A program made the translations under genes and the position numbers. Source: Pseudomonas sp. B6002 (GTDB lineage Bacteria > Pseudomonadota > Gammaproteobacteria > Pseudomonadales > Pseudomonadaceae). From it: DNA of 64,000 nt. The stretch covers positions 124,001 through 188,000 of the forward strand of contig NZ_JACAOY010000010.1 of the NCBI RefSeq assembly GCF_013385985.1. Direction: 5' to 3'. Positions within the stretch are counted from its first letter, which is position 1, and each line of letters begins with the position of its first letter. Under the pieces are notes generated by a model. It was not told where the DNA came from and made no database searches. It worked only from the letters and a program-made list of their open reading frames with translations. Shown here one piece after another: positions 1 through 64,000 of the stretch.

Positions 1-737
<737 letters not shown>

Positions 738-911
738 CGCGTCTCTCCCAGCCTTTCGTATTGTTGAGGCCCTCGCAGGGCCCTTTGATGCGATGGTAGG
801 GCTGGTGCAGACAGGTCAAATGCCTACGCACGCCACGCAAAGGTGCGTTTACGACATTCATTGAGCGGCGCAGAACAAATGTGAGAATGGGCCTGTATGG
901 GCGCTGGCTTT

Positions 912-998
912 TGTGGGAGCTGGCTTGCCTGCGATGGCATCACCACCGTTTAGCTGAGAGACCGAGGTGTCTGCATCGCAGGCAAGCCAGCTCCCACA
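912..998. repeat. REP pair (inverted)
   Basis: Two inverted arms, TGTGGGAGCTGGCTTGCCTG and its complement, flank about 40 nt between glyA and the TraX-like gene. It is a typical fluorescent-pseudomonad REP doublet that can fold into a hairpin. Confidence 0.9.
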
Positions 999-1018
999 CA
1001 AGCCCGCCCCACAGGGGG

Positions 1019-1747
1019 TTAGGCGATGATCTGGCGGACGAGTAACAGCAGCAGGAAATGCAGGGGATAGAGGACATAAGCCCAACGCCGCATGGCCGGT
1101 GGCGAGACGTTTTTGGCACGTCGCAACAGAAACAGACCAGCCAATGGCGCAATCAGACATGCCGCCAACCCCATCAATGCGACCGGCGTGCCGCTCTCGA
1201 GCAAAATCTGCCATTGATTGGCGGCCACGCAAACCACCCCCGGCAGCAGGTTGAAATACCAGGCACGACGAAACACCAACAGCATCGCCAACGGCAACAA
1301 CACACCGAAAAAACCGAACATCAACTGCGCGGAAAACACAGCGGCAATCATGACGGCAATCAGCGCCAATCCTCGATCAAAAAGCGTCTTCTGCTGCCAT
1401 CCTCGGGCAACCAGCAGGCCCAGCGCCAAGGTCGGCAATACGTTCAACGTATCGGCATCGTCGATAAACAGGCGGTATGGCACTTCACTGATCGCGCTGA
1501 ACAGCAACAGCCACCCCAGGTAGCGCCATTGACCGGTCACGGGTGCATTTCGTGCGCGGTGCAGATTCGCTGCAATCGCCAGGCAAAACCACGGAAACGC
1601 CAGGCGCCCCGGCACGTACAGGCCATCCAGGCTCAAGCCGACATACCGCAGGTGGTCCAGCACCATGCACAGCAGGGCCAGCCACTTGAGCAAATCCAAA
1701 GCGCCATCACGGACGCGTCCGACAGGAATCGTTTCAGTACCGTGCAT
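1019..1747 (-). CDS. TraX-family membrane protein
   Basis: This 242-aa polytopic membrane protein resembles the TraX family, which includes the F-plasmid pilin acetylase and many chromosomal relatives. The N-terminal core DLLKWLALLCMVLDHLRY with its DH pair is the family hallmark, followed by about seven to eight hydrophobic helices. I chose the ATG at 1747 because a GGGG run precedes it closely; an ATG seven codons upstream has no ribosome-binding site. No conjugation genes are nearby, so a role in acetylating an envelope component is inference only. It diverges from ltaE. Confidence 0.8.
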   Translation of the reverse strand: MHGTETIPVGRVRDGALDLLKWLALLCMVLDHLRYVGLSLDGLYVPGRLAFPWFCLAIAANLHRARNAPVTGQWRYLGWLLLFSAISEVPYRLFIDDADTLNVLPTLALGLLVARGWQQKTLFDRGLALIAVMIAAVFSAQLMFGFFGVLLPLAMLLVFRRAWYFNLLPGVVCVAANQWQILLESGTPVALMGLAACLIAPLAGLFLLRRAKNVSPPAMRRWAYVLYPLHFLLLLLVRQIIA

Positions 1748-1837
1748 AATTCCCCAGTTACTTTGCATTTACAGAGCGTGCGCACCCGCGACAATCTTGG
1801 TTACAGTGCGCACCAACATCGACCACAGGAATGGGCC

Positions 1838-2878
1838 ATGACCGACAAGAGCCAACAATTTGCCAGCGACAACTATTCCGGCATCTGCCCGGAAGCCTGG
1901 GCCGCCATGGAACAAGCCAACCAGGGCCATCAGCGTGCCTATGGCGACGATGAATGGACCCACCGCGCCGCCGACGGTTTCCGCAACCTGTTTGAAACCG
2001 ACTGCGAAGTGTTCTTCGCCTTCAACGGCACCGCCGCCAACTCCCTGGCGCTGTCGTCCTTGTGCCAGAGCTACCATAGCGTGATTTGCTCGGAAACCGC
2101 CCACGTCGAAACCGACGAATGCGGCGCGCCGGAGTTTTTCTCCAACGGCTCCAAGCTGCTCACCGCCCGCACTGAAAACGGCAAGCTGACCCCGGAATCG
2201 ATCCGCGAGATCGCCCTCAAGCGCCAGGACATCCACTACCCGAAACCCCGCGTAGTGACCCTGACCCAGGCCACCGAAGTGGGCAGCGTGTACACCCCGG
2301 AAGAAATTCGCGCCATCAGCGTCACCTGCAAGGAGCTGGGCCTGAACCTGCACATGGACGGCGCGCGCTTCTCCAACGCCTGCGCATTCCTTGGCTGCTC
2401 GCCAGCGGACCTGACCTGGAAAGCCGGCGTCGACGTGCTGTGCTTTGGCGGTACCAAGAACGGCATGGCCGTGGGCGAGGCGATCCTGTTCTTCAACCAC
2501 AAGCTGGCTGAAGACTTCGATTACCGCTGCAAACAGGCCGGCCAACTGGCCTCGAAAATGCGCTTCCTCTCGGCCCCGTGGGTGGGCTTGCTGGAAAACG
2601 ACGCCTGGCTCAAACACGCACGCCACGCCAACCATTGCGCGCAGCTGCTGAGCAGCCTGGTGGCGGATATCCCTGGCGTGGAATTGATGTTCCCGGTGCA
2701 GGCCAACGGCGTGTTCCTGCAGCTGTCGGAACCCGCCATCGCGGCGCTGACAGCCAAGGGCTGGCGCTTCTACACCTTCATCGGTAAAGGCGGCGCACGG
2801 TTCATGTGTGCGTGGGATACCGAGGAAGAGCGTGTAAGAGAACTGGCGGCGGATATTCGGGAAGTGATGGGCGCCTGA
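1838..2878 (+). CDS. ltaE: Low-specificity L-threonine aldolase
   Basis: This PLP-dependent fold-type I enzyme of 346 residues cleaves L-threonine and allo-threonine to glycine and acetaldehyde. The start MTDKSQQFASDNYSGICPEA fits the family. DGARFSNA and the PLP-lysine segment CFGGTKNGMAVGEA are clearly visible. The reading frame stays open upstream, but the residues there look like an antisense shadow of the TraX-like gene. Its position between glyA and gbcB suggests a share in glycine/serine metabolism. Confidence 0.93.
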   Translation: MTDKSQQFASDNYSGICPEAWAAMEQANQGHQRAYGDDEWTHRAADGFRNLFETDCEVFFAFNGTAANSLALSSLCQSYHSVICSETAHVETDECGAPEFFSNGSKLLTARTENGKLTPESIREIALKRQDIHYPKPRVVTLTQATEVGSVYTPEEIRAISVTCKELGLNLHMDGARFSNACAFLGCSPADLTWKAGVDVLCFGGTKNGMAVGEAILFFNHKLAEDFDYRCKQAGQLASKMRFLSAPWVGLLENDAWLKHARHANHCAQLLSSLVADIPGVELMFPVQANGVFLQLSEPAIAALTAKGWRFYTFIGKGGARFMCAWDTEEERVRELAADIREVMGA

Positions 2879-2955
2879 TACTGGCGCAGTGCCGAGTCTG
2901 TTATTTGATATTTCTGACAGCAGCACGCTGCATTTTCATTGTCTAGCCTCTTGGA

Positions 2956-2997
2956 ACCCGGAAGGAAAACGCCGCTGCAGCGGCTCTCCTTTCGGGT
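2956..2997. other. Strong imperfect palindrome / stem-loop
   Basis: Outer arms ACCCGGAAGGA and TCCTTTCGGGT pair over 11 bp with one G-U. They enclose a perfect inner palindrome GCCGCTGCAGCGGC at 2971-2984. No T-tract follows, so it is not a classic terminator. It may be a structured leader of the small gene at 3053 or an mRNA-end stabiliser for ltaE. It does not match the REP arms used elsewhere. Confidence 0.6.
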
Positions 2998-3052
2998 ACG
3001 ACAACCTGCCGAATGATCGGCCGGAAATGGACATCCAATAGAGAGCTAAGCC

Positions 3053-3253
3053 ATGGAATATCAGAGCATCGGCAACACCCTGGAAAGCGACGGCAGCGTC
3101 AGCACCACCGTTATTGACTGGGATGAGTTCCGCAAATACGCAAAAGTCGGCGACACCATCCGCGAGCCATCAAGGACGTTGCGGATCTACGATAAAGTCT
3201 ATGAATTGACAGCATCAGGTCAGCATTTCGTCGTACACATCTACGCCCAATAA
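3053..3253 (+). CDS. Small protein of unknown function (66 aa)
   Basis: The product is a soluble 66-residue polypeptide beginning MEYQSIGNTLESDGSVSTTV and ending VVHIYAQ. I do not recognise a family. GAGAGC lies about 10 nt before the ATG and serves as a plausible ribosome-binding site. Acidic and aliphatic residues alternate as in a small alpha/beta fold, and there is no signal peptide or membrane segment. It follows a strong stem-loop and converges with gbcB. Codon use resembles its neighbours, so a real conserved gene is likely. Confidence 0.6.
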   Translation: MEYQSIGNTLESDGSVSTTVIDWDEFRKYAKVGDTIREPSRTLRIYDKVYELTASGQHFVVHIYAQ

Positions 3254-3264
3254 CCACCCCCCCA

Positions 3265-3330
3265 TGTGGGAGCTGGCTTGCCTGCGATGGCGTCCTCATG
3301 ATCGCCATCGCTGGCAAGCCGGCTCCTACA
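3265..3330. repeat. REP pair with mixed arms
   Basis: One arm is TGTGGGAGCTGGCTTGCCTG. The opposite arm is of the CTGGCAAGCCGGCTCCTACA type. It lies between the 3' ends of the convergent 66-aa gene and gbcB. Confidence 0.85.
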
Positions 3331-3347
3331 GGGGGCGGTGCAAGCCT

Positions 3348-4448
3348 TTAGAATTCGATGCGCACGTCGCCTTTCGGCACGCTGCAGCACGACAGGATGT
3401 AGCCCTCGGCTTCGTCTTCCTCGGTGATCCCGCCGTTGTGGTCCATCTCGACCTCGCCCCCCAGCTTCATCACCTTGCACGTGCCGCAGATGCCCATGCC
3501 GCAGGCTTTTGGAATCAACAGGCCAAGCTTGGCCGCCGCCGCATGCACGGTTTCGCCCGGGGCCACACGAATGCTTTTGCCCGAGGCAATGAATTCCACC
3601 TGGTGCAGATCCGCCAGGTCGATTTCCGGCGCGTCGGCGGCTTGTTCGGCTTGTTCGACTGCATCGGCACGGGCTTCCGGTGGCGTGGCACCGAAGGATT
3701 CCTCGTGATAACGCGTCATGTCGAACCCGGCCACTTCCAGCAGGCGCTTCACCGCGTTCATGTAGGGCGTAGGCCCGCAGCAGAACACTTCGCGCTCCAG
3801 GAAGTCCGGCACCATCAGTTCGAGCATCTTGTGGTTCAGGTAACCGCGATAACCGGCCCACGGCTCACCCAACCCGTGTTTCTCACAGATCAGGTGCAGG
3901 CTGAAGTTATCAATCCGCGACGCCATGTGCTCCAGCTCGCGGTGGTAAATGATGTCTTTGGGGGAACGGGCGCTGTGGATAAACGTCATGTCGACATTGG
4001 CGTTGGTGTCGTAAAACCAGCGCGCCATGGACATAACCGGCGTGATACCCACGCCGCCGCTGAGGTACAGCACTTTGGGGCTCGGGAAGTCGATGGCATT
4101 GAACAGGCCCACCGGCCCGTGCACCGCCAGCTCCTGGCCTTCATGCAGCGTGTCATGCAGCCAGTTGGACACCTTGCCGCCCGGCACACGCTTGATGGTC
4201 ACCGAGAAGCTGTAAGGCACCGACGGCGAGCTGGAAATGGTGTAGGAACGCATGATCGGCTGGCCTTCGATTTCCAGCTCCAGGGTGACGAACTGCCCCG
4301 GCTTGAAAAAGAACAGGATCGGCTGGTCGGCCATAAAGCAGAAGGTGCGCACGTCCCAGGTTTCCTGGATGACTTTGACGCAACGGACAATGTGCCGACC
4401 ATTGGCCCAGGTCTGGGTGGTTACCGGATTCAGGAAATTATTGGACAT
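3348..4448 (-). CDS. gbcB: Glycine betaine demethylase, reductase subunit
   Basis: GbcB passes electrons from NAD(P)H to the Rieske oxygenase GbcA for demethylation of glycine betaine to dimethylglycine and formaldehyde. The order is an FAD-binding barrel (RSYTISSSP), a ferredoxin-reductase NAD domain (YLSGGVGITPVMSM) and a C-terminal plant-type [2Fe-2S] ferredoxin (CGMGICGTC plus a later CC). The start at 4448 gives MSNNFLNPVTTQTW and 366 residues, with GGAG eight bases upstream. An in-frame ATG seven codons earlier is less likely. It is divergent from gbcA, and the shared 280-bp gap should hold the GbdR-dependent promoters. Confidence 0.95.
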   Translation of the reverse strand: MSNNFLNPVTTQTWANGRHIVRCVKVIQETWDVRTFCFMADQPILFFFKPGQFVTLELEIEGQPIMRSYTISSSPSVPYSFSVTIKRVPGGKVSNWLHDTLHEGQELAVHGPVGLFNAIDFPSPKVLYLSGGVGITPVMSMARWFYDTNANVDMTFIHSARSPKDIIYHRELEHMASRIDNFSLHLICEKHGLGEPWAGYRGYLNHKMLELMVPDFLEREVFCCGPTPYMNAVKRLLEVAGFDMTRYHEESFGATPPEARADAVEQAEQAADAPEIDLADLHQVEFIASGKSIRVAPGETVHAAAAKLGLLIPKACGMGICGTCKVMKLGGEVEMDHNGGITEEDEAEGYILSCCSVPKGDVRIEF

Positions 4449-4728
4449 GTTGTTCTCCACCGCCGACATCGGCCTTATGGTGGCGATTCTGCGTAACGCC
4501 AGAACCACCCATTTACCTATCTGCGACATTCACATACTTATCGCGACCAGCCCCCAACGACCTAGGGTTGCGCGTCGGGAACAGATTGGGCCATGTCGCC
4601 CATGGATAAGGTTCGGCCCATCGGCGGCCCCACACTCGCTCCCAACAACGACGCTTTCTTTACGCCTTGCTGCACACCTGATTAGCCACTTATCTCGGCC
4701 ACACAGAATGGCCATGAGGACCTACACG
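4449..4728. promoter_or_regulatory. Divergent gbcB/gbcA promoter region
   Basis: This 280-bp gap separates the divergent starts of the two betaine demethylase subunits, so both promoters must lie here. Control by the AraC-family activator GbdR is established for this gene pair in P. aeruginosa. I could not assign exact binding half-sites by eye. Confidence 0.6.
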
Positions 4729-6024
4729 ATGGACGTCACCGCAACCTTAAGCTTGGGCGATCCGCTGGAACCCGCACGCAAGGCCACCGCGCAAATGCTG
4801 CAAGAGCGCGAGCGCACCTTTTCGCTGCCACAGCCGTTCTACTCTGATGAGCGGTTGTTTGATATCGACATGCAGGAGATCTTCCAGAAAGAGTGGCTGA
4901 TCGCCGGCATGACCTGCGAAATCCCCACCAAGGGCAACTACCTGACCCTGCAAGTGGGCAAGAACCCGATCATCGTGATCCGTGGCGCCGAAGGCGTGGT
5001 ACATGCGTTCCACAACGTCTGCCGCCACCGTGGTTCGCGCTTGTGCACCAGCGACAAGGGCAAGGTCGCCAAACTCGTGTGCCACTACCACCAGTGGACC
5101 TACGAGCTGGACGGTCGCCTGCTGTTCGCCGGCACCGAGATGGGCGCCGACTTCGACATGAAGCAATACGGCCTGAAGCCGGTGAACGTGAAAACCGCCG
5201 GCGGCTACATCTTCATCAGCCTGTCGGAGAACCCGCCGGCCATCGATGACTTCCTGTCGACGCTCACCCACTACATGGAACCGTACGACATGGAAAACAC
5301 CAAGGTGGCGGTGCAAACCACCTTGATGGAAAAAGCCAACTGGAAACTGGTGCTGGAAAACAACCGCGAGTGCTACCACTGCAACGCGTCGCACCCGGAG
5401 CTGCTGAAAACCCTGCTGGAATGGGACGACGTCACCGATCCGCGTGCCGACCAGGCCTTCAAGGACCACGTCGCCGCCTCCGCCGCTGCCTGGGATGCCG
5501 AGAAGATCCCTTACGCCCACGCCAGCTTCGGCCTGCGTAACCGCATCGTGCGCATGCCGCTGCTCAAGGGCACCGTGTCGATGACCATGGACGGCAAGCA
5601 AGGCTGCGCCAAGCTGATGGGCCGCATCAAGAACCCGGACCTGGGCTCGATGCGCATCCTGCACCTGCCCCACTCCTGGAACCACTGCATGGGCGACCAC
5701 ATCATTGTGTTCACCGTGTGGCCGATCAGCGCCCAGGAAACCATGGTCACCACCAAGTGGATCGTGCACAAGGACGCGGTGGAAGGCGTGGACTACGACC
5801 CGGCGCGCATGCGCGAAGTGTGGGACGCCACCAACGACCAGGACCGTCGCCTGGCCGAAGAAAACCAGCGCGGCATCAACTCCACCGCCTATCAGCCTGG
5901 CCCGTACTCCAAGACTTACGAGTTCGGCGTGGTGAACTTCGTGGACTGGTACAGCGAGCGCATGCTCAGCAACCTGGGGGCGGCGCCAGCGCCTTACCTC
6001 AAGGGTGTGGCAGTACACGAGTAA
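4729..6024 (+). CDS. gbcA: Glycine betaine demethylase, Rieske oxygenase subunit
   Basis: GbcA is the 431-aa terminal oxygenase that removes a methyl group from glycine betaine. Rieske [2Fe-2S] ligands are C98, H100, C118 and H121 (CRH ... CHYH). The mononuclear iron site is marked by NNRECYHCNASHPE, with a catalytic Asp expected further on. I chose the ATG at 4729 (MDVTATLSLGDPLEP) because ATGAGGA lies just upstream; a start six codons earlier is possible. The partner reductase GbcB is divergently transcribed. Confidence 0.95.
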   Translation: MDVTATLSLGDPLEPARKATAQMLQERERTFSLPQPFYSDERLFDIDMQEIFQKEWLIAGMTCEIPTKGNYLTLQVGKNPIIVIRGAEGVVHAFHNVCRHRGSRLCTSDKGKVAKLVCHYHQWTYELDGRLLFAGTEMGADFDMKQYGLKPVNVKTAGGYIFISLSENPPAIDDFLSTLTHYMEPYDMENTKVAVQTTLMEKANWKLVLENNRECYHCNASHPELLKTLLEWDDVTDPRADQAFKDHVAASAAAWDAEKIPYAHASFGLRNRIVRMPLLKGTVSMTMDGKQGCAKLMGRIKNPDLGSMRILHLPHSWNHCMGDHIIVFTVWPISAQETMVTTKWIVHKDAVEGVDYDPARMREVWDATNDQDRRLAEENQRGINSTAYQPGPYSKTYEFGVVNFVDWYSERMLSNLGAAPAPYLKGVAVHE

Positions 6025-6045
6025 CAGAGCCCACAAAGACCAAAC

Positions 6046-6117
6046 TGTGGGAGCTGGCTTGCCTGCGATAGCGGCGGTGAATTCACTGCACTCATCGCAG
6101 GCAAGCCAGCTCCCACA
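6046..6117. repeat. REP pair (inverted)
   Basis: Arms TGTGGGAGCTGGCTTGCCTG and the complement flank a short AT-richer loop just after the gbcA stop codon. Confidence 0.9.
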
Positions 6118-6164
6118 TTTGCATCTGCACAGTGTTCAAAATTTGATCAAACCTCTTGAAACCC

Positions 6165-6745
6165 TTTAACGCCCTGCCCTCCAGCCGTTACCCAACAACT
6201 TATCCACAAAGCCACCCACAGCAATTGTGGGCAACTGCGCCATTCACCTGAATTTAATTGAAGAAAATCCGTGACTTATTCAACTCATGGGTTTCAGCAT
6301 GCATTGCTCACTTATTGATCAAAAACCTACAAACCCCGTAGATAGAGGCCTGTAGCAGTACGCAAACACCTTATCCACAGAGCCACCAACAGAGATTGGG
6401 TGTAACTTCAAAAACGTTGTGGAAAACCCTATCAAACCGTCATGAACCGGGGGTTTTCACGGTTTCACAGTAAAATTGGTCATTTTTTACCCAAGTCTGT
6501 GTAAGCCACGTTTTATAAGGCCCTCAGCCGATAGCGAACATCTTATCCACAGAAGCGCCAACAGACTTTGGGGGCAAGTCTGTGTGTAAACGCGGTTTCA
6601 CACAGGGAAAAAACCCAGGAAAAACCGCCAGTTAGCCTGGTTGTTTTTCGTGCAGGGGGCTGGAGGGCTTGATTTGCAAGGGGTGTGGACAGCCGCGAAC
6701 AGGTTATCCACAGACGGGTCAACAGGGATTGTGGGTAATCTAGCG
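6165..6745. repeat. Degenerate ~170-bp repeats with DnaA-box motifs
   Basis: TTATCCACA, the consensus DnaA box, occurs four times in the same orientation at 6200, 6371, 6543 and 6704, spaced 171, 172 and 161 bp apart. Each is followed by a related tail (roughly GAGCCACCAACAG, then TTGTGGG), and the last three are preceded by CG(A/C)A(A/C)A. A fifth, inverted relaxed box (TGTGGAAAA) sits at 6418-6426. The 846-bp gap between gbcA and etfB holds no credible gene. The array looks like a DnaA-titration or DnaA-regulated site; this is inference. Confidence 0.65.
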
Positions 6746-6762
6746 AACACCGTAAAAACAAA

Positions 6763-6851
6763 TGTGGGAGCGGGCTTGCCCGCGAAGGCGGTGGGTCAGT
6801 CAACGCTTGTATCGAAGACCTACCGCCATCGCCGGCAAGCCGGCTCCTACA
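6763..6851. repeat. REP pair with mixed arms
   Basis: A TGTGGGAGCGGGCTTGCCCG arm faces a CGCCGGCAAGCCGGCTCCTA arm. It lies between the DnaA-box array and the 3' end of etfB. Confidence 0.85.
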
Positions 6852-6870
6852 AGGCTTGGGGGTGGCTGGG

Positions 6871-7641
6871 TTAGCGTACGACGCCTTCTTCAACCAGCAG
6901 CTTGAGGATGGCTTCGGCACCCGCCTCCGGGCTGAGGCCCTTGAGCACTTGCCCGCCGCCGCCACTGGCCTTGGCCGTCGCGGCTTTCATCCGATCGGCA
7001 CCGCTCTTGGCCTTGATCACCTTGAGGCGCTTGGGCCGAGGTTTGGCCGGTTGCAGCACGGCGCCTGTGAATAACTCGTCCTCCTCCACCTCGACCTCAT
7101 GGGCTGCCAGCTCGCCGCGTTGCGCGGGGCCGTAGGCACTTTGCCGGGGCTTGGGCGCCGCGTTATCCACCGTGGCCAGGAAGGGCAAGCGCACCTTCAA
7201 GCGGCGCCGCTGGCCACGCGGCAAGGCTTGCAGCACATGGGCCACGCCGCCGTCGATGGACTCCACTTGCGCCAGCCCGACGATCAACGGCCAGCCCAAT
7301 TGTTCGGCAAGCAGGAACGGCAGCATGCCCGAACCTTCGCCGGTTTCCGCCTGACTGCCGGCGAGCACCACCTGGGCACCTGCCTCGCGCAGGTAGTCGC
7401 TGAGCACCGGCAAGGCATCGCTGCCCGCCGGTTGCTCCAATACCTGCAGTTGGGGCAACCCCATGCCCAGGTAGCTGCGCAGGGTCGGCTCGTTGATGTT
7501 GCCAGCATGCAGCACCTGCAACTTATCCCCAGCCATTTGCAGGCCCAGTTCGACGGCGCGCGCATCCTGCTCGGCACGGCGCGGGCGCCCCGAAGTGGGG
7601 TGGGCGCCGATGGACACCAGGCTGATTACATTCGTGGTCAT
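6871..7641 (-). CDS. etfB: Electron transfer flavoprotein, beta subunit (dimethylglycine-linked)
   Basis: This 256-aa ETF-beta subunit pairs with the adjacent alpha subunit to accept electrons from a flavoprotein dehydrogenase and pass them to the respiratory chain. The N-terminal VSIGAHPTSGRPRRAEQDA and the VLAGSQAETGEGSGMLPFLL segment are ETF-beta features. The start at 7641 has AAGGAG eight bases upstream; an earlier in-frame start would sit inside etfA. The C-terminus is extended and basic (KPRPKRLKVIKAK). Position directly after dgcB and etfA makes it the likely dedicated acceptor for DgcAB. Confidence 0.9.
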   Translation of the reverse strand: MTTNVISLVSIGAHPTSGRPRRAEQDARAVELGLQMAGDKLQVLHAGNINEPTLRSYLGMGLPQLQVLEQPAGSDALPVLSDYLREAGAQVVLAGSQAETGEGSGMLPFLLAEQLGWPLIVGLAQVESIDGGVAHVLQALPRGQRRRLKVRLPFLATVDNAAPKPRQSAYGPAQRGELAAHEVEVEEDELFTGAVLQPAKPRPKRLKVIKAKSGADRMKAATAKASGGGGQVLKGLSPEAGAEAILKLLVEEGVVR

Positions 7642-7651
7642 GGCCAACTCC

Positions 7652-8872
7652 TTAAGCTGCATCGCGCTTGGCGCCGTTGCGGTAGGCCTCGACCGCTGCG
7701 ATCAAGGCGTGCAGGATCGCGGCGCTTTCGCCAATCACCGACAGGTCGGCACGCTTGATCATGTCGCAGCCCGGGTCCAGGTTGATCGCCACCACCTTGT
7801 CGCAGGCACCAATGCCCTGCAGGTGCTGGATCGCGCCGGAAATGCCCACCGCCACATACACCCGTGCCGTGACCCAGGTGCCGCTGGCGCCGACCTGACG
7901 ATCACGCGCCATGAAGCCGTCGTCCACCGCCACCCGCGAAGCGCCTTCGGTGGCGCCCAGTGCAGCGGCGGTCTGGTGGAACAGCGCCCAGTCCTTCACG
8001 CCGTTGCCGCCAGAGAAAATGAATTCCGCCTCGGCCATGGGAATCGCCGCCGGGTCCACCGCCACTGCGCCGAGGTCTTCGATACGCGGCAGGCTGCGGG
8101 CCAGGGGTGTGGATAACTCTACGGGCAAGGCTTCGTGACGGGTTTCGCTGACCGGATCGGCGCACTCGGCAGCCGCCAGGATCAGGCGCGGCAGAGGGCG
8201 GGCCAAGTCTTCCTGGCCAGCGCCGGCGCGGCCAATGCACTCGTTGCCCTTGATCTGCCAGACACGGGTGGCCGGGCGTTCCTTGAGGCTGGCGGCAAAC
8301 CGTCGGCCCAATTCGCCCCCGCCACTGCGGCTGTCGGGCAGCAGCCAGTGACGCGGGTTGAATTGGTTATCCACAGCCCGCAGGCCCTGGACACGTTGTT
8401 CCGGTGAATAACCGTCGAATGCGTGACCTTCCAACACCAGCAGGCGGTCGACGCCGGCTGCGGCAAACGCGCTTTCCTTGTGCTCGCCAAACACCACCGC
8501 CAGCACGGCGCCGTCGCTGCCGGCCAACTGCCGCGCCAGGCCGAGCAAGTCGCGGTCGTGGCTGCTCAGGCGGCCGCCGACCATGTCCGGCACCACGTTG
8601 ATGTAGAACGCAGGCGTTGGCACCTGGTGCAACGGCAACTGCACTTCCACCGCCACCGTGCGCTTGGCCGCGCCACCCTGTTGGGCGCCGCTGCGGTCGA
8701 TGCGCTTGATGCCGTTGGGGCCGATAAAACCGACGCCATGTACATGCTTGCGGATGACGCCGTTGGGCCCCATCCAGCTGTGTTGCACCGGCTGCATCGC
8801 CGCATGCAGCGGGTGCAGGCGGTTACGGGCGATCCATTCGGCCCGGGGGTCGCGGCGGATAATGTCGCTCAT
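7652..8872 (-). CDS. etfA: Electron transfer flavoprotein, alpha subunit (dimethylglycine-linked)
   Basis: The 406-aa alpha subunit binds FAD through its C-terminal domain, seen in RQVGASGTWVTARVYVAVGI, AIQHLQGIGACDKVVAIN and DPGCDMIKRADLSVIG. The N-terminus has a long variable extension (about 100 residues, MSDIIRRDPRAEWIARNRLH) typical of the betaine-cluster ETF rather than housekeeping EtfA. Its stop overlaps the dgcB start region by about one codon, and etfB follows at once, so dgcA-dgcB-etfA-etfB probably form one operon. Confidence 0.92.
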   Translation of the reverse strand: MSDIIRRDPRAEWIARNRLHPLHAAMQPVQHSWMGPNGVIRKHVHGVGFIGPNGIKRIDRSGAQQGGAAKRTVAVEVQLPLHQVPTPAFYINVVPDMVGGRLSSHDRDLLGLARQLAGSDGAVLAVVFGEHKESAFAAAGVDRLLVLEGHAFDGYSPEQRVQGLRAVDNQFNPRHWLLPDSRSGGGELGRRFAASLKERPATRVWQIKGNECIGRAGAGQEDLARPLPRLILAAAECADPVSETRHEALPVELSTPLARSLPRIEDLGAVAVDPAAIPMAEAEFIFSGGNGVKDWALFHQTAAALGATEGASRVAVDDGFMARDRQVGASGTWVTARVYVAVGISGAIQHLQGIGACDKVVAINLDPGCDMIKRADLSVIGESAAILHALIAAVEAYRNGAKRDAA

Positions 8873-10827
8873 CAGTGCACCTCCGCAGACTTTTGTTGGA
8901 CAGGGCGCTTTAAAGGAGCTTTTGCCGGTGCGACGTCTTCGAGCAAGGCATCAGCAACGAGCTCGGCAATATCTTTGATCAGTGGGCGCGGTTCGACCAC
9001 ACCCTCAAGCATCGCCGTGCACTGTGGACAGCCCACGGCCACCAGCTCGGCACCGGTTTCGCGGATGTCTTCCATGCGCATGTCCGGGATCCGTTGCTTG
9101 CCGGGAATGTCGGTGATTGGCGCCCCACCACCGCCACCGCAGCAACGTGAACGGAAGCCCGAGCGCTGCATTTCCTTGACCTCGATCCCCAACGCCCGCA
9201 GCACTTGGCGTGGCGCCTCGTATTCGCCGTTGTAGCGGCCCAGGTAGCACGGGTCGTGATAGGTCACGCTGTTGCCCTTGTGCTGGCCCAGGTTCAACGC
9301 GCCCTCGCCGATCAGCTCGGCCATGAAGGTGCTGTGGTGCTGCACGAGGTAGTTGCCGTTGAAGGCGCCGTATTCGTTTTTCAGCACGTGGAAGCTGTGG
9401 GGATCGCAGGTGACGATGCGCTTGAAGCAGTACTTTTCCAGCGTCTGGATATTGCGTGTGGCCAGCAGTTGGAACGTAGCTTCATCGCCCAGGCGCCGAG
9501 CCACATCGCCGCTGTCGCGCTCTTCCAGGCCGAGTACCGCGAAGTCCACATTGGCTGCTTTCAGCACTTTGACGAACGCACGCAAGGTGCGTTGGTTGCG
9601 CATGTCGAAGGCGCCGTCGCCGACCCAGAACAGCACGTCAGTGGTGCCTTTTTCGCTGAGCAAAGGCAGGTTCAAATCCGCCGCCCAGTTCAGCCGCCCG
9701 CCCGGTGCAAAACCGCCGGGGTTGTCGGTGGCGATCAGGTTTTCCAAAACTTCGGCGCCCTTGTTCGGGGTCGCGCCCTTTTCCAGGGTGAGGTGGCGGC
9801 GCATGTCGACGATGGCGTCCACGTGCTCGATCATCATCGGGCACTCTTCCACGCAAGCGCGGCAGGTGGTGCAGGACCACAGGGTTTCAGCGTCCACCAG
9901 GCCGTTGACGATCGGCTGATGCGGGTTACCGCTGTGTTCGCCAATGGCTTTGCCCGGGTAAGGGCTGCCGGCAAACTTTGCATCGGTACCACCGGCCAGG
10001 CCGACGACCATGTCCTGGATGAGTTTTTTCGGGTTCAGCGGTTGGCCGGCAGCGAACGCCGGGCACGCGGCTTCGCATTTGCCGCACTGCACGCAGGCGT
10101 CAAAACCGAGCAGTTGGTTCCAGGTGAAATCCTTGGGTTTTTCCACACCCAGGGGCGCGGTTTTATCGCTGAGGTCCAGCGGCTTCAAACCGGTGGAACG
10201 GCCACCGCCGAAGCGCTCGGCACGGCGGTGCCAGGCCAGGTGCAGCGCACCGGCGAAGGCGTGCTTCATCGGGCCGCCCCAGGTCATGCCGAAGAACATT
10301 TCGGACACGCCCCACAGCACACCCACGCTCAGCAAGGCGGCGAGCAGCCAGCCACCGAAGTCAGCCGGCAGAATCCCGGCCACCGGCAAGGTGACCAGGA
10401 AGAAGCTCACCGAGAACGCCATGAGGCTCTTCGGCAGGCGCATCCACGGGCCTTTGGACAGGCGTGACGGCGGGTTGCGACGGCGCAGGTACACAAACGT
10501 GGCGCCGACAAACATCAGCACCGAGGCCAACAGCAAGGCATAACCGAGAATGCGGTTATGCAGGCCGAAGCCGTGCACCAGAATGGCGAGCAGCGCCGAC
10601 AGCACAAACCCGAGCGCCGTGGCGACGTGGGTGTTGGCGATGTATTTGTCGCGGGCGACCACATGGTGCAGGTCGACCATGTAGCGCTTGGGCATGGCCA
10701 AAAGGCCGCCCAGCAAGTCGACCTTGGACGCACGGCCACGGCGCCACATGTTCACCCGGCGCAGGGCGCCGAGGACGGCGAGGCCCAGGGCGGCGAACAG
10801 CAGGATGGGAAGAAGGGTGTTCAGCAT
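8872..10827 (-). CDS. dgcB: Dimethylglycine catabolism iron-sulfur protein
   Basis: DgcB is a 651-aa membrane-anchored iron-sulfur electron carrier that acts with DgcA in demethylating dimethylglycine to sarcosine. The N-terminal ~200 residues hold several hydrophobic helices. Two [4Fe-4S] motifs follow, CVQCGKCEAACP and CTTCRACVEECP. The C-terminal half carries cysteine-rich CCG-type modules (DPCYLGRYNGEYE, RCCGGGGGAP, VGCPQC), as in heterodisulfide reductase subunits. The start has GGGAG eight bases upstream. Confidence 0.93.
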   Translation of the reverse strand: MLNTLLPILLFAALGLAVLGALRRVNMWRRGRASKVDLLGGLLAMPKRYMVDLHHVVARDKYIANTHVATALGFVLSALLAILVHGFGLHNRILGYALLLASVLMFVGATFVYLRRRNPPSRLSKGPWMRLPKSLMAFSVSFFLVTLPVAGILPADFGGWLLAALLSVGVLWGVSEMFFGMTWGGPMKHAFAGALHLAWHRRAERFGGGRSTGLKPLDLSDKTAPLGVEKPKDFTWNQLLGFDACVQCGKCEAACPAFAAGQPLNPKKLIQDMVVGLAGGTDAKFAGSPYPGKAIGEHSGNPHQPIVNGLVDAETLWSCTTCRACVEECPMMIEHVDAIVDMRRHLTLEKGATPNKGAEVLENLIATDNPGGFAPGGRLNWAADLNLPLLSEKGTTDVLFWVGDGAFDMRNQRTLRAFVKVLKAANVDFAVLGLEERDSGDVARRLGDEATFQLLATRNIQTLEKYCFKRIVTCDPHSFHVLKNEYGAFNGNYLVQHHSTFMAELIGEGALNLGQHKGNSVTYHDPCYLGRYNGEYEAPRQVLRALGIEVKEMQRSGFRSRCCGGGGGAPITDIPGKQRIPDMRMEDIRETGAELVAVGCPQCTAMLEGVVEPRPLIKDIAELVADALLEDVAPAKAPLKRPVQQKSAEVH

Positions 10828-10883
10828 GGTGAAGCTCCCAAAGACCTCGGGGTCTTGCAGGTCGAGATGCCTTGCTCAATTCC

Positions 10884-10973
10884 TGTGGGAGCGGGCTTGC
10901 CCGCGATTGCAGTGTGTCAGTCAACAAAGATGTCTACTGAACCACCGCTATCGCGGGCAAGCCCGCTCCCACA
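10884..10973. repeat. REP pair (inverted)
   Basis: Arms of the TGTGGGAGCGGGCTTGCCCG type and the complement lie in the 160-bp space between dgcA and dgcB, inside the presumed operon. Confidence 0.9.
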
Positions 10974-10990
10974 GGGTTCTCCACAAGCCG

Positions 10991-13051
10991 TCAGAAATCC
11001 TTGCACAGGCGCAGGGCGTCATAGATCGCAGCGTGGGTATTGCGCTGCGCCACACAGTCACCGATGCGGAACAGCAAGTACCCGTCACCCGCTTCGCTCA
11101 AGCACGGTTGCGGCTTGATCGCGAACAGGGCTTCGACGTCGATCTGGCCCTTGTTGCGCGAGCCTTCCTTGAGTGCGTAGTAGATGGCTTCGTCCGGACG
11201 CACGCCGTTCTCGACGACCACCTGGTCCACCACCCGCTCCTCTTTGGCGCCGGTGTATTCGTTCTCCAGCACCGCCACCAGCTTGTCGCCTTCGCGGTAG
11301 ACCTTTTCCAGCATCATGTCGCCGGTCATGATCACTTCTTTGGGGTACATGCTGCGGTAGTAGGTGGGGAACGACGTACCGCCAATGGCCACGCCCGGCT
11401 TGATGTCATCGGTGACGATCTCGACCTGGCTGCCTTTGTCGGCCAGGAAGTCGGCCACCGACATGCCGGTGAATTCGCAGATGGTGTCGTACACCAGTAC
11501 GTTTTTGCCCGGCGCGACTTTGCCGTCGAGCACGTCCCAACTGCTGACGACCAAGCCTTCGGCCGCGCCCCAGTGTTCGTTCTGTTCGACGTTCGGGGTG
11601 CCGCCGACCGCCAGTACCACCACGTCCGGACGCAAGTCCTGGATGGTGTCGGCATCGGCCGCCACGCCCAGGCGCAGGTCAACTTTCAAGCGTGCCAGCT
11701 CCAGCTGGAACCAGCGGGTGATACCGGCGATCTGGTCACGCTGCGGCGCCTTGGACGCTGTGGTGATCTGCCCACCGATAAATTCTTTTTTCTCGAACAA
11801 GGTCACGTCGTGGCCACGCTCGGCAGCGACGCGCGCAGCTTCCATCCCGGCAGGGCCGGCACCGACCACCACGACTTTGCGTTTTGGCCCAGTGGATTTT
11901 TCGATGATGTGCGGCACGCCCATGTATTCGCGGGAGGTCGCGGCGTTCTGGATGCACAACACATCCAACCCTTGGTACTGGCGGTCGATGCAGTAGTTGG
12001 CGCCGACGCACTGTTTGATCTGGTCGATCTGGCCCATCTTGATCTTGGCGATCAGGTGCGGGTCGGCAATATGCGCACGGGTCATACCGACCATGTCCAC
12101 ATAACCGCCTTCCAGAATCCGCGTGGCCTGGTTCGGGTCCTTGATGTTCTGCGCATGCAGCACCGGCACCTTGACCACTTCCTTGATCCCGGCCGCCAAG
12201 TGCAGGAATGGCTCCGGTGGATAACTCATGTTCGGGATCACGTTGGCCAGGGTGTTGTGCGTGTCACACCCTGAGCCGACCACACCGATGAAATCGAGCA
12301 TGCCGGTGTCGTCGTAGTACTTGGCGATCTGCTTCATGTCCTCGTGGGACAAGCCGTCCGGGTGGAATTCGTCACCGCACAGACGCATGCCCACGCAGAA
12401 GTCATCGCCCACTTCGGCGCGTACGGCCTTGAGTACTTCCAGGCCGAACTTCATGCGGCCTTCAAAGGTGCCGCCCCATTCGTCAGTACGCTTGTTGACC
12501 CGTGGGCTCCAGAACTGGTCGATCATGTGCTGGTGCACGGCGGACAGTTCCACGCCATCCAGGCCACCGGCCTTGGCACGGCGTGCAGCCTGGGCGTAGT
12601 TGCCGATCACGCGCCAGATTTCTTCCGGCTCGATGGTCTTGCAGGTGGCACGGTGCACCGGCTCACGCACGCCGGACGGCGACATCAGCGTCGGCCAGTT
12701 AAAACCGTCCCAACGCGAGCGACGGCCCATGTGGGTAATCTGGATCATGATCTTGGCGCCATGCTTGTGCATGGCGTCGGCGAGGTTCTGGAAGTGCGGG
12801 ATGATGCGGTCGGTGGACAAGTTCACCGAGCTCCACCATTCCTGCGGGCTGTCGATGGCCACCACCGAGGAGCCGCCACAGATCGCCAGGCCGATGCCGC
12901 CCTTGGCTTTCTCTTCGTAGTACTTCACATAGCGGTCAGTGGTCATGCCGCCGTCGGTGGCATACACCTCGGCGTGGGCAGTGCTGAGTACGCGGTTGCG
13001 AATGGTCAGTTTGCCGATCTGGATCGGCTGGAACATTGCTTCGAAAGCCAT
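10991..13051 (-). CDS. dgcA: Dimethylglycine demethylase, flavin subunit
   Basis: DgcA is a 686-aa old-yellow-enzyme/trimethylamine-dehydrogenase-type protein that oxidises dimethylglycine. Residues 1-340 form the FMN barrel (RNRVLSTAHAEVYATDGG, GVELSAVHQHMIDQFWSPR). A cysteine cluster sits at about 348-367, and the C-terminal half is a FAD/NAD-binding module (VVVVGAGPAGMEAARVAAER). The iron-sulfur motif reads C348-x2-A351-x2-C354-x12-C367, so the second of the four cysteines of the trimethylamine dehydrogenase motif is Ala. Just upstream are a DUF5943 gene and a dipeptidase, as in P. aeruginosa PA5396-PA5399. Confidence 0.94.
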   Translation of the reverse strand: MAFEAMFQPIQIGKLTIRNRVLSTAHAEVYATDGGMTTDRYVKYYEEKAKGGIGLAICGGSSVVAIDSPQEWWSSVNLSTDRIIPHFQNLADAMHKHGAKIMIQITHMGRRSRWDGFNWPTLMSPSGVREPVHRATCKTIEPEEIWRVIGNYAQAARRAKAGGLDGVELSAVHQHMIDQFWSPRVNKRTDEWGGTFEGRMKFGLEVLKAVRAEVGDDFCVGMRLCGDEFHPDGLSHEDMKQIAKYYDDTGMLDFIGVVGSGCDTHNTLANVIPNMSYPPEPFLHLAAGIKEVVKVPVLHAQNIKDPNQATRILEGGYVDMVGMTRAHIADPHLIAKIKMGQIDQIKQCVGANYCIDRQYQGLDVLCIQNAATSREYMGVPHIIEKSTGPKRKVVVVGAGPAGMEAARVAAERGHDVTLFEKKEFIGGQITTASKAPQRDQIAGITRWFQLELARLKVDLRLGVAADADTIQDLRPDVVVLAVGGTPNVEQNEHWGAAEGLVVSSWDVLDGKVAPGKNVLVYDTICEFTGMSVADFLADKGSQVEIVTDDIKPGVAIGGTSFPTYYRSMYPKEVIMTGDMMLEKVYREGDKLVAVLENEYTGAKEERVVDQVVVENGVRPDEAIYYALKEGSRNKGQIDVEALFAIKPQPCLSEAGDGYLLFRIGDCVAQRNTHAAIYDALRLCKDF

Positions 13052-13066
13052 GGCACGGTCCTCGGC

Positions 13067-13597
13067 TTACAACGGCTTGACGGTGAACAGGCCGTCATCG
13101 TGGCCCTCTTCGGAGCCTCCGTAGACTTGCTCTGCGACAGTGCGGATCTGGCTCCCGCGCGCTTGAAGAATCTGGTCCATGGCGCCGGCAAACCAGCCGG
13201 TGAACATGTAGTCGACTTTGCGCCCGACCTTGCCGTACACATAGACGAACGCCGAGTGTTCCAGCTTGACGCTGGCGGTGCCCTTGTCCAGGTCGATGTC
13301 CTGGATCTTGAACAGGCCCCAGCCGCGTTGCGACAGGCGCTTCATGTAGTGCTCGAACACCGCAACGCCTTCCAGGCCGTGGCATTCAGCTTCTTTTTCG
13401 CACCAGTGCCAGGCGGACTTGTAGCCGGCCTTGTAGAGGATTTCGGCATAGGCGTCAGCGCCCAGCACTTCTTCGATACCGATGTGGTTGTTGACGAAGA
13501 AATGGCGCGGCACGTACAGCATCGGCAGGGCGTCGGAAGTCCAGACACCGGTTTCGCTGTCGACTTCGATAGGCAATTGCGGGGCGATCTTGGCCAT
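13067..13597 (-). CDS. DUF5943/V4R-like protein of the dgc operon
   Basis: This 176-aa soluble protein begins MAKIAPQLPIEVDSETGVW. It has the look of a 4-vinyl-reductase (V4R)-type small-molecule domain: GADAYAEILYKAGYKSAWHW, ECHGLEGVAVFEHYMKRLSQ, then EHSAFVYVYGKVGRKVDYMF. V4R domains often bind ligands or hydrophobic cofactors. It sits 15 bp upstream of dgcA on the same strand and matches the position of P. aeruginosa PA5397. Its role in dimethylglycine metabolism is not known; a chaperone or regulatory ligand-binding role is possible. Confidence 0.8.
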   Translation of the reverse strand: MAKIAPQLPIEVDSETGVWTSDALPMLYVPRHFFVNNHIGIEEVLGADAYAEILYKAGYKSAWHWCEKEAECHGLEGVAVFEHYMKRLSQRGWGLFKIQDIDLDKGTASVKLEHSAFVYVYGKVGRKVDYMFTGWFAGAMDQILQARGSQIRTVAEQVYGGSEEGHDDGLFTVKPL

Positions 13598-13675
13598 GGA
13601 AACTTAACTCCAGAAAATTCGTTTGGATGCCCGCTGCGCGAAGGGCAGCGGGTTAAGGATTAGGAGAGCGGTGGC

Positions 13676-14653
13676 TTATTCGCCCCAGACGTCTTTCAAG
13701 ACGTTGACCCAGTTCTCGCCCATGATCTTGCGCACCACACGCTCGCTGTGGCCGCGCTTGAGCAGGGTCTCGGTGAGGTTGGGGAACTCGCCCACGGTGC
13801 GGATGCCCAGCGGGTTAATGATCTTGCCGAAGCTGGTCAGGCGGCGGGCGTAGCCCTTGTCATGGGTCAGCATTTCGAAGAAATCCTGGCCATGGCCCTG
13901 GGTGAAATCGGTGCCGATGCCGATGGCGTCTTCACCGACAATGTTCATGGTGTATTCGATGGCTTCGGCGTAGTCGTCGATGGTCGAATCGATGCCCTTG
14001 GCCAGGAACGGCGCGAACATGGTCACGCCGACAAAACCGCCGTGGTCGGCGATGAACTTGAGCTCTTCATCGGACTTGTTGCGCGGGTGCTCTTTAAGCC
14101 CGGACGGCAGGCAGTGGGAGTAGCACACCGGTTTCTTGGATTCGAGGATGACCTCTTCGGATGTTTTGGAGCCCACGTGGGACAGGTCGCACATGATGCC
14201 GACGCGGTTCATCTCGCCCACCACCTCACGGCCAAAGCCTGACAGGCCGCCGTCACGCTCGTAGCAGCCGGTGCCGACCAGGTTCTGGGTGTTGTAGCAC
14301 ATCTGCACCACGCCCACGCCGAGCTGCTTGAAGATCTCGACATAACCCAGTTGGTCTTCGAAAGCATGGGCGTTCTGGAAGCCGAAGATGATGCCGGTCT
14401 TGCCCAGCTCCTTGGCGCGACGGATGTCGGCGGTGGTTTTCACCGGGATCACCAGGTCGCTGTTCTCACGGATCAGGGTCTGGCTGGCCACGATGTTATT
14501 GATGGTGGCCTGGAACCCTTCCCACACCGACACGGTGCAGTTGGCGGCGGTGAGACCACCTTTGCGCATGTCCTCGAACAGGTCGCGGTTCCACTTGGCA
14601 ATAATCAGCCCGTCGATAACGATGCTGTCGGCGTGCAATTCGGCTGGGCTCAT
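13676..14653 (-). CDS. Membrane-dipeptidase (renal dipeptidase) family hydrolase
   Basis: This 325-aa amidohydrolase-superfamily protein matches peptidase family M19. The early D-x-H/K site is altered: residues read DGLIIAKWNRDLF, where D-x-H is usual. Later metal-site segments are present (MCDLSHVGSKTSEEVILES, YSHCLPSGLKEHPRNK, IGIGTDFTQGHG). The start at 14653 (MSPAELHADSIVIDG) has AAGGGG upstream. It is probably the first gene of the dgc operon. The substrate is unknown; the family cleaves dipeptides and related amides. The altered metal ligand suggests a changed metal site or substrate. Confidence 0.85.
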   Translation of the reverse strand: MSPAELHADSIVIDGLIIAKWNRDLFEDMRKGGLTAANCTVSVWEGFQATINNIVASQTLIRENSDLVIPVKTTADIRRAKELGKTGIIFGFQNAHAFEDQLGYVEIFKQLGVGVVQMCYNTQNLVGTGCYERDGGLSGFGREVVGEMNRVGIMCDLSHVGSKTSEEVILESKKPVCYSHCLPSGLKEHPRNKSDEELKFIADHGGFVGVTMFAPFLAKGIDSTIDDYAEAIEYTMNIVGEDAIGIGTDFTQGHGQDFFEMLTHDKGYARRLTSFGKIINPLGIRTVGEFPNLTETLLKRGHSERVVRKIMGENWVNVLKDVWGE

Positions 14654-14871
14654 CAGGCGTCCCCTTATTGGCGATTCATGCGCCGAATCGTCTGCCGGCG
14701 CTTTGGGGCCAGCATATGCCCAGGGGCCGACAGAGCCGGGTGCAAAAACGACAGGGGAATTGCCGAAAGCGTCAATCCACGACAAAGGCTGCTATGACGC
14801 GTCTGACTGGCAGCTGTTATTTGTCTTACGCTTGGGCCAGAATTCCGCATCACCTGATATGAGACGGCGCA
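14654..14871. promoter_or_regulatory. Divergent promoter region of the dgc operon and LprI-like gene
   Basis: This gap separates the dipeptidase-dgcAB-etf unit (leftward) from the LprI-like gene (rightward). GbdR activation of this operon is established in P. aeruginosa. No exact site could be fixed by eye, although two ACGAC motifs occur. Confidence 0.45.
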
Positions 14872-15273
14872 ATGAAATCGATTTTCCTGGCTTTGGCACT
14901 CATCGCAACCACCGCACACGCGGCTGAAGACACCGACAACACGCCGTGCGATGGCATCGAAAACGACAAGCAAACCCTGGAATGCGCCACCTACAACAAA
15001 ACCACCGCCGAGCAATTGCTTAAGGATAACTACCAAGGCCTGCTCGAACGCATGGGTTCGACCTACGGCAGCAACAAGTCGCAGCTCGCCGACATTACCG
15101 CTCGTCTGAAGGATGCCCAGCAGAAGTGGGAAAAACTGCGTGACGCCGATTGCGCCGTAGACACCTTCCCGGCAGTGAACGGCACCAAGGAATACGCGAT
15201 CCAGCAGAACGATTGCCTGGCGCGGATGAGTGATGAGCGGTCAGAGTTTTTGGAGTCGATCGGACAGGAATAA
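14872..15273 (+). CDS. LprI-like (DUF1311) periplasmic protein
   Basis: This 133-aa protein has a clear Sec signal peptide (MKSIFLALALIATTAHA, cleavage before AED). The mature part carries DUF1311/LprI features: several Cys (TPCDGIENDKQTLECAT, DADCAVDT, QNDCLARMSDERSEFLE) and a helical core around LKDAQQKWEKLRDADC. Relatives include the lysozyme inhibitor LprI and many uncharacterised Gram-negative periplasmic proteins. Lysozyme inhibition is therefore possible but unproven. Confidence 0.8.
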   Translation: MKSIFLALALIATTAHAAEDTDNTPCDGIENDKQTLECATYNKTTAEQLLKDNYQGLLERMGSTYGSNKSQLADITARLKDAQQKWEKLRDADCAVDTFPAVNGTKEYAIQQNDCLARMSDERSEFLESIGQE

Positions 15274-15314
15274 GCGACAATCCCCGCCACTTTCTCTCTG
15301 AAACAAGGCTACTC

Positions 15315-15731
15315 ATGAAGACTTGCGGCATCGAAATCAAAGGCAGCGAAGCCATCATCGCTGTCGCTTCCCTCGACAACGGGGCGCTGACTCATGTCGC
15401 CTTGGCCACCAAGAAAATCGCTCTGGAAGACGACGATGAAGCGGCCAACGTCAAAGCCTTCGCCACCCAGGTGAAGGCGTTTGTGCAGGACAACGCCATT
15501 GAGCGAATCGCCATCAAGAAGCGCAGCAAGAAAGGCGAATTTGCCGGGGGCCCGACCACGTTCAAGATTGAAGGGGTGTTCCAGTTGCTGGACGGTGTGG
15601 AGGTGACGCTGCTGTCGCCGCAGACCATTAATGCCCAGAACAAGAAGCACAACTTTGATTTGCCGGCGACGCTGAACAAGTACCAGCATGAAGCCTACAA
15701 AGCGGCGTGTTCGGCCCTGCTAAAAAAATAA
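15315..15731 (+). CDS. DUF3010 family protein
   Basis: This cytoplasmic protein of 138 aa starts MKTCGIEIKGSEAIIAVASL and carries the DUF3010 pattern, including ERIAIKKRSKKGEFAGGPTT and LLSPQTINAQNKKH. The N-terminal GIEIKGSEAIIAV strand followed by the acidic linker resembles an RNase H/actin-like first strand. No function is established for the family. It follows the LprI-like gene by 41 bp with ACAAGG upstream. Confidence 0.8.
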   Translation: MKTCGIEIKGSEAIIAVASLDNGALTHVALATKKIALEDDDEAANVKAFATQVKAFVQDNAIERIAIKKRSKKGEFAGGPTTFKIEGVFQLLDGVEVTLLSPQTINAQNKKHNFDLPATLNKYQHEAYKAACSALLKK

Positions 15732-15749
15732 GCCACACCACCTATCCAC

Positions 15750-15838
15750 TGTGGGAGCTGGCTTGCCTGCGATAGCGGTACATCAGTCGACATCTATCGT
15801 GCTGACCCACCGCCATCGCAGGCAAGCCAGCTCCCACA
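15750..15838. repeat. REP pair (inverted)
   Basis: Arms TGTGGGAGCTGGCTTGCCTG and the complement lie between the convergent DUF3010 and AAA-ATPase genes. Confidence 0.9.
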
Positions 15839-15856
15839 TTTGATTTGAGTTGCCCC

Positions 15857-17035
15857 TTAGTCAGGTGTACGGCGCTTGTGCCGCAGCCAATCGCCAAACG
15901 TCTTGTCCTCCAGGGCATACCCGCCCCGGCTCGACTTCCACACCAGCTCCTTATCCCGCAGGGCATCAATGCAAGCCTGAATCGTCTGGGTGCCCGGCAC
16001 TACATCGCTGCCCATCTCTTCCAGCGCCTTGCTGACTGCCGCGAGGGTGCTGTCGGTAAACGGCGCGAACGGTTCGTTGTTTTGCGAACGCTCCACCATC
16101 ACTTCCAGCACGGCACGTTGGGGAATAGTGAGATTGTTCCAGGCGCTTTCGAACTCGGTCCACACGCCCGCGCGCAGTAACTCGGCGCGGCTGTGCAGCA
16201 GCTGGCCCAGGTTGCTCGCCTCGCCCAGCTCCAGCGCCACTTCACCGATGATGGTGCGCAACATCTCAGGGCGACGGCCTACCAACTCAAACGCTTCATC
16301 AATGTCGGCTGCGTTGAACTGGTTAGTCTTGGCCAGATTCGCGTTGAGGTGTGCGGTGTAGGCCTGGGTGAACGCTTTGCCCAATAGCGGAAACGGCGTG
16401 ATGCTGGAACCGAAGAACGGCTGGCTCTTGCCCAGAACCAAATGGGCCAGCTTGTCGCGGTTGGAGCCGGTGAACACCAGGTGCAACCCACTGCCCTCCT
16501 CATCACGCCCTTGGTTGAGCTGATCCCGGGCGGCCTTCAACGCGAACATCGCGTTGATACCTGAATCGCTGGTCAGCGCGTGCTGCGCTTCATCAATGAC
16601 CAGCACAACGGATTTTTCCGCCGCGTGGTGCAGCAGTTCCAAGGCTTGGGTCAACGTCGCGCCAACAGGCAACTGAGGCTTGCTGAAATCCCAGGACAAC
16701 GTCCGCAGAAAGCTCAGTTTTTCGATGCCAATGTTCTTGGCCAGCTTGCGGATGCCCTTTTCATAGGGCACCAGCGCGGCGGCAATCGCGCTGGCAATCA
16801 ACTCTGCCGGATCTTTCTCTTTGTCCGCCCACAGGTCGACATACACGGCCAGCCAGCCTCGAAGCTGACACTCCGGGATCAGGTCTTCACGTAGAAAGGT
16901 ACTTTTGCCTGTTCGGCGCGGCGCTGCGAGAAACAGGCCAGAGGTGAAATCCTGAATGCCAGCCCCCACCAGGCCGTCGGCAATGCTGCTGGCCAGGGCG
17001 GGGCGGCGGAATACAAAGCCGCTGTGCTTGGACAT
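15857..17035 (-). CDS. Orphan AAA/STAND-type ATPase
   Basis: This 392-aa P-loop ATPase has Walker A at residues 38-46 (APRRTGKST) and Walker B VVLVIDEAQHA, with an FTGSNRDKL sensor-like strand. The C-terminal third (TIPQRAVLEVMVERSQNNEP ... ALRDKELVW) looks like a winged-helix domain, as in archaeal-type ATPases and STAND NTPases. There is no obvious partner gene. An AT-rich palindrome directly upstream suggests its own control. It could be a defence, regulatory or toxin-linked ATPase. I cannot assign a substrate. Confidence 0.75.
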   Translation of the reverse strand: MSKHSGFVFRRPALASSIADGLVGAGIQDFTSGLFLAAPRRTGKSTFLREDLIPECQLRGWLAVYVDLWADKEKDPAELIASAIAAALVPYEKGIRKLAKNIGIEKLSFLRTLSWDFSKPQLPVGATLTQALELLHHAAEKSVVLVIDEAQHALTSDSGINAMFALKAARDQLNQGRDEEGSGLHLVFTGSNRDKLAHLVLGKSQPFFGSSITPFPLLGKAFTQAYTAHLNANLAKTNQFNAADIDEAFELVGRRPEMLRTIIGEVALELGEASNLGQLLHSRAELLRAGVWTEFESAWNNLTIPQRAVLEVMVERSQNNEPFAPFTDSTLAAVSKALEEMGSDVVPGTQTIQACIDALRDKELVWKSSRGGYALEDKTFGDWLRHKRRTPD

Positions 17036-17059
17036 GGTTTTATACTCAATTATTCAAAG

Positions 17060-17099
17060 GACTATAAATTATAGTCACGAGTATAATTGACTATAATTG
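17060..17099. promoter_or_regulatory. Palindromic operator upstream of the AAA ATPase
   Basis: GACTATAA-A-TTATAGTC is a perfect 8-bp dyad at 17060-17076. A further half-site GACTATAAT lies at 17089-17097. The block is very AT-rich, lies 25 bp before the ATPase start and contains TATAAT-like -10 hexamers. It is probably an autoregulated operator and promoter. Confidence 0.6.
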
Positions 17100-17103
17100 C
17101 CCG

Positions 17104-18048
17104 TCAAACCACCTCCCGTCGCCGATCCTCCCGTGGGCACTTGGCAAACCGCGCCCGATAACTGCGGGTGAAATACGACGGCGACTCAAACCCGCAGGCA
17201 ATACTCACTTCCAGCACGCTCATGTCGCTTTGACGTAAGAGCTGCCGGGCTTTTTCCAGGCGCAGGCCGAGGTAGAAGTTGCTGGGGGTGTCGTTCAAAT
17301 GTAGGCGGAACAGGCGCTCCAGCTGGCGCCGCGTAACCTTGATCGCTTCTGCCAGGGCCAGGGTGCTCAAGGGTGGCTCGGTGTGCTGCTCCATCTCACC
17401 AATCACCTGCACCAGCTTTTTGTTGTTGATGCCATAGCGTGTGGCGATCTGCATGCGCTGGTGGTCTTTGCGCGGGCGGATGCGGCCGAGCACGAACTGC
17501 TCGGACACCTGGATCGCCAGTTCCGGGCCATGGGCCTGGGCGATCAGGTCGAGCATCAGGTCGATGGAGGCCGTCCCGCCGGCGCAGGTGATGCGGCGGC
17601 GGTCGATCTCGAACAGTTCCTGGGTCACGCTGAGCTGTGGATAAGATTCCTTGAAGGCGTCGATGGCTTCCCAATGCAGGGTCAAGCGATGGCCGTCGAG
17701 CAGGCCGGCTTCAGCAAGTACGCAGGCGCCGGTGTCGATGGCGCCCAGGGTCACGCCGTCGTGATCGAGGCGGCGCAGCCAGTGCTCCAGAGCGGGTGTG
17801 GCGAACTGCAAGGGTTCGAAACCCGCCACCACTAACAACGTCGCACCTTTTTTCAGCGGCTCCAGCGCAGCGTCGGCGTTGACCGACATGCCATTGCTCG
17901 CCAGCACCGCGCCGCCGTCGGCACTCAACACATGCCAGCGGTACAGCTCGCCACGAAAGCGGTTGGCCACCCGCAGTGGTTCCAGCGCAGAGATAAAGCC
18001 AATGGCCGAGAAGCCCGGCATCAGCAAAAAGTAGAAATCCTGGGACAT
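17104..18048 (-). CDS. cdhR: Carnitine catabolism transcriptional activator
   Basis: This 314-aa GlxA-type regulator has an N-terminal class-I glutamine-amidotransferase-like (DJ-1/PfpI) sensor domain (MPGFSAIGFISALEPLRVAN) and a C-terminal AraC HTH (VTRRQLERLFRLHLNDTPSN, SIACGFESPSYFTRSYRARF). In P. aeruginosa, CdhR responds to carnitine and activates the caiX-cdhCAB operon, which lies divergently here. The start at 18048 gives MSQDFYFLLMPGFSAI; an in-frame ATG 21 codons upstream lacks a good ribosome-binding site. Confidence 0.92.
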   Translation of the reverse strand: MSQDFYFLLMPGFSAIGFISALEPLRVANRFRGELYRWHVLSADGGAVLASNGMSVNADAALEPLKKGATLLVVAGFEPLQFATPALEHWLRRLDHDGVTLGAIDTGACVLAEAGLLDGHRLTLHWEAIDAFKESYPQLSVTQELFEIDRRRITCAGGTASIDLMLDLIAQAHGPELAIQVSEQFVLGRIRPRKDHQRMQIATRYGINNKKLVQVIGEMEQHTEPPLSTLALAEAIKVTRRQLERLFRLHLNDTPSNFYLGLRLEKARQLLRQSDMSVLEVSIACGFESPSYFTRSYRARFAKCPREDRRREVV

Positions 18049-18241
18049 GGTGGCGCTCTCGTAGGACGGGCAGCGTGGCACTGTGATACTCCCGTTCTCG
18101 GGTGGATTCAAGGGGGCAGGTCGCTGCAGTGCAAGAGCTGGTCGCCGCCGTGCGTTTTGTGGCCCGCGAAGGTACGTAACTTGGCCTCACGGCGCACAAA
18201 GACGCCGGACCCCACAATAACGACCTGCCGAGGGATCCACC
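18049..18241. promoter_or_regulatory. cdhR/caiX divergent promoter with inverted repeat
   Basis: GCGTTTTGTG (18152-18161) and CACAAAGACGC (18195-18205) form an inverted pair 33 bp apart within the 193-bp gap, suitable for the AraC-type regulator CdhR. Assignment as the CdhR site is inference. Confidence 0.4.
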
Positions 18242-19186
18242 ATGAACCGACTGATCAGCCGCTGCGTGCTTGCACTCAGCGCCAGCGCCATCTTGAGCAC
18301 GAACGTACTGGCCGCCGACGCGGCGTCCTGCCAGAACGTGCGCATGGGCGTGGTGAACTGGACCGACGTAATCGCCACCAGCGCCATGACCCAAGTGTTG
18401 CTCGACGGCCTCGGCTACAAGACCAAACAAACCAGCGCCTCCCAGCAAATCATCTTCGCCGGCATCCGTGACCAACGCCTGGACCTGTTCCTGGGCTACT
18501 GGAACCCGCTGATGACGCAGACCATTACCCCGTTCGTCGACGCCAAGCAGGTCAAGGTCCTCGACAAGCCGAGCCTGGAAGACGCGCGCGCCACCCTGGC
18601 CGTGCCGACTTACCTGGCCGACAAGGGTTTGAAGACCTTTGCCGACATCGCCAAGTTCGAAAAAGAACTGGGCGGCAAGATCTACGGCATCGAACCCGGC
18701 TCGGGCGCCAACACCCAGATCAAGGCGATGATCGCCAAGAACCAATTCGGCCTGGGCAAGTTCCAGCTGGTGGAGTCCAGCGAAGCCGGCATGCTCGCCG
18801 CCGTCGACCGCGCCGTTCGCCGCAAGGAAGCCGTGGTGTTCTTCGGCTGGGCGCCGCACCCGATGAACGTCAACGTCGCCATGACCTACCTCACCGGCAG
18901 CGACGACGCCCTGGGCCCGAACGAAGGCATGGCAACGGTATGGAGCGTGACGTCGCCGACCTACGCCGAACAGTGCCCGAACATCCACAAGTTGCTGACC
19001 AACCTGACCTTCACCGCCGCCGACGAGAGCCGGATGATGCAGCCGTTGCTGGACCACAAGGACGCCATCGAGTCCGCCAAGCAGTGGCTCAAGGATCACC
19101 CGCAAGACCAGGCCCGCTGGCTGGAAGGCGTGACCACCTTCGACGGCAAGCCGGCCGCCGCCAACCTGCAATTGACCAGCAAATAA
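18242..19186 (+). CDS. caiX: Carnitine-binding periplasmic protein
   Basis: CaiX is the 314-aa quaternary-amine-binding component that delivers carnitine to the shared Cbc ABC permease. A signal peptide (MNRLISRCVLALSASAILST..VLAADA) precedes an OpuAC-type type-II binding fold. Conserved segments include MGVVNWTDVIATSAMTQ, FLGYWNPLMTQT, GGKIYGIEPGSGAN and FFGWAPHPMNV, with Trp residues for the aromatic cage. It has no permease or ATPase of its own nearby and heads the cdh operon. A 9-bp hairpin follows the stop codon. Confidence 0.93.
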   Translation: MNRLISRCVLALSASAILSTNVLAADAASCQNVRMGVVNWTDVIATSAMTQVLLDGLGYKTKQTSASQQIIFAGIRDQRLDLFLGYWNPLMTQTITPFVDAKQVKVLDKPSLEDARATLAVPTYLADKGLKTFADIAKFEKELGGKIYGIEPGSGANTQIKAMIAKNQFGLGKFQLVESSEAGMLAAVDRAVRRKEAVVFFGWAPHPMNVNVAMTYLTGSDDALGPNEGMATVWSVTSPTYAEQCPNIHKLLTNLTFTAADESRMMQPLLDHKDAIESAKQWLKDHPQDQARWLEGVTTFDGKPAAANLQLTSK

Positions 19187-19204
19187 CCTGATTTGAATCA
19201 CCGC

Positions 19205-19228
19205 TTCGCAGCCGCTCCTGGCTGCGAA
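19205..19228 (+). other. Intercistronic hairpin after caiX
   Basis: TTCGCAGCC-GCTCCT-GGCTGCGAA forms a perfect 9-bp stem with a 6-nt loop between caiX and cdhC. No T-tract follows. It probably stabilises the upstream mRNA so that more binding protein is made than enzymes. Confidence 0.6.
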
Positions 19229-19263
19229 CGGCACCATTACGCCCGCCTGTAAGGAACCGCCTC

Positions 19264-20151
19264 ATGAATCACGACGTCATCATCACCTGCGCACTCACCG
19301 GTGCTGGCGACACGACCAGCAAAAGCCCACACGTGCCGGTCACTCCCAAACAAATCGCCGCCGCGGCGGTAGAAGCCGCCAAGGCCGGCGCCACGGTTGT
19401 GCACTGCCATGTGCGTGACCCACAAACCGGCAAGTTCAGCCGCGACGTGGCCCTGTACCGCGAAGTGATGGAGCGCATCCGCGAGGCCGACATCGACATC
19501 ATCGTCAACCTCACCGCCGGCATGGGCGGCGACCTGGAGATCGGTGGCGGCGAGAACCCGATGGAGTTCGGCCCCAACACCGACCTGGTCGGCCCGCTGA
19601 CCCGCCTGGCCCATGTGGAAGAGCTGCTGCCAGAAATCTGCACCCTGGACTGCGGCACCCTGAACTTCGGCGATGGCGACACCATTTACGTCTCCACCCC
19701 TGCGCAACTGCGCGCCGGCGCCAAACGCATCCAGGAGCTGGGCGTGAAGGCCGAGCTGGAAATCTTCGACACCGGCCACCTGTGGTTCGCCAAGCAGATG
19801 ATCAAGGAAGGCCTGCTGGACGACCCGCTGTTCCAACTGTGCCTGGGCATCCCGTGGGGCGCTCCGGCCGACACCACCACCATGAAAGCCATGGTCGATA
19901 ACCTGCCGGCCAACGCCGTGTGGGCGGGCTTCGGCATCGGCCGCATGCAAATGCCGATGGCCGCGCAAGCGGTGCTGCTGGGCGGCAACGTGCGGGTTGG
20001 CCTGGAAGACAACCTGTGGCTGGACAAGGGTGTGCTCGCCACCAACGGCCAGCTGGTGGAACGCGCCAGTGAAATCCTCAGCCGCCTGGGCGCACGGGTC
20101 ATGACCCCGGCCGAAGGGCGCGTGAAGATGGGCCTGACCAAGCGCGGCTGA
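19264..20151 (+). CDS. cdhC: 3-dehydrocarnitine cleavage enzyme (BKACE family)
   Basis: This 295-aa TIM-barrel beta-keto acid cleavage enzyme (DUF849) should react 3-dehydrocarnitine with acetyl-CoA to give acetoacetate and betainyl-CoA. Family motifs include [20 protein letters not shown] (zinc His pair), VNLTAGMGG and [15 protein letters not shown]. The order caiX-cdhC-cdhA-cdhB matches the P. aeruginosa carnitine operon. Confidence 0.94.
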
Positions 20152-20174
20152 TCCTTTCAGAACACAACCAACCC

Positions 20175-20257
20175 TGTAGGAGCCGGCTTGCCGGCGATGA
20201 GGCCCTCATGCCTGTGGCGATGCCTCTGACGCCATCGCCGGCAAGCCGGCTCCTACA
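20175..20257. repeat. REP pair (inverted)
   Basis: Arms TGTAGGAGCCGGCTTGCCGG and the complement lie between cdhC and cdhA within the operon. Confidence 0.9.
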
Positions 20258-20280
20258 CTGCCTCCATTCAGGAATATGCC

Positions 20281-21246
20281 ATGAGCTTTATCACCGAAAT
20301 CAAAACCTTCGCCGCCCTCGGCAGCGGTGTCATCGGCAGCGGCTGGGTATCCCGCGCCCTGGCCCATGGCCTGGACGTCGTGGCCTGGGACCCGGCGCCC
20401 GGCGCCGAAGCTGCGCTGCGCAAACGTGTCGCCAATGCCTGGGGCGCCCTTGAGAAACAAGGCCTGGCACCGGGTGCATCCCAGGACCGCCTGCGCTTTG
20501 TCGCCACAATCGAGGAGTGCGTGAAAGACGCCGACTTCATCCAGGAAAGCGCTCCGGAACGTCTCGAGCTGAAGCTGGAATTGCACAGCAAGATCAGCGC
20601 CGCGGCCAAGCCCAATGCATTGATCGGTTCCAGCACGTCCGGCCTGTTGCCGAGCGAATTCTATGAAGGCTCGACCCACCCGGAACGCTGCGTGGTCGGC
20701 CACCCGTTCAACCCGGTTTACCTGCTGCCGCTGGTGGAAGTGGTGGGTGGCAAGAACACCGCACCAGAGGCCATTCAAGCCGCGATCAAGGTGTATGAAT
20801 CCCTCGGCATGCGCCCGCTGCACGTGCGCAAGGAAGTCCCGGGTTTCATTGCCGACCGCCTGCTCGAAGCGCTGTGGCGCGAGGCGCTGCACCTGGTCAA
20901 TGACGGCGTGGCCACCACCGGCGAAATCGACGACGCGATCCGCTTTGGCGCAGGCCTGCGCTGGTCGTTCATGGGCACCTTCCTCACCTACACCCTGGCC
21001 GGTGGCGATGCCGGTATGCGGCACTTCATGGCGCAATTCGGCCCGGCGTTGCAACTGCCGTGGACCTACCTGCCGGCGCCGGAGCTGACCGACAAGCTGA
21101 TTGACGATGTGGTCGACGGCACCAGTGATCAGTTGGGCAAGCGCAGCATTTCGGCGCTGGAACGCTATCGTGATGATTGCTTGCTGGCGGTGCTGGAAGC
21201 GGTGAAGACCACCAAGGAAAAGCACGGCATGGCATTCGCTGAATAA
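20281..21246 (+). CDS. cdhA: L-carnitine dehydrogenase
   Basis: This 321-aa NAD+-dependent 3-hydroxyacyl-CoA-dehydrogenase-like enzyme oxidises L-carnitine to 3-dehydrocarnitine. The N-terminal Rossmann motif [19 protein letters not shown] is clear. The catalytic segment [11 protein letters not shown] is followed by [19 protein letters not shown] with the catalytic His, then a helical C-terminal domain ([19 protein letters not shown]). It is the second enzyme of the operon. Confidence 0.95.
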
Positions 21247-21260
21247 CCGCTGTTGATCCC

Positions 21261-21326
21261 TGTAGGAGCCGGCTTGCCGGCGATAGCCCCCTCAAGGACG
21301 CCATCGCCGGCAAGCCGGCTCCTACA
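21261..21326. repeat. REP pair (inverted)
   Basis: Arms TGTAGGAGCCGGCTTGCCGG and the complement fill the gap between cdhA and cdhB. Confidence 0.9.
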
Positions 21327-21357
21327 GTTGACCGAGTACCTACCCGGAATTTATGTC

Positions 21358-21834
21358 ATGCCTGCACTGACGACCTACACCACCCACATCCAGCCCGACT
21401 GGGTGGACTACAACGGCCATCTGCGCGATGCGTTCTATCTGCTGATCTTCAGCTACGCCACCGATGCGCTGATGGACACCCTGGGCCTGGACAGCGAAAA
21501 CCGCGAAGCCAGCGGTCATTCGCTGTTCACCCTCGAGCTGCACCTGAACTACCTGCACGAAGTGAAACTCGGCGCCGAGGTGGAGGTGCACACCCAACTC
21601 ATCGCCCATGACGCCAAGCGCCTGCACCTCTATCACAGCCTGCACCTCGTGGGCGACGAGAAGGAATTGGCGGGCAACGAACAGATGCTGCTGCACGTCG
21701 ACCTCGCCGGCCCGCACTCCGCGCCGTTCACCGAGGCCACGCTGGAAAAACTCACGGCCATCAGCGCAGAACAGGCCGACCTGCCACGCCCCGCCCTGCT
21801 TGGCCGAGTGATTGGACTGCCACCCAAAAAATAA
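21358..21834 (+). CDS. cdhB: Betainyl-CoA thioesterase
   Basis: This 158-aa hotdog-fold thioesterase hydrolyses betainyl-CoA to glycine betaine and CoA. The family signature QPDWVDYNGHLRDAFYL (Asp/Asn-Gly-His) lies near the N-terminus. The start at 21358 (MPALTTYTTHIQ) lies after the REP pair; upstream in-frame sequence is REP-derived. It ends the cdhCAB set and links carnitine breakdown to the GbcAB pathway. Confidence 0.92.
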   Translation: MPALTTYTTHIQPDWVDYNGHLRDAFYLLIFSYATDALMDTLGLDSENREASGHSLFTLELHLNYLHEVKLGAEVEVHTQLIAHDAKRLHLYHSLHLVGDEKELAGNEQMLLHVDLAGPHSAPFTEATLEKLTAISAEQADLPRPALLGRVIGLPPKK

Positions 21835-21849
21835 AAACAAGGAGCCACC

Positions 21850-23010
21850 ATGCAAACCGCCGCCGCTGTTGCCGATTTCCGTACCTACCCGAAGATCTGT
21901 GACCTCGACGAGGTCCAGGTACTCGACGATCAGATTCGTGTGCGCTGGGCCGATGGGCGGGTCAGCCCTTTCCACCATCAGTGGCTGCGGGACAACTGCC
22001 CGTGCGCGCAGTGCGTGTACAGCGTGACCCGCGAGCAGGTGCTGGAGATCGTCGATGTGGACGAACAGCTCACCGCAATCAGCGCGCACATCGTGCAAGG
22101 TGACCTGAGCGTGGAATGGAGCGGCGGCCACCACAGCCGGTACGATTCCGGCTGGTTGCGGGCCCATGCCTACGATGATGAATCCCGCGCTGAACGACGG
22201 GCGGCAAAGCCCAAGTCCCAGCTGTGGGACAGCCGTTTCAACCTGCCGGTTTTCGACTATGCGGCGGTCATGCAAGACCCCGACACATTGCTGCAATGGC
22301 TGCTGGCCTTGCGCGACACCGGCCTGACGCAAATCCGTGGCGTGCCCACCGAGCCCGGCTCACTGGCGTTCATCGCCAAGCGCATTTCGTTCATCCGCGA
22401 GAGCAACTTCGGCGTGCTGTTCAACGTGCAATCCAAGGCCGATGCCGACAGCAATGCCTACACCGCGTTCAACCTGCCGCTGCACAGTGATTTGCCGACG
22501 CGGGAGCTGCAACCGGGCCTGCAATTCCTGCATTGCCTGGTGAACGACGCCGACGGTGGCGAGAGCATTTTTGTCGACGGGTTTGCCATCGCCCAGGCCC
22601 TGCGCAACGAAGACCCCGAGGCGTTTCGTGCACTGTGTGAGATCCCCGTGGAATTTCGCAACAAGGACCGCCACAGCGACTACCGCCGGCTCGCACCGAT
22701 CATCGCGCTGGATGCCCTGGGCGAAGTGGCGGAGATCCGCATGGCTAACTTTCTACGCGGGCCGTTCGAGGCCAGCGTGGAGCAGATGCCACTGCTCTAC
22801 CGCGCGTATCGGCGGTTTATTGCGATGACGCGGGAGGAGCGTTTCCGCGTGGTACAGCGCCTGAATCCGGGTGAGTTGTGGTGCTTTGATAACCGCCGGA
22901 CGTTGCATGCGCGCAATGCATTCGACCCGGCGTCCGGGGCGCGGCATTTTCAGGGGTGCTATATCGATCGGGATGAGTTGTTGTCCAGGATATTGGTATT
23001 GCAAAGGTAG
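21850..23010 (+). CDS. Gamma-butyrobetaine dioxygenase (TauD/BBOX family)
   Basis: This 386-aa Fe(II)/2-oxoglutarate oxygenase should hydroxylate gamma-butyrobetaine to L-carnitine. An N-terminal DUF971 zinc domain is seen in DNCPCAQC (C50, C52, C55). The catalytic domain has the H-x-D pair in LHSDLPTREL and a distal His in RRTLHARNAFD. It starts 15 bp after cdhB with an AAGGAG site and probably belongs to the same operon. That would let the cell feed butyrobetaine into carnitine catabolism. Confidence 0.88.
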   Translation: MQTAAAVADFRTYPKICDLDEVQVLDDQIRVRWADGRVSPFHHQWLRDNCPCAQCVYSVTREQVLEIVDVDEQLTAISAHIVQGDLSVEWSGGHHSRYDSGWLRAHAYDDESRAERRAAKPKSQLWDSRFNLPVFDYAAVMQDPDTLLQWLLALRDTGLTQIRGVPTEPGSLAFIAKRISFIRESNFGVLFNVQSKADADSNAYTAFNLPLHSDLPTRELQPGLQFLHCLVNDADGGESIFVDGFAIAQALRNEDPEAFRALCEIPVEFRNKDRHSDYRRLAPIIALDALGEVAEIRMANFLRGPFEASVEQMPLLYRAYRRFIAMTREERFRVVQRLNPGELWCFDNRRTLHARNAFDPASGARHFQGCYIDRDELLSRILVLQR

Positions 23011-23022
23011 ACCGAGGTGCGG

Positions 23023-23106
23023 CCATCGCCGGCAAGCCGGCTCCTACAGGGGTACGCATTCCAAAGGTGGAACTCGGTCAAATGTGGGAGCTGGCTTGCC
23101 TGCGAT
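23023..23106. repeat. Two opposed REP arms
   Basis: A CGCCGGCAAGCCGGCTCCTA arm is followed 34 bp later by a TGTGGGAGCTGGCTTGCCTG arm, that is, a pair in the reverse order of most in the window. Confidence 0.85.
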
Positions 23107-23137
23107 GAGGCCGGTACAAACACCACAAAACCCAGGC

Positions 23138-23174
23138 AAAAAAAGCCCCAACCCAGCCGTGACTGGATCGGGGC
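23138..23174 (-). terminator. Terminator-like hairpin for leftward transcription
   Basis: Read on the minus strand, GCCCC-type arms (23145-23149 and 23170-23174) with an inner CTGG/CCAG stem are followed by seven T residues. It could stop transcripts arriving from the gbdR side, or guard the end of the cdh operon. Confidence 0.55.
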
Positions 23175-23387
23175 AGAGCGCTTGGTGTGAGCGTGACATC
23201 CCGAGGGTGACCAAACCTTCAAGGTGCTTGCCTGGCATTCAGTGTGCCTATTACTGCTGTCGGTAAATGGCCCGAAAACGACATGCTCATAGCCATCTGA
23301 GGCATTCGTTGATTCTGCCCTTGCCGACCGCTCGGGGGGCTACCAGAATCGAGGTCAGACCCCGCTCCCTACACCAGGAAAAACGCC

Positions 23388-23651
23388 ATGATGCACGCGG
23401 ATTTGATTGACCAGGATGACCTGCTGGGCCACCTGCGCTCGCTGGGTTTTGAAGTGTCCAGCGGCGCCACCGCTGAGCAGGCTTGCGAGTGCGCGGTACG
23501 CGGCTTGAGTGCGGCTCGGGCCAAGGCACTCAAGGGCATGGTGGAACAGATGTACACCGGCAGCGCGACGATCTTGCCGGCGGTGCGCCAGGCGATCGAC
23601 AAGCAGTTGTTGCCGGCGTTGGTGCAGTTCAAGCAGAACTCTGGCGCCTGA
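23388..23651 (+). CDS. Small conserved hypothetical protein next to gbdR
   Basis: The 87-aa soluble product starts MMHADLIDQDDLLGHLRSLG and has an amphipathic helical pattern without signal or membrane segments. AGGAAA lies about 9 nt before the ATG. I do not recognise a domain. Its place, converging on the gbdR 3' end, matches a small hypothetical gene beside gbdR in other pseudomonads. No function can be assigned. Confidence 0.65.
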   Translation: MMHADLIDQDDLLGHLRSLGFEVSSGATAEQACECAVRGLSAARAKALKGMVEQMYTGSATILPAVRQAIDKQLLPALVQFKQNSGA

Positions 23652-23660
23652 TACATAGCT

Positions 23661-23725
23661 ATCGCAGGCAAGCCAGCTCCTACAGGGGAATGCGTTCCAA
23701 CTGTGGGAGCTGGCTTGCCTGCGAT
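23661..23725. repeat. REP arms, reverse order
   Basis: An ATCGCAGGCAAGCCAGCTCC arm faces TGTGGGAGCTGGCTTGCCTG, placed between the convergent 87-aa gene and gbdR. Confidence 0.85.
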
Positions 23726-23739
23726 GAAGGCGACTCGGT

Positions 23740-24843
23740 CTAGAGCCTCACGCTGGCAAACGTCGACTCATTACGCGCCTGGCTCAACGCCGACATCGGC
23801 CCCGACAACGGTGACAACACCAGCGCCTGCGGAATCGGCATCATCGCCACCTGTTGGGTGGTGTTGGAGCCTACGCGCTCATCCCGTGGTGGAATGCCGA
23901 AGTATTCGCGGTAGCACTTGGAGAAGTGCGGCGTGGAGACAAACCCGCACACCGACGCCACTTCGATGATCGACATCGGTGTTTGCTTGAGCAACTGCCG
24001 TGCACGTATCAGGCGCAGCTTGAGGTAGTAGCGCGACGGCGAGCAGTGCAGGTATTTCTGGAACAGGCGCTCCAGCTGACGACGGGACACGGCGACATAC
24101 ACCGCCAGTTCGTCCAGGTCGATCGGCTCTTCCAGGTTGGCTTCCATCAGCGCGACGATTTCCTGCAGCTTCGGCTGGTTGGTGCCGAGCATGTGCTTGA
24201 GCGGCACACGCTGGTGGTCCTGTTCGTTGCGGATGCGTTCGTACACGAACATCTCAGAGATGGCGGCCGACAGTTCACGGCCGTGGTCGCGGCTGATCAG
24301 GTGCAGCATCATGTCCAGCGGTGCGGTGCCGCCCGAACTGGTGAAGCGGTTACGGTCGAGGGTGAACAGGCGTGTGCTCATGGCCACGCGGGGGAAGGCT
24401 TCCTGCATCGACGCCAGGCATTCCCAGTGCACGCTGCAATCGAACCCGTCCAGCAAACCGGCACAGGCCAGGGCCCAGCTGCCGGTGCACACCGCGCCAA
24501 GGCGGCGGGACTGGCGCGCCTGGCTTTGCAGCCACGACACGTGCTCACGGGTCACGGTGCGTTGGATACCCACGCCGCCGCACACAATCACGGTGTCCAG
24601 GGCTGGGGCTTTGTGCATGGAGGCATCGGGGGTGATCTGCAGACCGTCGCTGGCCCACACCTGGTTTCCGTCAACACTCAAGGTGGTCCAGCGATACAGC
24701 TCGCGGCCGGAGAGTTGGTTGGCCATGCGCAGCGGTTCGACTGCGGAAGCCAGGGAAATCAGCGTGAAATTGTCCAGCAGCAAAAAGCCGATGGATTGAG
24801 GCGCACGGTTCTGGGGTTGGGCCCCGGAGTTGAACGACGTCAT
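23740..24843 (-). CDS. gbdR: Glycine betaine/dimethylglycine-responsive activator
   Basis: GbdR is a 367-aa GlxA/AraC-type regulator. The N-terminal DJ-1/PfpI-like sensor starts with QSIGFLLLDNFTLISLASAV and includes AVCTGSWALACAGLLDG. The AraC HTH is at about residues 240-330 (VSRRQLERLFQKYLHCSPSR, SVCGFVSTPHFSKCYREYFG). In P. aeruginosa it senses glycine betaine and dimethylglycine and activates gbcAB, dgc, cbc, sdaB and other genes, most of which surround it here. Confidence 0.95.
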   Translation of the reverse strand: MTSFNSGAQPQNRAPQSIGFLLLDNFTLISLASAVEPLRMANQLSGRELYRWTTLSVDGNQVWASDGLQITPDASMHKAPALDTVIVCGGVGIQRTVTREHVSWLQSQARQSRRLGAVCTGSWALACAGLLDGFDCSVHWECLASMQEAFPRVAMSTRLFTLDRNRFTSSGGTAPLDMMLHLISRDHGRELSAAISEMFVYERIRNEQDHQRVPLKHMLGTNQPKLQEIVALMEANLEEPIDLDELAVYVAVSRRQLERLFQKYLHCSPSRYYLKLRLIRARQLLKQTPMSIIEVASVCGFVSTPHFSKCYREYFGIPPRDERVGSNTTQQVAMMPIPQALVLSPLSGPMSALSQARNESTFASVRL

Positions 24844-25345
24844 CGCGGTATCTCCTCACACAAAGCGGGTGATGGCCTCAGGCGAGGCTCTTGTTATTGC
24901 GCTCGTCTGCGACACAGAACGAGGCTTTGAATTGATAGAGCAAATGCCATGCCTAAAATTGAATGGCCGTCCAATAACTCCTAAAAACGACCTCATGACG
25001 CGTCTATATAAGCCCGCGCGGTATGTGCGGGATATGACCCGAAATGGGCGTAGGAGCAGGCCTACCTGAGGGGTGTGAGCAGATCGGTAGCACTTGTGGG
25101 AAGGCGCTTTGCGGGTGTGGGAGAAGTCTGTCACCGCAAGCGCGGATGACGAGGGGTCAGGCGGGAAATCGTTTGGGAGCTACTTATCTGTTTGCGACGC
25201 GCTAAAAGGTGGCGCTTTTGGATCCGGGTGTTCACTTTATGCGCAATGTTGCCTGGGCTGACGCTATCGCCGGCAAGCCGGGCTCCTACAATGGAACGCG
25301 CACTCCTGTAGGAGCCGGCTTGCCGGCGATAGCCATTTCAAAGGC
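24844..25345. other. gbdR upstream region with REPs
   Basis: This 502-bp gap contains the gbdR promoter and a REP pair at 25265-25330 near sdaB. A short rightward reading frame (about 24830-25069) overlaps the gbdR start and lacks a ribosome-binding site. I see no gene here. Confidence 0.5.
25265..25330. repeat. REP arms, reverse order
   Basis: ATCGCCGGCAAGCCGGGCTC and GTAGGAGCCGGCTTGCCGGC arms flank a short spacer just after the sdaB stop codon. Confidence 0.85.
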
Positions 25346-26722
25346 TCAACATTCCACGGCACTCACCGCCAACCCACCCCGCGATGTCTCTTTGTACTTG
25401 TCATGCATGTCCGCCCCGGTATCGCGCATGGTGCGGATCACCCGGTCCAGGGAGATGAAATGCTGGCCATCCCCGCGCAAGGCCATCTGCGCCGCGTTGA
25501 TCGCCTTCACCGCCGCAATCGCATTACGCTCGATGCACGGCACCTGCACCAACCCGCCCACCGGGTCGCAGGTAAGGCCGAGGTTATGTTCCAAACCGAT
25601 TTCAGCGGCGTTACACAATTGCTCCGGGGTAGCGCCGAGGATTTCCGCCAAGCCGGCCGCCGCCATGGCGCAGGCCGAGCCCACTTCGCCCTGGCAGCCC
25701 ACCTCGGCGCCTGAGATCGAAGCGTTTTTCTTGCACAGGATGCCCACCGCCGCCGCGCCGAGCAGGTAGTCGACCACGTTGGCTTCGGTGACGTCCTCGC
25801 TGAACTTCATAAAGTAGTGCAGCACCGCCGGGATGATCCCCGCCGCGCCATTGGTCGGTGCGGTGACCATGCGCCCACCGGCGGCGTTTTCTTCGTTGAC
25901 CGCCAGGGCGAACAGGTTGACCCATTCCATGGCGCTCAAGGTCGAACCGATCACATTGGGCTTGTTCAATTCCTGCAGGCTGCGATGCAACTTGGCCGCA
26001 CGCCGGCGCACGTTCAGGCCACCGGGCAGGATGCCCTCGTGCTTGAGGCCCTGCTCCACGCAATCTTGCATGGCGCGCCAGAGCTTCATCAGGCCGCTGC
26101 GGATCTCTTCTTCAGAGCGCCACACCTTTTCATTGGCCATCATCAACTCGGCCACGCGCAGGTTGTGGGTCTTGCACAGCTGCAGCAACTCCACCGCGCT
26201 GGAGAAATCGTAAGGCAACTCGGTGCGGTCCATGTCGGCCACGCCGCTTTGCGCCTGGGCCTCATCCACCACAAAACCGCCGCCGACTGAATAGTAGGTG
26301 TCGCGGTGCAGTTCGCCGTCATCGCCGTACACCACCAGGGTCATGGCGTTGGGATGGAACGGCAGGTTTTCGTCGAGCAGGCGCATGTCCCGTGCCCACA
26401 CGAACGGCACCGGCAAACGCCCGTCCAGCAGCAGCGTGTCGGTTTCGCGCAAGGTGTGAATACGCAGGCCGATCTGCGAAGGGTCGATTGCATCCGGCCA
26501 TTCCCCCATCAAGCCCATGATGGTGGCGGTATCGCTGCCATGGCCGATGCCCGTGGCGGACAGCGAGCCATAGAGCTGAACTTCGACGCGCCGCACTTGT
26601 TCCAACCATTCACGTTCACGCAGTGCCTGGACGAACAATGCCGCGGCGCGCATGGGGCCGACGGTGTGAGAACTCGAAGGCCCGATGCCGATCTTGAACA
26701 GGTCGAAAACACTGATAGCCAT
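25346..26722 (-). CDS. sdaB: L-serine ammonia-lyase, iron-sulfur type
   Basis: This 458-aa single-chain L-serine dehydratase deaminates serine to pyruvate. The N-terminal domain starts [20 protein letters not shown]. The C-terminal catalytic part has [18 protein letters not shown] and cysteines in [18 protein letters not shown] and [19 protein letters not shown] for the [4Fe-4S] cluster. It lies between gbdR and cbcX. It is expected to finish betaine-carbon flow (glycine, serine, pyruvate) under GbdR. Confidence 0.94.
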
Positions 26723-27137
26723 TGCCGTGCAACTCCTCGGGTGAACAGGCCAGGCACCAAGGAGCTGCTACGCTCAGATCGCCCAGATGGCGGCATCATC
26801 TAGCTTTTATCCGTCATCACGGCGTCTCACACCGACGTGACCATGCTCAGTAACGTCGCTCGCGTTCGATCACTTGTTTTGGCCGTTTTTAGCGGTGCAG
26901 ATCGGTAAAAACCGCAGTTTTGCCGTGGAAAAAATCTGTAAGCGACGTCACCGACACTGGATACGACCATCCCTGTACTGGATACGACGCCCCCTGTAGG
27001 CGTCAGATTTTCACTGGTACATGATCAGTCTCGACTCGTTTGCAAGGCACCGTGCCAGAGCTGTTGTCGCACGCACCAACCGCAACACCTATAAAGCGCG
27101 GCGAACGCCGCCAGAAAAAACACAGGAGTCTAGCCCC
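26723..27137. other. sdaB/cbcX divergent intergenic region
   Basis: This 415-bp gap separates the divergent sdaB and cbcX genes and must carry both promoters. The clearest feature is a 21-bp-spaced direct repeat at 26956-26988. No gene is visible. Confidence 0.6.
26956..26988. promoter_or_regulatory. 21-bp direct repeat, putative GbdR operator
   Basis: ACTGGATACGAC occurs at 26956-26967 and 26977-26988, exactly 21 bp (two helical turns) apart. The spacer CCCTGTA recurs after the second copy. Direct repeats on one helix face are typical of AraC-family sites, and the location between two expected GbdR targets supports this assignment, which remains inference. Confidence 0.6.
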
Positions 27138-28085
27138 ATGAAAGGTTCACCCTCGTTGTTGTTGGCCGCCATGTTGAGTCTGCCAGTCCTGGCGCACGCT
27201 GCAGAACCGGCACAATGTCAGACCGTCAACTTCTCCGATGTCGGCTGGACCGACATTACCGTCACGACCGCGACCACCAGCGAAGTCCTCAAGGGCCTGG
27301 GCTACAAGCCCCGCACCACGATGATTTCGGTGCCAGTGACCTACAAGTCCCTGGCTGACGGCAAGAACATGGACATCTTCCTCGGCAACTGGATGCCGAC
27401 CATGGAAAACGACATCAAGCAGTACCGTGATGCCGGCACCGTGGAAACCGTCCGCGCCAACCTCGAAAACGCCAAGTACACCCTGGCGGTGCCCGAGGCG
27501 CTGTACAACAAAGGCCTTAAAGATTTCGCCGATATCGCCAAATTCAAGGATGAGCTGGGCGGCAAGATCTACGGCATCGAGCCGGGTAACGACGGCAACC
27601 GCACCATCCAGACCCTCATCGACAAAGATGCCTTCGGCCTGAAAACCGCTGGCTTCAAAGTGGTCGAGTCCAGCGAAGCCGGGATGCTGTCGCAAGTGGA
27701 ACGCGCCACCAAGCGCGACCAGGCCATCGTGTTCCTCGGCTGGGAACCGCACCCGATGAACACCCGCTTCAAGATGAAGTACCTGACCGGGGGTGACGAT
27801 TCGTTCGGCCCCAACTACGGCCAGGCCACCATCTACACCAACACCCGCAAGGGTTACACCCAGGAATGCAGCAACGTTGGCCAGCTGCTGAAAAACCTGG
27901 TGTTCACCCTGAACATGGAAAGCACCCTGATGGGTAAAGTCCTGGACGACAAACAGAAACCCGACGTCGCCGCCAAGGCCTGGCTCAAGGCCAACCCGCA
28001 AGTGCTCGACACCTGGCTCGCCGGTGTCACCACCGTTGATGGCAAACCAGGTCTGGAGGCCGTTAAAGCTTATCTCGCCAAGTAA
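27138..28085 (+). CDS. cbcX: Choline/betaine ABC transporter, periplasmic binding protein
   Basis: CbcX (315 aa) binds choline and related quaternary amines in the periplasm. The signal peptide MKGSPSLLLAAMLSLPVLAHA is followed by an OpuAC-type fold with VNFSDVGWTDITVTTAT, FLGNWMPTMENDIK, GGKIYGIEPGNDGN and FLGWEPHPMN. The start at 27138 has AGGAG nine bases upstream; in-frame upstream codons are promoter sequence. It heads cbcXWV, and a strong hairpin follows its stop codon. CaiX is a clear paralogue. Confidence 0.94.
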   Translation: MKGSPSLLLAAMLSLPVLAHAAEPAQCQTVNFSDVGWTDITVTTATTSEVLKGLGYKPRTTMISVPVTYKSLADGKNMDIFLGNWMPTMENDIKQYRDAGTVETVRANLENAKYTLAVPEALYNKGLKDFADIAKFKDELGGKIYGIEPGNDGNRTIQTLIDKDAFGLKTAGFKVVESSEAGMLSQVERATKRDQAIVFLGWEPHPMNTRFKMKYLTGGDDSFGPNYGQATIYTNTRKGYTQECSNVGQLLKNLVFTLNMESTLMGKVLDDKQKPDVAAKAWLKANPQVLDTWLAGVTTVDGKPGLEAVKAYLAK

Positions 28086-28093
28086 TCGCTGAC

Positions 28094-28117
28094 CCCGGGG
28101 CGGTGCGCTGCCCCGGG
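28094..28117 (+). other. Intercistronic hairpin after cbcX
   Basis: CCCGGGGC-GGTGCGCT-GCCCCGGG forms a perfect 8-bp GC stem between cbcX and cbcW. It may act as partial attenuator or 3' stabiliser, giving excess binding protein over membrane components. Confidence 0.6.
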
Positions 28118-28151
28118 ATGTTTTCCCTTTCGCATGTGGACATTCACTACC

Positions 28152-28997
28152 ATGCTGACTGAACAGAAAATCCCACTAGGCCAGTACATCGCTGCCTTCG
28201 TCGAATGGTTGACCAAACACGGTGCCAACTACTTCGACGCAATTGCATCGACGCTGGAAACGATGATCCACGGCGTGACGTTTGCGCTGACCTGGTTCAA
28301 TCCGCTGGCATTGATCGGTCTGATTGCACTGCTGGCTCACTTCATTCAACGCAAATGGGGCCTGACTGTTTTTGTCATCGCCTCCTTCCTGCTGATCCTG
28401 AACCTGGGGTACTGGCAGGAAACCATGGAAACCCTCGCGCAGGTGTTGTTCGCCACCCTGGTCTGCGTGGTCATCGGCGTGCCGCTGGGCATTGTTGCCG
28501 CGCACAAACCGATGTTCTACACCATGATGCGGCCGGTGCTCGATCTGATGCAGACCGTACCGACCTTCGTCTACCTCATCCCTACCCTGACCCTCTTCGG
28601 GCTGGGTGTGGTGCCTGGGTTGATTTCCACGGTGGTGTTCGCGATTGCCGCGCCTATCCGCCTGACCTACCTGGGCATCCGAGACGTCCCGCAAGAATTG
28701 ATGGACGCCGGCAAGGCCTTTGGCTGCTCGCGCCGTCAGTTGCTCTCGCGCATTGAACTGCCCCACGCCATGCCGAGCATCGCTGCCGGCATTACCCAAT
28801 GCATCATGCTGTCGTTGTCGATGGTGGTGATCGCGGCCCTGGTCGGCGCCGACGGCCTCGGCAAACCGGTGGTCAACGCACTGAACACCGCCGACATCGC
28901 CCTGGGCTTTGAAGCCGGCCTGGCAATCGTGTTGCTGGCCATCATGCTCGACCGCATCTGCAAACAACCCGACGCCAAAGTAGGGGGTGATGCATGA
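28152..28997 (+). CDS. cbcW: Choline/betaine ABC transporter, permease
   Basis: CbcW (281 aa) is the inner-membrane permease, with about six helices and the binding-protein-dependent EAA-type loop around RDVPQELMDAGKAFGCSRRQ. I chose MLTEQKIPLGQYIAAFVEWL at 28152. An ATG six codons earlier is also possible; neither has a strong ribosome-binding site. The gene overlaps cbcV by four bases (ATGA), so the two are translationally coupled. Confidence 0.92.
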   Translation: MLTEQKIPLGQYIAAFVEWLTKHGANYFDAIASTLETMIHGVTFALTWFNPLALIGLIALLAHFIQRKWGLTVFVIASFLLILNLGYWQETMETLAQVLFATLVCVVIGVPLGIVAAHKPMFYTMMRPVLDLMQTVPTFVYLIPTLTLFGLGVVPGLISTVVFAIAAPIRLTYLGIRDVPQELMDAGKAFGCSRRQLLSRIELPHAMPSIAAGITQCIMLSLSMVVIAALVGADGLGKPVVNALNTADIALGFEAGLAIVLLAIMLDRICKQPDAKVGGDA

Positions 28998-30172
28998 GCA
29001 TTATCCGATTCGACAATGTCGATGTGATCTTCTCCAAGGACCCACGCGAAGCGCTCAAGCTGCTGGACCAGGGGATGCACCGCAACGAGATCCTGAAAAA
29101 GACCGGGCAGATTGTCGGCGTTGAAAAAGCCAGCCTGGACATCGAGAAAGGCGAGATCTGCGTGCTGATGGGCCTGTCGGGCTCGGGCAAGTCGAGCTTG
29201 CTGCGTTGCATCAACGGCCTCAACACCGTCAGCCGTGGCCAGTTGTTCGTGGAGCATGAAGGTCGCCAGATCGACATCGCCTCCTGCACCCCCGCCGAGC
29301 TGAAAATGATGCGCACCAAGCGCATTGCCATGGTGTTCCAGAAGTTCGCCCTGATGCCATGGCTGACGGTGCGCGAGAACATCAGTTTCGGCCTTGAGAT
29401 GCAGGGCCGTCCGGAGAAAGACCGGCGCAAGCTGGTGGATGAAAAACTCGAGCTGGTGGGCCTGACCCAGTGGCGCAACAAGAAGCCCGATGAACTCTCC
29501 GGTGGCATGCAGCAGCGCGTGGGCCTGGCCCGTGCACTGGCGATGGACGCCGACATCCTGCTGATGGACGAACCCTTCTCCGCCCTCGACCCGCTGATCC
29601 GCCAGGGCTTGCAGGACGAGCTGTTGGAACTGCAACGCAAGCTGAGCAAGACCATCGTGTTCGTGAGCCACGACCTCGACGAAGCACTCAAGCTCGGCAG
29701 CCGTATCGCGATCATGAAAGACGGCAAGATCATCCAGTACAGCGTGCCGGAAGAGATCGTGCTGAACCCGGCCGATGACTATGTGCGCACCTTCGTCGCC
29801 CATACCAACCCGCTGAACGTGCTGTGCGGCCGCAGCCTGATGCGCACCCTGGACAACTGCAAACGCGTCAACGGTTCAGTGTGCCTGGACCCGGGCGGCG
29901 ACTCGTGGCTGGACCTGGCCGAAGGCAACACCATCAAAGGTGCCCGCCAGAATGGCGCGGTGATGAACCTGCAGAACTGGGCGCCGGGGCAAGCGGTGGA
30001 AGGCCTGGGCCGGATACCGACGCTGGTGGATTCGAACATCGGCATGCGCGATGCGCTGCAGATTCGGTATCACACGGGGAACAAGCTGGTGTTGCATGAC
30101 AACAACCAGGTGGTGGGGATTCTGGGGGACAGCGAGCTGTACCACGCCTTGCTAGGCAAGAACCTGGGCTAA
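28994..30172 (+). CDS. cbcV: Choline/betaine ABC transporter, ATPase
   Basis: CbcV (392 aa) powers the transporter. Walker A GLSGSGKSSLLR, the ABC signature LSGGMQQRVGLARALA, Walker B ILLMDEPFSALDP and the switch His in VFVSHDLDEAL are all intact. The ~110-residue C-terminal extension resembles the CBS-type regulatory region of glycine-betaine ATPases. It overlaps cbcW by four bases. Confidence 0.94.
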   Translation: MSIIRFDNVDVIFSKDPREALKLLDQGMHRNEILKKTGQIVGVEKASLDIEKGEICVLMGLSGSGKSSLLRCINGLNTVSRGQLFVEHEGRQIDIASCTPAELKMMRTKRIAMVFQKFALMPWLTVRENISFGLEMQGRPEKDRRKLVDEKLELVGLTQWRNKKPDELSGGMQQRVGLARALAMDADILLMDEPFSALDPLIRQGLQDELLELQRKLSKTIVFVSHDLDEALKLGSRIAIMKDGKIIQYSVPEEIVLNPADDYVRTFVAHTNPLNVLCGRSLMRTLDNCKRVNGSVCLDPGGDSWLDLAEGNTIKGARQNGAVMNLQNWAPGQAVEGLGRIPTLVDSNIGMRDALQIRYHTGNKLVLHDNNQVVGILGDSELYHALLGKNLG

Positions 30173-30196
30173 ATCCAACTAAAGAAATGCGGTCGA

Positions 30197-30268
30197 TGTG
30201 GGAGCTGGCTTGCCTGCGATAGCGGTGGTGAATTCACCATTGCAATCGCAGGCAAGCCAGCTCCCACA
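30197..30268. repeat. REP pair (inverted)
   Basis: Arms TGTGGGAGCTGGCTTGCCTG and the complement separate the convergent cbcV and betT genes. Confidence 0.9.
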
Positions 30269-30328
30269 GTTGACCTCATTTCAATCATGAAACAGCGGCA
30301 CCAGTGACGGCGCCGCACAGCTCAATCA

Positions 30329-32320
30329 TCAGCTATAGACACGGCCAAGGAGCTGCCGATGGCTTTCAAACTGATCGAGCACGTCCCGGGTGATCTGTTC
30401 CTGGGTAAAGCCCATCAGGTCGTATTCCTGAGGTCCGTTGTGCAGGTAGACCTCGGCCCGGTAGTAACGGGTGCGCTCTTCCTCGGGCAGGTCGGTCGGT
30501 GCCGACGAGTAAGCATCCAGGCTCACTTCGTAGACAAACGGGTTGCCCTCTTCCATCTCGATCCGCACACCGATGCAACGCTTGGACTTGCCGAGCAAGG
30601 TCTGCACTTCGAGGCCCTGCTCACGCAGCGCGCTCGCGGCTTCTTCCAGCGCCGGCGTGACGTGCTTGTCCATGAAACGCTGCACAGTGCCTTGGCTCGG
30701 TTGCAGGTCCAGCGCAGTCAAACGCTCGCTGAAACCACGACGGCCACGCTCTGCCAGTTGCGCCTGCTCTTGTTCGATGGCCACGTCCTGGCGCATCGCC
30801 TTGTGCAAGCCAAACATGAAGAAAATCAGCACCACCGAGAACGGCAGCCCTGCCAGCACCACCATGGTTTGCATGGCTTCGAAGTTACCGGCAAACAGCA
30901 GGCCGATGGTCACCAGGGTGATCACCGCCGACCAGAAGATCCGCAGCCAGTGCGGCGCATCTTCGTCCACGTTGCCGCCTTTGCACGAAAGGTTGGCCAT
31001 CATCACCGCGCCGGAATCCGCCGGGGTCAGGAACAGCACGAAGCCTACGAAGATCGACACACCGATGACGATTTTCGACGCCGGGTAATGCTCAAGCAGT
31101 TGGTAAATGGCCATGGACGGTTGTTCCAGCGCCGTCTTGCCCAACTCCACCGCACCGTGGTTCAGCACCAGGTCCAGGGCCGAGTTGCCGAAGATCGACA
31201 GCCACGCCAGGGTGAAACCCAGTGGAATCAACAGCACGCCCGCCACCAGCTCACGCACCGTGCGACCACGGGAAATACGCGCGATGAACATGCCGACGAA
31301 TGGGGCCCAGGAAATCCACCACGCCCAGTAGAACAGGGTCCACAGGCCCATCCAGCGCTCGGTCTTGTCGGCGTCGCCTTCGTACACATAAAGGTCAAAG
31401 GTTTTCAGCACCAGGCCGTTCATGTAGTCGCCGATGTTCTGCACAAAGCCGTTGAGCAAGTGCAGGGTCGGACCGAACAGCAGCACAAAGATCAGCAAGC
31501 CGCTGAACAGCACGATGTTGAGGTTGGACAGGCGGCGAATGCCGTTCTCCACACCCGACACGGCGGCGATGGTCGCCACGGTGCTCATCACGATGATCAC
31601 GATCAGCAGGTTGGTGTTGCTGTGCTGCATGCCGAACAGGTTTTCCAACCCCGACGACACCTGCATCGAGCCAATGCCCAGGTTGGTCACCAGGCCCAGC
31701 AGGGTCACGAACATGCCGAAGCCGTCCACCGCGTGACCGGCCGCACCTTTCACCCAACGCTCGCCCACCAGTGGGTAGAGTGCCGAGCGCAAGGCCAGCG
31801 GTTGGTTGTGGCGGTACGCAAAGTACGCCACGGCCAGGCCGACCAGGGCGTAGATCGCCCAGCCATGCAGGCCCCAGTGCAGGAAGGTCAGTTGCAGCGC
31901 CTGGCGCGCGGCGCCGTTGCTGGCGGCGGCGCCTTCAGGCGGGTTGAAGTAGTGGTCCAGAGGCTCGGACGCACCGAAGTACAGCAGCGAGATGCCGATG
32001 CCGGACGAGAACAGCATGCCGGCCCAGGCGCCGTAGCTGAAGTCCGGGGTGTCGTCCTTGCTGCCCAGTTTCAACTTGCCGTAGGACGAAAACGCCAGGC
32101 CCACCACAAACACGAGGTAGGCGGCGATGACCACCATGTAGTACCAGCCGAAGCTTTTGGAAAGCCAGGCCTGTGCAACGCCGAGCATGCGCCCGGCCTC
32201 CTGCGGGGCGATGATCAGAATGGCGGTCAACAACAGAATCAGCGCGGTGGAGGTGTAGAACACCCAACCGTTGACCCGGACCTTTTCCGGCGGGGTCTTT
32301 ATAAGAGAGGCAGAACTCAT
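30329..32320 (-). CDS. betT: BCCT-family high-affinity choline transporter
   Basis: This 663-aa proton- or sodium-coupled choline symporter has twelve hydrophobic helices. The BCCT tryptophan-rich segment is visible in LWTLFYWAWWISWAPFVGMF. A cytoplasmic C-terminal tail of about 150 residues (ERLTALDLQPSQGTVQRFMD onward) is typical of osmotically regulated BetT. The start at 32320 (MSSASLIKTPPEKVRVNG) has GGAG upstream; upstream in-frame codons are leader sequence. It is divergent from betIBA, and BetI presumably controls both. Confidence 0.94.
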   Translation of the reverse strand: MSSASLIKTPPEKVRVNGWVFYTSTALILLLTAILIIAPQEAGRMLGVAQAWLSKSFGWYYMVVIAAYLVFVVGLAFSSYGKLKLGSKDDTPDFSYGAWAGMLFSSGIGISLLYFGASEPLDHYFNPPEGAAASNGAARQALQLTFLHWGLHGWAIYALVGLAVAYFAYRHNQPLALRSALYPLVGERWVKGAAGHAVDGFGMFVTLLGLVTNLGIGSMQVSSGLENLFGMQHSNTNLLIVIIVMSTVATIAAVSGVENGIRRLSNLNIVLFSGLLIFVLLFGPTLHLLNGFVQNIGDYMNGLVLKTFDLYVYEGDADKTERWMGLWTLFYWAWWISWAPFVGMFIARISRGRTVRELVAGVLLIPLGFTLAWLSIFGNSALDLVLNHGAVELGKTALEQPSMAIYQLLEHYPASKIVIGVSIFVGFVLFLTPADSGAVMMANLSCKGGNVDEDAPHWLRIFWSAVITLVTIGLLFAGNFEAMQTMVVLAGLPFSVVLIFFMFGLHKAMRQDVAIEQEQAQLAERGRRGFSERLTALDLQPSQGTVQRFMDKHVTPALEEAASALREQGLEVQTLLGKSKRCIGVRIEMEEGNPFVYEVSLDAYSSAPTDLPEEERTRYYRAEVYLHNGPQEYDLMGFTQEQITRDVLDQFESHRQLLGRVYS

Positions 32321-32654
32321 GGCGCAGATGCTCCGGGCAGTGCGAGAGAGAAACACAAGGCAACGGTTATCCCGGGACATCGATTTTTCGGCAGTCGACG
32401 GACGGGTGTTATAAAGACACCCCGAAAATTCCTGAACCCCGCCGAAGCGGTGGCCAGGCCCTGATACGGCCTGTTTCAAGGATTTTTGCAGGTGTCAGAT
32501 GTCGCGGCCCATTTGTAGGAAATACCTGTAGGCAGCGACCATTTGTCGCAGATCTTATTCTTTGTTGATTGAACGTTCAATCAAAACAAAATAGACTGGC
32601 CATCAAGCCGACGGACGTTTATCGCCCATCGGCAGGCCTAAGGAGAGGTGCTAC
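32321..32654. promoter_or_regulatory. betT/betI divergent promoter region
   Basis: This 334-bp gap drives betT leftward and betIBA rightward. It contains the BetI palindrome at 32565-32584. No gene is present. Confidence 0.7.
32565..32584. promoter_or_regulatory. BetI operator
   Basis: TTGATTGAACGTTCAATCAA is a perfect 20-bp palindrome 71 bp before betI. It matches the known BetI-type site that represses bet genes until choline or betaine aldehyde is present. Confidence 0.9.
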
Positions 32655-33248
32655 ATGCCCAAGGTCGGTATGCAACCCATACGCCGCCAGCAGTTGATCG
32701 AAGCCACGTTGACGGCCATCGATCAGGTCGGGATGGGGGATGCCAGCATTGCGCTGATCGCCCGCTTGGCCGGCGTCTCGAACGGCATCATCAGTCACTA
32801 CTTTCAGGACAAGAACGGCCTGATCGCAGCGACGATGCGTTACCTGATGAACGCGCTGATCGACAACGTCCACGAACGCAGGCGTGCCCTGAAGGATGAC
32901 AGCCCACGGGCGCACCTCCAGGTGATTATCGAAGGCAACTTCGACGCCAGCCAGGTCAACGGCCCGGCAATGAAAACCTGGTTGGCTTTTTGGGCCACCA
33001 GCATGCACCACCCGTCATTGCACAGGTTGCAGCGGATCAACGATCAACGTCTGTATTCCAACCTGTGCTGCCAGTTTCGCCGAGTGCTGCCGCTGCCCCG
33101 CGCACGCAAAGCAGCCCGAGGCCTGGCGGCCCTGATCGACGGTTTGTGGTTGCGCGGCGCCCTGTCGGGAGACGCTTTCGACACGGAGCAGGCGCAACGG
33201 ATCGCTTACGAATACATGGATTTCCAATTGGCCATGCAGGTGAGTTAG
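32655..33248 (+). CDS. betI: TetR-family choline-responsive repressor
   Basis: BetI (197 aa) has a TetR HTH at about residues 28-48 ([20 protein letters not shown]) and a ligand-binding C-terminal domain ([19 protein letters not shown]). AGGAGAGG precedes the ATG. It opens betIBA and should repress itself and the divergent betT through the palindrome upstream. Confidence 0.95.
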
Positions 33249-33358
33249 AGCACACATAACCGCTCAACCCCTGAACTGCTGTCGCTCAGTGTTGCCACAC
33301 CCTTATGGCCCACTGTTCGGCGGTTAACGCCAACCACTTATGCACTTGCGAGGACTTT

Positions 33359-34831
33359 ATGGCCCGTTTCGAACTGCAAAAACTCTACATTGACGGCGGC
33401 TACAGCGACGCTGGCAGCGATGCCACCTTCGACGCCATCAACCCGGCTAACGGTGAAGTTCTCGCCCAAGTGCAACGCGCGACGAAAGAAGACGTTGAAC
33501 GTGCCGTGGTCAGCGCCGAAAAGGGCCAGAAAATCTGGGCCGCGATGACCGCCATGGAGCGTTCGCGCATCCTGCGCCGTGCCGTCGACATCCTGCGCGA
33601 GCGCAACGACGAGTTGGCCGCCCTGGAAACCCTGGACACCGGTAAAGCCTTCTCCGAAACCAAGTACGTCGACATCGTCACCGGCGCCGACGTACTGGAA
33701 TACTACGCAGGCCTGGTGCCCGCCATCGAAGGCGAGCAGATTCCGCTGCGTGACACCTCCTTCGTCTACACCCGTCGCGAGCCGCTGGGCGTGGTCGCCG
33801 GTATCGGCGCATGGAACTACCCGATCCAGATCGCCCTGTGGAAATCCGCACCGGCCCTGGCCGCCGGCAACGCGATGATCTTCAAGCCAAGCGAAGTCAC
33901 TTCGCTGACCACCCTGAAACTGGCCGAGATCTACACCGAAGCCGGCGTTCCGGCGGGCGTGTTCAACGTACTGACCGGCAGCGGCCGTGAAGTCGGCACC
34001 TGGCTGACCGAGCACCCGCGCATCGAGAAAGTCTCGTTCACCGGCGGCACCGACACCGGCAAGAAAGTCATGGCCAGCGCGTCGAGCTCCTCGCTCAAAG
34101 ACGTGACCATGGAACTGGGCGGCAAGTCCCCGCTGATCATCTTCGACGACGCCGACCTCGACCGCGCCGCCGACACCGCGATGATGGCCAACTTCTACAG
34201 CTCCGGCCAGGTCTGCACCAACGGCACCCGTGTGTTCGTACCCAAGCACCTGCAAGCGGCGTTTGAAGCCAAGATTGCTGAACGTGTTGCGCGCATTCGC
34301 ATCGGCAACCCGGAAGACGAAAACACCAACTTCGGCCCGCTGGTCAGCTTCCAACACATGGAAAGCGTGCTGGGCTACATCGCCAAGGGCAAAGAGCAAG
34401 GCGCCCGCCTGCTGTGCGGTGGCGATCGCCTGACCGACGGCGACTTCGCCAAAGGCGCCTTCGTGGCCCCGACCGTGTTCACCGACTGCACTGACGACAT
34501 GACCATCGTGCGTGAAGAAATCTTCGGCCCAGTCATGGCGATCCTGACCTACGAAACCGAAGAAGAAGTGATCCGCCGCGCCAACGACACCGACTTCGGC
34601 CTGGCCGCTGGCCTGGTGACCAAGGACTTGAACCGCGCCCACCGCGTGATTCATCAGCTGGAAGCGGGTATCTGCTGGATCAACGCCTGGGGCGAGTCCG
34701 ACGCGAAGATGCCGGTCGGTGGCTACAAGCAGTCGGGTGTTGGCCGTGAGAACGGTATCAGCTCGCTGAACAACTTCACCCGCATCAAATCGGTACAGGT
34801 TGAGCTGGGCGATTACGCCTCGGTGTTCTGA
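33359..34831 (+). CDS. betB: Betaine aldehyde dehydrogenase
   Basis: This 490-aa NAD(P)+-dependent aldehyde dehydrogenase converts betaine aldehyde to glycine betaine. The catalytic Glu ([11 protein letters not shown]) and Cys ([11 protein letters not shown]) motifs and the cofactor segment [12 protein letters not shown] are present. The start [14 protein letters not shown] at 33359 has GAGGA seven bases upstream and gives the usual family length; upstream codons are untranslated. Confidence 0.96.
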
Positions 34832-34864
34832 TACCCCGAGTGTTGTGTTGCCTGTGAGGCCCCT

Positions 34865-34930
34865 ATCGCAGGCAAGCCAGCTCCCACATTTGGAATGCGT
34901 TCCCCTGTGGGAGCCGGGCTTGCCCGCGAT
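34865..34930. repeat. REP arms, reverse order
   Basis: ATCGCAGGCAAGCCAGCTCC and GTGGGAGCCGGGCTTGCCCG arms fill most of the betB-betA gap. Confidence 0.85.
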
Positions 34931-34968
34931 GAGGCCCGACCTGACTATCTCAAAAGAGGGTGCATCCA

Positions 34969-36663
34969 ATGTCCCAAGAATACGATTACATCATTGTGGG
35001 TGCCGGCTCCGCCGGTAACACCCTGGCGACCCGTCTGACCGAAGACGAAGGCGTCACTGTTCTGCTGCTGGAAGCCGGTGGCCCCGACTACCGTTTCGAC
35101 TTCCGCACGCAAATGCCCGCCGCCCTGGCGTTCCCGCTGCAAGGCCGCCGCTACAACTGGGCCTACGAGACCGATCCAGAGCCACACATGGACGGCCGCC
35201 GTATGGAATGCGGTCGCGGCAAGGGCCTGGGTGGTTCTTCGCTGATCAACGGCATGTGCTACATCCGTGGCAACGCGATGGACTACGACGGCTGGGCGAA
35301 ACTGCCAGGCCTGGAAAACTGGACCTACCTGGACTGCCTGCCGTACTTCCGCAAGGCCGAAACCCGCGACATCGGCCCGAACGACTGGCACGGCGGCGAC
35401 GGCCCGGTCAGCGTGACCACGCCAAAAGCCGGCAACAACCCGCTGTTCCACGCGATGGTTGAAGCCGGCGTACAGGCCGGTTACCCGCGTACCGAAGACT
35501 TGAACGGCTACCAGCAAGAAGGCTTCGGCCCGATGGACCGTACCGTCACGCCGAAGGGCCGTCGCGCCAGCACCGCGCGCGGTTACCTGGACACCGCCAA
35601 GAAGCGCTCCACGCTGACCATCGTCACCCACGCCCTCAGCGACAAAGTACTGTTTGAAGGCAAGCGTGCCGTTGGCGTGCGTTACCTGATCGGCGCTGCC
35701 GAAGAGCGCGTTGAAGCCCGTGCACGCAAGGAAGTCATCGTGTGCAGCGGTGCAATCGGTTCGCCGCAACTGCTGCAACGCTCCGGTGTTGGCCCGTCCA
35801 AGCTGCTGGAAAGCCTCGACATCCCGGTGGTCCACGACCTGCCAGGCGTCGGCGAAAACCTGCAGGATCACCTTGAGCTGTACCTGCAATACGCTTGCAC
35901 CCAACCGGTGTCGCTGTACCCGTCGCTGCTCTGGTACAACCAGCCGGCGATTGGTGCCGAGTGGCTGTTCAACGGCACCGGCATCGGCGCCAGCAACCAG
36001 TTCGAAGCGGGCGGTTTCATCCGTACCCGTGAAGAATTCGAATGGCCGAACATCCAGTACCACTTCCTGCCGGTGGCGATTAACTACAACGGCAGCAACG
36101 GTGTGCAAGAGCACGGCTTCCAGGCGCACATGGGTTCCATGCGTTCGCCAAGCCGTGGCCGCATCCAACTGAAGTCGAAGAACCCTCGGGACTACCCGAG
36201 CATCCTCTTCAACTACATGGCCACCGAGCAGGACTGGCAAGAATTCCGCGACGGCATCCGCCTGACCCGTGAAATCATGCAACAGCCGGCGCTGGATCAA
36301 TACCGCGGCCGTGAAATCAGCCCGGGCATTGACGTGCAAACCGATGAGCAGCTGGACAAGTTCATCCGCGAGCACGCCGAAACCGCGTTCCACCCGTCCT
36401 GCTCGTGCAAGATGGGCACCGACGACATGGCGGTGGTGGATGGCGAGGGCCGCGTGCATGGCATGCAGGGCCTGCGTGTGGTGGATGCGTCAATCATGCC
36501 GATCATCACCACCGGCAACCTGAACGCGCCAACGATCATGATCGCCGAGAAAATCGCCGACAAGATCCGTGGCCGCCAGCCGCTGCCGCGCAGCACCGCC
36601 GACTACTACGTGGCCGGCGATGCGCCGGTGCGTGGCAAGCCGCTGCGTGAAATCGCGCAGTAA
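34969..36663 (+). CDS. betA: Choline dehydrogenase
   Basis: BetA (564 aa) is a GMC-family FAD enzyme that oxidises choline to betaine aldehyde at the membrane. The N-terminal FAD site [17 protein letters not shown], the GMC signature around [19 protein letters not shown], and the catalytic His in [11 protein letters not shown] are visible. I prefer ATG 34969 with AGAGGG eight bases before it; a GTG three codons upstream is the alternative. Confidence 0.96.
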
Positions 36664-36684
36664 CTGATACACCGCGGCGCTCCC

Positions 36685-36764
36685 ATCGCAGGCAAGCCAG
36701 CTCCCACACCGACCGAGTTCGTCTGAACAACTCGATCACCTGTGGGAGCCGGGCTTGCCCGCGA
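36685..36764. repeat. REP arms, reverse order
   Basis: ATCGCAGGCAAGCCAGCTCC and GTGGGAGCCGGGCTTGCCCG arms occur between betA and the tldD-like gene. Confidence 0.85.
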
Positions 36765-36877
36765 TGAGGCCCGACCAGACGCCGAAAAACCACCCGCCTA
36801 CACTTTCCTTGATCAGCTCCCAGCCCAGGCCTACTCTGTTTGCCTGCCCGCGCCGAGCCGCCCACAAGGAAGGCCCC

Positions 36878-38320
36878 ATGTTCGATTACCACGCCACACT
36901 CAAGCAGCACTTCAGTGCCCTGCGCACCCGCGCCGAATTCTTCTCGCTGCGTTACGTGCGCGAATCCGGCCAATACCTGTCGGTACGCAAGAACGTCGCC
37001 GAGCCGCCCCACCTGAACCACGACGAAGGCGCGATGCTCACCGTGCGCATCAACGGCGTCGAAGCCTACGCTGCCACTAACGATATTTCCCTCGCGGGCC
37101 TGCAAGCCGCCCTCGAACGCGCCGAACAGCAAGCCCGGCAGATCAAGCCCCACGCCCTGCTCGACCTGCGCGAACAACACGTCTCCAGCGACGTCGCCGA
37201 CTACTTGTCGCCCGAGCTTCAACAGCCCTTCCCTTCCCTGAGCGACTGCTACGCATTGCTCGGCAGCGAATCGGCCGCCGTGCCCAAGGATGAGCGCCTG
37301 GTGAACTGGGAAGTCAGCCTCGGCCTGACTCACGTCGAACAGATCTACCTCAATAACGCCGGCGCCGAACTGCGCCAGGCCCAGCGCTTTGTGTTCCCTG
37401 GCGTCAACGTCACCGCCTACGATGGCAACGACAGCCAGACGCGCACCCTGGGCGGCAGCAACTTCGGCCAACAAGGCGGCTTTGATGTGATCAGCCGTTT
37501 CGGCCTGGTGGGTGCCGCGCCGCGCATCGCCGACGAAGCCCTGCAATTGCTGCTCGCGCCCAACACGCCCAACGGCCCGCGTGACCTGTTGCTGATGCCC
37601 GACCAGATGATCCTGCAGATCCACGAGTCCATCGGCCACCCGCTGGAACTGGATCGCATCCTCGGTGATGAACGCAACTACGCCGGCACCAGCTTTGTGA
37701 AGGCCAGCGATTTCGGCCACCTGCAATACGGCTCCAAACTGCTCAACGTGACCTTCGACCCGGACATCCCCGAACAACTCGCCAGCTACGGCCATGACGA
37801 CGACGGCACCGCCGCCAGCAAGCAGTTCCTGATCCGCGAAGGGCTACTGCTCAAGCCGTTGGGCGGGGCGCTGTCGCAATTCCGTTCGGGCATGAGCGGC
37901 GTGGCCAACAGCCGCGCCAGCAGTTGGAACCGCGCGCCCATCGACCGCATGGCCAACCTGAATATCGAAGCCGGCGATCAGAGCCTTGCGCAACTGATTG
38001 GCGGTGTGGAAAACGGCATCCTGATGTCGACCAACCGCTCGTGGTCCATCGACGATGCGCGCAACAAGTTCCAGTTCGGCTGCGAGTGGGGCCAGCTGAT
38101 CGAGAACGGCGAGCTCAAAGGTGTGGTGAAGAACCCCAACTACCGCGCCATTTCCGCGCACTTCTGGCGCAACCTCAGCGCGGTCGGCGACGCCAGCACC
38201 TTCAAGGTATTGGGCACGCCCAACTGCGGCAAAGGCGAACCCAACCAGGTGATCCGCGTCGGCCATGCCTCGCCCGCCTGCGTATTCAGTGATGTCGACG
38301 TATTTGGGGGAGACGCCTGA
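36878..38320 (+). CDS. TldD-type zinc metallopeptidase (second copy type)
   Basis: This 480-aa protein has the TldD HExxxH zinc motif at H249-E250-H254 (HESIGHPLELD) and the distal Cys segment NCGKGEP near the C-terminus. TldD works with a TldE/PmbA partner as a heterodimeric protease on unfolded peptides such as microcin precursors and CcdA. The start at 36878 (MFDYHATLKQHFSAL) has AAGGA upstream. The partner gene overlaps its stop by one base. It is likely an additional pair, separate from the usual housekeeping tldD and pmbA; that is inference. Confidence 0.88.
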   Translation: MFDYHATLKQHFSALRTRAEFFSLRYVRESGQYLSVRKNVAEPPHLNHDEGAMLTVRINGVEAYAATNDISLAGLQAALERAEQQARQIKPHALLDLREQHVSSDVADYLSPELQQPFPSLSDCYALLGSESAAVPKDERLVNWEVSLGLTHVEQIYLNNAGAELRQAQRFVFPGVNVTAYDGNDSQTRTLGGSNFGQQGGFDVISRFGLVGAAPRIADEALQLLLAPNTPNGPRDLLLMPDQMILQIHESIGHPLELDRILGDERNYAGTSFVKASDFGHLQYGSKLLNVTFDPDIPEQLASYGHDDDGTAASKQFLIREGLLLKPLGGALSQFRSGMSGVANSRASSWNRAPIDRMANLNIEAGDQSLAQLIGGVENGILMSTNRSWSIDDARNKFQFGCEWGQLIENGELKGVVKNPNYRAISAHFWRNLSAVGDASTFKVLGTPNCGKGEPNQVIRVGHASPACVFSDVDVFGGDA

Positions 38321-39636
38321 TGAACAACTTCAAGGCATTGGTGGAATGGCTCAAGCACGCCATCACCGACAACGAACAATTCCACTTGGGTTATGCCGAT
38401 GAAGCGTCCGAGTACGTACGCTTCAACCACGCCAAGGTGCGCCAGGCGGGCCAGGTGCAACAGGCCAGCCTCAACCTGAAGCTGATCAATGACGGCCGCC
38501 ACGCCGACTTGGGCATTACCCTGTCCGGCGAGCCGGAGCTGGACCGTCAGCGCCTCGCCGATGGCCTGCAGCAACTGCGCGAAACGCTGCCGCTGCTGCC
38601 AGAAGATCCGTACCTGCTGCTCAACCACAACGCTTGGCAAAGTAACAACGAACAAACGCGACCGCTGCCTGACCTGGCCCGGGTGTTGGAAGAAATCAGC
38701 CAGGCTGCTGAAGGTGTTGACCTGGTCGGGTTCTACGCCGCTGGCCCCATCAGCCGTGGCTTCGCCAGCTCCGACGGCGCATTCGGCTGGCATCGCGCCA
38801 ATAGCTTCAACTTTGATTTCAGCCTGTTCCACGCCAATGGCGAAGCGGTAAAGGCCAGCTACGCCGGGCACACCTGGGACAGCGCTGAGTTCGCCGAACG
38901 CTTCCAGCAGGCCCGCGAGCAACTTGAGTTCCTTGGCCGACCGCTGCACACCCTCGCACCCGGGCAATACCGCGCCTACCTGGCCCCGGCGGCGATTGAA
39001 GAAATCATCAGCATCATCACCTGGGGCGGTTTTTCTGCCCAGGCCATCGCCAGTAAAGGCAGCTCGTTGCAAAAACTGTATGCCGGCGAGCAATCCCTGA
39101 GCCCGCTGGTGACGGTGAGCGAACAGATCAGCGGTTCCCTGAGCCAGGGGTTTTCCACCGAGGGCTACCCGCGCGGCGATGTCACGCTGATCAATGCGGG
39201 CAAGGCCGAAGGCCAGTTGATCAATTCGCGCAGTGCTGCGGAATACGGTTTGAGCACCAACGGCGCCAGCAGCGATGAATCCCCCAGCGCCTTGCAGATG
39301 GCAGCAGGCGACTTGGCCCAGGCCGATATCCTCAAGCAGTTGGGCACCGGGTTGTACATCAGCAACCTGTGGTACCTGAACTACTCCGACCTGCCCGCCG
39401 CCCGCCTGACCGGCATGACGCGCTTCGCCACGTTCTGGGTGGAAGACGGCGAGATCAAGGCGCCGGTCAGCACCATGCGTTTTGATGACAGCGTGTACAG
39501 CCTGCTCGGCTCGCAACTCGAAGCCCTGACCGCCGATCGGGAACTGCTGTTGTCGGCCAGCACCTACGGCCAGCGCAATACCGCATCCAATCTATTGCCC
39601 GGCGCCCTGGTCAAACGCCTGACCCTCACCCTGTAA
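38320..39636 (+). CDS. TldE/PmbA-type partner subunit
   Basis: This 438-aa subunit resembles TldE/PmbA and lacks a HExxxH motif, as expected for the non-catalytic half. The PmbA-like core includes YLAPAAIEEIISIITWGGFS, SRSAAEYGLSTNG and LYISNLWYLNYSD. Its start overlaps the TldD-type stop (TGATG), so the two are coupled and probably form one complex. Confidence 0.85.
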   Translation: MNNFKALVEWLKHAITDNEQFHLGYADEASEYVRFNHAKVRQAGQVQQASLNLKLINDGRHADLGITLSGEPELDRQRLADGLQQLRETLPLLPEDPYLLLNHNAWQSNNEQTRPLPDLARVLEEISQAAEGVDLVGFYAAGPISRGFASSDGAFGWHRANSFNFDFSLFHANGEAVKASYAGHTWDSAEFAERFQQAREQLEFLGRPLHTLAPGQYRAYLAPAAIEEIISIITWGGFSAQAIASKGSSLQKLYAGEQSLSPLVTVSEQISGSLSQGFSTEGYPRGDVTLINAGKAEGQLINSRSAAEYGLSTNGASSDESPSALQMAAGDLAQADILKQLGTGLYISNLWYLNYSDLPAARLTGMTRFATFWVEDGEIKAPVSTMRFDDSVYSLLGSQLEALTADRELLLSASTYGQRNTASNLLPGALVKRLTLTL

Positions 39637-40037
39637 CCCACCCCGTGCCGGCGATGGCGCCCTCTGGAACACCGCAACATTCAAGGGACCCATCGCCGGC
39701 AAGCCGGCTCCTACGGTGGGTGCGTCATGTAACACCCCGTTCCCGTGTAGGAGCTGGCTTGCCAGCGATTGGGCCCGTAAGCCATGCACCACGCTTAACG
39801 ACGCCATCGCCGGCAAGCCGGCTCCTACAGGGGAATTACCGTCAACGCGACGAAGCTTCCCTTCTCCATACTTTGGCCATTCGGCCTGTTGTTCCCCTCC
39901 AGATTCCCCGTTATAACGGTTAGTGGCACCTAGCCACGTCCGTGCGGTAACAATAATTCCAACCCCGCCGCCCTTAAACCACTTGAGACCAAGTGATGCA
40001 CGACCTTGCCCGGGAAAGGGCAAGCTGGAGCGTTGAC
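39637..40037. other. Intergenic region filled by REP arms
   Basis: This 401-bp gap carries REP arms at 39646-39829. The AT-richer stretch from 39840 to 40037 is the likely promoter of the rhlA-like gene. No gene is seen. Confidence 0.6.
39646..39829. repeat. REP cluster (one truncated and three full arms)
   Basis: A truncated GTGCCGGCGATGGCG arm is followed by CGCCGGCAAGCCGGCTCCTA, then TGTAGGAGCTGGCTTGCCAG, then CGCCGGCAAGCCGGCTCCTA. Different REP arm subtypes are mixed. Confidence 0.85.
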
Positions 40038-40928
40038 ATGAACCATGGAAGTTTTGTCATTGAAAGGCTGTTCAAGCACTACAACGTTCACATAGAGCAA
40101 CTGGGTAACGACCCACACAAGAAAACCGTGCTGATGGTCAACGGCGCGCTGTCCACCACCCGCTCGTTTGCGCGCACCAGCAAATGCCTGGCGGAACACT
40201 TCAATGTGTTGCTGTTCGACCTGCCCTTCTCGGGCTACTCGCGCGAATACAACACCGACCTCGACCTGGTGACCAAGGACGACGAAGTGCAAATGCTGCG
40301 CGCCCTGGTGGAGCGCTTTGAGGTCAACCACCTGGTGTCGGCCTCCTGGGGCGGCATCTCCACATTGCTGACCCTGGCCCACAACCCGCCCTCCATCGAA
40401 AGCTCGGTGGTGATGGCCCTGGCGCCCAACCTCAACCAGGCCATGCTCGACTACGTGGAGCGCGTGCGCGTGCTGATCGAAGCCGATGACAAGTCGGCCG
40501 TTGGCCATTTGCTCAACGAGACCGTCGGCAAATACCTGTCACCCAGGCTCAAGCGCAACAACCATCGCCACCTGTCGACCATGGCCACCACGGAGTACCG
40601 TCAGGCGCGCTTTCATATCCATCAAGTGCTGGCGCTGGGCGATGGCAACTACCTGCCGGCCCTCAAGCAGATTGAAACGCCGGTGCATTTCCTCAACGGC
40701 ACGCTGGACGAATACACCCCGGCCGCCGAGGCGCAGTTGTTCAAGCAATACGTAGGGCGCAGCAGCTTTGCCGTGGCCGAACACACCGGCCATCTGCTCG
40801 ACCTGGAGTCCCGCGAGGCCGCCTTGGCGGTGCACCGTGCGCTGTTGGATTTTTTGGTGGGCAAGGACGCCGCGCTGTCAGATATAGACGAACCGCCAGT
40901 GGGAAAAGGAGCGACGGATGGCGCATAA
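40038..40928 (+). CDS. rhlA: RhlA-like HAA synthase (3-(3-hydroxyalkanoyloxy)alkanoate)
   Basis: This 296-aa alpha/beta-hydrolase closely resembles P. aeruginosa RhlA, which makes the lipid half of rhamnolipids from hydroxyacyl thioesters. The nucleophile elbow is SASWGGIST, with VNHLV just before it. [26 protein letters not shown] and LNQAMLDYV are near-RhlA and differ more from PhaG. The catalytic His is in [12 protein letters not shown] chose ATG 40038 ([16 protein letters not shown]), with GGAG nine bases upstream. No rhlB glycosyltransferase is adjacent; an MFS exporter follows. The product may be free HAA surfactant. Confidence 0.82.
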
Positions 40929-40964
40929 TCGCCGACACATAGCCTGCTAACAAAAGGGTTTTCC

Positions 40965-42392
40965 ATGCCGAATCGCGTCCCGCTCGATGCCAAGACCGCC
41001 CGCTGGCTACCCTGGGTGGTCGCGATTGCCTTCTTCATGCAGTCGCTGGACGGGACGATTCTCAACACGGCACTGCCGGCCATGGCCCGGGACCTCGCGG
41101 AAAACCCGCTGCGCATGCAAGGGGTGGTGATCGCCTACATGCTCACCGTCGCCTTGCTGATCCCGGCCTCAGGCTGGGTCGCCGACCGTTTCGGCACCAA
41201 GAAGATCTTCTTTGGCGCCATCATGCTGTTCACCCTTGGCTCGCTGCTGTGCGCACTGTCCAGCAGCCTGACCATGCTGGTGGGTGCGCGGGTCATCCAG
41301 GGCTTGGGCGGTGCCTTGATGCTGCCCGTCGGCAGGCTGGTGGTGCTGCGCGCTTACCCCCGCTCCGAGCTGGTGAGGATCATGGGCTTCATCACCATCC
41401 CCGGCCTGCTCGGCCCGTTGCTCGGCCCGACCATGGGCGGCTGGATGGTGCAATACCTGACCTGGCACTGGATCTTCCTGATCAACCTGCCGGTGGGCAT
41501 GGTCGGTTGCTACGCCGTGTGGAAACTGATCCCTGACCTGCGCGGCAGCGAACGCACGCGTTTTGATAGCGTGGGCTTCCTGCTGTTCGGCGCGGCGATG
41601 GTGCTGATCACCATCGCCATGGAAGGCCTGGGCGAACTGCACCTGCCGCACCTGCGAGTGATGTTGCTGCTGTTCGGCGGGCTGGCGTGCCTGGCGGCCT
41701 ATTGGTTGCGGGCCGGGCATATCGATAACCCGCTGTTCTCGCCGGTGCTGTTCAAGACCCGCACCTTTGCCGTGGGCATCCTCGGCAACCTGTTCGCGCG
41801 GCTGGGCAGCGGCGCCCTGCCGTTCCTGGTGCCGTTGCTGTTGCAGGTGGCGCTGGGCTACTCACCGTCGGAAGCCGGCATGAGCATGCTGCCCCTGGCG
41901 GCAGCGGCGATGTTTGCCAAGTCCATCGCCCGCACCCTGATCGAGCGCCTCGGTTACCGCGTCGTGCTGACCGGCAACACCTTGTTCCTCGGCATCATGC
42001 TGGCCAGCATGGGCCTGGTCAGCGAACACACGCCCTACCCGCTGCTGCTGTGCATGCTGGCGATCCTGGGGGCGATCAACTCCCTGCAATTCACCGCGAT
42101 GAACACCGTTACCCTGATCGACCTGGACGACGCCCAGGCCAGCAGCGGCAACAGTTTGCTGTCGGTGGTGGCGCAATTGTCCCTGAGCCTCGGGGTGGCC
42201 TGCGCCGGTGCGCTGCTCGGCGGCTTTACTGCCGAAGCCGGGAACGATGGCGTGGAAAGCGTGCTCGGCGCCTTCCAATTGACCTTCCTCACCGTCGGCA
42301 TCATGGCGATGCTGGCGGCGGCGATCTTCCTGCAATTGTCGCCCACCGACGGCAAACGGGTGGTCAGCCGCGAGCATGATATCGAGCACTAG
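40965..42392 (+). CDS. MFS efflux transporter (DHA2/MdtD-like)
   Basis: This 475-aa protein has about fourteen hydrophobic helices. MFS motifs are WVADRFGTKKIF (motif A) and LDGTILNTALPAMA (DHA2 motif D1). It starts 37 bp after the rhlA-like gene on the same strand, with no terminator between, so the two are probably co-transcribed. MFS genes also sit beside rhamnolipid genes in Burkholderia and beside rhlC in P. aeruginosa. Export of the RhlA product is therefore a reasonable guess. Confidence 0.85.
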   Translation: MPNRVPLDAKTARWLPWVVAIAFFMQSLDGTILNTALPAMARDLAENPLRMQGVVIAYMLTVALLIPASGWVADRFGTKKIFFGAIMLFTLGSLLCALSSSLTMLVGARVIQGLGGALMLPVGRLVVLRAYPRSELVRIMGFITIPGLLGPLLGPTMGGWMVQYLTWHWIFLINLPVGMVGCYAVWKLIPDLRGSERTRFDSVGFLLFGAAMVLITIAMEGLGELHLPHLRVMLLLFGGLACLAAYWLRAGHIDNPLFSPVLFKTRTFAVGILGNLFARLGSGALPFLVPLLLQVALGYSPSEAGMSMLPLAAAAMFAKSIARTLIERLGYRVVLTGNTLFLGIMLASMGLVSEHTPYPLLLCMLAILGAINSLQFTAMNTVTLIDLDDAQASSGNSLLSVVAQLSLSLGVACAGALLGGFTAEAGNDGVESVLGAFQLTFLTVGIMAMLAAAIFLQLSPTDGKRVVSREHDIEH

Positions 42393-42474
42393 CGGGCGTC
42401 TCGTCTAGAACTTGCAGGGAAAATCCTTCGAGACTGGTACACTGCGCAACATTTTGTTTTGCAGAGCCAGTCCC

Positions 42475-43860
42475 GTGACTACCATCGCCACCGCTTTTAA
42501 TACTTTGCCCCTGTCCGCCGCCATGCTGGCTAACCTCGACTCGCTGGGTTATGTCGAGATGACGCAGATCCAGGCGCAAAGCTTGCCGGTGATCCTCAAG
42601 GGGCTGGACCTGATCGCCCAGGCCAAGACCGGCAGCGGCAAGACCGCCGCCTTCGGCATCGGCCTGTTGAACCCGATCAACCCGCGCTACTTCGGCTGCC
42701 AGGCCCTGGTGATGTGCCCGACCCGTGAGTTGGCCGACCAGGTCGCCAAGGAAATCCGTCGCCTGGCCCGTGCCGAAGACAACATCAAGGTACTGACCTT
42801 GTGCGGCGGCGTGTCCCTCGGCCCGCAAATCGCCTCCCTGGAGCACGGCGCCCACGTCATCGTCGGCACCCCGGGCCGCATCCAGCAGCACCTGCGCAAG
42901 GGCTCGCTGGTACTGGACGGATTGAACACGCTGATCCTCGACGAAGCCGACCGCATGCTCGACATGGGTTTCTACGACGCCATCGAAGACATCATCAGCA
43001 AGACCCCGCCGCGCCGCCAGACCCTGCTGTTCTCGGCCACCTACCCGGTGAGCATCAAGCAGTTGGCCTCCAAATTCATGCGCGCGCCGCAACAGGTGAA
43101 GGCCGAAGCGTTCCACTCCGACGACCAGATCGAGCAGCGTTTCTACGAGATCTCGCCGGAAGAGCGTATGGACGCAGTGACCAAGGTGCTGGCGCACTTC
43201 CGTCCGGCCTCCTGCGTGGCGTTCTGCTTTACCAAGCAGCAAGTGCAGGAAACCGTGGATCACCTGACGGCCAAGGGCATTTCCGCCGTTGGCCTGCACG
43301 GCGACCTGGAACAGCGCGACCGTGACCAGGTGCTGGCGATGTTCGCCAACCGCAGTACCTCGGTACTGGTGGCCACCGACGTTGCTGCACGCGGTTTGGA
43401 CATCGACTCGCTGGACATGGTGATCAACGTCGAACTGGCCCGCGACTCGGAAATCCACATCCACCGCGTGGGCCGTACGGGCCGCGCCGGTGAGACCGGC
43501 ATCGCCATCAGCCTGGTGGCGCCGTCCGAAGCGCACCGTGCCCAAGCCATCGAGCAGTTGCAGAAAACCCCGCTGAACTGGGACCAACTGGACAACCTCA
43601 AGCCGCAAAGCGGTGGCCCGTTGCTGCCACAGATGAGCACCCTGTGCATCGCGGCTGGCCGTAAAGACAAGGTTCGCCCGGGTGACATCCTCGGCGCGCT
43701 GACCGGTGAAGCCGGGATTCCGGGTGCCCAGGTGGGCAAGATCGCGATCTTTGATTTCCAGGCCTTCGTGGCGGTGGAACGCGGAATCGCCAAGCAAGCG
43801 TTGCAGCGCTTGAATGACGGCAAGATCAAGGGCCGTTCGTTGCGCGTTCGCATCTTGTAA
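42475..43860 (+). CDS. dbpA: ATP-dependent RNA helicase
   Basis: DbpA (461 aa) is a DEAD-box helicase for 23S rRNA maturation. Motifs include AKTGSGKT, PTRELADQ, LDEADRMLD, SAT, DVAARGLD and HRVGRTGRAG. The C-terminal ~75 residues (AGRKDKVRPGDILGALTGEA) are the DbpA RNA-binding domain, which recognises 23S hairpin 92. I chose the GTG at 42475 (MTTIATAFNTLPLS) by family N-terminus; upstream in-frame codons lack a start with a ribosome-binding site. Confidence 0.95.
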   Translation: MTTIATAFNTLPLSAAMLANLDSLGYVEMTQIQAQSLPVILKGLDLIAQAKTGSGKTAAFGIGLLNPINPRYFGCQALVMCPTRELADQVAKEIRRLARAEDNIKVLTLCGGVSLGPQIASLEHGAHVIVGTPGRIQQHLRKGSLVLDGLNTLILDEADRMLDMGFYDAIEDIISKTPPRRQTLLFSATYPVSIKQLASKFMRAPQQVKAEAFHSDDQIEQRFYEISPEERMDAVTKVLAHFRPASCVAFCFTKQQVQETVDHLTAKGISAVGLHGDLEQRDRDQVLAMFANRSTSVLVATDVAARGLDIDSLDMVINVELARDSEIHIHRVGRTGRAGETGIAISLVAPSEAHRAQAIEQLQKTPLNWDQLDNLKPQSGGPLLPQMSTLCIAAGRKDKVRPGDILGALTGEAGIPGAQVGKIAIFDFQAFVAVERGIAKQALQRLNDGKIKGRSLRVRIL

Positions 43861-43894
43861 GAACCCCACATATTTACTGTGGGAACCGAATCAA

Positions 43895-44014
43895 TGTGGG
43901 AGCAGGCTTGTGTGGGAGCCGGGCTTGCCCGCGATAGCATCACTTCGGTATGTCAGGTACACCGAGGTGATGCTATCGCAGGCAAGCCAGCTCCCACACA
44001 AGCCTGCTCCCACA
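43895..44014. repeat. Nested composite REP
   Basis: Outer arms TGTGGGAGCAGGCTTG / CAAGCCTGCTCCCACA surround inner arms TGTGGGAGCCGGGCTTGCCC / GGCAAGCCAGCTCCCACA. The result is a REP hairpin inserted inside another REP hairpin, in the dbpA downstream gap. Confidence 0.85.
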
Positions 44015-44055
44015 TTTGATTGCATTTCATATTAAGTTTTTGTGAGGACATTGCT

Positions 44056-45234
44056 TTGCGCTCGACCGAAGTTGTGATCATTGGCGCCGGCGCCGCAGGC
44101 TTGATGTGCGCGCTGACCGCTGCCGGGCGTGGGCGCAAGGTGATGTTGATCGACCATGCGAACAAGGCCGGCAAGAAGATCCTGATGTCCGGTGGTGGCC
44201 GCTGCAACTTCACCAATATGTACACCGAGCCGGCCAACTTCCTGTCCCAGAACGCGCACTTCTGCAAATCCGCCCTGGCCCGCTATACCCAGTGGGACTT
44301 CATCGGGCTGGTGGCCAAGCACGGCGTGCCGTACCACGAGAAGAAGCTCGGCCAGCTGTTCTGCGACAACAAGTCCAGTGACATCCTCGGCATGTTGCTG
44401 GACGAGTGCATCCAAGTCGGCGTGAACCTGCACCTGGACACCTCGATCCAGGAAATCGCCAAGGTCGGCGGCGGCTATCAGTTGCAGACCACCTTGGGCG
44501 AACTGCGCTGCGAATCCCTGGTGATCGCCACCGGCGGCCTGTCGATTCCGACACTCGGCGCCACCGGCTTCGGCTACCAGGTGGCCAAGCAGTTCGGCCA
44601 TGAACTGCTGCCGACCCGCGCCGGGTTGGTGCCATTTACCATCACCGACCAGCTCAAGGAGTTGTGTGGCGAGCTGTCTGGCACTTCGGTGGATTGCCTG
44701 GTGAGCTGCAACGATCAGAGCTTTCGCGAGAACATCCTGTTTACTCACCGTGGCCTGAGTGGGCCGGCGATTTTGCAGATTTCCTCGTATTGGGAAAGCG
44801 GCGATACGGTCGAGATCAACCTGCTGCCCGACCACGACGCCCACGCCTGGCTGCAACAGCAACAGGTCGAGCGTCCGAACAGCGAACTGAAAACCCTGCT
44901 GGGCGAGATCTTCACCAAGAAGATGGCCAACCTGCTGGCCGAAACCTGGTTCGCCTCCAAGCCGATGAAGCAGTACACCCACGCCGAAATCGCCGACATC
45001 GCGCAAAAACTCGGCAGCTGGCAGTTGGTGCCTGCGGGCACCGAGGGTTATCGCACCGCGGAAGTCACGCTAGGCGGCGTGGACACGCGGGAAGTGTCGT
45101 CCAAGACCATGGAATCGCTGAAAAGCCCGGGCCTGTACTTTATTGGGGAAGTGCTGGATGTGACCGGTCACCTGGGTGGTTTCAACTTCCAGTGGGCCTG
45201 GGCTTCGGGCTATGCGGCGGCGCAGTACGCCTGA
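44056..45234 (+). CDS. BaiN/YhiN-type NAD(P)/FAD flavoprotein
   Basis: This 392-aa member of the HI0933/BaiN/YhiN flavoprotein family has the N-terminal FAD motif VVIIGAGAAGLMCAL. The family signature KKILMSGGGRCNFTN follows, and the C-terminal FAD segment is YFIGEVLDVTGHLGGFNFQW. The start is a TTG at 44056 with GAGGA seven bases upstream; no ATG is available in frame nearby. The physiological reaction of the family in Pseudomonas is unknown. Confidence 0.88.
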   Translation: MRSTEVVIIGAGAAGLMCALTAAGRGRKVMLIDHANKAGKKILMSGGGRCNFTNMYTEPANFLSQNAHFCKSALARYTQWDFIGLVAKHGVPYHEKKLGQLFCDNKSSDILGMLLDECIQVGVNLHLDTSIQEIAKVGGGYQLQTTLGELRCESLVIATGGLSIPTLGATGFGYQVAKQFGHELLPTRAGLVPFTITDQLKELCGELSGTSVDCLVSCNDQSFRENILFTHRGLSGPAILQISSYWESGDTVEINLLPDHDAHAWLQQQQVERPNSELKTLLGEIFTKKMANLLAETWFASKPMKQYTHAEIADIAQKLGSWQLVPAGTEGYRTAEVTLGGVDTREVSSKTMESLKSPGLYFIGEVLDVTGHLGGFNFQWAWASGYAAAQYA

Positions 45235-45262
45235 CACGGCTTAACCTTGAAATGCTATCCCC

Positions 45263-45334
45263 TGTGGGAGCTGGCTTGCCTGCGATGGCTGTAGTGAATT
45301 CACCACTGCTATCGCAGGCAAGCCAGCTCCCACA
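45263..45334. repeat. REP pair (inverted)
   Basis: Arms TGTGGGAGCTGGCTTGCCTG and the complement lie between the flavoprotein and FUSC genes. Confidence 0.9.
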
Positions 45335-45445
45335 TTGGTTTTGGGGTGACCGAGAAAAATTTGCTGTCAGATGTGATCGCCGCGCTTGCCGTGGCGTCAT
45401 TACTGGCTCAATTTAGCGGCATCGTCCCGGAAGACTCCAGACTTC

Positions 45446-47629
45446 ATGTCATCGACCTCGTTCAAGCAGTCCATGCGGCGCCTGTGGGCGCTGGATAAAT
45501 TCAGTTACAGCGTTCGGGTATTCATCGCCCTCACCGGCAGCATGGCGCTGTGCTGGTATCAGGATGAAATGACACTGCTGATCCCGCTGTTCCTGGGGAT
45601 TATCGCCAGCGCCCTGGCCGAGACCGATGACAGCTGGCAAGGCCGCCTCAACGCCCTGGCGGTGACGCTGGTGTGTTTCAGCATCGCCGCGCTGTCGGTG
45701 GAGCTGCTGTTCCCCTACCCCTGGATCTTCGCGATCGCCCTGGCCCTGGCCAGTTTCTGCCTGACCATGCTGGGCGCCTTGGGCGAACGCTATGGCGCAA
45801 TTGCCTCGGCGACGCTGATCCTGTCGGTGTACACCATGATCGGCGTGGACCAGCGCGGCGGCGCGGTAACCGACTTCTGGCACGAGCCCTTGCTGCTGGT
45901 GGCCGGCGCCGCCTGGTACGGCGTGCTGTCGGTGTTGTGGCAGGCACTGTTTTCCAACCAGCCGGTGCAACAGAGCCTGGCGCGGTTGTTCCGCGAGCTG
46001 GGGCGTTACCTCAAGCTCAAGTCGTCGTTGTTCGAGCCGATCCGCCAGTTGGACGTGGAAGCACGCCGCCTGGAACTGGCCCAACAAAACGGCCGCGTGG
46101 TCGCGGCGCTTAATGCGGCGAAGGAAATCATCCTGCACCGCGTGGGCAATGGTCGCCCAGGCTCGAAGGTCAGCCGCTACCTGAAGCTGTACTTCCTGGC
46201 CCAGGACATCCATGAGCGCGCCAGCTCGTCCCACTACCCCTACAACGCCCTGGCCGAAGCCTTCTTCCACAGCGATGTGCTGTTCCGCTGCCAGCGCCTG
46301 TTGCGCCAGCAAGGTAAAGCCTGCCAGACCCTGGCCGAGTCGATCCAACTGCGCCAGCCGTTCATCTATGACGACAGTTTTGCCGAGGCCCTGGGCGACC
46401 TGAACGCCTCCCTGGAACACCTGCGCATCCAGAGCAACCCGGCCTGGCGTGGGCTGCTGCGTTCCTTGCGTGCCCTGGCCGCCAACCTGTCCACCCTCGA
46501 CCGCCTGCTGGGCGATGCGAGCAACCCCGATTCCCTGGCCGATGCCACCGACAGCAGCCTGCTCGACCGTGCACCGCGCAACCTCAAGGAAATGTGGACG
46601 CGCCTGCGCACCCAGCTCACGCCAACATCGCTGCTGTTCCGCCATGCGTTGCGCCTGCCGCTGGCGCTGAGTATCGGCTACGGCATGGTGCATTTGATCC
46701 ACCCGTCCCAGGGCTACTGGATCATCCTCACCACCCTGTTCGTGTGCCAGCCCAACTACGGCGCCACCCGGCGCAAGCTTGGCCAGCGGATAGTTGGCAC
46801 CGCCATCGGCCTGACCGTGGCCTGGGCGCTGTTCGACCTGTTCCCAAGCCCGCTGGTGCAATCGCTGTTCGCCATCGCCGCCGGCCTGGTGTTCTTTATC
46901 AACCGTACCACCCGCTACACCCTGGCCACGGCGGCGATCACCTTGATGGTGCTGTTCTGCTTCAACCAGGTGGGTGATGGCTACGGGCTGTTCCTGCCAC
47001 GGCTGTTCGATACCTTGCTGGGCAGCCTGATTGCCGGCCTGGCGGTGTTCCTGTTCCTGCCGGACTGGCAGGGCCGCCGCCTGAACAAGGTGCTGGCCAA
47101 TACCCTGACGTGCAACAGCATCTACCTGCGGCAAATCATGCAGCAATACGCCGCCGGCAAGAGCGACGACCTGGCCTATCGCCTGGCCCGGCGTAACGCG
47201 CACAACGCGGATGCCGCGCTGTCGACCACCCTGGCCAACATGCTGATGGAGCCGGGGCATTTCCGGAAGGAAGCCGATGTGGGCTTCCGGTTCCTGGTGT
47301 TGTCCCACACCTTGCTGAGTTATTTGTCTGGCTTGGGCGCACACCGGGAAACCCAATTGCCGGCCGAAGTGCGCGAGCATTTGATTGGCGGCGCCGGTAA
47401 TTCGCTGGCGGCGAGTATTGATGAAATCGCCACCGGGCTTGCGAACAAGCAGCCCATTGCGATTCAGAGTGATGCGGAAGAGGCCCTGGCGGTGGACCTT
47501 GAGCAGATGCCGGATGAGATCGATGAAGGGCAGCGGTTGGTGCAGACGCAACTGGCGTTGATCTGTCGGCAGTTGGGGCCTTTGCGGACGTTGGCGGCGC
47601 ATTTGATCAAGGATACCAGCGAGGCTTAG
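45446..47629 (+). CDS. yccS: YccS/YhfK-family FUSC membrane protein
   Basis: The 727-aa inner-membrane protein has two sets of about five to six helices, at residues ~20-165 and ~410-535, each followed by a large cytoplasmic region. This is the YccS/FUSC layout related to aromatic-acid exporter AaeB. The second set includes RLPLALSIGYGMVHLIHPSQ and the FUSC motif LTTLFVCQPNYGATRRKLGQ. The start at 45446 (MSSTSFKQSMRRLW) fits the family length. Transport substrate is unknown. Confidence 0.88.
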   Translation: MSSTSFKQSMRRLWALDKFSYSVRVFIALTGSMALCWYQDEMTLLIPLFLGIIASALAETDDSWQGRLNALAVTLVCFSIAALSVELLFPYPWIFAIALALASFCLTMLGALGERYGAIASATLILSVYTMIGVDQRGGAVTDFWHEPLLLVAGAAWYGVLSVLWQALFSNQPVQQSLARLFRELGRYLKLKSSLFEPIRQLDVEARRLELAQQNGRVVAALNAAKEIILHRVGNGRPGSKVSRYLKLYFLAQDIHERASSSHYPYNALAEAFFHSDVLFRCQRLLRQQGKACQTLAESIQLRQPFIYDDSFAEALGDLNASLEHLRIQSNPAWRGLLRSLRALAANLSTLDRLLGDASNPDSLADATDSSLLDRAPRNLKEMWTRLRTQLTPTSLLFRHALRLPLALSIGYGMVHLIHPSQGYWIILTTLFVCQPNYGATRRKLGQRIVGTAIGLTVAWALFDLFPSPLVQSLFAIAAGLVFFINRTTRYTLATAAITLMVLFCFNQVGDGYGLFLPRLFDTLLGSLIAGLAVFLFLPDWQGRRLNKVLANTLTCNSIYLRQIMQQYAAGKSDDLAYRLARRNAHNADAALSTTLANMLMEPGHFRKEADVGFRFLVLSHTLLSYLSGLGAHRETQLPAEVREHLIGGAGNSLAASIDEIATGLANKQPIAIQSDAEEALAVDLEQMPDEIDEGQRLVQTQLALICRQLGPLRTLAAHLIKDTSEA

Positions 47630-47635
47630 ATCGCT

Positions 47636-47706
47636 ATCGCAGGCAAGCCAGCTCCCACAGTTGACGGTATTCGCAATTCAACCTGTGGGAGCTGGCTTGC
47701 CTGCGA
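47636..47706. repeat. REP arms, reverse order
   Basis: ATCGCAGGCAAGCCAGCTCC and TGTGGGAGCTGGCTTGCCTG arms separate convergent genes. Confidence 0.85.
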
Positions 47707-47723
47707 TGGGGCCCTAAAGCCGC

Positions 47724-48461
47724 CTACATCCCGTGCTCTTTCATCAACCGCTCATAGCTGCCATCGACCTTCATCTTGGCAATTTCCCGGTCGAAGCTGG
47801 CCACGATCTGCTCATGCTGCGGGTTCTTCAGGCTCACCAGGATGTGCAGGCTGTTTTCGGTCAGGGGCTTGGGCAAGAACTCCACCGCATTGCGCACACG
47901 CGGTGACTCCCGCGCCAGGTAGTAACGGGCCACGTACTCATCTTCCACCGTCAGCCGCACACGCTGCGCCGCCAGCATGCGCACGGCCATGGCGAAGTTA
48001 TGCACCGGTACTTTCTGCAATTGGGTGTCCTGGTCGAACGCTGGCGAGTAGGCATAGCCGCGCACCACAGCAATCGATTCGTCGTGCAGTTGCTCCAGGT
48101 TCTGGTAGTCGATGGGGTCGTCGCGGCGCTTGATGAAACGCACGCGGTTGAGCAGGTATTCGCCGGAAAACTGCCCCAGTTGCGTGCGGGCATCGTCGTA
48201 CCAGGCATTGACCAGCACGTCGTAACGCCCGTCTCCCACGCCCATCAGCGCGCGGGCCCAGGGTACCTGCTCGAAGTCGCTGGCATACCCGGCACGCGCC
48301 AGCGCCGTGGTGACGATGTCGGTGGCCAGGCCGCCATTGATCAAGGTGGCATCGGTAAAGGGAGGCCAGGCATCCGCTACCAGGCGCAGACGCTGTGCGA
48401 GCGCCGGTGTCGCCAGCAGCAACATTCCTATCAAAGCAACGGCACGAGAAAATCGCGGCAT
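47724..48461 (-). CDS. Periplasmic solute-binding protein (family 3-like)
   Basis: This 245-aa protein has a signal peptide (MPRFSRAVALIGMLLLATPALA) and a family-3 extracellular solute-binding fold: RLRLVADAWPPFTDATLING at the mature N-terminus and EISKMK-like (DREIAKMKVDGSYERLMKEH) at the C-terminus. No permease or ATPase genes are adjacent. It may serve a distant transporter or act as an orphan sensor. The start at 48461 has AAGGA eight bases upstream; a TTG two codons earlier is in frame. Confidence 0.85.
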   Translation of the reverse strand: MPRFSRAVALIGMLLLATPALAQRLRLVADAWPPFTDATLINGGLATDIVTTALARAGYASDFEQVPWARALMGVGDGRYDVLVNAWYDDARTQLGQFSGEYLLNRVRFIKRRDDPIDYQNLEQLHDESIAVVRGYAYSPAFDQDTQLQKVPVHNFAMAVRMLAAQRVRLTVEDEYVARYYLARESPRVRNAVEFLPKPLTENSLHILVSLKNPQHEQIVASFDREIAKMKVDGSYERLMKEHGM

Positions 48462-48681
48462 GCTCAAAGTCCTTGGCGGGCAGGCGTTGGCCTGAGCTCA
48501 GGCTCAACCTGAGGTTCTAACAGTAGCTCATCAATGAGACTGCATTGCAGATTACACAAAGAAGTCAGCGGCGAATGCACAGAATGATGGCAAATTGACG
48601 CCATTCACAAAAATGCCAGATTTAGACAGCGCCGCTCGCCACGCTTACTATCGGCACAGACACTTGATAAGAGAGCACACC

Positions 48682-49134
48682 ATGACAGTCGAATGGGTCT
48701 GCAAACACCACGATGACCTGGGCAAGGACCAGCTGTACGCCATCCTGCGCCTGCGTAACGAGGTTTTCGTCGTGGAGCAGAAATGCGTTTACCAGGACCT
48801 CGACGGGCAAGACCTCTCGGGCGACACCCACCACTTGATGGTGTGGCAGAACGACGAGCTGGTGGCCTACCTGCGCCTGCTGGACCCGGAGTCCCAAGGC
48901 GGTGACGTGGTGATAGGCCGGGTCATCGTGGCACCCGTGGCACGCGGTACGGGGCTGGGGCATCGGATGATGGAAGAGAGCCTCAAGCGCATTGAGGATA
49001 TCTGGCCCGAAACGCCGATTTTTCTGTCAGCCCAGGCGCATTTGCAGGGGTATTACGGGCGGTACGGGTTTGTGGTGGCGGGTGAGGAATACCTTGAGGA
49101 TGATATTCCACATATTGGTATGCGGCGCGACTGA
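48682..49134 (+). CDS. elaA: ElaA-family GNAT N-acetyltransferase
   Basis: This 150-aa GNAT protein matches ElaA. The N-terminal YAILRLRNEVFVVEQKCVYQ with DLDGQDLSGDTHHL is typical. The acetyl-CoA-binding loop is VIVAPVARGTGLGHRMM (Q/R-x-x-G-x-G/A pattern). The start at 48682 has AAGAGAG upstream. Substrate is unknown. Confidence 0.88.
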   Translation: MTVEWVCKHHDDLGKDQLYAILRLRNEVFVVEQKCVYQDLDGQDLSGDTHHLMVWQNDELVAYLRLLDPESQGGDVVIGRVIVAPVARGTGLGHRMMEESLKRIEDIWPETPIFLSAQAHLQGYYGRYGFVVAGEEYLEDDIPHIGMRRD

Positions 49135-49141
49135 GGGCCTC

Positions 49142-49214
49142 ATCGCAGGCAAGCCAGCTCCCACACTTTGACCGTGCAAACCCGATCCAATGTAGGAGCT
49201 GGCTTGCCAGCGAT
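49142..49214. repeat. REP arms, reverse order
   Basis: ATCGCAGGCAAGCCAGCTCC and TGTAGGAGCTGGCTTGCCAG arms lie between the convergent elaA and winged-helix genes. Confidence 0.85.
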
Positions 49215-49240
49215 GGCGCCAGTACGGTCAACACCGAGCC

Positions 49241-49537
49241 TCAGGGATACCCCAACACCTGCTTCACCGAAGCCAGATTCCCCTCAATCCACCCCCGATC
49301 AATCGCCCCCCAGCTGCGAATCCGATAGTGCCCCGCATGGTTGCGGGCGCCGTCTTCCTGCTCGAACTCACACACAATATCCAGGTCGGCCAACGCCGCA
49401 ATGGTGTCCTGCGCCGTGCGCCGGGGCATGCGGGTCACGTCGGTCAGCGCGGGCACGCTGCTGGCCAGCCCGCTGTCAATCAGGTAGGCCACGTACAGGC
49501 GGCGGTAGAAGCTGCTCTTGGTCTTGCTCACATCCAT
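49241..49537 (-). CDS. Small winged-helix DNA-binding protein
   Basis: This 98-aa protein contains a likely winged HTH: FYRRLYVAYLIDSGLASSVP then LTDVTRMPRRTAQDTIAALA as recognition helix, and a wing around EFEQEDGARNHAGHYRI. It resembles small conserved Pseudomonas HTH proteins of unknown targets. It lies 18 bp downstream of the YgjP-type peptidase gene on the same strand and may be co-transcribed with it. Confidence 0.72.
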   Translation of the reverse strand: MDVSKTKSSFYRRLYVAYLIDSGLASSVPALTDVTRMPRRTAQDTIAALADLDIVCEFEQEDGARNHAGHYRIRSWGAIDRGWIEGNLASVKQVLGYP

Positions 49538-49555
49538 GGTGGTCGCCTTGTGCGG

Positions 49556-50056
49556 TCAGGGTTTGCCCTGTAGGTCGCGATACGTGAGGTACACCCGCAG
49601 GTCGAATTCCACCTGATGGTAGCCCGGCATCATGTAGTCGCAGAGTTTGTAGAACGCCTTGTTGTGGTCCGATTCCTTGAAGTGCGCCAGTTCGTGCACC
49701 ACGATCATGCGCAGGAATTCCGGTGCCGCCTCCTTGAACAGCGAGGCGATGCGAATCTCTTTCTTGGCTTTGAGATTGCCGCCCTGCACCCGTGAAATCG
49801 TGGTGTGCAGGCCGAGGGCGCGGTGGGTCAGGTCCAGGCGGTTGTCGAACAGCACTTTGTCGATGGCCGGCGCGTTGCGCAGGTGTTCCTGCTTCAAGGC
49901 CAGCGCATAGGCGTACAGGGCCTTGTCACTCTGCACGGCGTGGCGCTCGGGGTAGCGCTTTTCCAGGTAGTCGCCCAACTGGTCCTTGGCGATCAGCTGG
50001 CGAACCTGCTCCTGGAGCGCGGCGGGATAGGCCTGGAGGTATTTCAGGACGGTCAT
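49556..50056 (-). CDS. YgjP-type (M48-like) metallopeptidase
   Basis: This 166-aa cytoplasmic protein carries a zincin motif HELAH in RMIVVHELAHFKESDHNKAF, with the third ligand region SDHNKAFY. It matches the YgjP/DUF45 family. ISRVQGGNLKAKKEIRIASL is the conserved strand before the motif. The start at 50056 (MTVLKYLQAYPAALQ) is chosen by family similarity; the ribosome-binding site is weak. Substrate is unknown. Confidence 0.8.
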   Translation of the reverse strand: MTVLKYLQAYPAALQEQVRQLIAKDQLGDYLEKRYPERHAVQSDKALYAYALALKQEHLRNAPAIDKVLFDNRLDLTHRALGLHTTISRVQGGNLKAKKEIRIASLFKEAAPEFLRMIVVHELAHFKESDHNKAFYKLCDYMMPGYHQVEFDLRVYLTYRDLQGKP

Positions 50057-50097
50057 GGGGTCTGCAACAGGGTTGGAATGGCGCCAGTGTAGCGAAT

Positions 50098-52203
50098 TCA
50101 GCGCAAGCGCGGGGACGACCAGCCCGCCACTTCCTCTGCCATCAGCGGCTGCGCCGCCAGCGGCCCCTGGATAAATGGGCAACCGTTGGCCTTGAGCCAC
50201 TGGGATTGCTCCAGCGTCTCGACGCCCTCGGCCACCACCAGCACATCAAAATGCCCACACAACTCAATAATGCTGCGCGCCAACGCCGCATCCCGCGCCG
50301 AGGCCGGCAAGCGCGCCACCAGTCGCGGGTCCAGCTTGAGGGTATCGAACTCCAGGTCGCGCAAATGGGCCAGGGAGCAGTGGCCGCAACCGAAGTCATC
50401 CAAAGCGATCCGCACGCCGATCTGGCGCAGCAGCCGCAGCTGTTTGGTCGACTCTTCGAGGTTGCTCATCAGGCTGTCTTCACTGATTTCCACCTCCAGC
50501 TGCCGCCCCTGCAGCCCATGTCGTTCGAGCACCTGCTGCAGTTGGTTGGCCAGGTTGGGCATGTTGAACTGGCTGCTGCTCAGGCTCACGCTCAGCACCA
50601 GCTCGCTGTCAAAGCTGGCTTGCCAGGCCTGGCGCTGGGCCGCGACCTGCTGGTAGATCCACGCACTGAGCTGGCTGATCAGGCGTGCCTCTTCCAGCAG
50701 CGGTAGAAACAGCCCGGGCGGTACATCGCCGACGCTGGGGTGCTGCCAGCGCAACAGCGCTTCGACGCCGCGCAAACGCCCATCCTCCAGGGACACTTGG
50801 GGCTGATAAACCAGGGTGAAGTCCTTGTTCTGGATGGCCGTGCGCACACTGTCTTCAAGCATCAGGCGCGAACGGGCGCGGCCGTTCATTTCCTGATCGT
50901 AATAGCGATATTGCTGGCGCCCCGCCCGCTTGGCTTCGTACATGGCAATGTCAGCGGCCCGCAGCAGGCCGTTCAAGTCCGAGCCGCAATCCGGGAACGT
51001 GGCGATGCCAATACTGACCCCAAGCATCACGTCCAGCCCCTCAACCTGCTGGCACACCGACACCCGTTCGATCAGTTTTTCCGCAATCTTGGCCGCCTGC
51101 TCAGGGAACTCAAGCTCCAGCAACGCGGTGAATTCGTCGCCGCCCATGCGCCCCAGCACATCATAAGAGCGCAGGCAGCTTTGCAACTGCTCCGACACCC
51201 AGCGCAGCACCCGGTCACCGGCGTCATGGCCCAGCGAATCATTGACCCGCTTGAAACCATCGAGGTCCAGGTACAGCAAGACCAGGGACTGTTCGCTCCG
51301 CTCGCTGCGTAACAAGGTGTTTTCCACCGCCTGGTAGAACCCTCGACGGTTCAACAGCCCGGTCAGCGGGTCGGTGACCGCCTGGAACTCCAGTTGCTGG
51401 TGCAGGTGACGCACCTCAGACATGTCCAGCACCGTCACCACCATCGCCTTGCGCTCGACGGGCAGCGACGCACAGGACATGGCCACCGGCACCTGCTGGC
51501 CGCGATCGGTACGCAAGATGGCGTCGTGCAAACGCCAGGTCTCGCCCTTGCGGTACCCGGCCATCATCTGCGACTCCAGCCATACGGGCACATGGGGTTT
51601 TTGCAGGAAGCCCAGGAACTCCCGACCTTGCAGCTCCTGGAGCGTCGCGTTGAGCAGGCGCGAGATCGCCGGGTTGGCGTACTCGATCACGCCCTCTTCA
51701 CTCACCACCAGGATGCCTTCGGCGGCGTTGTCCAACACCGAGGCATTAAAGGCGCGGGCGGATTCCAGGTCATGGCTCAGGCGTTGCAGCGCGCGGCGGT
51801 TGCGCTGGTGCTCCAGCAAAGCCTGGACCTTGGGCTTGAGAATATTGGGATCGAAGGGTTTGAGCAGGTAGTCGATGGCGCCACTGGCATAGCCTTCCAG
51901 TACCGCAGACGGTGATTGCGCATGGGCACTGAGGAAAATGATTGGCGTCATGCGCGTGCGCTGGCTGCCGCGCATCAACCGTGCGACTTCAAAGCCGTCC
52001 ATGCCGGGCATCATCACATCCAGCAGTACCAAGTCGACTTCGTGCGCCAGTAGCAACTCCAACGCCTCCACCCCGGAGCTGGCGGTGACGACCTGCCAGT
52101 CTTCCCGGTGCAAAAGCGCGCGCATGCTGATCAGGTTTTCCGGGTAGTCATCGACCACCAGAAGAACCGAACCGCCATCGCCGTGGTGTGGGGCGCCATC
52201 CAT
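50098..52203 (-). CDS. Response regulator with PAS, GGDEF and EAL domains
   Basis: This 701-aa c-di-GMP signalling protein has a REC domain at residues 12-130 (acid pair D18-D19, phosphoacceptor D62, KPFD), a PAS domain near 150-270, a GGDEF domain with intact GGDEF and upstream RxxD inhibitory site (RSYDVLGRMGGDEF), and an EAL domain (VEALLRWQHP). In the EAL domain the usual metal-binding Asn of VNLS is Ser540 (LSVSLSSSQF), while the later DDFG, LKLD, AEGVET and IQG motifs are kept. Cyclase activity looks possible and phosphodiesterase activity doubtful. The start at 52203 has AAGGAAGAG upstream. No cognate sensor kinase is adjacent. Confidence 0.9.
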   Translation of the reverse strand: MDGAPHHGDGGSVLLVVDDYPENLISMRALLHREDWQVVTASSGVEALELLLAHEVDLVLLDVMMPGMDGFEVARLMRGSQRTRMTPIIFLSAHAQSPSAVLEGYASGAIDYLLKPFDPNILKPKVQALLEHQRNRRALQRLSHDLESARAFNASVLDNAAEGILVVSEEGVIEYANPAISRLLNATLQELQGREFLGFLQKPHVPVWLESQMMAGYRKGETWRLHDAILRTDRGQQVPVAMSCASLPVERKAMVVTVLDMSEVRHLHQQLEFQAVTDPLTGLLNRRGFYQAVENTLLRSERSEQSLVLLYLDLDGFKRVNDSLGHDAGDRVLRWVSEQLQSCLRSYDVLGRMGGDEFTALLELEFPEQAAKIAEKLIERVSVCQQVEGLDVMLGVSIGIATFPDCGSDLNGLLRAADIAMYEAKRAGRQQYRYYDQEMNGRARSRLMLEDSVRTAIQNKDFTLVYQPQVSLEDGRLRGVEALLRWQHPSVGDVPPGLFLPLLEEARLISQLSAWIYQQVAAQRQAWQASFDSELVLSVSLSSSQFNMPNLANQLQQVLERHGLQGRQLEVEISEDSLMSNLEESTKQLRLLRQIGVRIALDDFGCGHCSLAHLRDLEFDTLKLDPRLVARLPASARDAALARSIIELCGHFDVLVVAEGVETLEQSQWLKANGCPFIQGPLAAQPLMAEEVAGWSSPRLR

Positions 52204-52511
52204 GCTACGTCTCTTCCTTGGGGAGCTTCCGGTCATTTCTGAGAGAAAAACCGGACAAACGCTGAGGCCTCACTCTAGCCCCGGTTCCAAAAAATCAGAA
52301 GTGACACGGGAGCCCTCATTGACCCAAAGCTCAGGAAGCCGACTAACGGTCAGCCCCTACACGCCCCGAATCATGGGAAACATGGCTTTTTGACATTCCT
52401 CTGACGCCAATAATTTGCCAATCGCCGTTTAACAAGTGAGTGAGCAGCGCCTATAAAGAACCTGTGAGCCCCCTGGGACAACGCTTTCACCCTCTGTAAA
52501 AGGCCAACGCC
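52204..52511. other. Divergent intergenic region
   Basis: This 308-bp gap separates the divergent c-di-GMP gene and alginate lyase gene. I see no gene or clear regulatory motif in it. Confidence 0.5.
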
Positions 52512-53177
52512 ATGATCGACCTCTCTACCTGGAACCTGAGCATTCCGGTCGGCTCGCCACCGGCGACCATCGACACCCCGAAACTGCTCAGCGGCTTCAA
52601 AGACCAGTATTTCCAGGCCGAAGGCAGCAACGTGCAATTCTGGACCCCGGTGACCGGCAGCCGCACCGAGAACGCCATCTACCCCCGCAGTGAACTGCGC
52701 GAGACCTACGCCGATGGGCGCCTGCGCAACTGGACCTACCCGGATGCCGACAACTTCCTGCGCGCCACCTTGGCGGTCAATCAAGTGCCCTCCACCGGCA
52801 AGGTCGTCATTGGCCAGATCCATGCCTATGACAGCCAGAAGCCGCTGATCAAATTGGAGTACCAGTTCAAGGAAAAGACCCAGACCGGCAACATCGTCGC
52901 CAAAGTGCGCATGCGCCCGGATGAGGACGAAGGGCGGGTGATCATCGTGGCGTCGAATGTGCCGCTGGAGAAAAGCTTCACTTACGTGATCAACCTGAAC
53001 AAAGCCGGACTGCTCAGTGTGTATGCCGCCGACGGGGAGTGGAATGAGCGTATTGGTGCAGCCTGGGGCGCCAAGCAGTTGTATTTCAAGGCAGGGGTGT
53101 ATGTGCAGGACAACAGCGGGAACAGCAAGGAGGGGGCAAGGGTGACGTTTGCTAAGTTGGATATTGATCACGAGTGA
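52512..53177 (+). CDS. Polysaccharide lyase family 7 alginate lyase
   Basis: This 221-aa beta-jelly-roll lyase should cleave alginate by beta-elimination. All three PL7 blocks are visible: RSELRE (59-64), QIH (102-104) and YFKAGVYVQ (191-199). There is no signal peptide, so it may be cytoplasmic or leave by a non-Sec route; the single-domain PL7 enzymes of other pseudomonads are similar in size. It sits at the edge of an AT-rich island of unknown genes. Confidence 0.9.
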   Translation: MIDLSTWNLSIPVGSPPATIDTPKLLSGFKDQYFQAEGSNVQFWTPVTGSRTENAIYPRSELRETYADGRLRNWTYPDADNFLRATLAVNQVPSTGKVVIGQIHAYDSQKPLIKLEYQFKEKTQTGNIVAKVRMRPDEDEGRVIIVASNVPLEKSFTYVINLNKAGLLSVYAADGEWNERIGAAWGAKQLYFKAGVYVQDNSGNSKEGARVTFAKLDIDHE

Positions 53178-53254
53178 GCACGGGCTTATTTCATTTAGGG
53201 CGCGTCCAATGGCGCAGATGGATCATTCGCTTTTTTGAAACACCCCCGATACCC

Positions 53255-53279
53255 GTTGGAGCCCGGCTTGCCGGCGATG
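53255..53279. repeat. Solitary REP arm
   Basis: GTTGGAGCCCGGCTTGCCGG followed by CGATGA is a single, slightly diverged REP arm downstream of the alginate lyase. Its partner arm is absent, as expected at a broken junction. Confidence 0.65.
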
Positions 53280-53359
53280 ACTGTATGTCAGTCGCCGAAA
53301 ATTTTGACTGGGCCATCGCCATCGCTATCGCCGTGCGGGAAGGCCTACACAAACGTTGC

Positions 53360-53712
53360 GGAGAGCCAGGTGGCGGGGGAACCCACTTCCACCCCACCGC
53401 ACACCCCGGCATTGAAACGCCATCGGCGCGCCTGTCGTGTTGATCGACAGCGACACCCCACTACTGGAGATCCACACCTCCCTGCGCGAAAACCATCAAC
53501 CTGATGGCCTCCTCCAGCCTGCTGGAGTTTGCCGGGTGCGATCTGAACAATATGGCCAACACGGCGCGCATTCTGGTTTAGGAGGTAATTGATGTATTCC
53601 ACGTCGTTGAGCGGCACAGCTTCAATACCCTCAGCGCAAGCAGAATAAAAGCCTGCCTCGCTGCAGACTTCTTTAGACACAGGTACGTGGGGCCAAACCG
53701 AATAGACGCTAT
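53360..53712 (+). pseudogene. Degraded coding remnant, unrecognised
   Basis: Coding-like sequence continues across frames: HPGIETPSARLS, then IDSDTPLLEIHTSLREN, then a frameshift to KTINLMASSSLLEFAGCDLN ending at an in-frame TAG (53578-53580). After the stop the same frame reads EVIDVFHVVERHS to a TGA. This looks like a small gene broken by frameshifts and a nonsense codon. I do not recognise the family, and the limits are approximate. Confidence 0.35.
53592..53648 (+). CDS. Possible 18-codon peptide
   Basis: A short frame, MYSTSLSGTASIPSAQAE, starts 6 nt after an excellent AGGAGG ribosome-binding site whose first bases overlap the TAG of the upstream remnant. It may be a translated small peptide, or only the remains of coupling between two decayed genes. 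Confidence 0.3.
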   Translation: MYSTSLSGTASIPSAQAE

Positions 53713-53730
53713 CGAAAAAAACGCTAAAAA

Positions 53731-53748
53731 ACTGTGAATGTTGACAGT
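53731..53748. promoter_or_regulatory. Dyad copy 1 (ACTGTGAA-TG-TTGACAGT)
   Basis: This 18-bp near-perfect inverted repeat follows an A-rich run and is followed by TACACA. It lies 116 bp ahead of the first (broken) paralogue. Two further copies occur at 54641 and 58385. Confidence 0.6.
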
Positions 53749-53864
53749 TACACAACGGGCAATTAGTCGTGACCATGAGGACGCCAACTCGTGAAAAAGG
53801 CGAAGGGCGATTTAGCGCAATCGACTTGATTGACCCATTGACTACAGACTCTACGGAAATCACC

Positions 53865-54263
53865 ATGCCTATTCCCTTTATTGCACCCCGCCCTTCTGTG
53901 AGTGGTGCCTCACCTACCGCGCCCCCATACCTATACGTGACCCCAAAGGCAGCTGCTTCGCGGTGCTGATTACGGTCCCTACAGGAAGCGTGAGCAGCTT
54001 CCAGGCGGGCGACATTATGGAGGGGGTCGTTGCAACAAACTGGAAATGGCCCAAACGGTCTGTATCCACGGCAAAATATTCGACGTCAAGGTTTCAGTCA
54101 AAACTTTGTCAATTCACTCATTAACGGTCAGGCCTTAATAGGTCATGAATTTTGTGGCACCGTCATAAAAAACACAAACTTTGTGATGAAAATTACAATC
54201 ACTGACCCCAGCGGAATAGTGCTTAAATTACTAACCACTAATTTAACAGTTAGATTTTTCTGA
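53865..54263 (+). pseudogene. Broken first paralogue of the small-protein array
   Basis: The start MPIPFIAPRPSV resembles the other array members. Two frameshifts interrupt the gene. The first comes after YLYVTPK, with the downstream frame continuing GSCFAVLITVPTGSVSSFQA. The second falls near GVV, after which LQQTGNGPNGLYPRQN runs to NTNFVMKITITDPSG and a stop. Joined, it would be about 133 residues. Sequencing error is possible, but two independent shifts favour real decay. Confidence 0.6.
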
Positions 54264-54640
54264 GCACATTAATTATTAAGGCATTCACCCTCCAAACGTA
54301 GTTGAACTGCCAATGAACTTTGACGCCGGGAAACTTATCACTCGCTACCCATTATAAAATTTAACTATCCCCGCAGAACCTTTCTCAAGAAATCGCGCGT
54401 GCCTCCCTCCTCACGGGGTTTGCGGAACATACGCCGCTGGCCGAGGCGACATCAAAGTTAAAACGGCAGTGAGCGTTAAGTAAACCAACGATTTCAGGAA
54501 CCGCTCGGGTGTAGCTGCCAGGAAAGAAACATCCAAACGACACAGATATTTTATCTCGAGTTGGATAAACCTTGACCGAAACAAACGTTAGAGTGTTTTA
54601 GCCTATCTCGAATAATGTCTATAGCGAAAAACCATAAAAA
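54264..54640. other. Intergenic region before the second unit
   Basis: This AT-rich gap of 377 bp holds no intact gene. A fragment reading ARASLLTGFAEHTPLAEATS (about 54398-54470) may be a remnant of a lost gene. The second dyad starts at 54641. Confidence 0.4.
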
Positions 54641-54658
54641 ACTGTCAACTTTGACAGT
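54641..54658. promoter_or_regulatory. Dyad copy 2 (ACTGTCAA-CT-TTGACAGT)
   Basis: This is a perfect 8-bp inverted repeat with a 2-bp centre, 59 bp before the 157-aa gene. Its core fits CTG-N10-CAG, the spacing of LexA boxes, although the centre is not the usual TA alternation. Confidence 0.65.
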
Positions 54659-54716
54659 GCCAAGCGTAAAAAAAAGACGGACCATTAAGACTCTTACATT
54701 CCTTGAGGCGTTCAAA

Positions 54717-55190
54717 ATGGCTACCTTCAACAATATATTCTGGAACCCACCTACAGTAGTGACAGTTCCCGATTGCTGCTCAGTAACAACACCACCTCCT
54801 CCACCTGCCCCAAACCTGACCATTGGCACTCGCCCGGCCATTAACATGAATGTATTCCCGCGGGTTGGAGACTACGTAGTTGCCCAAGCGTTGGGCACTG
54901 GAGGCGTAGCAACAGAAATTTCGGGGTTTGTGGATAACTATTCAGCCGATGGGCAAACGACAGTTATCGCTGATGGTGAAACAGGCACTAAAACCAATGT
55001 AAGCACTCGATTCGTGACCTTTTGGGGACCCGTGCAGACCGTTAATCAATACCCCGGTCAGAACATCGGCTTCCAAAACAACTTCAACGGTCCAGTCTAC
55101 GGCGTCAACCAGTACTCACAAGGGGGATATTACAGACGCCAATTTATGGCATCAACACGCGCCTTAAAAGGCTCAGTACTGACTGAATGA
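54717..55190 (+). CDS. Unrecognised 157-aa protein with proline stretch
   Basis: The protein begins MATFNNIFWNPPTVVTV, then has a Cys pair (PDCCSV), a run of prolines (TPPPPPAPN) and a Gly/Asn/Tyr-rich C-terminal half (YPGQNIGFQNNFNGPVYGVN). There is no signal peptide or membrane helix. The composition suggests an extended or self-associating structural protein. GAGG lies about 10 nt before the ATG, and dyad 2 precedes it. I know no family for it. It seems to be the first gene of a unit including the 101-aa gene. Confidence 0.65.
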   Translation: MATFNNIFWNPPTVVTVPDCCSVTTPPPPPAPNLTIGTRPAINMNVFPRVGDYVVAQALGTGGVATEISGFVDNYSADGQTTVIADGETGTKTNVSTRFVTFWGPVQTVNQYPGQNIGFQNNFNGPVYGVNQYSQGGYYRRQFMASTRALKGSVLTE

Positions 55191-55247
55191 CATAAATGCG
55201 CCGCCGTGCCGCGAGAAGCTTTAACACACTATGAAAGGAGCAACACC

Positions 55248-55553
55248 ATGTCCATCATCGTTGAATACGTGGTACAGATATTAGAAGTAGACGTCGGAAA
55301 AGACTTTGATTTCTTGAGTGCGGGGACCATTTACAAAAATGCCACTCTCGTCGCATCAAATTATGATGCTTCCATGGAGGACATTATAATGACTATTAGC
55401 TCAGTTAATGGCATTGAAGCGATTGCTTATAAAGACACCGTACCACTCATCCCGATGGTTGCCGCTCAGGCAATTTCGGTTCCGTCGCCAACACAGCAAA
55501 TAAGCACCGAAAAAATTTCTTATATGATCGGCTCCAGAAAAGCAGTCCAATAA
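55248..55553 (+). CDS. Unrecognised 101-aa protein
   Basis: MSIIVEYVVQILEVDVGKDF starts eight bases after a strong AAAGGAG site. The sequence alternates beta-like strands (TIYKNATLVASNY, NGIEAIAYKDTVPLIPMV) without signal or membrane segments. Its pattern Y-x-x-A-x-L-V followed by EAI weakly resembles the N-terminal half of the 219-aa neighbour, so the two may be distant paralogues. Function is unknown. Confidence 0.6.
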   Translation: MSIIVEYVVQILEVDVGKDFDFLSAGTIYKNATLVASNYDASMEDIIMTISSVNGIEAIAYKDTVPLIPMVAAQAISVPSPTQQISTEKISYMIGSRKAVQ

Positions 55554-55579
55554 CATCTAAATCATCGTTAGTTCTTGCC

Positions 55580-55613
55580 GTCAGGCGTGGTCATAATACA
55601 TGACCACCCTGAC
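55580..55613 (+). terminator. Hairpin between the 101-aa and 219-aa genes
   Basis: GTCAGGCGTGGTCA pairs with TGACCACCCTGAC around a 7-nt loop (13 bp, one bulge), followed by TTTAAAAA. It could be a partial terminator or an mRNA end stabiliser inside the cluster. Confidence 0.55.
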
Positions 55614-55648
55614 TTTAAAAACTCGCGAATAAATAGAGCGCATTCGAC

Positions 55649-56308
55649 ATGAATATAATTAACCTATTTCAACAATATATCGTGATTTCGCCCGAGGATA
55701 TATTTTCGTTTGATGCCGACGACCAATTTTACCAACATGCGCAGCTTGTGTCAGTGCATCAAGGGGCAGCCTTAATAAAAACGCAGCATGGCGATCAAGA
55801 AGCAATATCCGTGAATAGCATGAGGTTGGTAATACGGCTTATCCCAGAATCATCTTCCCTGCTACGCAACTCACCGCCTGTAAAAAAAAAGCCTCACACA
55901 GCAACGTCTTTAGGCTTCCCCCTTGACGGTTTAGGTATTCGCTCTTACTCCTCTCAAGGAGCTAGTTATGCAGAGCCACTATTTCAGGGTGTGGTACCGG
56001 TCTCGAATTATACGGAACCACAATATCAAGGCGTCGTGCCTAATGTTCAATACCCAGCGTCAGCCCCCCCTGGGACTAGCTCGCCGGTGAGCTCGGTCAT
56101 CGTAGCAACTATCAATGTCCCAGTTTATGTGGAAATAGTAACTCATCAGGATGGCAGTCAAAATATTAACATATACGATCAAGCCAGCTACCCATCCATT
56201 GGCTCAGTGCCCTCATCCCCGACTCAAGGGGTAGACATGGCCTTTTTTCTTGCCGAAGAAGAAAGGCGTGAAAAGGAAAGATTGGCTTTCATCATGGATT
56301 ACTCCTGA
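55649..56308 (+). CDS. Unrecognised 219-aa protein with repeats
   Basis: The N-terminal ~70 residues (MNIINLFQQYIVISPEDIFS ... AISVNSMRLVIRLIPE) look folded. A low-complexity middle carries two copies of EP-x-(F/Y)-QGVVP (EPLFQGVVPV, EPQYQGVVPN). A beta-like segment (VIVATINVPVYVEIVTHQDG) and a charged helix (FFLAEEERREKERLAF) end the protein. No known domain, signal peptide or membrane helix is seen. It lies just upstream of the four intact small paralogues. Confidence 0.6.
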   Translation: MNIINLFQQYIVISPEDIFSFDADDQFYQHAQLVSVHQGAALIKTQHGDQEAISVNSMRLVIRLIPESSSLLRNSPPVKKKPHTATSLGFPLDGLGIRSYSSQGASYAEPLFQGVVPVSNYTEPQYQGVVPNVQYPASAPPGTSSPVSSVIVATINVPVYVEIVTHQDGSQNINIYDQASYPSIGSVPSSPTQGVDMAFFLAEEERREKERLAFIMDYS

Positions 56309-56337
56309 CTTATAAGACTTATACTAAGGTGGCTATT

Positions 56338-56742
56338 ATGCCGTTACCCATTATCATGTCTGGCCCTGATTTTCCCGGTGTGACTAAACCGAAAAGTGGC
56401 CCTTACAAAATCCCGCTCACCCCATCCAATCAGATAATGAATATTGTAGTAACACCCGCTGTCTATAGTGCCTTCGCACCAGCCGATCAATGGCGAGTAT
56501 CCGCTCAGCGTAATGGCAGTAACCCTGCAGGCGCTTACCCGATCAATATCATTTCACTGGAAAGTATTGCACAGCAAAAAATGGATACTGCAATAAATAC
56601 CCCACCCCATTATTTTATCTTAAATGTCAGTATGTTAAAAACGCTCACAAAAAACCTAACCTATACCTTAAGAATCACACTCACAGACAACAACGGCGTG
56701 ATAAAGGCATTGGCGCCAAACACATCAATCATGATTATTTGA
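56338..56742 (+). CDS. Array paralogue 2 (134 aa), unknown function
   Basis: The sequence starts MPLPIIMSGPDFPGVTKPKS and ends KNLTYTLRITLTDNNGVIKA plus a short tail. AAGGTGG lies seven bases before the ATG. It shares with its neighbours an MP-x-P start, a central Q-R-N/x-G ... G-x-Y-P block (QRNGSNPAGAYPINI) and a C-terminal N-x-x-Y-x-L-R-I-x-x-T-D signature. The strand pattern suggests a single Ig-like beta-sandwich module. There is no signal peptide. Confidence 0.65.
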   Translation: MPLPIIMSGPDFPGVTKPKSGPYKIPLTPSNQIMNIVVTPAVYSAFAPADQWRVSAQRNGSNPAGAYPINIISLESIAQQKMDTAINTPPHYFILNVSMLKTLTKNLTYTLRITLTDNNGVIKALAPNTSIMII

Positions 56743-56799
56743 AATACTACGGTGTTTATCTAAATCAGATACATATAGGAAACTCAGGAAGCTTTTACC

Positions 56800-57198
56800 A
56801 TGCCAACCATACCGCTGATAATGTCAAGACCCACATTCTTGAATAAGCCTAGCCCCATCTCTGGACCGCTTCGCGTGCAGCCAAATACCGCATGCGAAGT
56901 GGTAAAAGCGCCGGCAAATCCAGCGTTACTTGCGGGTCTAACCGTTGGGGATAGGATAACCATCACTCTACAAAGAAATGGCATCAGCTCAAGCGGGCCG
57001 AACCCTGTGAACACCCTCTTTACTGAGGTGTTATCGGCGCAACGAATCCAACTCGCAACTACACAGAAATTTATAGGAATGGAAATCTGCTCATTCAGAT
57101 CTCTTCTGGCCAATACCGTCTACACACTCAGAATAAATATCACTGACGCGGGAGGTCTCATCAAAGCGATATCAGCCAACCTGACGCTCACCTTGTGA
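56800..57198 (+). CDS. Array paralogue 3 (132 aa), unknown function
   Basis: MPTIPLIMSRPTFLNKPSP opens the protein. The middle GLTVGDRITITLQRNGISSS and the end NTVYTLRINITDAGGLIKAI match the array consensus. CAGGAAG precedes the ATG. The V-G-D-x-I-x-(I/V) strand resembles single modules of Ig-like repeats in large pseudomonad surface proteins; this resemblance was judged by eye. No secretion signal is visible. Confidence 0.65.
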   Translation: MPTIPLIMSRPTFLNKPSPISGPLRVQPNTACEVVKAPANPALLAGLTVGDRITITLQRNGISSSGPNPVNTLFTEVLSAQRIQLATTQKFIGMEICSFRSLLANTVYTLRINITDAGGLIKAISANLTLTL

Positions 57199-57279
57199 TG
57201 CGCATGGGCTCAAACATCGGCTGAATCTCACATCAAAGCTTATAAGCATTGAGTTTAAATATTCATCAGGGAGACTGTG

Positions 57280-57678
57280 ATGCCACTGCCACTGATTGGA
57301 CCAAAGCCTTACTTTTACAATGTCAACAATCCAGCCCCTGCACCTTATGCAGTATCGATCCCCCAAAACAGCATCATTCTTGTTTGGCCCTTGACCACGG
57401 CAATTATCCAAATATTGCTGGCAGGTAATGTGGCCACGGTCACACTACAAAAATCGGGCAATGGCCCGGCAGGGCCTTATCCACGACAGCAGGCGCACCG
57501 ACGGGTATTAGATCAGGTCAGTATTAATCATCTACAAAGTACAAAAGCGTTAATGCTTGAAATGCGTGACCTAGGCCCCTTCAGATTAGGAACCAATCAC
57601 GTACTACGGATCGAAATAACTGATTCAGCTAACCAAGTTTTTGCTCTATCAACCAATCTCACGGTCGTATTTAACTAA
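57280..57678 (+). CDS. Array paralogue 4 (132 aa), unknown function
   Basis: MPLPLIGPKPYFYNVNNPAP is preceded by AGGGAGA at good spacing; a GTG one codon upstream is in frame. The block LQKSGNGPAGPYPRQQAHRR is closest to the broken copy 1, and the C-terminus TNHVLRIEITDSANQVFALS follows the consensus. A short hairpin (57682-57701) separates it from the next copy. No function can be assigned. Confidence 0.65.
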   Translation: MPLPLIGPKPYFYNVNNPAPAPYAVSIPQNSIILVWPLTTAIIQILLAGNVATVTLQKSGNGPAGPYPRQQAHRRVLDQVSINHLQSTKALMLEMRDLGPFRLGTNHVLRIEITDSANQVFALSTNLTVVFN

Positions 57679-57681
57679 ACT

Positions 57682-57701
57682 GCTGCAGCTTACGCTGCAG
57701 C
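57682..57701 (+). other. Hairpin between array copies 4 and 5
   Basis: GCTGCAGC-TTAC-GCTGCAGC forms a perfect 8-bp stem with a 4-nt loop and no T-tract. It is probably an intercistronic RNA structure. Confidence 0.5.
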
Positions 57702-57732
57702 GACCTACCGGCCTCTCACCGAGAACAATCCA

Positions 57733-58140
57733 ATGCCAGCCCCCTACCTTACCTCTCAGGCAACATTTACACCTACGCCACCTGCTTCGACAGGGCCTAA
57801 ATTGATACAGTTGAACACTCCCGGCAGTTGTTTCATGGGGCAAGTCCCCGTTCCGGCAGGCAGTACAAGCAGCCTAACTGCAGGCAACATTAAAGTTGCA
57901 CAACTCCGGCAAGCGGGGACCACTAATTGGATCGACCTCGCGACATTGCCCATTTACGTTAATGGGGAAACCTCACACACCGCTACGTCTCCAAATATAA
58001 TTCAAGTAGAAATGTGCTCCTCCGAAGTAGACATTAATTTCAAAAAAAACATCACTTACACTTTCAGAATTCTCGTCAGAGACCCGACGGGACAATCGAT
58101 CATTGTCTTGGGCACTAACACTAATATTCGTCGCGTCTAA
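57733..58140 (+). CDS. Array paralogue 5 (135 aa), unknown function
   Basis: This is the most diverged member. It begins MPAPYLTSQATFTPTPPAS and has TPGSCFMGQVPVPAGSTSSL, which matches the region after the first frameshift of copy 1 (GSCFAVLITVPTGS). The C-terminus KNITYTFRILVRDPTGQS keeps the signature. It ends the array, followed by a long G tract and dyad 3. Confidence 0.65.
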   Translation: MPAPYLTSQATFTPTPPASTGPKLIQLNTPGSCFMGQVPVPAGSTSSLTAGNIKVAQLRQAGTTNWIDLATLPIYVNGETSHTATSPNIIQVEMCSSEVDINFKKNITYTFRILVRDPTGQSIIVLGTNTNIRRV

Positions 58141-58179
58141 TATGATCTCACACAGAAGTGAGGCTCTACCGGCAGAATA

Positions 58180-58204
58180 GGGGGGGGGGGGGCGCGCCCC
58201 CCCC
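58180..58204. repeat. Homopolymer G13-CGCG-C8 hairpin
   Basis: Thirteen G residues run into CGCG and eight C residues, forming a GC-only hairpin within AT-rich DNA. Tracts this long slip during replication; they can also be sequencing artefacts. Confidence 0.7.
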
Positions 58205-58384
58205 AACACATTACGTTGCAAACTCCGACGCTGTTGTCGTCCATTATTTATCGCGGTGAGCGACGAGTATTTTTCTCTTGAACCAAGGATTTGCGCGATT
58301 AAATCACAACTACTCCTATTCACGTACTCAACTGGCTTCTACCTAGATCAAAAACGCATAATCCTTATTATAAATAAATAGAAA

Positions 58385-58402
58385 ACTGTAATTTCTGACA
58401 GT
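58385..58402. promoter_or_regulatory. Dyad copy 3 (ACTGTAAT-TT-CTGACAGT)
   Basis: This third copy of the inverted repeat is followed by TACACA as in copy 1, 80 bp before the small secreted gene. Confidence 0.55.
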
Positions 58403-58482
58403 TACACAGCATCCGGGCAAGTCTATATTGTCACTTAGACACCTCACTTAATAGAAATCCAATTAAAGGGAAGGAGTTCAAA

Positions 58483-58789
58483 ATGTACAAAACTCACATC
58501 ACACACAACTCGCCGGCCTGATAACGATTTCGCTCATATTAATCACGCCTCAAGTATTTGCCACGTGCAATGCAAACTCTGTAAGTTATGCCGTTGCAAA
58601 CAATCTGTCGCCGACAAACTCGCCTGCGTTTCAGTCAACACTTAATAACTACATGAGTCAGGCAGGCGCCGGTCAAGTGCGCGCCATTTCAGAGTCTGGC
58701 ATGACAACTCAAGAGTATTTGCAAGATGCCTTGTGGGTAAACTATAACAGCACTACGAGCAAAATTACTGGATTTGGTTGCGGGCATTA
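58483..58789 (+). pseudogene. Small secreted protein, frameshifted at codon 3-4
   Basis: An excellent GGGAAGGAG site precedes ATG TAC AAA, which soon stops. One extra A in the AAAA run would open a frame of about 100 residues: MYKNSHHTQLAGLITISLIL, a signal peptide ending TPQVFA, then a mature part starting TCNANSVSYAVANNLSPTNS and ending GFGCGH, with two Cys. Either the gene is off by a 1-bp deletion or the base is a sequencing error. Family unknown. Dyad 3 lies upstream. Confidence 0.55.
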
Positions 58790-58851
58790 AGTTAAACATC
58801 ACGACAGAGCTGAAGCTGTTTTAGTTTTTAATCCAGTTGTTTAATGCCCAC

Positions 58852-58883
58852 AAAAAAGCCCGCATCTCTGCGGGCTTCTTTTT
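58852..58883. terminator. Bidirectional intrinsic terminator
   Basis: AAGCCCGC-ATCTCT-GCGGGCTT is flanked by A6 on the left and TTTTT on the right. It serves the small secreted gene rightward and fba leftward. Confidence 0.9.
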
Positions 58884-58895
58884 AAACGCAGAGGC

Positions 58896-59960
58896 TTAAT
58901 TCACCTTAGCGTTCAACTCACCTTTGAGGTAACGCTGATACATCGCTTCCAACGAGATCGGCTTGATCTTCGACGCATTGCCCGCAGTTCCAAACGCTTC
59001 ATAACGTGCGATACACACGTCACGCATCGCCGTCACAGTCGCACCAAAGAACTTACGCGGATCGAACTCGCTCGGGTTGGTGGCCATCAGGCGACGCATG
59101 GCGCCGGTGGACGCCAGGCGCAGGTCGGTGTCGATGTTGACCTTGCGCACGCCGTACTTGATGCCTTCGACGATTTCTTCAACCGGTACGCCGTAGGTTT
59201 CTTTGATGTCGCCGCCGTACTGGTTGATGATCGCCAGCCACTCTTGCGGGACCGAGGAAGAACCGTGCATCACCAAGTGGGTGTTGGGGATGCGTTTGTG
59301 GATTTCCTTGATGCGGTCGATGGCCAGCACGTCGCCGGTAGGCGGCTTGGTGAACTTGTAGGCGCCGTGGCTGGTGCCGATGGCGATGGCCAGGGCGTCG
59401 ACTTGGGTCTTTTTCACGAAGTCAGCGGCTTCTTCCGGGTCGGTCAGCATTTGGCTGTGATCCAGCACGCCTTCGGCGCCGATGCCGTCTTCTTCACCGG
59501 CCATGCCGGTTTCCAGGGAACCCAGGCAGCCCAGCTCGCCTTCAACCGACACGCCGCAGGCGTGGGCCATGGCGACAGTTTGTTGGGTCACGCGTACGTT
59601 GTACTCGTAGTCGGTTGGGGTCTTGCCGTCTTCGCCGAGGGAGCCGTCCATCATGACCGAGCTGAAGCCCAGTTGGATGGAGCGCTGGCACACGTCAGGG
59701 CTGGTGCCGTGGTCCTGGTGCATGCACACCGGGATGTGCGGGAATTCTTCGATGGCCGCGAGGATCAGGTGACGCAGGAACGGCGCGCCGGCGTATTTGC
59801 GGGCACCGGCCGAAGCCTGGACGATCACAGGGGAGTCGGTCTTGTCAGCGGCTTCCATGATGGCGCGCATCTGCTCAAGGTTGTTGACGTTAAAGGCTGG
59901 GACGCCGTAGCCGAACTCGGCTGCGTGGTCCAGCATTTGACGCATGCTGATAAGTGCCAT
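58896..59960 (-). CDS. fba: Fructose-bisphosphate aldolase, class II
   Basis: This 354-aa zinc aldolase splits fructose-1,6-bisphosphate into DHAP and GAP. Zinc and catalytic motifs are [31 protein letters not shown] and [12 protein letters not shown]. The length and sequence are of the Calvin-cycle-type subgroup usual in Pseudomonas, where its main use is gluconeogenesis. It is the last gene of the tkt-epd-pgk cluster. Confidence 0.97.
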
Positions 59961-60080
59961 TGTGTTGTCTCTCCCGGTCGAGGGTCGTTAATCGTGCAAG
60001 CCTGCCGTAGCGGTGGCTGCTATTCAAGTTATTGCAGGCCCGGCATTCAATACCGGGCCTACTGAATCGTTAAACCTTTC

Positions 60081-60164
60081 TGTAGGAGCCGGCTTGCCGG
60101 CGATGGTGGTCTTGAAAACGCCGGCGACCTCAAGGGCCTCATCGCCGGCAAGCCGGCTCCTACA
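60081..60164. repeat. REP pair (inverted)
   Basis: Arms TGTAGGAGCCGGCTTGCCGG and the complement lie between fba and the MliC-like lipoprotein gene. Confidence 0.9.
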
Positions 60165-60175
60165 GGGGTAAAGCG

Positions 60176-60511
60176 TTATTGGGCTTTGCAACCACGGCCG
60201 ATCAAATCGTCGGTGGCTACCCAGTAAACCAGGCCTTCCTCACCTTTTGTGTGAAACGCCAGTTGGTCGTTGGCGTACAGCACGCCCGAAGCGGCGACGT
60301 CCTGTTTAAGGCGATAAACCTGGTCGGAACCGCCGAGGCGTACGTCCACCTCGGATTTAGCCTGATTAGCAAAGCGCCAGTTGACCTCAGCCTTGCTGTC
60401 GCAGGTCCAGGTGGTCCACTTGTCGGCAGGCTCGGCCTTGCTGTTGAACATGTTCATGCTGCTGCAGCCAGCCAACAGGGCCAGGGCTGCCAGGGCGAAA
60501 ACGCCTTTCAT
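60176..60511 (-). CDS. MliC-family lipoprotein (putative C-type lysozyme inhibitor)
   Basis: This 111-aa lipoprotein has a lipobox (ALALLAGC) after a short signal sequence. The mature part resembles the MliC fold: WTTWTCDSKAEVNWRFANQA, VYRLKQDVAASGVLYANDQL and a C-terminal Cys (GRGCKAQ) that would pair with the one in WTC. MliC proteins block C-type lysozyme in the periplasm. GAGGA lies eight bases before the ATG at 60511. Confidence 0.82.
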   Translation of the reverse strand: MKGVFALAALALLAGCSSMNMFNSKAEPADKWTTWTCDSKAEVNWRFANQAKSEVDVRLGGSDQVYRLKQDVAASGVLYANDQLAFHTKGEEGLVYWVATDDLIGRGCKAQ

Positions 60512-60558
60512 TGCCAATCCTCGTAGGGCGGCCCACAGCCGCCAGTTGATCAGACCCG

Positions 60559-60789
60559 TCAAGGGCAACCCTGTTCCTGACCGTTGGGCGCGGCGTCGTA
60601 TTTCTCCAAGCGCTCGTTGCCGATGCGCTTGTTGATCACCGGCATGGTCTCCGCCTGCCAGTCCGCCTGGTAGCAGCTCTTTTTCGGCTGCCCCGGCGCA
60701 GGGTTACCCGCCTCCGGGGCCGCGCTTGGCGTGCTGCCGCAGCCGGCCAACAGGCCCGCTGCGATCACCAGTGCCAACGACTTGATCAT
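60559..60789 (-). CDS. Small lipoprotein of unknown function
   Basis: This 76-aa lipoprotein has a signal sequence and lipobox GLLAGC, a Pro/Ala-rich linker (STPSAAPEAGNPAPGQP) and a short Cys-containing tail (KKSCYQADWQAETMPVINKR). AAGGAG precedes the ATG at 60789. It lies between pgk and the MliC-like gene on the same strand and may be co-transcribed. No family beyond lipoprotein can be named. Confidence 0.75.
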   Translation of the reverse strand: MIKSLALVIAAGLLAGCGSTPSAAPEAGNPAPGQPKKSCYQADWQAETMPVINKRIGNERLEKYDAAPNGQEQGCP

Positions 60790-60818
60790 GGGAATACTCC
60801 TTTTCCGGATCACGAGCC

Positions 60819-61982
60819 TTAGCCTTTGGCTCGAGTTTCCAGTACTTCAACGGCCGGCAGTACTTTGCCTTCGACGAACTCGAGGAATGCGCCGCCACCG
60901 GTAGAAATGTAGGAGATCTGGTCAGCAACGCCATATTTATCGATGGCCGCCAGGGTGTCGCCACCGCCCGCGATGGAGAATGCCGAGCTTTCAGCGATGG
61001 CCTTGGCCAGCACTTTGGTGCCGTTGCCGAACTGGTCGAATTCGAACACGCCCACTGGGCCGTTCCACAGGATGGTCTGGGAGGCTTTCAGCAGTTCGGC
61101 GAAATTGGCAGCGGTTTGCGGGCCGATGTCCAGGATCATGTCGTCGGCGGCCACGTCAGCGATCAGCTTGACGGTGGCTTCAGCGCTTTCGGCGAATTCC
61201 TTGGCGACGACCACGTCCACCGGCAACGGCACGCTGACTTTAGCGGCAATGGCGCGGGCAGTGTCCAGCAGGTCCGGCTCGTACAGGGATTTGCCCACCG
61301 GGTGGCCGGCTGCGGCCAGGAAGGTGTTGGCGATGCCGCCGCCGACGATCAACTGGTTGCAGATCTGGCTCAGGCTGTTGAGCACGTCCAGCTTGGTGGA
61401 CACCTTGGAGCCAGCCACGATGGCGGCCATCGGCTGGGCCGGAGCGCCCAGGGCTTTGCCCAGTGCATCCAGTTCAGCGGCCAGCAATGGGCCGGCAGCT
61501 GCAACCTTGGCGAACTTGGCTACGCCGTGGGTCGAACCTTCAGCGCGGTGGGCAGTACCAAAGGCGTCCATCACGAACACGTCGCACAGCGCAGCGTATT
61601 GCTGGGCCAGTTCGTCGCTGTTCTTTTTCTCGCCCTTGTTGAAGCGCACGTTCTCGAACAGCACGATGTCGCCGGCTTTGACGTCGACGCCACCCAGGTA
61701 GTCAGCCACCAGCGGCACGTCGCGGCCCAGGGCTTTGCTGAGGTAATCGGCTACGGGCTTAAGGCTGTTTTCAGCGGAGAACTCACCTTCGGTCGGACGA
61801 CCCAGGTGGGAGCAGACCATGACGGCCGCACCTTTTTCCAGGGCCAGCTTGATGGTCGGCAGCGAGGCCAGGATTCGCGCATCGCTGGCGACAACACCGT
61901 CCTTGACGGGGACGTTGAGGTCTTCGCGAATCAGTACGCGCTTACCTTGCAGATCGAGGTCGGTCATCTTCAACACGGTCAT
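60819..61982 (-). CDS. pgk: Phosphoglycerate kinase
   Basis: The enzyme (387 aa) interconverts 1,3-bisphosphoglycerate and 3-phosphoglycerate with ATP. The N-terminal signature [29 protein letters not shown] and the C-terminal nucleotide loop [16 protein letters not shown] are intact. It follows epd by 17 bp, so the two are probably co-transcribed. Confidence 0.97.
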
Positions 61983-61999
61983 GGGTCGCAGTTCCTGAA

Positions 62000-63055
62000 T
62001 TACTGTTGAGGTTGTTTAGAGGCGATGTGCAGATAATGTTCCGCAACATCCAGCATGCGGTTGGCAAAACCCCATTCGTTGTCGAACCAGGCCAGGATGT
62101 TCACCAGCCTCGGGCCGGAAACGCGGGTCTGGCTGGCATCGACAATCGCCGAATGCGGGTCATGGTTGAAATCACAACTGGCGTGGGGCAACTCGGTATA
62201 GGCCAATAAGCCTTTGAGCGGGCCGCTGGTGGCGGCGTCGCGCAGGATCCGGTTGACCTCCGTCGCATCAGTATCGCTGACGGTTTGCATGGTGATGTCC
62301 AGGCAGGACACATTCACCGTCGGCACCCGTACGGCTTTGGCCTGGATTCGCCCGGCAAGTTCCGGTAACAATCTTTCGATACCGCGAGCCAGGCCGGTGG
62401 ACACCGGAATCACGGACTGGAACGCCGAACGCGTACGGCGCAGGTCTTCATGGTGATAGGCATCGATCACCGGCTGGTCGTTCATCGCCGAGTGAATCGT
62501 GGTGATCGACACGTAATCCAGGCCGATCGCCTGATCCAGCAGACGCAACAGCGGCACGCTGCAGTTGGTGGTGCAGGAGGCGTTGGACACCAGCAGCTCA
62601 TCACCGGTCATGCAATCCTGGTTGATGCCATAGACGATGGTGGCGTCGACATCCGCCTCGCTGGCCATCGGCTGGGAAAACAGCACACGCGGCGCGCCGG
62701 CGTCGAGAAAACGCTGGCCATCGGCACGGGTGTGATAGACACCGGAACATTCCAGCACCAGGTCGACGCCCAGTGCTTTCCAGTCGATGCCTTCGGGGGT
62801 GGCACTGCGCAACACCTGCACGCAGTTGCCATTAATATGCAGACAATCGTCCTCGACCCGCACTTCGCCTGGGAACCGGCCATGGGTGGAGTCAAAGCGT
62901 GTCAGGTATTCGATGCTGGCCATGTCGGCCAGATCGTTGATCGCCACAATTTCAAACCCGGCCGCCGCCCCTCGCTCGAACAGAGCACGCAAGACGCAAC
63001 GACCAATGCGGCCGTAGCCGTTGAGTGCAACTTTGTAGGGACGCGGTTGAGGCAT
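62000..63055 (-). CDS. epd: Erythrose-4-phosphate dehydrogenase
   Basis: Epd (351 aa) is a GAPDH-family enzyme that makes 4-phosphoerythronate for pyridoxal phosphate synthesis. The NAD site is [19 protein letters not shown], the catalytic Cys is in [13 protein letters not shown], and the C-terminal [12 protein letters not shown] is kept. Position between tkt and pgk and the divergent N-terminus favour Epd over GapA. ATG 63055 is preferred; an in-frame TTG five codons upstream is possible. Confidence 0.92.
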
Positions 63056-63100
63056 GGGGTTCTCGATCAAGGTTAGTTCGGTGTTGAATGTTCGGACGCC

Positions 63101-63164
63101 ATCGCGGGCAAGCCCGCTCCCACATTAGACCGCGATCCAAATGTGGGAGCGGGCTTGCCCGCGA
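63101..63164. repeat. REP arms, reverse order
   Basis: ATCGCGGGCAAGCCCGCTCC and TGTGGGAGCGGGCTTGCCCG arms lie between tkt and epd. Confidence 0.85.
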
Positions 63165-63193
63165 TAGCGCCAGTACAGACAACGCAGACTGAC

Positions 63194-64000
63194 TTAGTCT
63201 TCCAGCAGCTCTTCAGCCTGACCCAGGATGTTTTCCAGGGTGAAGCCGAACTCTTCGAACAATGCTGGCGCCGGCGCCGACTCACCGTAGGTGGTCATGC
63301 CGATCACGCGGCCTTCCAGGCCCACGTACTTGTACCAGTAGTCGGCGTGAGCCGCTTCGATGGCGATACGCGCGCCGACTTGCAGTGGCAGTACCGATTG
63401 CTTGTAGCCGGCGTCCTGGGCTTCGAACACGCTGGTGCACGGCATCGAAACAACACGCACCTTGCGGCCTTGCTCGGTCAGCTTGTCGTAGGCCTGAACG
63501 GTCAGGCCCACTTCGGAACCGGTGGAGATCAGGATCAGCTCCGGCTCGCCCGCGCAGTCCTTGAGCACATAACCACCACGGCTGATATCGGCGATCTGCG
63601 CGTCGGTACGCACTTGGTGTTGCAGGTTCTGACGCGAGAAGATCAGCGCCGAAGGGCCGTCCTTGCGCTCGATGGCGTGCTTCCAGGCCACCGCGGATTC
63701 CACCGCGTCGGCTGGGCGCCAGGTGTCCAGGTTCGGCGTGGTGCGCAGGCTGGTCAGTTGCTCGACCGGCTGGTGCGTCGGGCCGTCTTCGCCCAGGCCG
63801 ATGGAGTCGTGGGTGTACACATGGATTACACGCTTCTTCATCAGCGCCGCCATACGTACCGCGTTACGGGCGTATTCCATGAACATCAGGAAGGTCGCGC
63901 CGTAAGGCACCAGGCCACCGTGCAGGGAAACGCCGTTCATGATGGCGCTCATGCCGAACTCACGTACGCCGTAGTACATGTAGTTGCCGCTGGCGTCTTC
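63194..64000 (-). CDS. tkt: Transketolase, C-terminal part (cut by window edge)
   Basis: The C-terminal ~268 residues are visible and the 5' end lies beyond the right edge. [11 protein letters not shown], the pyrimidine-domain segment [20 protein letters not shown], and the C-terminal domain [20 protein letters not shown] identify transketolase. It transfers two-carbon units in the pentose phosphate pathway and is the upstream gene of epd-pgk. Confidence 0.96.

What the first reader, a model, noticed from the sequence alone, without database searches (positions are those of the whole stretch)
53865..58140. Tandem array of five small paralogues of unknown family in an AT-rich island
Five genes of about 133 codons lie in the cluster at 53865, 56338, 56800, 57280 and 57733. 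All share an MP-x-P start, a central Q-x-x-G ... G-x-Y-P block and a C-terminal Y-x-(L/F)-R-I-x-(I/L)-x-D signature, yet are strongly diverged. None has a signal peptide, and each resembles a single Ig-like module freed from a large adhesin. They are accompanied by three orphan proteins and flanked by the same regulatory dyad. Local expansion by duplication with one decayed copy suggests diversifying selection, for example in a structural assembly, a toxin/immunity set or an interaction with a host or phage.
Basis: partly seen in the sequence, partly recalled or inferred. Interest (0 to 1): 0.8.

Follow-up and report, generated by a model that had tools for sequence, protein, structure and literature searches.

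The report
Lux-box operon of small Ig-like proteins
A rare Pseudomonas operon encodes four related small immunoglobulin-like proteins that match no curated family searched here; it carries a promoter switch resembling a quorum-sensing box, which also precedes a lectin-tipped protein gene in the same genome and toxin-like genes in a related one, so its regulation can be tested directly.

Summary
The array is real: four intact paralogues (132-135 aa, about 25-30% identical) and a fifth copy broken by in-frame stops, in a 44-48% GC island between an alginate lyase gene and fbaA. No convincing Pfam, NCBIfam, PHROG, PDB, phage or plasmid relative was found. Of 399 genus genomes searched, 3 have strong matches. 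In one (G365) three copies and three companions keep site and order. AlphaFold (pLDDT 88) gives an FnIII/Ig-like sandwich. NG86 dN/dS is about 0.2 where measurable, so 'diversifying selection' is not supported. The 'regulatory dyad' is the best lead. CTGTNANNNNTNACAG occurs 15, 21 and 27 times in three genomes against 1, 1 and 0 for the reversed pattern; 33 of 57 non-hairpin sites lie 15-150 nt before an ORF, and a -10-like signal lies where a class II lux box predicts. Genes behind it include large Ig-like proteins (two shown to end in a galactose-lectin-like domain), a XaxAB-like pair and a VRP1/Tc-like gene (both in G382), and a thioredoxin-like gene. Best reading: LuxR-type-regulated, AidA-like soluble interaction proteins. 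Regulation is fairly well supported in silico; biochemical function is inferred.

The parts
53732..53747 (+). lux-box-like dyad 1 (CTGTGAATGTTGACAG), 117 nt before the decayed copy
53865..54263 (+). decayed fifth copy of the array family, two in-frame stops; C-terminal half readable from 54030
54642..54657 (+). lux-box-like dyad 2 (CTGTCAACTTTGACAG), 59 nt before the first gene of the operon
54717..55190 (+). companion a, 157 aa, proline-rich stretch near the start and N/G/Y-rich end; 54.5% identical to its G365 orthologue
55248..55553 (+). companion b, 101 aa, acidic; 49.5% identical to its G365 orthologue
55649..56308 (+). companion c, 219 aa, acidic, low-complexity tail; 53.7% identical to its G365 orthologue
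56338..56742 (+). array copy 1, 134 aa; 71.6% identical to its G365 orthologue; the copy modelled
56800..57198 (+). array copy 2, 132 aa; 67.4% identical to its G365 orthologue
57280..57678 (+). array copy 3, 132 aa; 60.6% identical to its G365 orthologue
57733..58140 (+). array copy 4, 135 aa, most diverged; no one-to-one orthologue seen in G365
58179..58205 (.). G/C-run hairpin after the last array gene, possible transcript end (inference)
   Evidence: read by eye
58386..58401 (+). lux-box-like dyad 3 (CTGTAATTTCTGACAG) with TATATT at 58424-58429
58484..58790 (+). decayed (frameshifted) gene for a small protein with a secretion-signal-like start, behind dyad 3
   Evidence: read by eye
52512..53177 (+). 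left landmark: alginate lyase gene (Alginate_lyase2); same neighbour in G365 and G382
58896..59960 (-). right landmark: fbaA (fructose-bisphosphate aldolase; name recalled from the sequence); same neighbour in G365

Best explanation
The island is an operon (54717-58140) of three companion proteins and four small FnIII/Ig-like proteins, switched on from an upstream dyad that is a class II lux box, by one of the genome's LuxR-type regulators, for which no LuxI partner was found (LuxR solos). The proteins lack export signals. They are outputs of a fast-changing host- or neighbour-interaction regulon that, over three genomes, also includes lectin-tipped Ig-like proteins, toxin-like proteins and an autotransporter. 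They most likely act like the LuxR-controlled AidA proteins or LecA/LecB: made in quantity in the cytoplasm, assembled with each other or with the acidic companions, and released by lysis or an unknown route to bind a host or competitor surface. Shown: the family, the conserved gene order and site in a second genome, the genome-wide excess and placement of the dyad, the other genes behind it. Predicted by model: the fold. Inferred: one transcript, the LuxR identity of the regulator, assembly, release and binding.
For: Box excess over the reversed pattern: 15 vs 1, 21 vs 1 and 27 vs 0. Geometry CTGT-N8-ACAG is that of the Vibrio fischeri lux box (recalled). On 34 gene-oriented sites a -10-like A..T pair starts at +30.5/+31.5 from the dyad centre in 15 of 34 (mean over offsets 3.9), with no peak at that distance on the opposite side; this puts the dyad at about -42.5/-43.5. 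Related gene sets keep the box across genomes. Three LuxR proteins with an autoinducer-binding domain in the own genome; two types shared by all three genomes. Same gene order in G365 behind one box. Fold: pLDDT 87.6, pTM 0.77; Foldseek TM 0.53/0.66 to an FnIII domain, E 2.4e-3. Array proteins net basic in 10 of 10; companions net acidic in 6 of 8. Other genes behind boxes: lectin-tipped protein, XaxAB-like pair, VRP1/Tc-like gene.
Against: No evidence that any LuxR protein binds the dyad, and no exact dyad lies beside the luxR genes in the roughly 3.4-kb loci scanned. 24 of 57 non-hairpin boxes have no ORF of 90 aa or more starting at 15-150 nt by the simple ORF set used, and 6 of 63 boxes are hairpin-like, as terminators would be. 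The opposite side of the boxes also has strong columns: T in 22 of 34 at +21.5 and an A..T pair in 12 of 34 at +15.5, unexplained. The window operon's own -10 is poor (GACCATTA at the expected place). In the window alone three boxes are not exceptional at one mismatch. Foldseek finds no match better than E 1.1e-3, and Ig/FnIII folds do not tell function. No lectin, PixA/AidA or toxin family matches the array proteins. The charge pattern is only suggestive.
Confidence: 0.5

Rival explanations
1. Structural assembly: the basic Ig-like proteins and acidic companions co-assemble in the cytoplasm into an inclusion, fibre or crystal, and the several copies are different subunits of it.
For: Opposite net charges, 10 of 10 basic against 6 of 8 acidic over three genomes; stable copy identity and order in two genomes; PixA-domain proteins are LuxR-linked in other bacteria (passages of PMC10143992); low-complexity companion tails.
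Against: G382 has a different set of copies with fewer companions, one without an evident start; no match to a known inclusion-protein family; charge is weak evidence.
Confidence: 0.25
2. Polymorphic toxin/immunity or competition set under diversifying selection.
For: Strong divergence between paralogues, a decayed copy, faster evolution than neighbours, XaxAB-like genes in the same site in G382.
Against: dN/dS 0.18-0.22 by NG86 and 0.20-0.43 by YN00, not above 1; no toxin family match for the array; no pairing of genes; orthologues keep order.
Confidence: 0.1
3. The dyad is not a lux box but the site of another dimeric regulator (for example a TetR- or MarR-type repressor).
For: No LuxR protein is tied to this exact sequence in the passages read; the Burkholderia cep box consensus given in PMC1766932, CTGTAAAAGTTACCAGTT, fits only in part.
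Against: Exact lux-box spacing, and placement about 42-43 nt before the inferred start, where an activator sits over the -35; LuxR solos in all three genomes.
Confidence: 0.25
4. Phage, tailocin or plasmid cargo.
For: AT-rich, rare island between chromosomal genes; one weak PHROG match of copy 4, E 0.005, to a family of unknown function.
Against: No phage or IMG/VR relative of copy 3 and only E 0.07-0.2 plasmid matches of copy 2; no tRNA found in the window; same chromosomal site in G365 and G382.
Confidence: 0.05

Closest known systems
AidA / PixA-domain proteins under LuxR-type regulators (Burkholderia, Ralstonia, Photorhabdus)
   Same: LuxR-type control through lux-box-like sites, two aidA genes beside solR in Ralstonia, suggested role in host colonisation (passages of PMC1766932 and PMC10143992); a table line of PMC1766932 calls AidA intracellular.
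   Different: No match to a PixA model; longer gene set with companions; not beside its regulator gene; in Photorhabdus the LuxR solo represses aidA, whereas placement here suggests activation.
LecA/LecB-type soluble lectins of Pseudomonas aeruginosa
   Same: Small beta-sandwich proteins without signal peptide under LuxR-type control (recalled).
   Different: No lectin family match for the array; sugar binding untested.
FnIII/Ig-like domains
   Same: Predicted fold: TM 0.53 by model length and 0.66 by target length to 8fn8_B.
   Different: Single free domains of 130-135 aa; best Foldseek E only 1.1e-3.
Large Ig-like proteins without evident signal peptide behind the same box in the same genome (C9 and C29 loci)
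   Same: Same promoter element; similarity to the C9 group in hhalign reached by 0 or 1 of 150 shuffled controls.
   Different: About 650-1250 aa multi-domain chains; the C9 protein and its G365 relative end in a galactose-lectin-like domain, two C29 proteins have no PDB match; hhalign probability only 0.7-1.4%.
LuxR solos of fluorescent pseudomonads, subgroup A (fpr / 23S rRNA methyltransferase neighbours) and subgroup C (pip neighbours)
   Same: The own genome has one luxR beside an fpr-like gene and one between pip-like genes (neighbours named by eye), as in passages of PMC8546723.
   Different: Those passages report no promoter among the flanking genes that depended on the subgroup A protein tested; this island would be a candidate target elsewhere in the genome.

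Membership tests
PixA/AidA family | match to the PixA domain model | tested here: not met
   No such match among Pfam hits up to E 1 for the window proteins or E 10 for 10 members (HMMER filters drop most weak matches).
PixA/AidA family | control by a LuxR-type regulator | tested here: inconclusive
   lux-box geometry and placement; no binding data.
Lux box | dyad CTGT-N8-ACAG (recalled as the Vibrio fischeri geometry) | tested here: met
Lux box | position near -42.5 over the -35 of an activated promoter (recalled) | tested here: inconclusive
   As a group supported: 15 of 34 sites against a mean of 3.9 over offsets; exact at dyad 3, poor at dyad 2; no mapped start sites.
Lux box | bound by a LuxR protein | not testable with these tools
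   needs gel shift or ChIP
Ig/FnIII-like fold | beta-sandwich resembling solved FnIII/Ig domains | tested here: met
   AlphaFold models and Foldseek; by prediction only, no match at E <= 0.001.
Toxin/immunity set | toxin domain paired with an antidote gene | tested here: not met
   No family match for the array; no alternating pairs.
Diversifying paralogue array | dN/dS above 1 | tested here: not met
   NG86 0.18-0.22 and YN00 0.20-0.43 gene-wide for 3 of 6 orthologue pairs; dS not estimable for the other 3. Site-level tests not done.
Phage or tailocin module | phage relatives or phage neighbours | tested here: not met
   only one array copy was used in each

The most novel reading that the evidence does not exclude
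Fluorescent pseudomonads carry an undescribed LuxR-solo regulon built on CTGTNANNNNTNACAG class II boxes, which recruits AT-rich orphan genes, toxin-like genes and lectin-tipped Ig proteins; the array is a new family of free Ig-like modules, descended from a module of those large proteins, that assemble with acidic companions into a released host-binding complex.
Probability: 0.3. Interest if true: 0.8.

Novelty: new variant of a known kind. Interest (0 to 1): 0.58.

Why it matters
One LuxR-solo subgroup occurs in almost all fluorescent Pseudomonas species analysed in PMC8546723, yet in the passages I read no promoter tested next to such a solo depended on it. A defined box with 57 non-hairpin sites in three genomes gives a concrete candidate regulon and a simple test. 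The array adds a protein family that no curated library used here recognises, beside toxin-like and lectin-like genes with the same promoter element, so it may show how these bacteria act on hosts or rivals.

Tried and rejected
Phage, plasmid and viral origin: not supported, with one copy as query in each of 11, 20 and 53; weak leftovers are a PHROG match at E 0.005 and plasmid matches at E 0.07-0.2. Named relatives in the 84,980-species collection: none by two scans, which reach only close relatives; one scan of IMG/VR with the 148-aa G365 neighbour also found none. Weak genus hits G230 and G350: regions fetched; no exact box and no island seen there; G240 not checked. G040, G041, G043 and G322 (E 0.03-0.1) not followed. 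G082, G267 and G287 (E 0.006-0.009, companion a, 4 of 299 with the own genome) not followed. A LuxI search found none in the own genome, but no control genome rang either, so absence is not shown; LuxI was not sought in G365 or G382. A box search within the luxR loci found no exact site, only three with 2 mismatches. Homology to the second group of large Ig-like proteins (A5): none. IPD072Aa (PMC10057879, start of abstract seen in the listing) was considered as a small Pseudomonas insecticidal orphan; its sequence was not compared. Paper searches for a Pseudomonas LuxR box of this sequence or a regulon of this kind; I saw none in the listings and in the passages read. No paper was read whole.
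Full report
WHAT IS THERE. Between an alginate lyase gene and fbaA there is an island of 44-48% GC in a region of about 61%. It holds four intact paralogues, at 56338, 56800, 57280 and 57733, and a fifth copy at 53865 with two in-frame stops. The BLAST pairs reported have E-values from 1e-20 to 3e-4, and a profile finds exactly these five places in the own genome. Three companions precede the intact copies: 54717 (157 aa), 55248 (101 aa) and 55649 (219 aa).

NO KNOWN FAMILY. The array proteins have no meaningful match in Pfam, NCBIfam or the PDB by sequence (best E 0.56). The best PHROG match is E 0.005, copy 4 to a family of unknown function. Copy 3 has no phage or IMG/VR relative. Copy 2 has plasmid matches only at E 0.07-0.2, annotated as lytic transglycosylases. 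Two scans of the 84,980-species collection found no relative. In the genus, 1 of 299 genomes matched first, the own one. With more genomes, 6 of 399 matched at E <= 0.01: three strong ones (the own genome, G365, G382) and three weak ones. With a ten-sequence profile 3 of 369 matched at E <= 0.001.

RELATIVES AT THE SAME SITE. In G365 the same place between the alginate lyase gene and fbaA holds one dyad, then orthologues of all three companions and of array copies 1, 2 and 3 in the same order, then a 148-aa protein of another family and a divergent array protein. Identities are 71.6, 67.4 and 60.6% for the array copies and 49.5-54.5% for the companions, against 93.2% for the alginate lyase and 99.4% for fbaA. 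A tree joins each orthologue pair with support 0.955-1.000. In G382 the site is rearranged: four dyads, two array proteins, one intact and one probably broken relative of the 148-aa protein, partial alginate lyase and fbaA copies (these by eye), and a pair matching alpha-xenorhabdolysin subunits B (51.1 bits, cut-off 40) and A (118.7 bits, just below its cut-off of 125). So three copies and their order are older than the split from G365, not a recent local burst.

SELECTION. NG86 dN/dS between the own genome and G365 is 0.184 (55649), 0.216 (56338) and 0.198 (56800); YN00 gives 0.238, 0.431 and 0.203. dS could not be estimated for the other three pairs. Five neighbour genes give 0.004-0.085 by NG86. 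The genes evolve fast under purifying selection; gene-wide diversifying selection is not seen.

FOLD. With 10 sequences, four of them from G365 and two from G382, it rose to 87.6 and 0.77: a beta-sandwich with short helices. Foldseek then lists mostly Ig and FnIII domains, best E 1.1e-3, with TM 0.53 by query and 0.66 by target length to the FN domain of PTPRZ. None of the 18 array and companion proteins of three genomes shows a clear signal peptide or membrane helix by hydropathy. Array proteins are net basic in 10 of 10 (+1 to +6); companions are net acidic in 6 of 8 (-5 to -9), the two exceptions being the 54717 type.

THE DYAD IS THE KEY. ACTGTN6TGACAGT-like sites led to the pattern CTGTNANNNNTNACAG. 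It has 15 exact places in the own genome against 1 for the reversed pattern, 21 against 1 in G365 and 27 against 0 in G382. In the window alone the three sites are less striking: with one mismatch allowed, 9 of 100 shuffles had three or more. All 63 distinct sites were examined: 6 are hairpin-like and could be terminators. Of the other 57, 33 have an ORF of 90 aa or more starting 15-150 nt downstream, against 1213 of 11200 random positions in the same loci; these random positions also fall inside genes, so the comparison is lenient. I oriented 34 sites by their gene: 27 of the 33 automatically (the other 6 were not used, having ORFs on both sides or lying too near an end) and 7 by hand, among them the three in this island. 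On these 34, an A..T pair fitting a -10 hexamer starts 30.5 or 31.5 nt from the dyad centre in 15 of 34 sites (mean over offsets 3.9); with one site per orthologue set it is 12 of 26 (mean 3.1). The opposite side has no peak at that distance, but it has one of its own, 12 of 34 at +15.5, and a T in 22 of 34 at +21.5, which I cannot explain. The gene-side signal places the dyad at about -42.5 to -43.5, the class II position of a lux box (geometry and position recalled). Dyad 3 has TATATT at exactly this place; dyad 2, which heads the operon, has only a poor match.

WHAT ELSE SITS BEHIND THE BOX. Sets of related genes keep the box in more than one of the three genomes: large proteins of two groups, a thioredoxin-like protein (all three genomes), a small cold-shock-like protein (by BLAST in G365 and G382, by eye also in the own genome), an autotransporter (151-215 nt from the box) and the first gene of this island. 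In the own genome the large protein on C9 ends in a domain similar to a galactose-binding lectin of known structure, 6yf6 (E 6.8e-13, residues 751-893), as does its G365 relative (E 6.8e-9); two C29 proteins have no PDB match. In G382 the box also precedes a gene with a VRP1 domain (132 bits, cut-off 22; the fetched stretch ends inside the gene) and, divergently, a protein with bacterial Ig-like domains. In 6 of the 9 loci listed the first gene behind the box has 46-49% GC. A short companion-like domain heads another gene behind a box in G382 (L111, E 6e-7 to the G382 island companion).

WHICH REGULATOR. The own genome has three LuxR proteins with an autoinducer-binding domain. One lies between pip-like genes and is 92-96% identical in all three genomes. 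One lies beside an fpr-like gene and is only 50-64% identical between them. A third type is in two of the three. No LuxI was found in the own genome, but that search had no positive control. PMC8546723 (passages) describes the fpr-flanked subgroup as present in almost all fluorescent pseudomonads analysed, with no dependent promoter found among its neighbours in the strain tested. I cannot tell which of these, if any, binds the box.

ARE THE ARRAY PROTEINS FREED MODULES? hhalign of the array against the C9-type group (A6, six proteins) scores 23.4 with 0 of 150 shuffled controls reaching it. Against 13 extracted modules it scores 14.7 with 1 of 150 reaching it. Against the other group (A5, four proteins) it scores 11.8 with 63 of 150 reaching it. 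The reported probabilities are 0.7-1.4%, and shuffling breaks the strand pattern, so this is a lead, not a result. HMMER alone shows nothing significant.

MECHANISM AND LIMITS. Best reading: a LuxR-type regulator turns on the operon together with other interaction genes; the proteins accumulate in the cytoplasm, may assemble with the acidic companions, and act outside after release. The nearest parallel is the LuxR-linked AidA proteins (passages of PMC1766932 and PMC10143992), although in Photorhabdus the LuxR solo represses aidA. Membership in the PixA/AidA family was tested and not met; the comparison is of how it works only. Results against: no binding data, a weak -10 in the operon's own promoter, an unexplained signal on the other side of the boxes, 24 of 57 boxes without a close ORF by the simple rule, and no biochemical function indicated by the fold.

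Noticed in passing
L064 12672-15413 (G382), box at 15495: XaxAB-like gene pair and a 132-aa gene behind a lux-box-like site in the same chromosomal island.
   Followed up: partly
L115 3068-6016 (G382), box at 3001: VRP1-domain (Tc-toxin-like) gene 52 nt from a box, with a divergent protein carrying bacterial Ig-like domains.
   Followed up: partly
L052 11876-14554 (own genome C9): 893-aa protein without evident signal peptide behind a box, after a large non-ribosomal peptide synthetase gene (named from its sequence), ending in a galactose-lectin-like domain.
   Followed up: yes
L034 6948-17162 (own genome C29): Three more large proteins without evident signal peptide, each with a box at or shortly before its start.
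   Followed up: partly
L031, L128, L129: The fpr-flanked LuxR solo is only 50-64% identical between genomes whose pip-flanked solo is 92-96% identical.
   Followed up: partly
L050, L103, L125: Thioredoxin-like gene with a box 28-72 nt upstream in all three genomes.
   Followed up: no
box-centred alignment of 34 sites: On the side away from the gene, T in 22 of 34 sites at 21.5 nt from the dyad centre; meaning unknown.
   Followed up: no
L064 7026-7613, 11274-12394 (G382): Partial extra copies of the alginate lyase and fbaA genes around the island, as if the site had been duplicated.
   Followed up: no
58179-58205: Long G run followed by a C run forming a strong hairpin after the last array gene.
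   Followed up: no
58484-58790: Decayed gene for a small protein with a secretion-signal-like start behind dyad 3.
   Followed up: no
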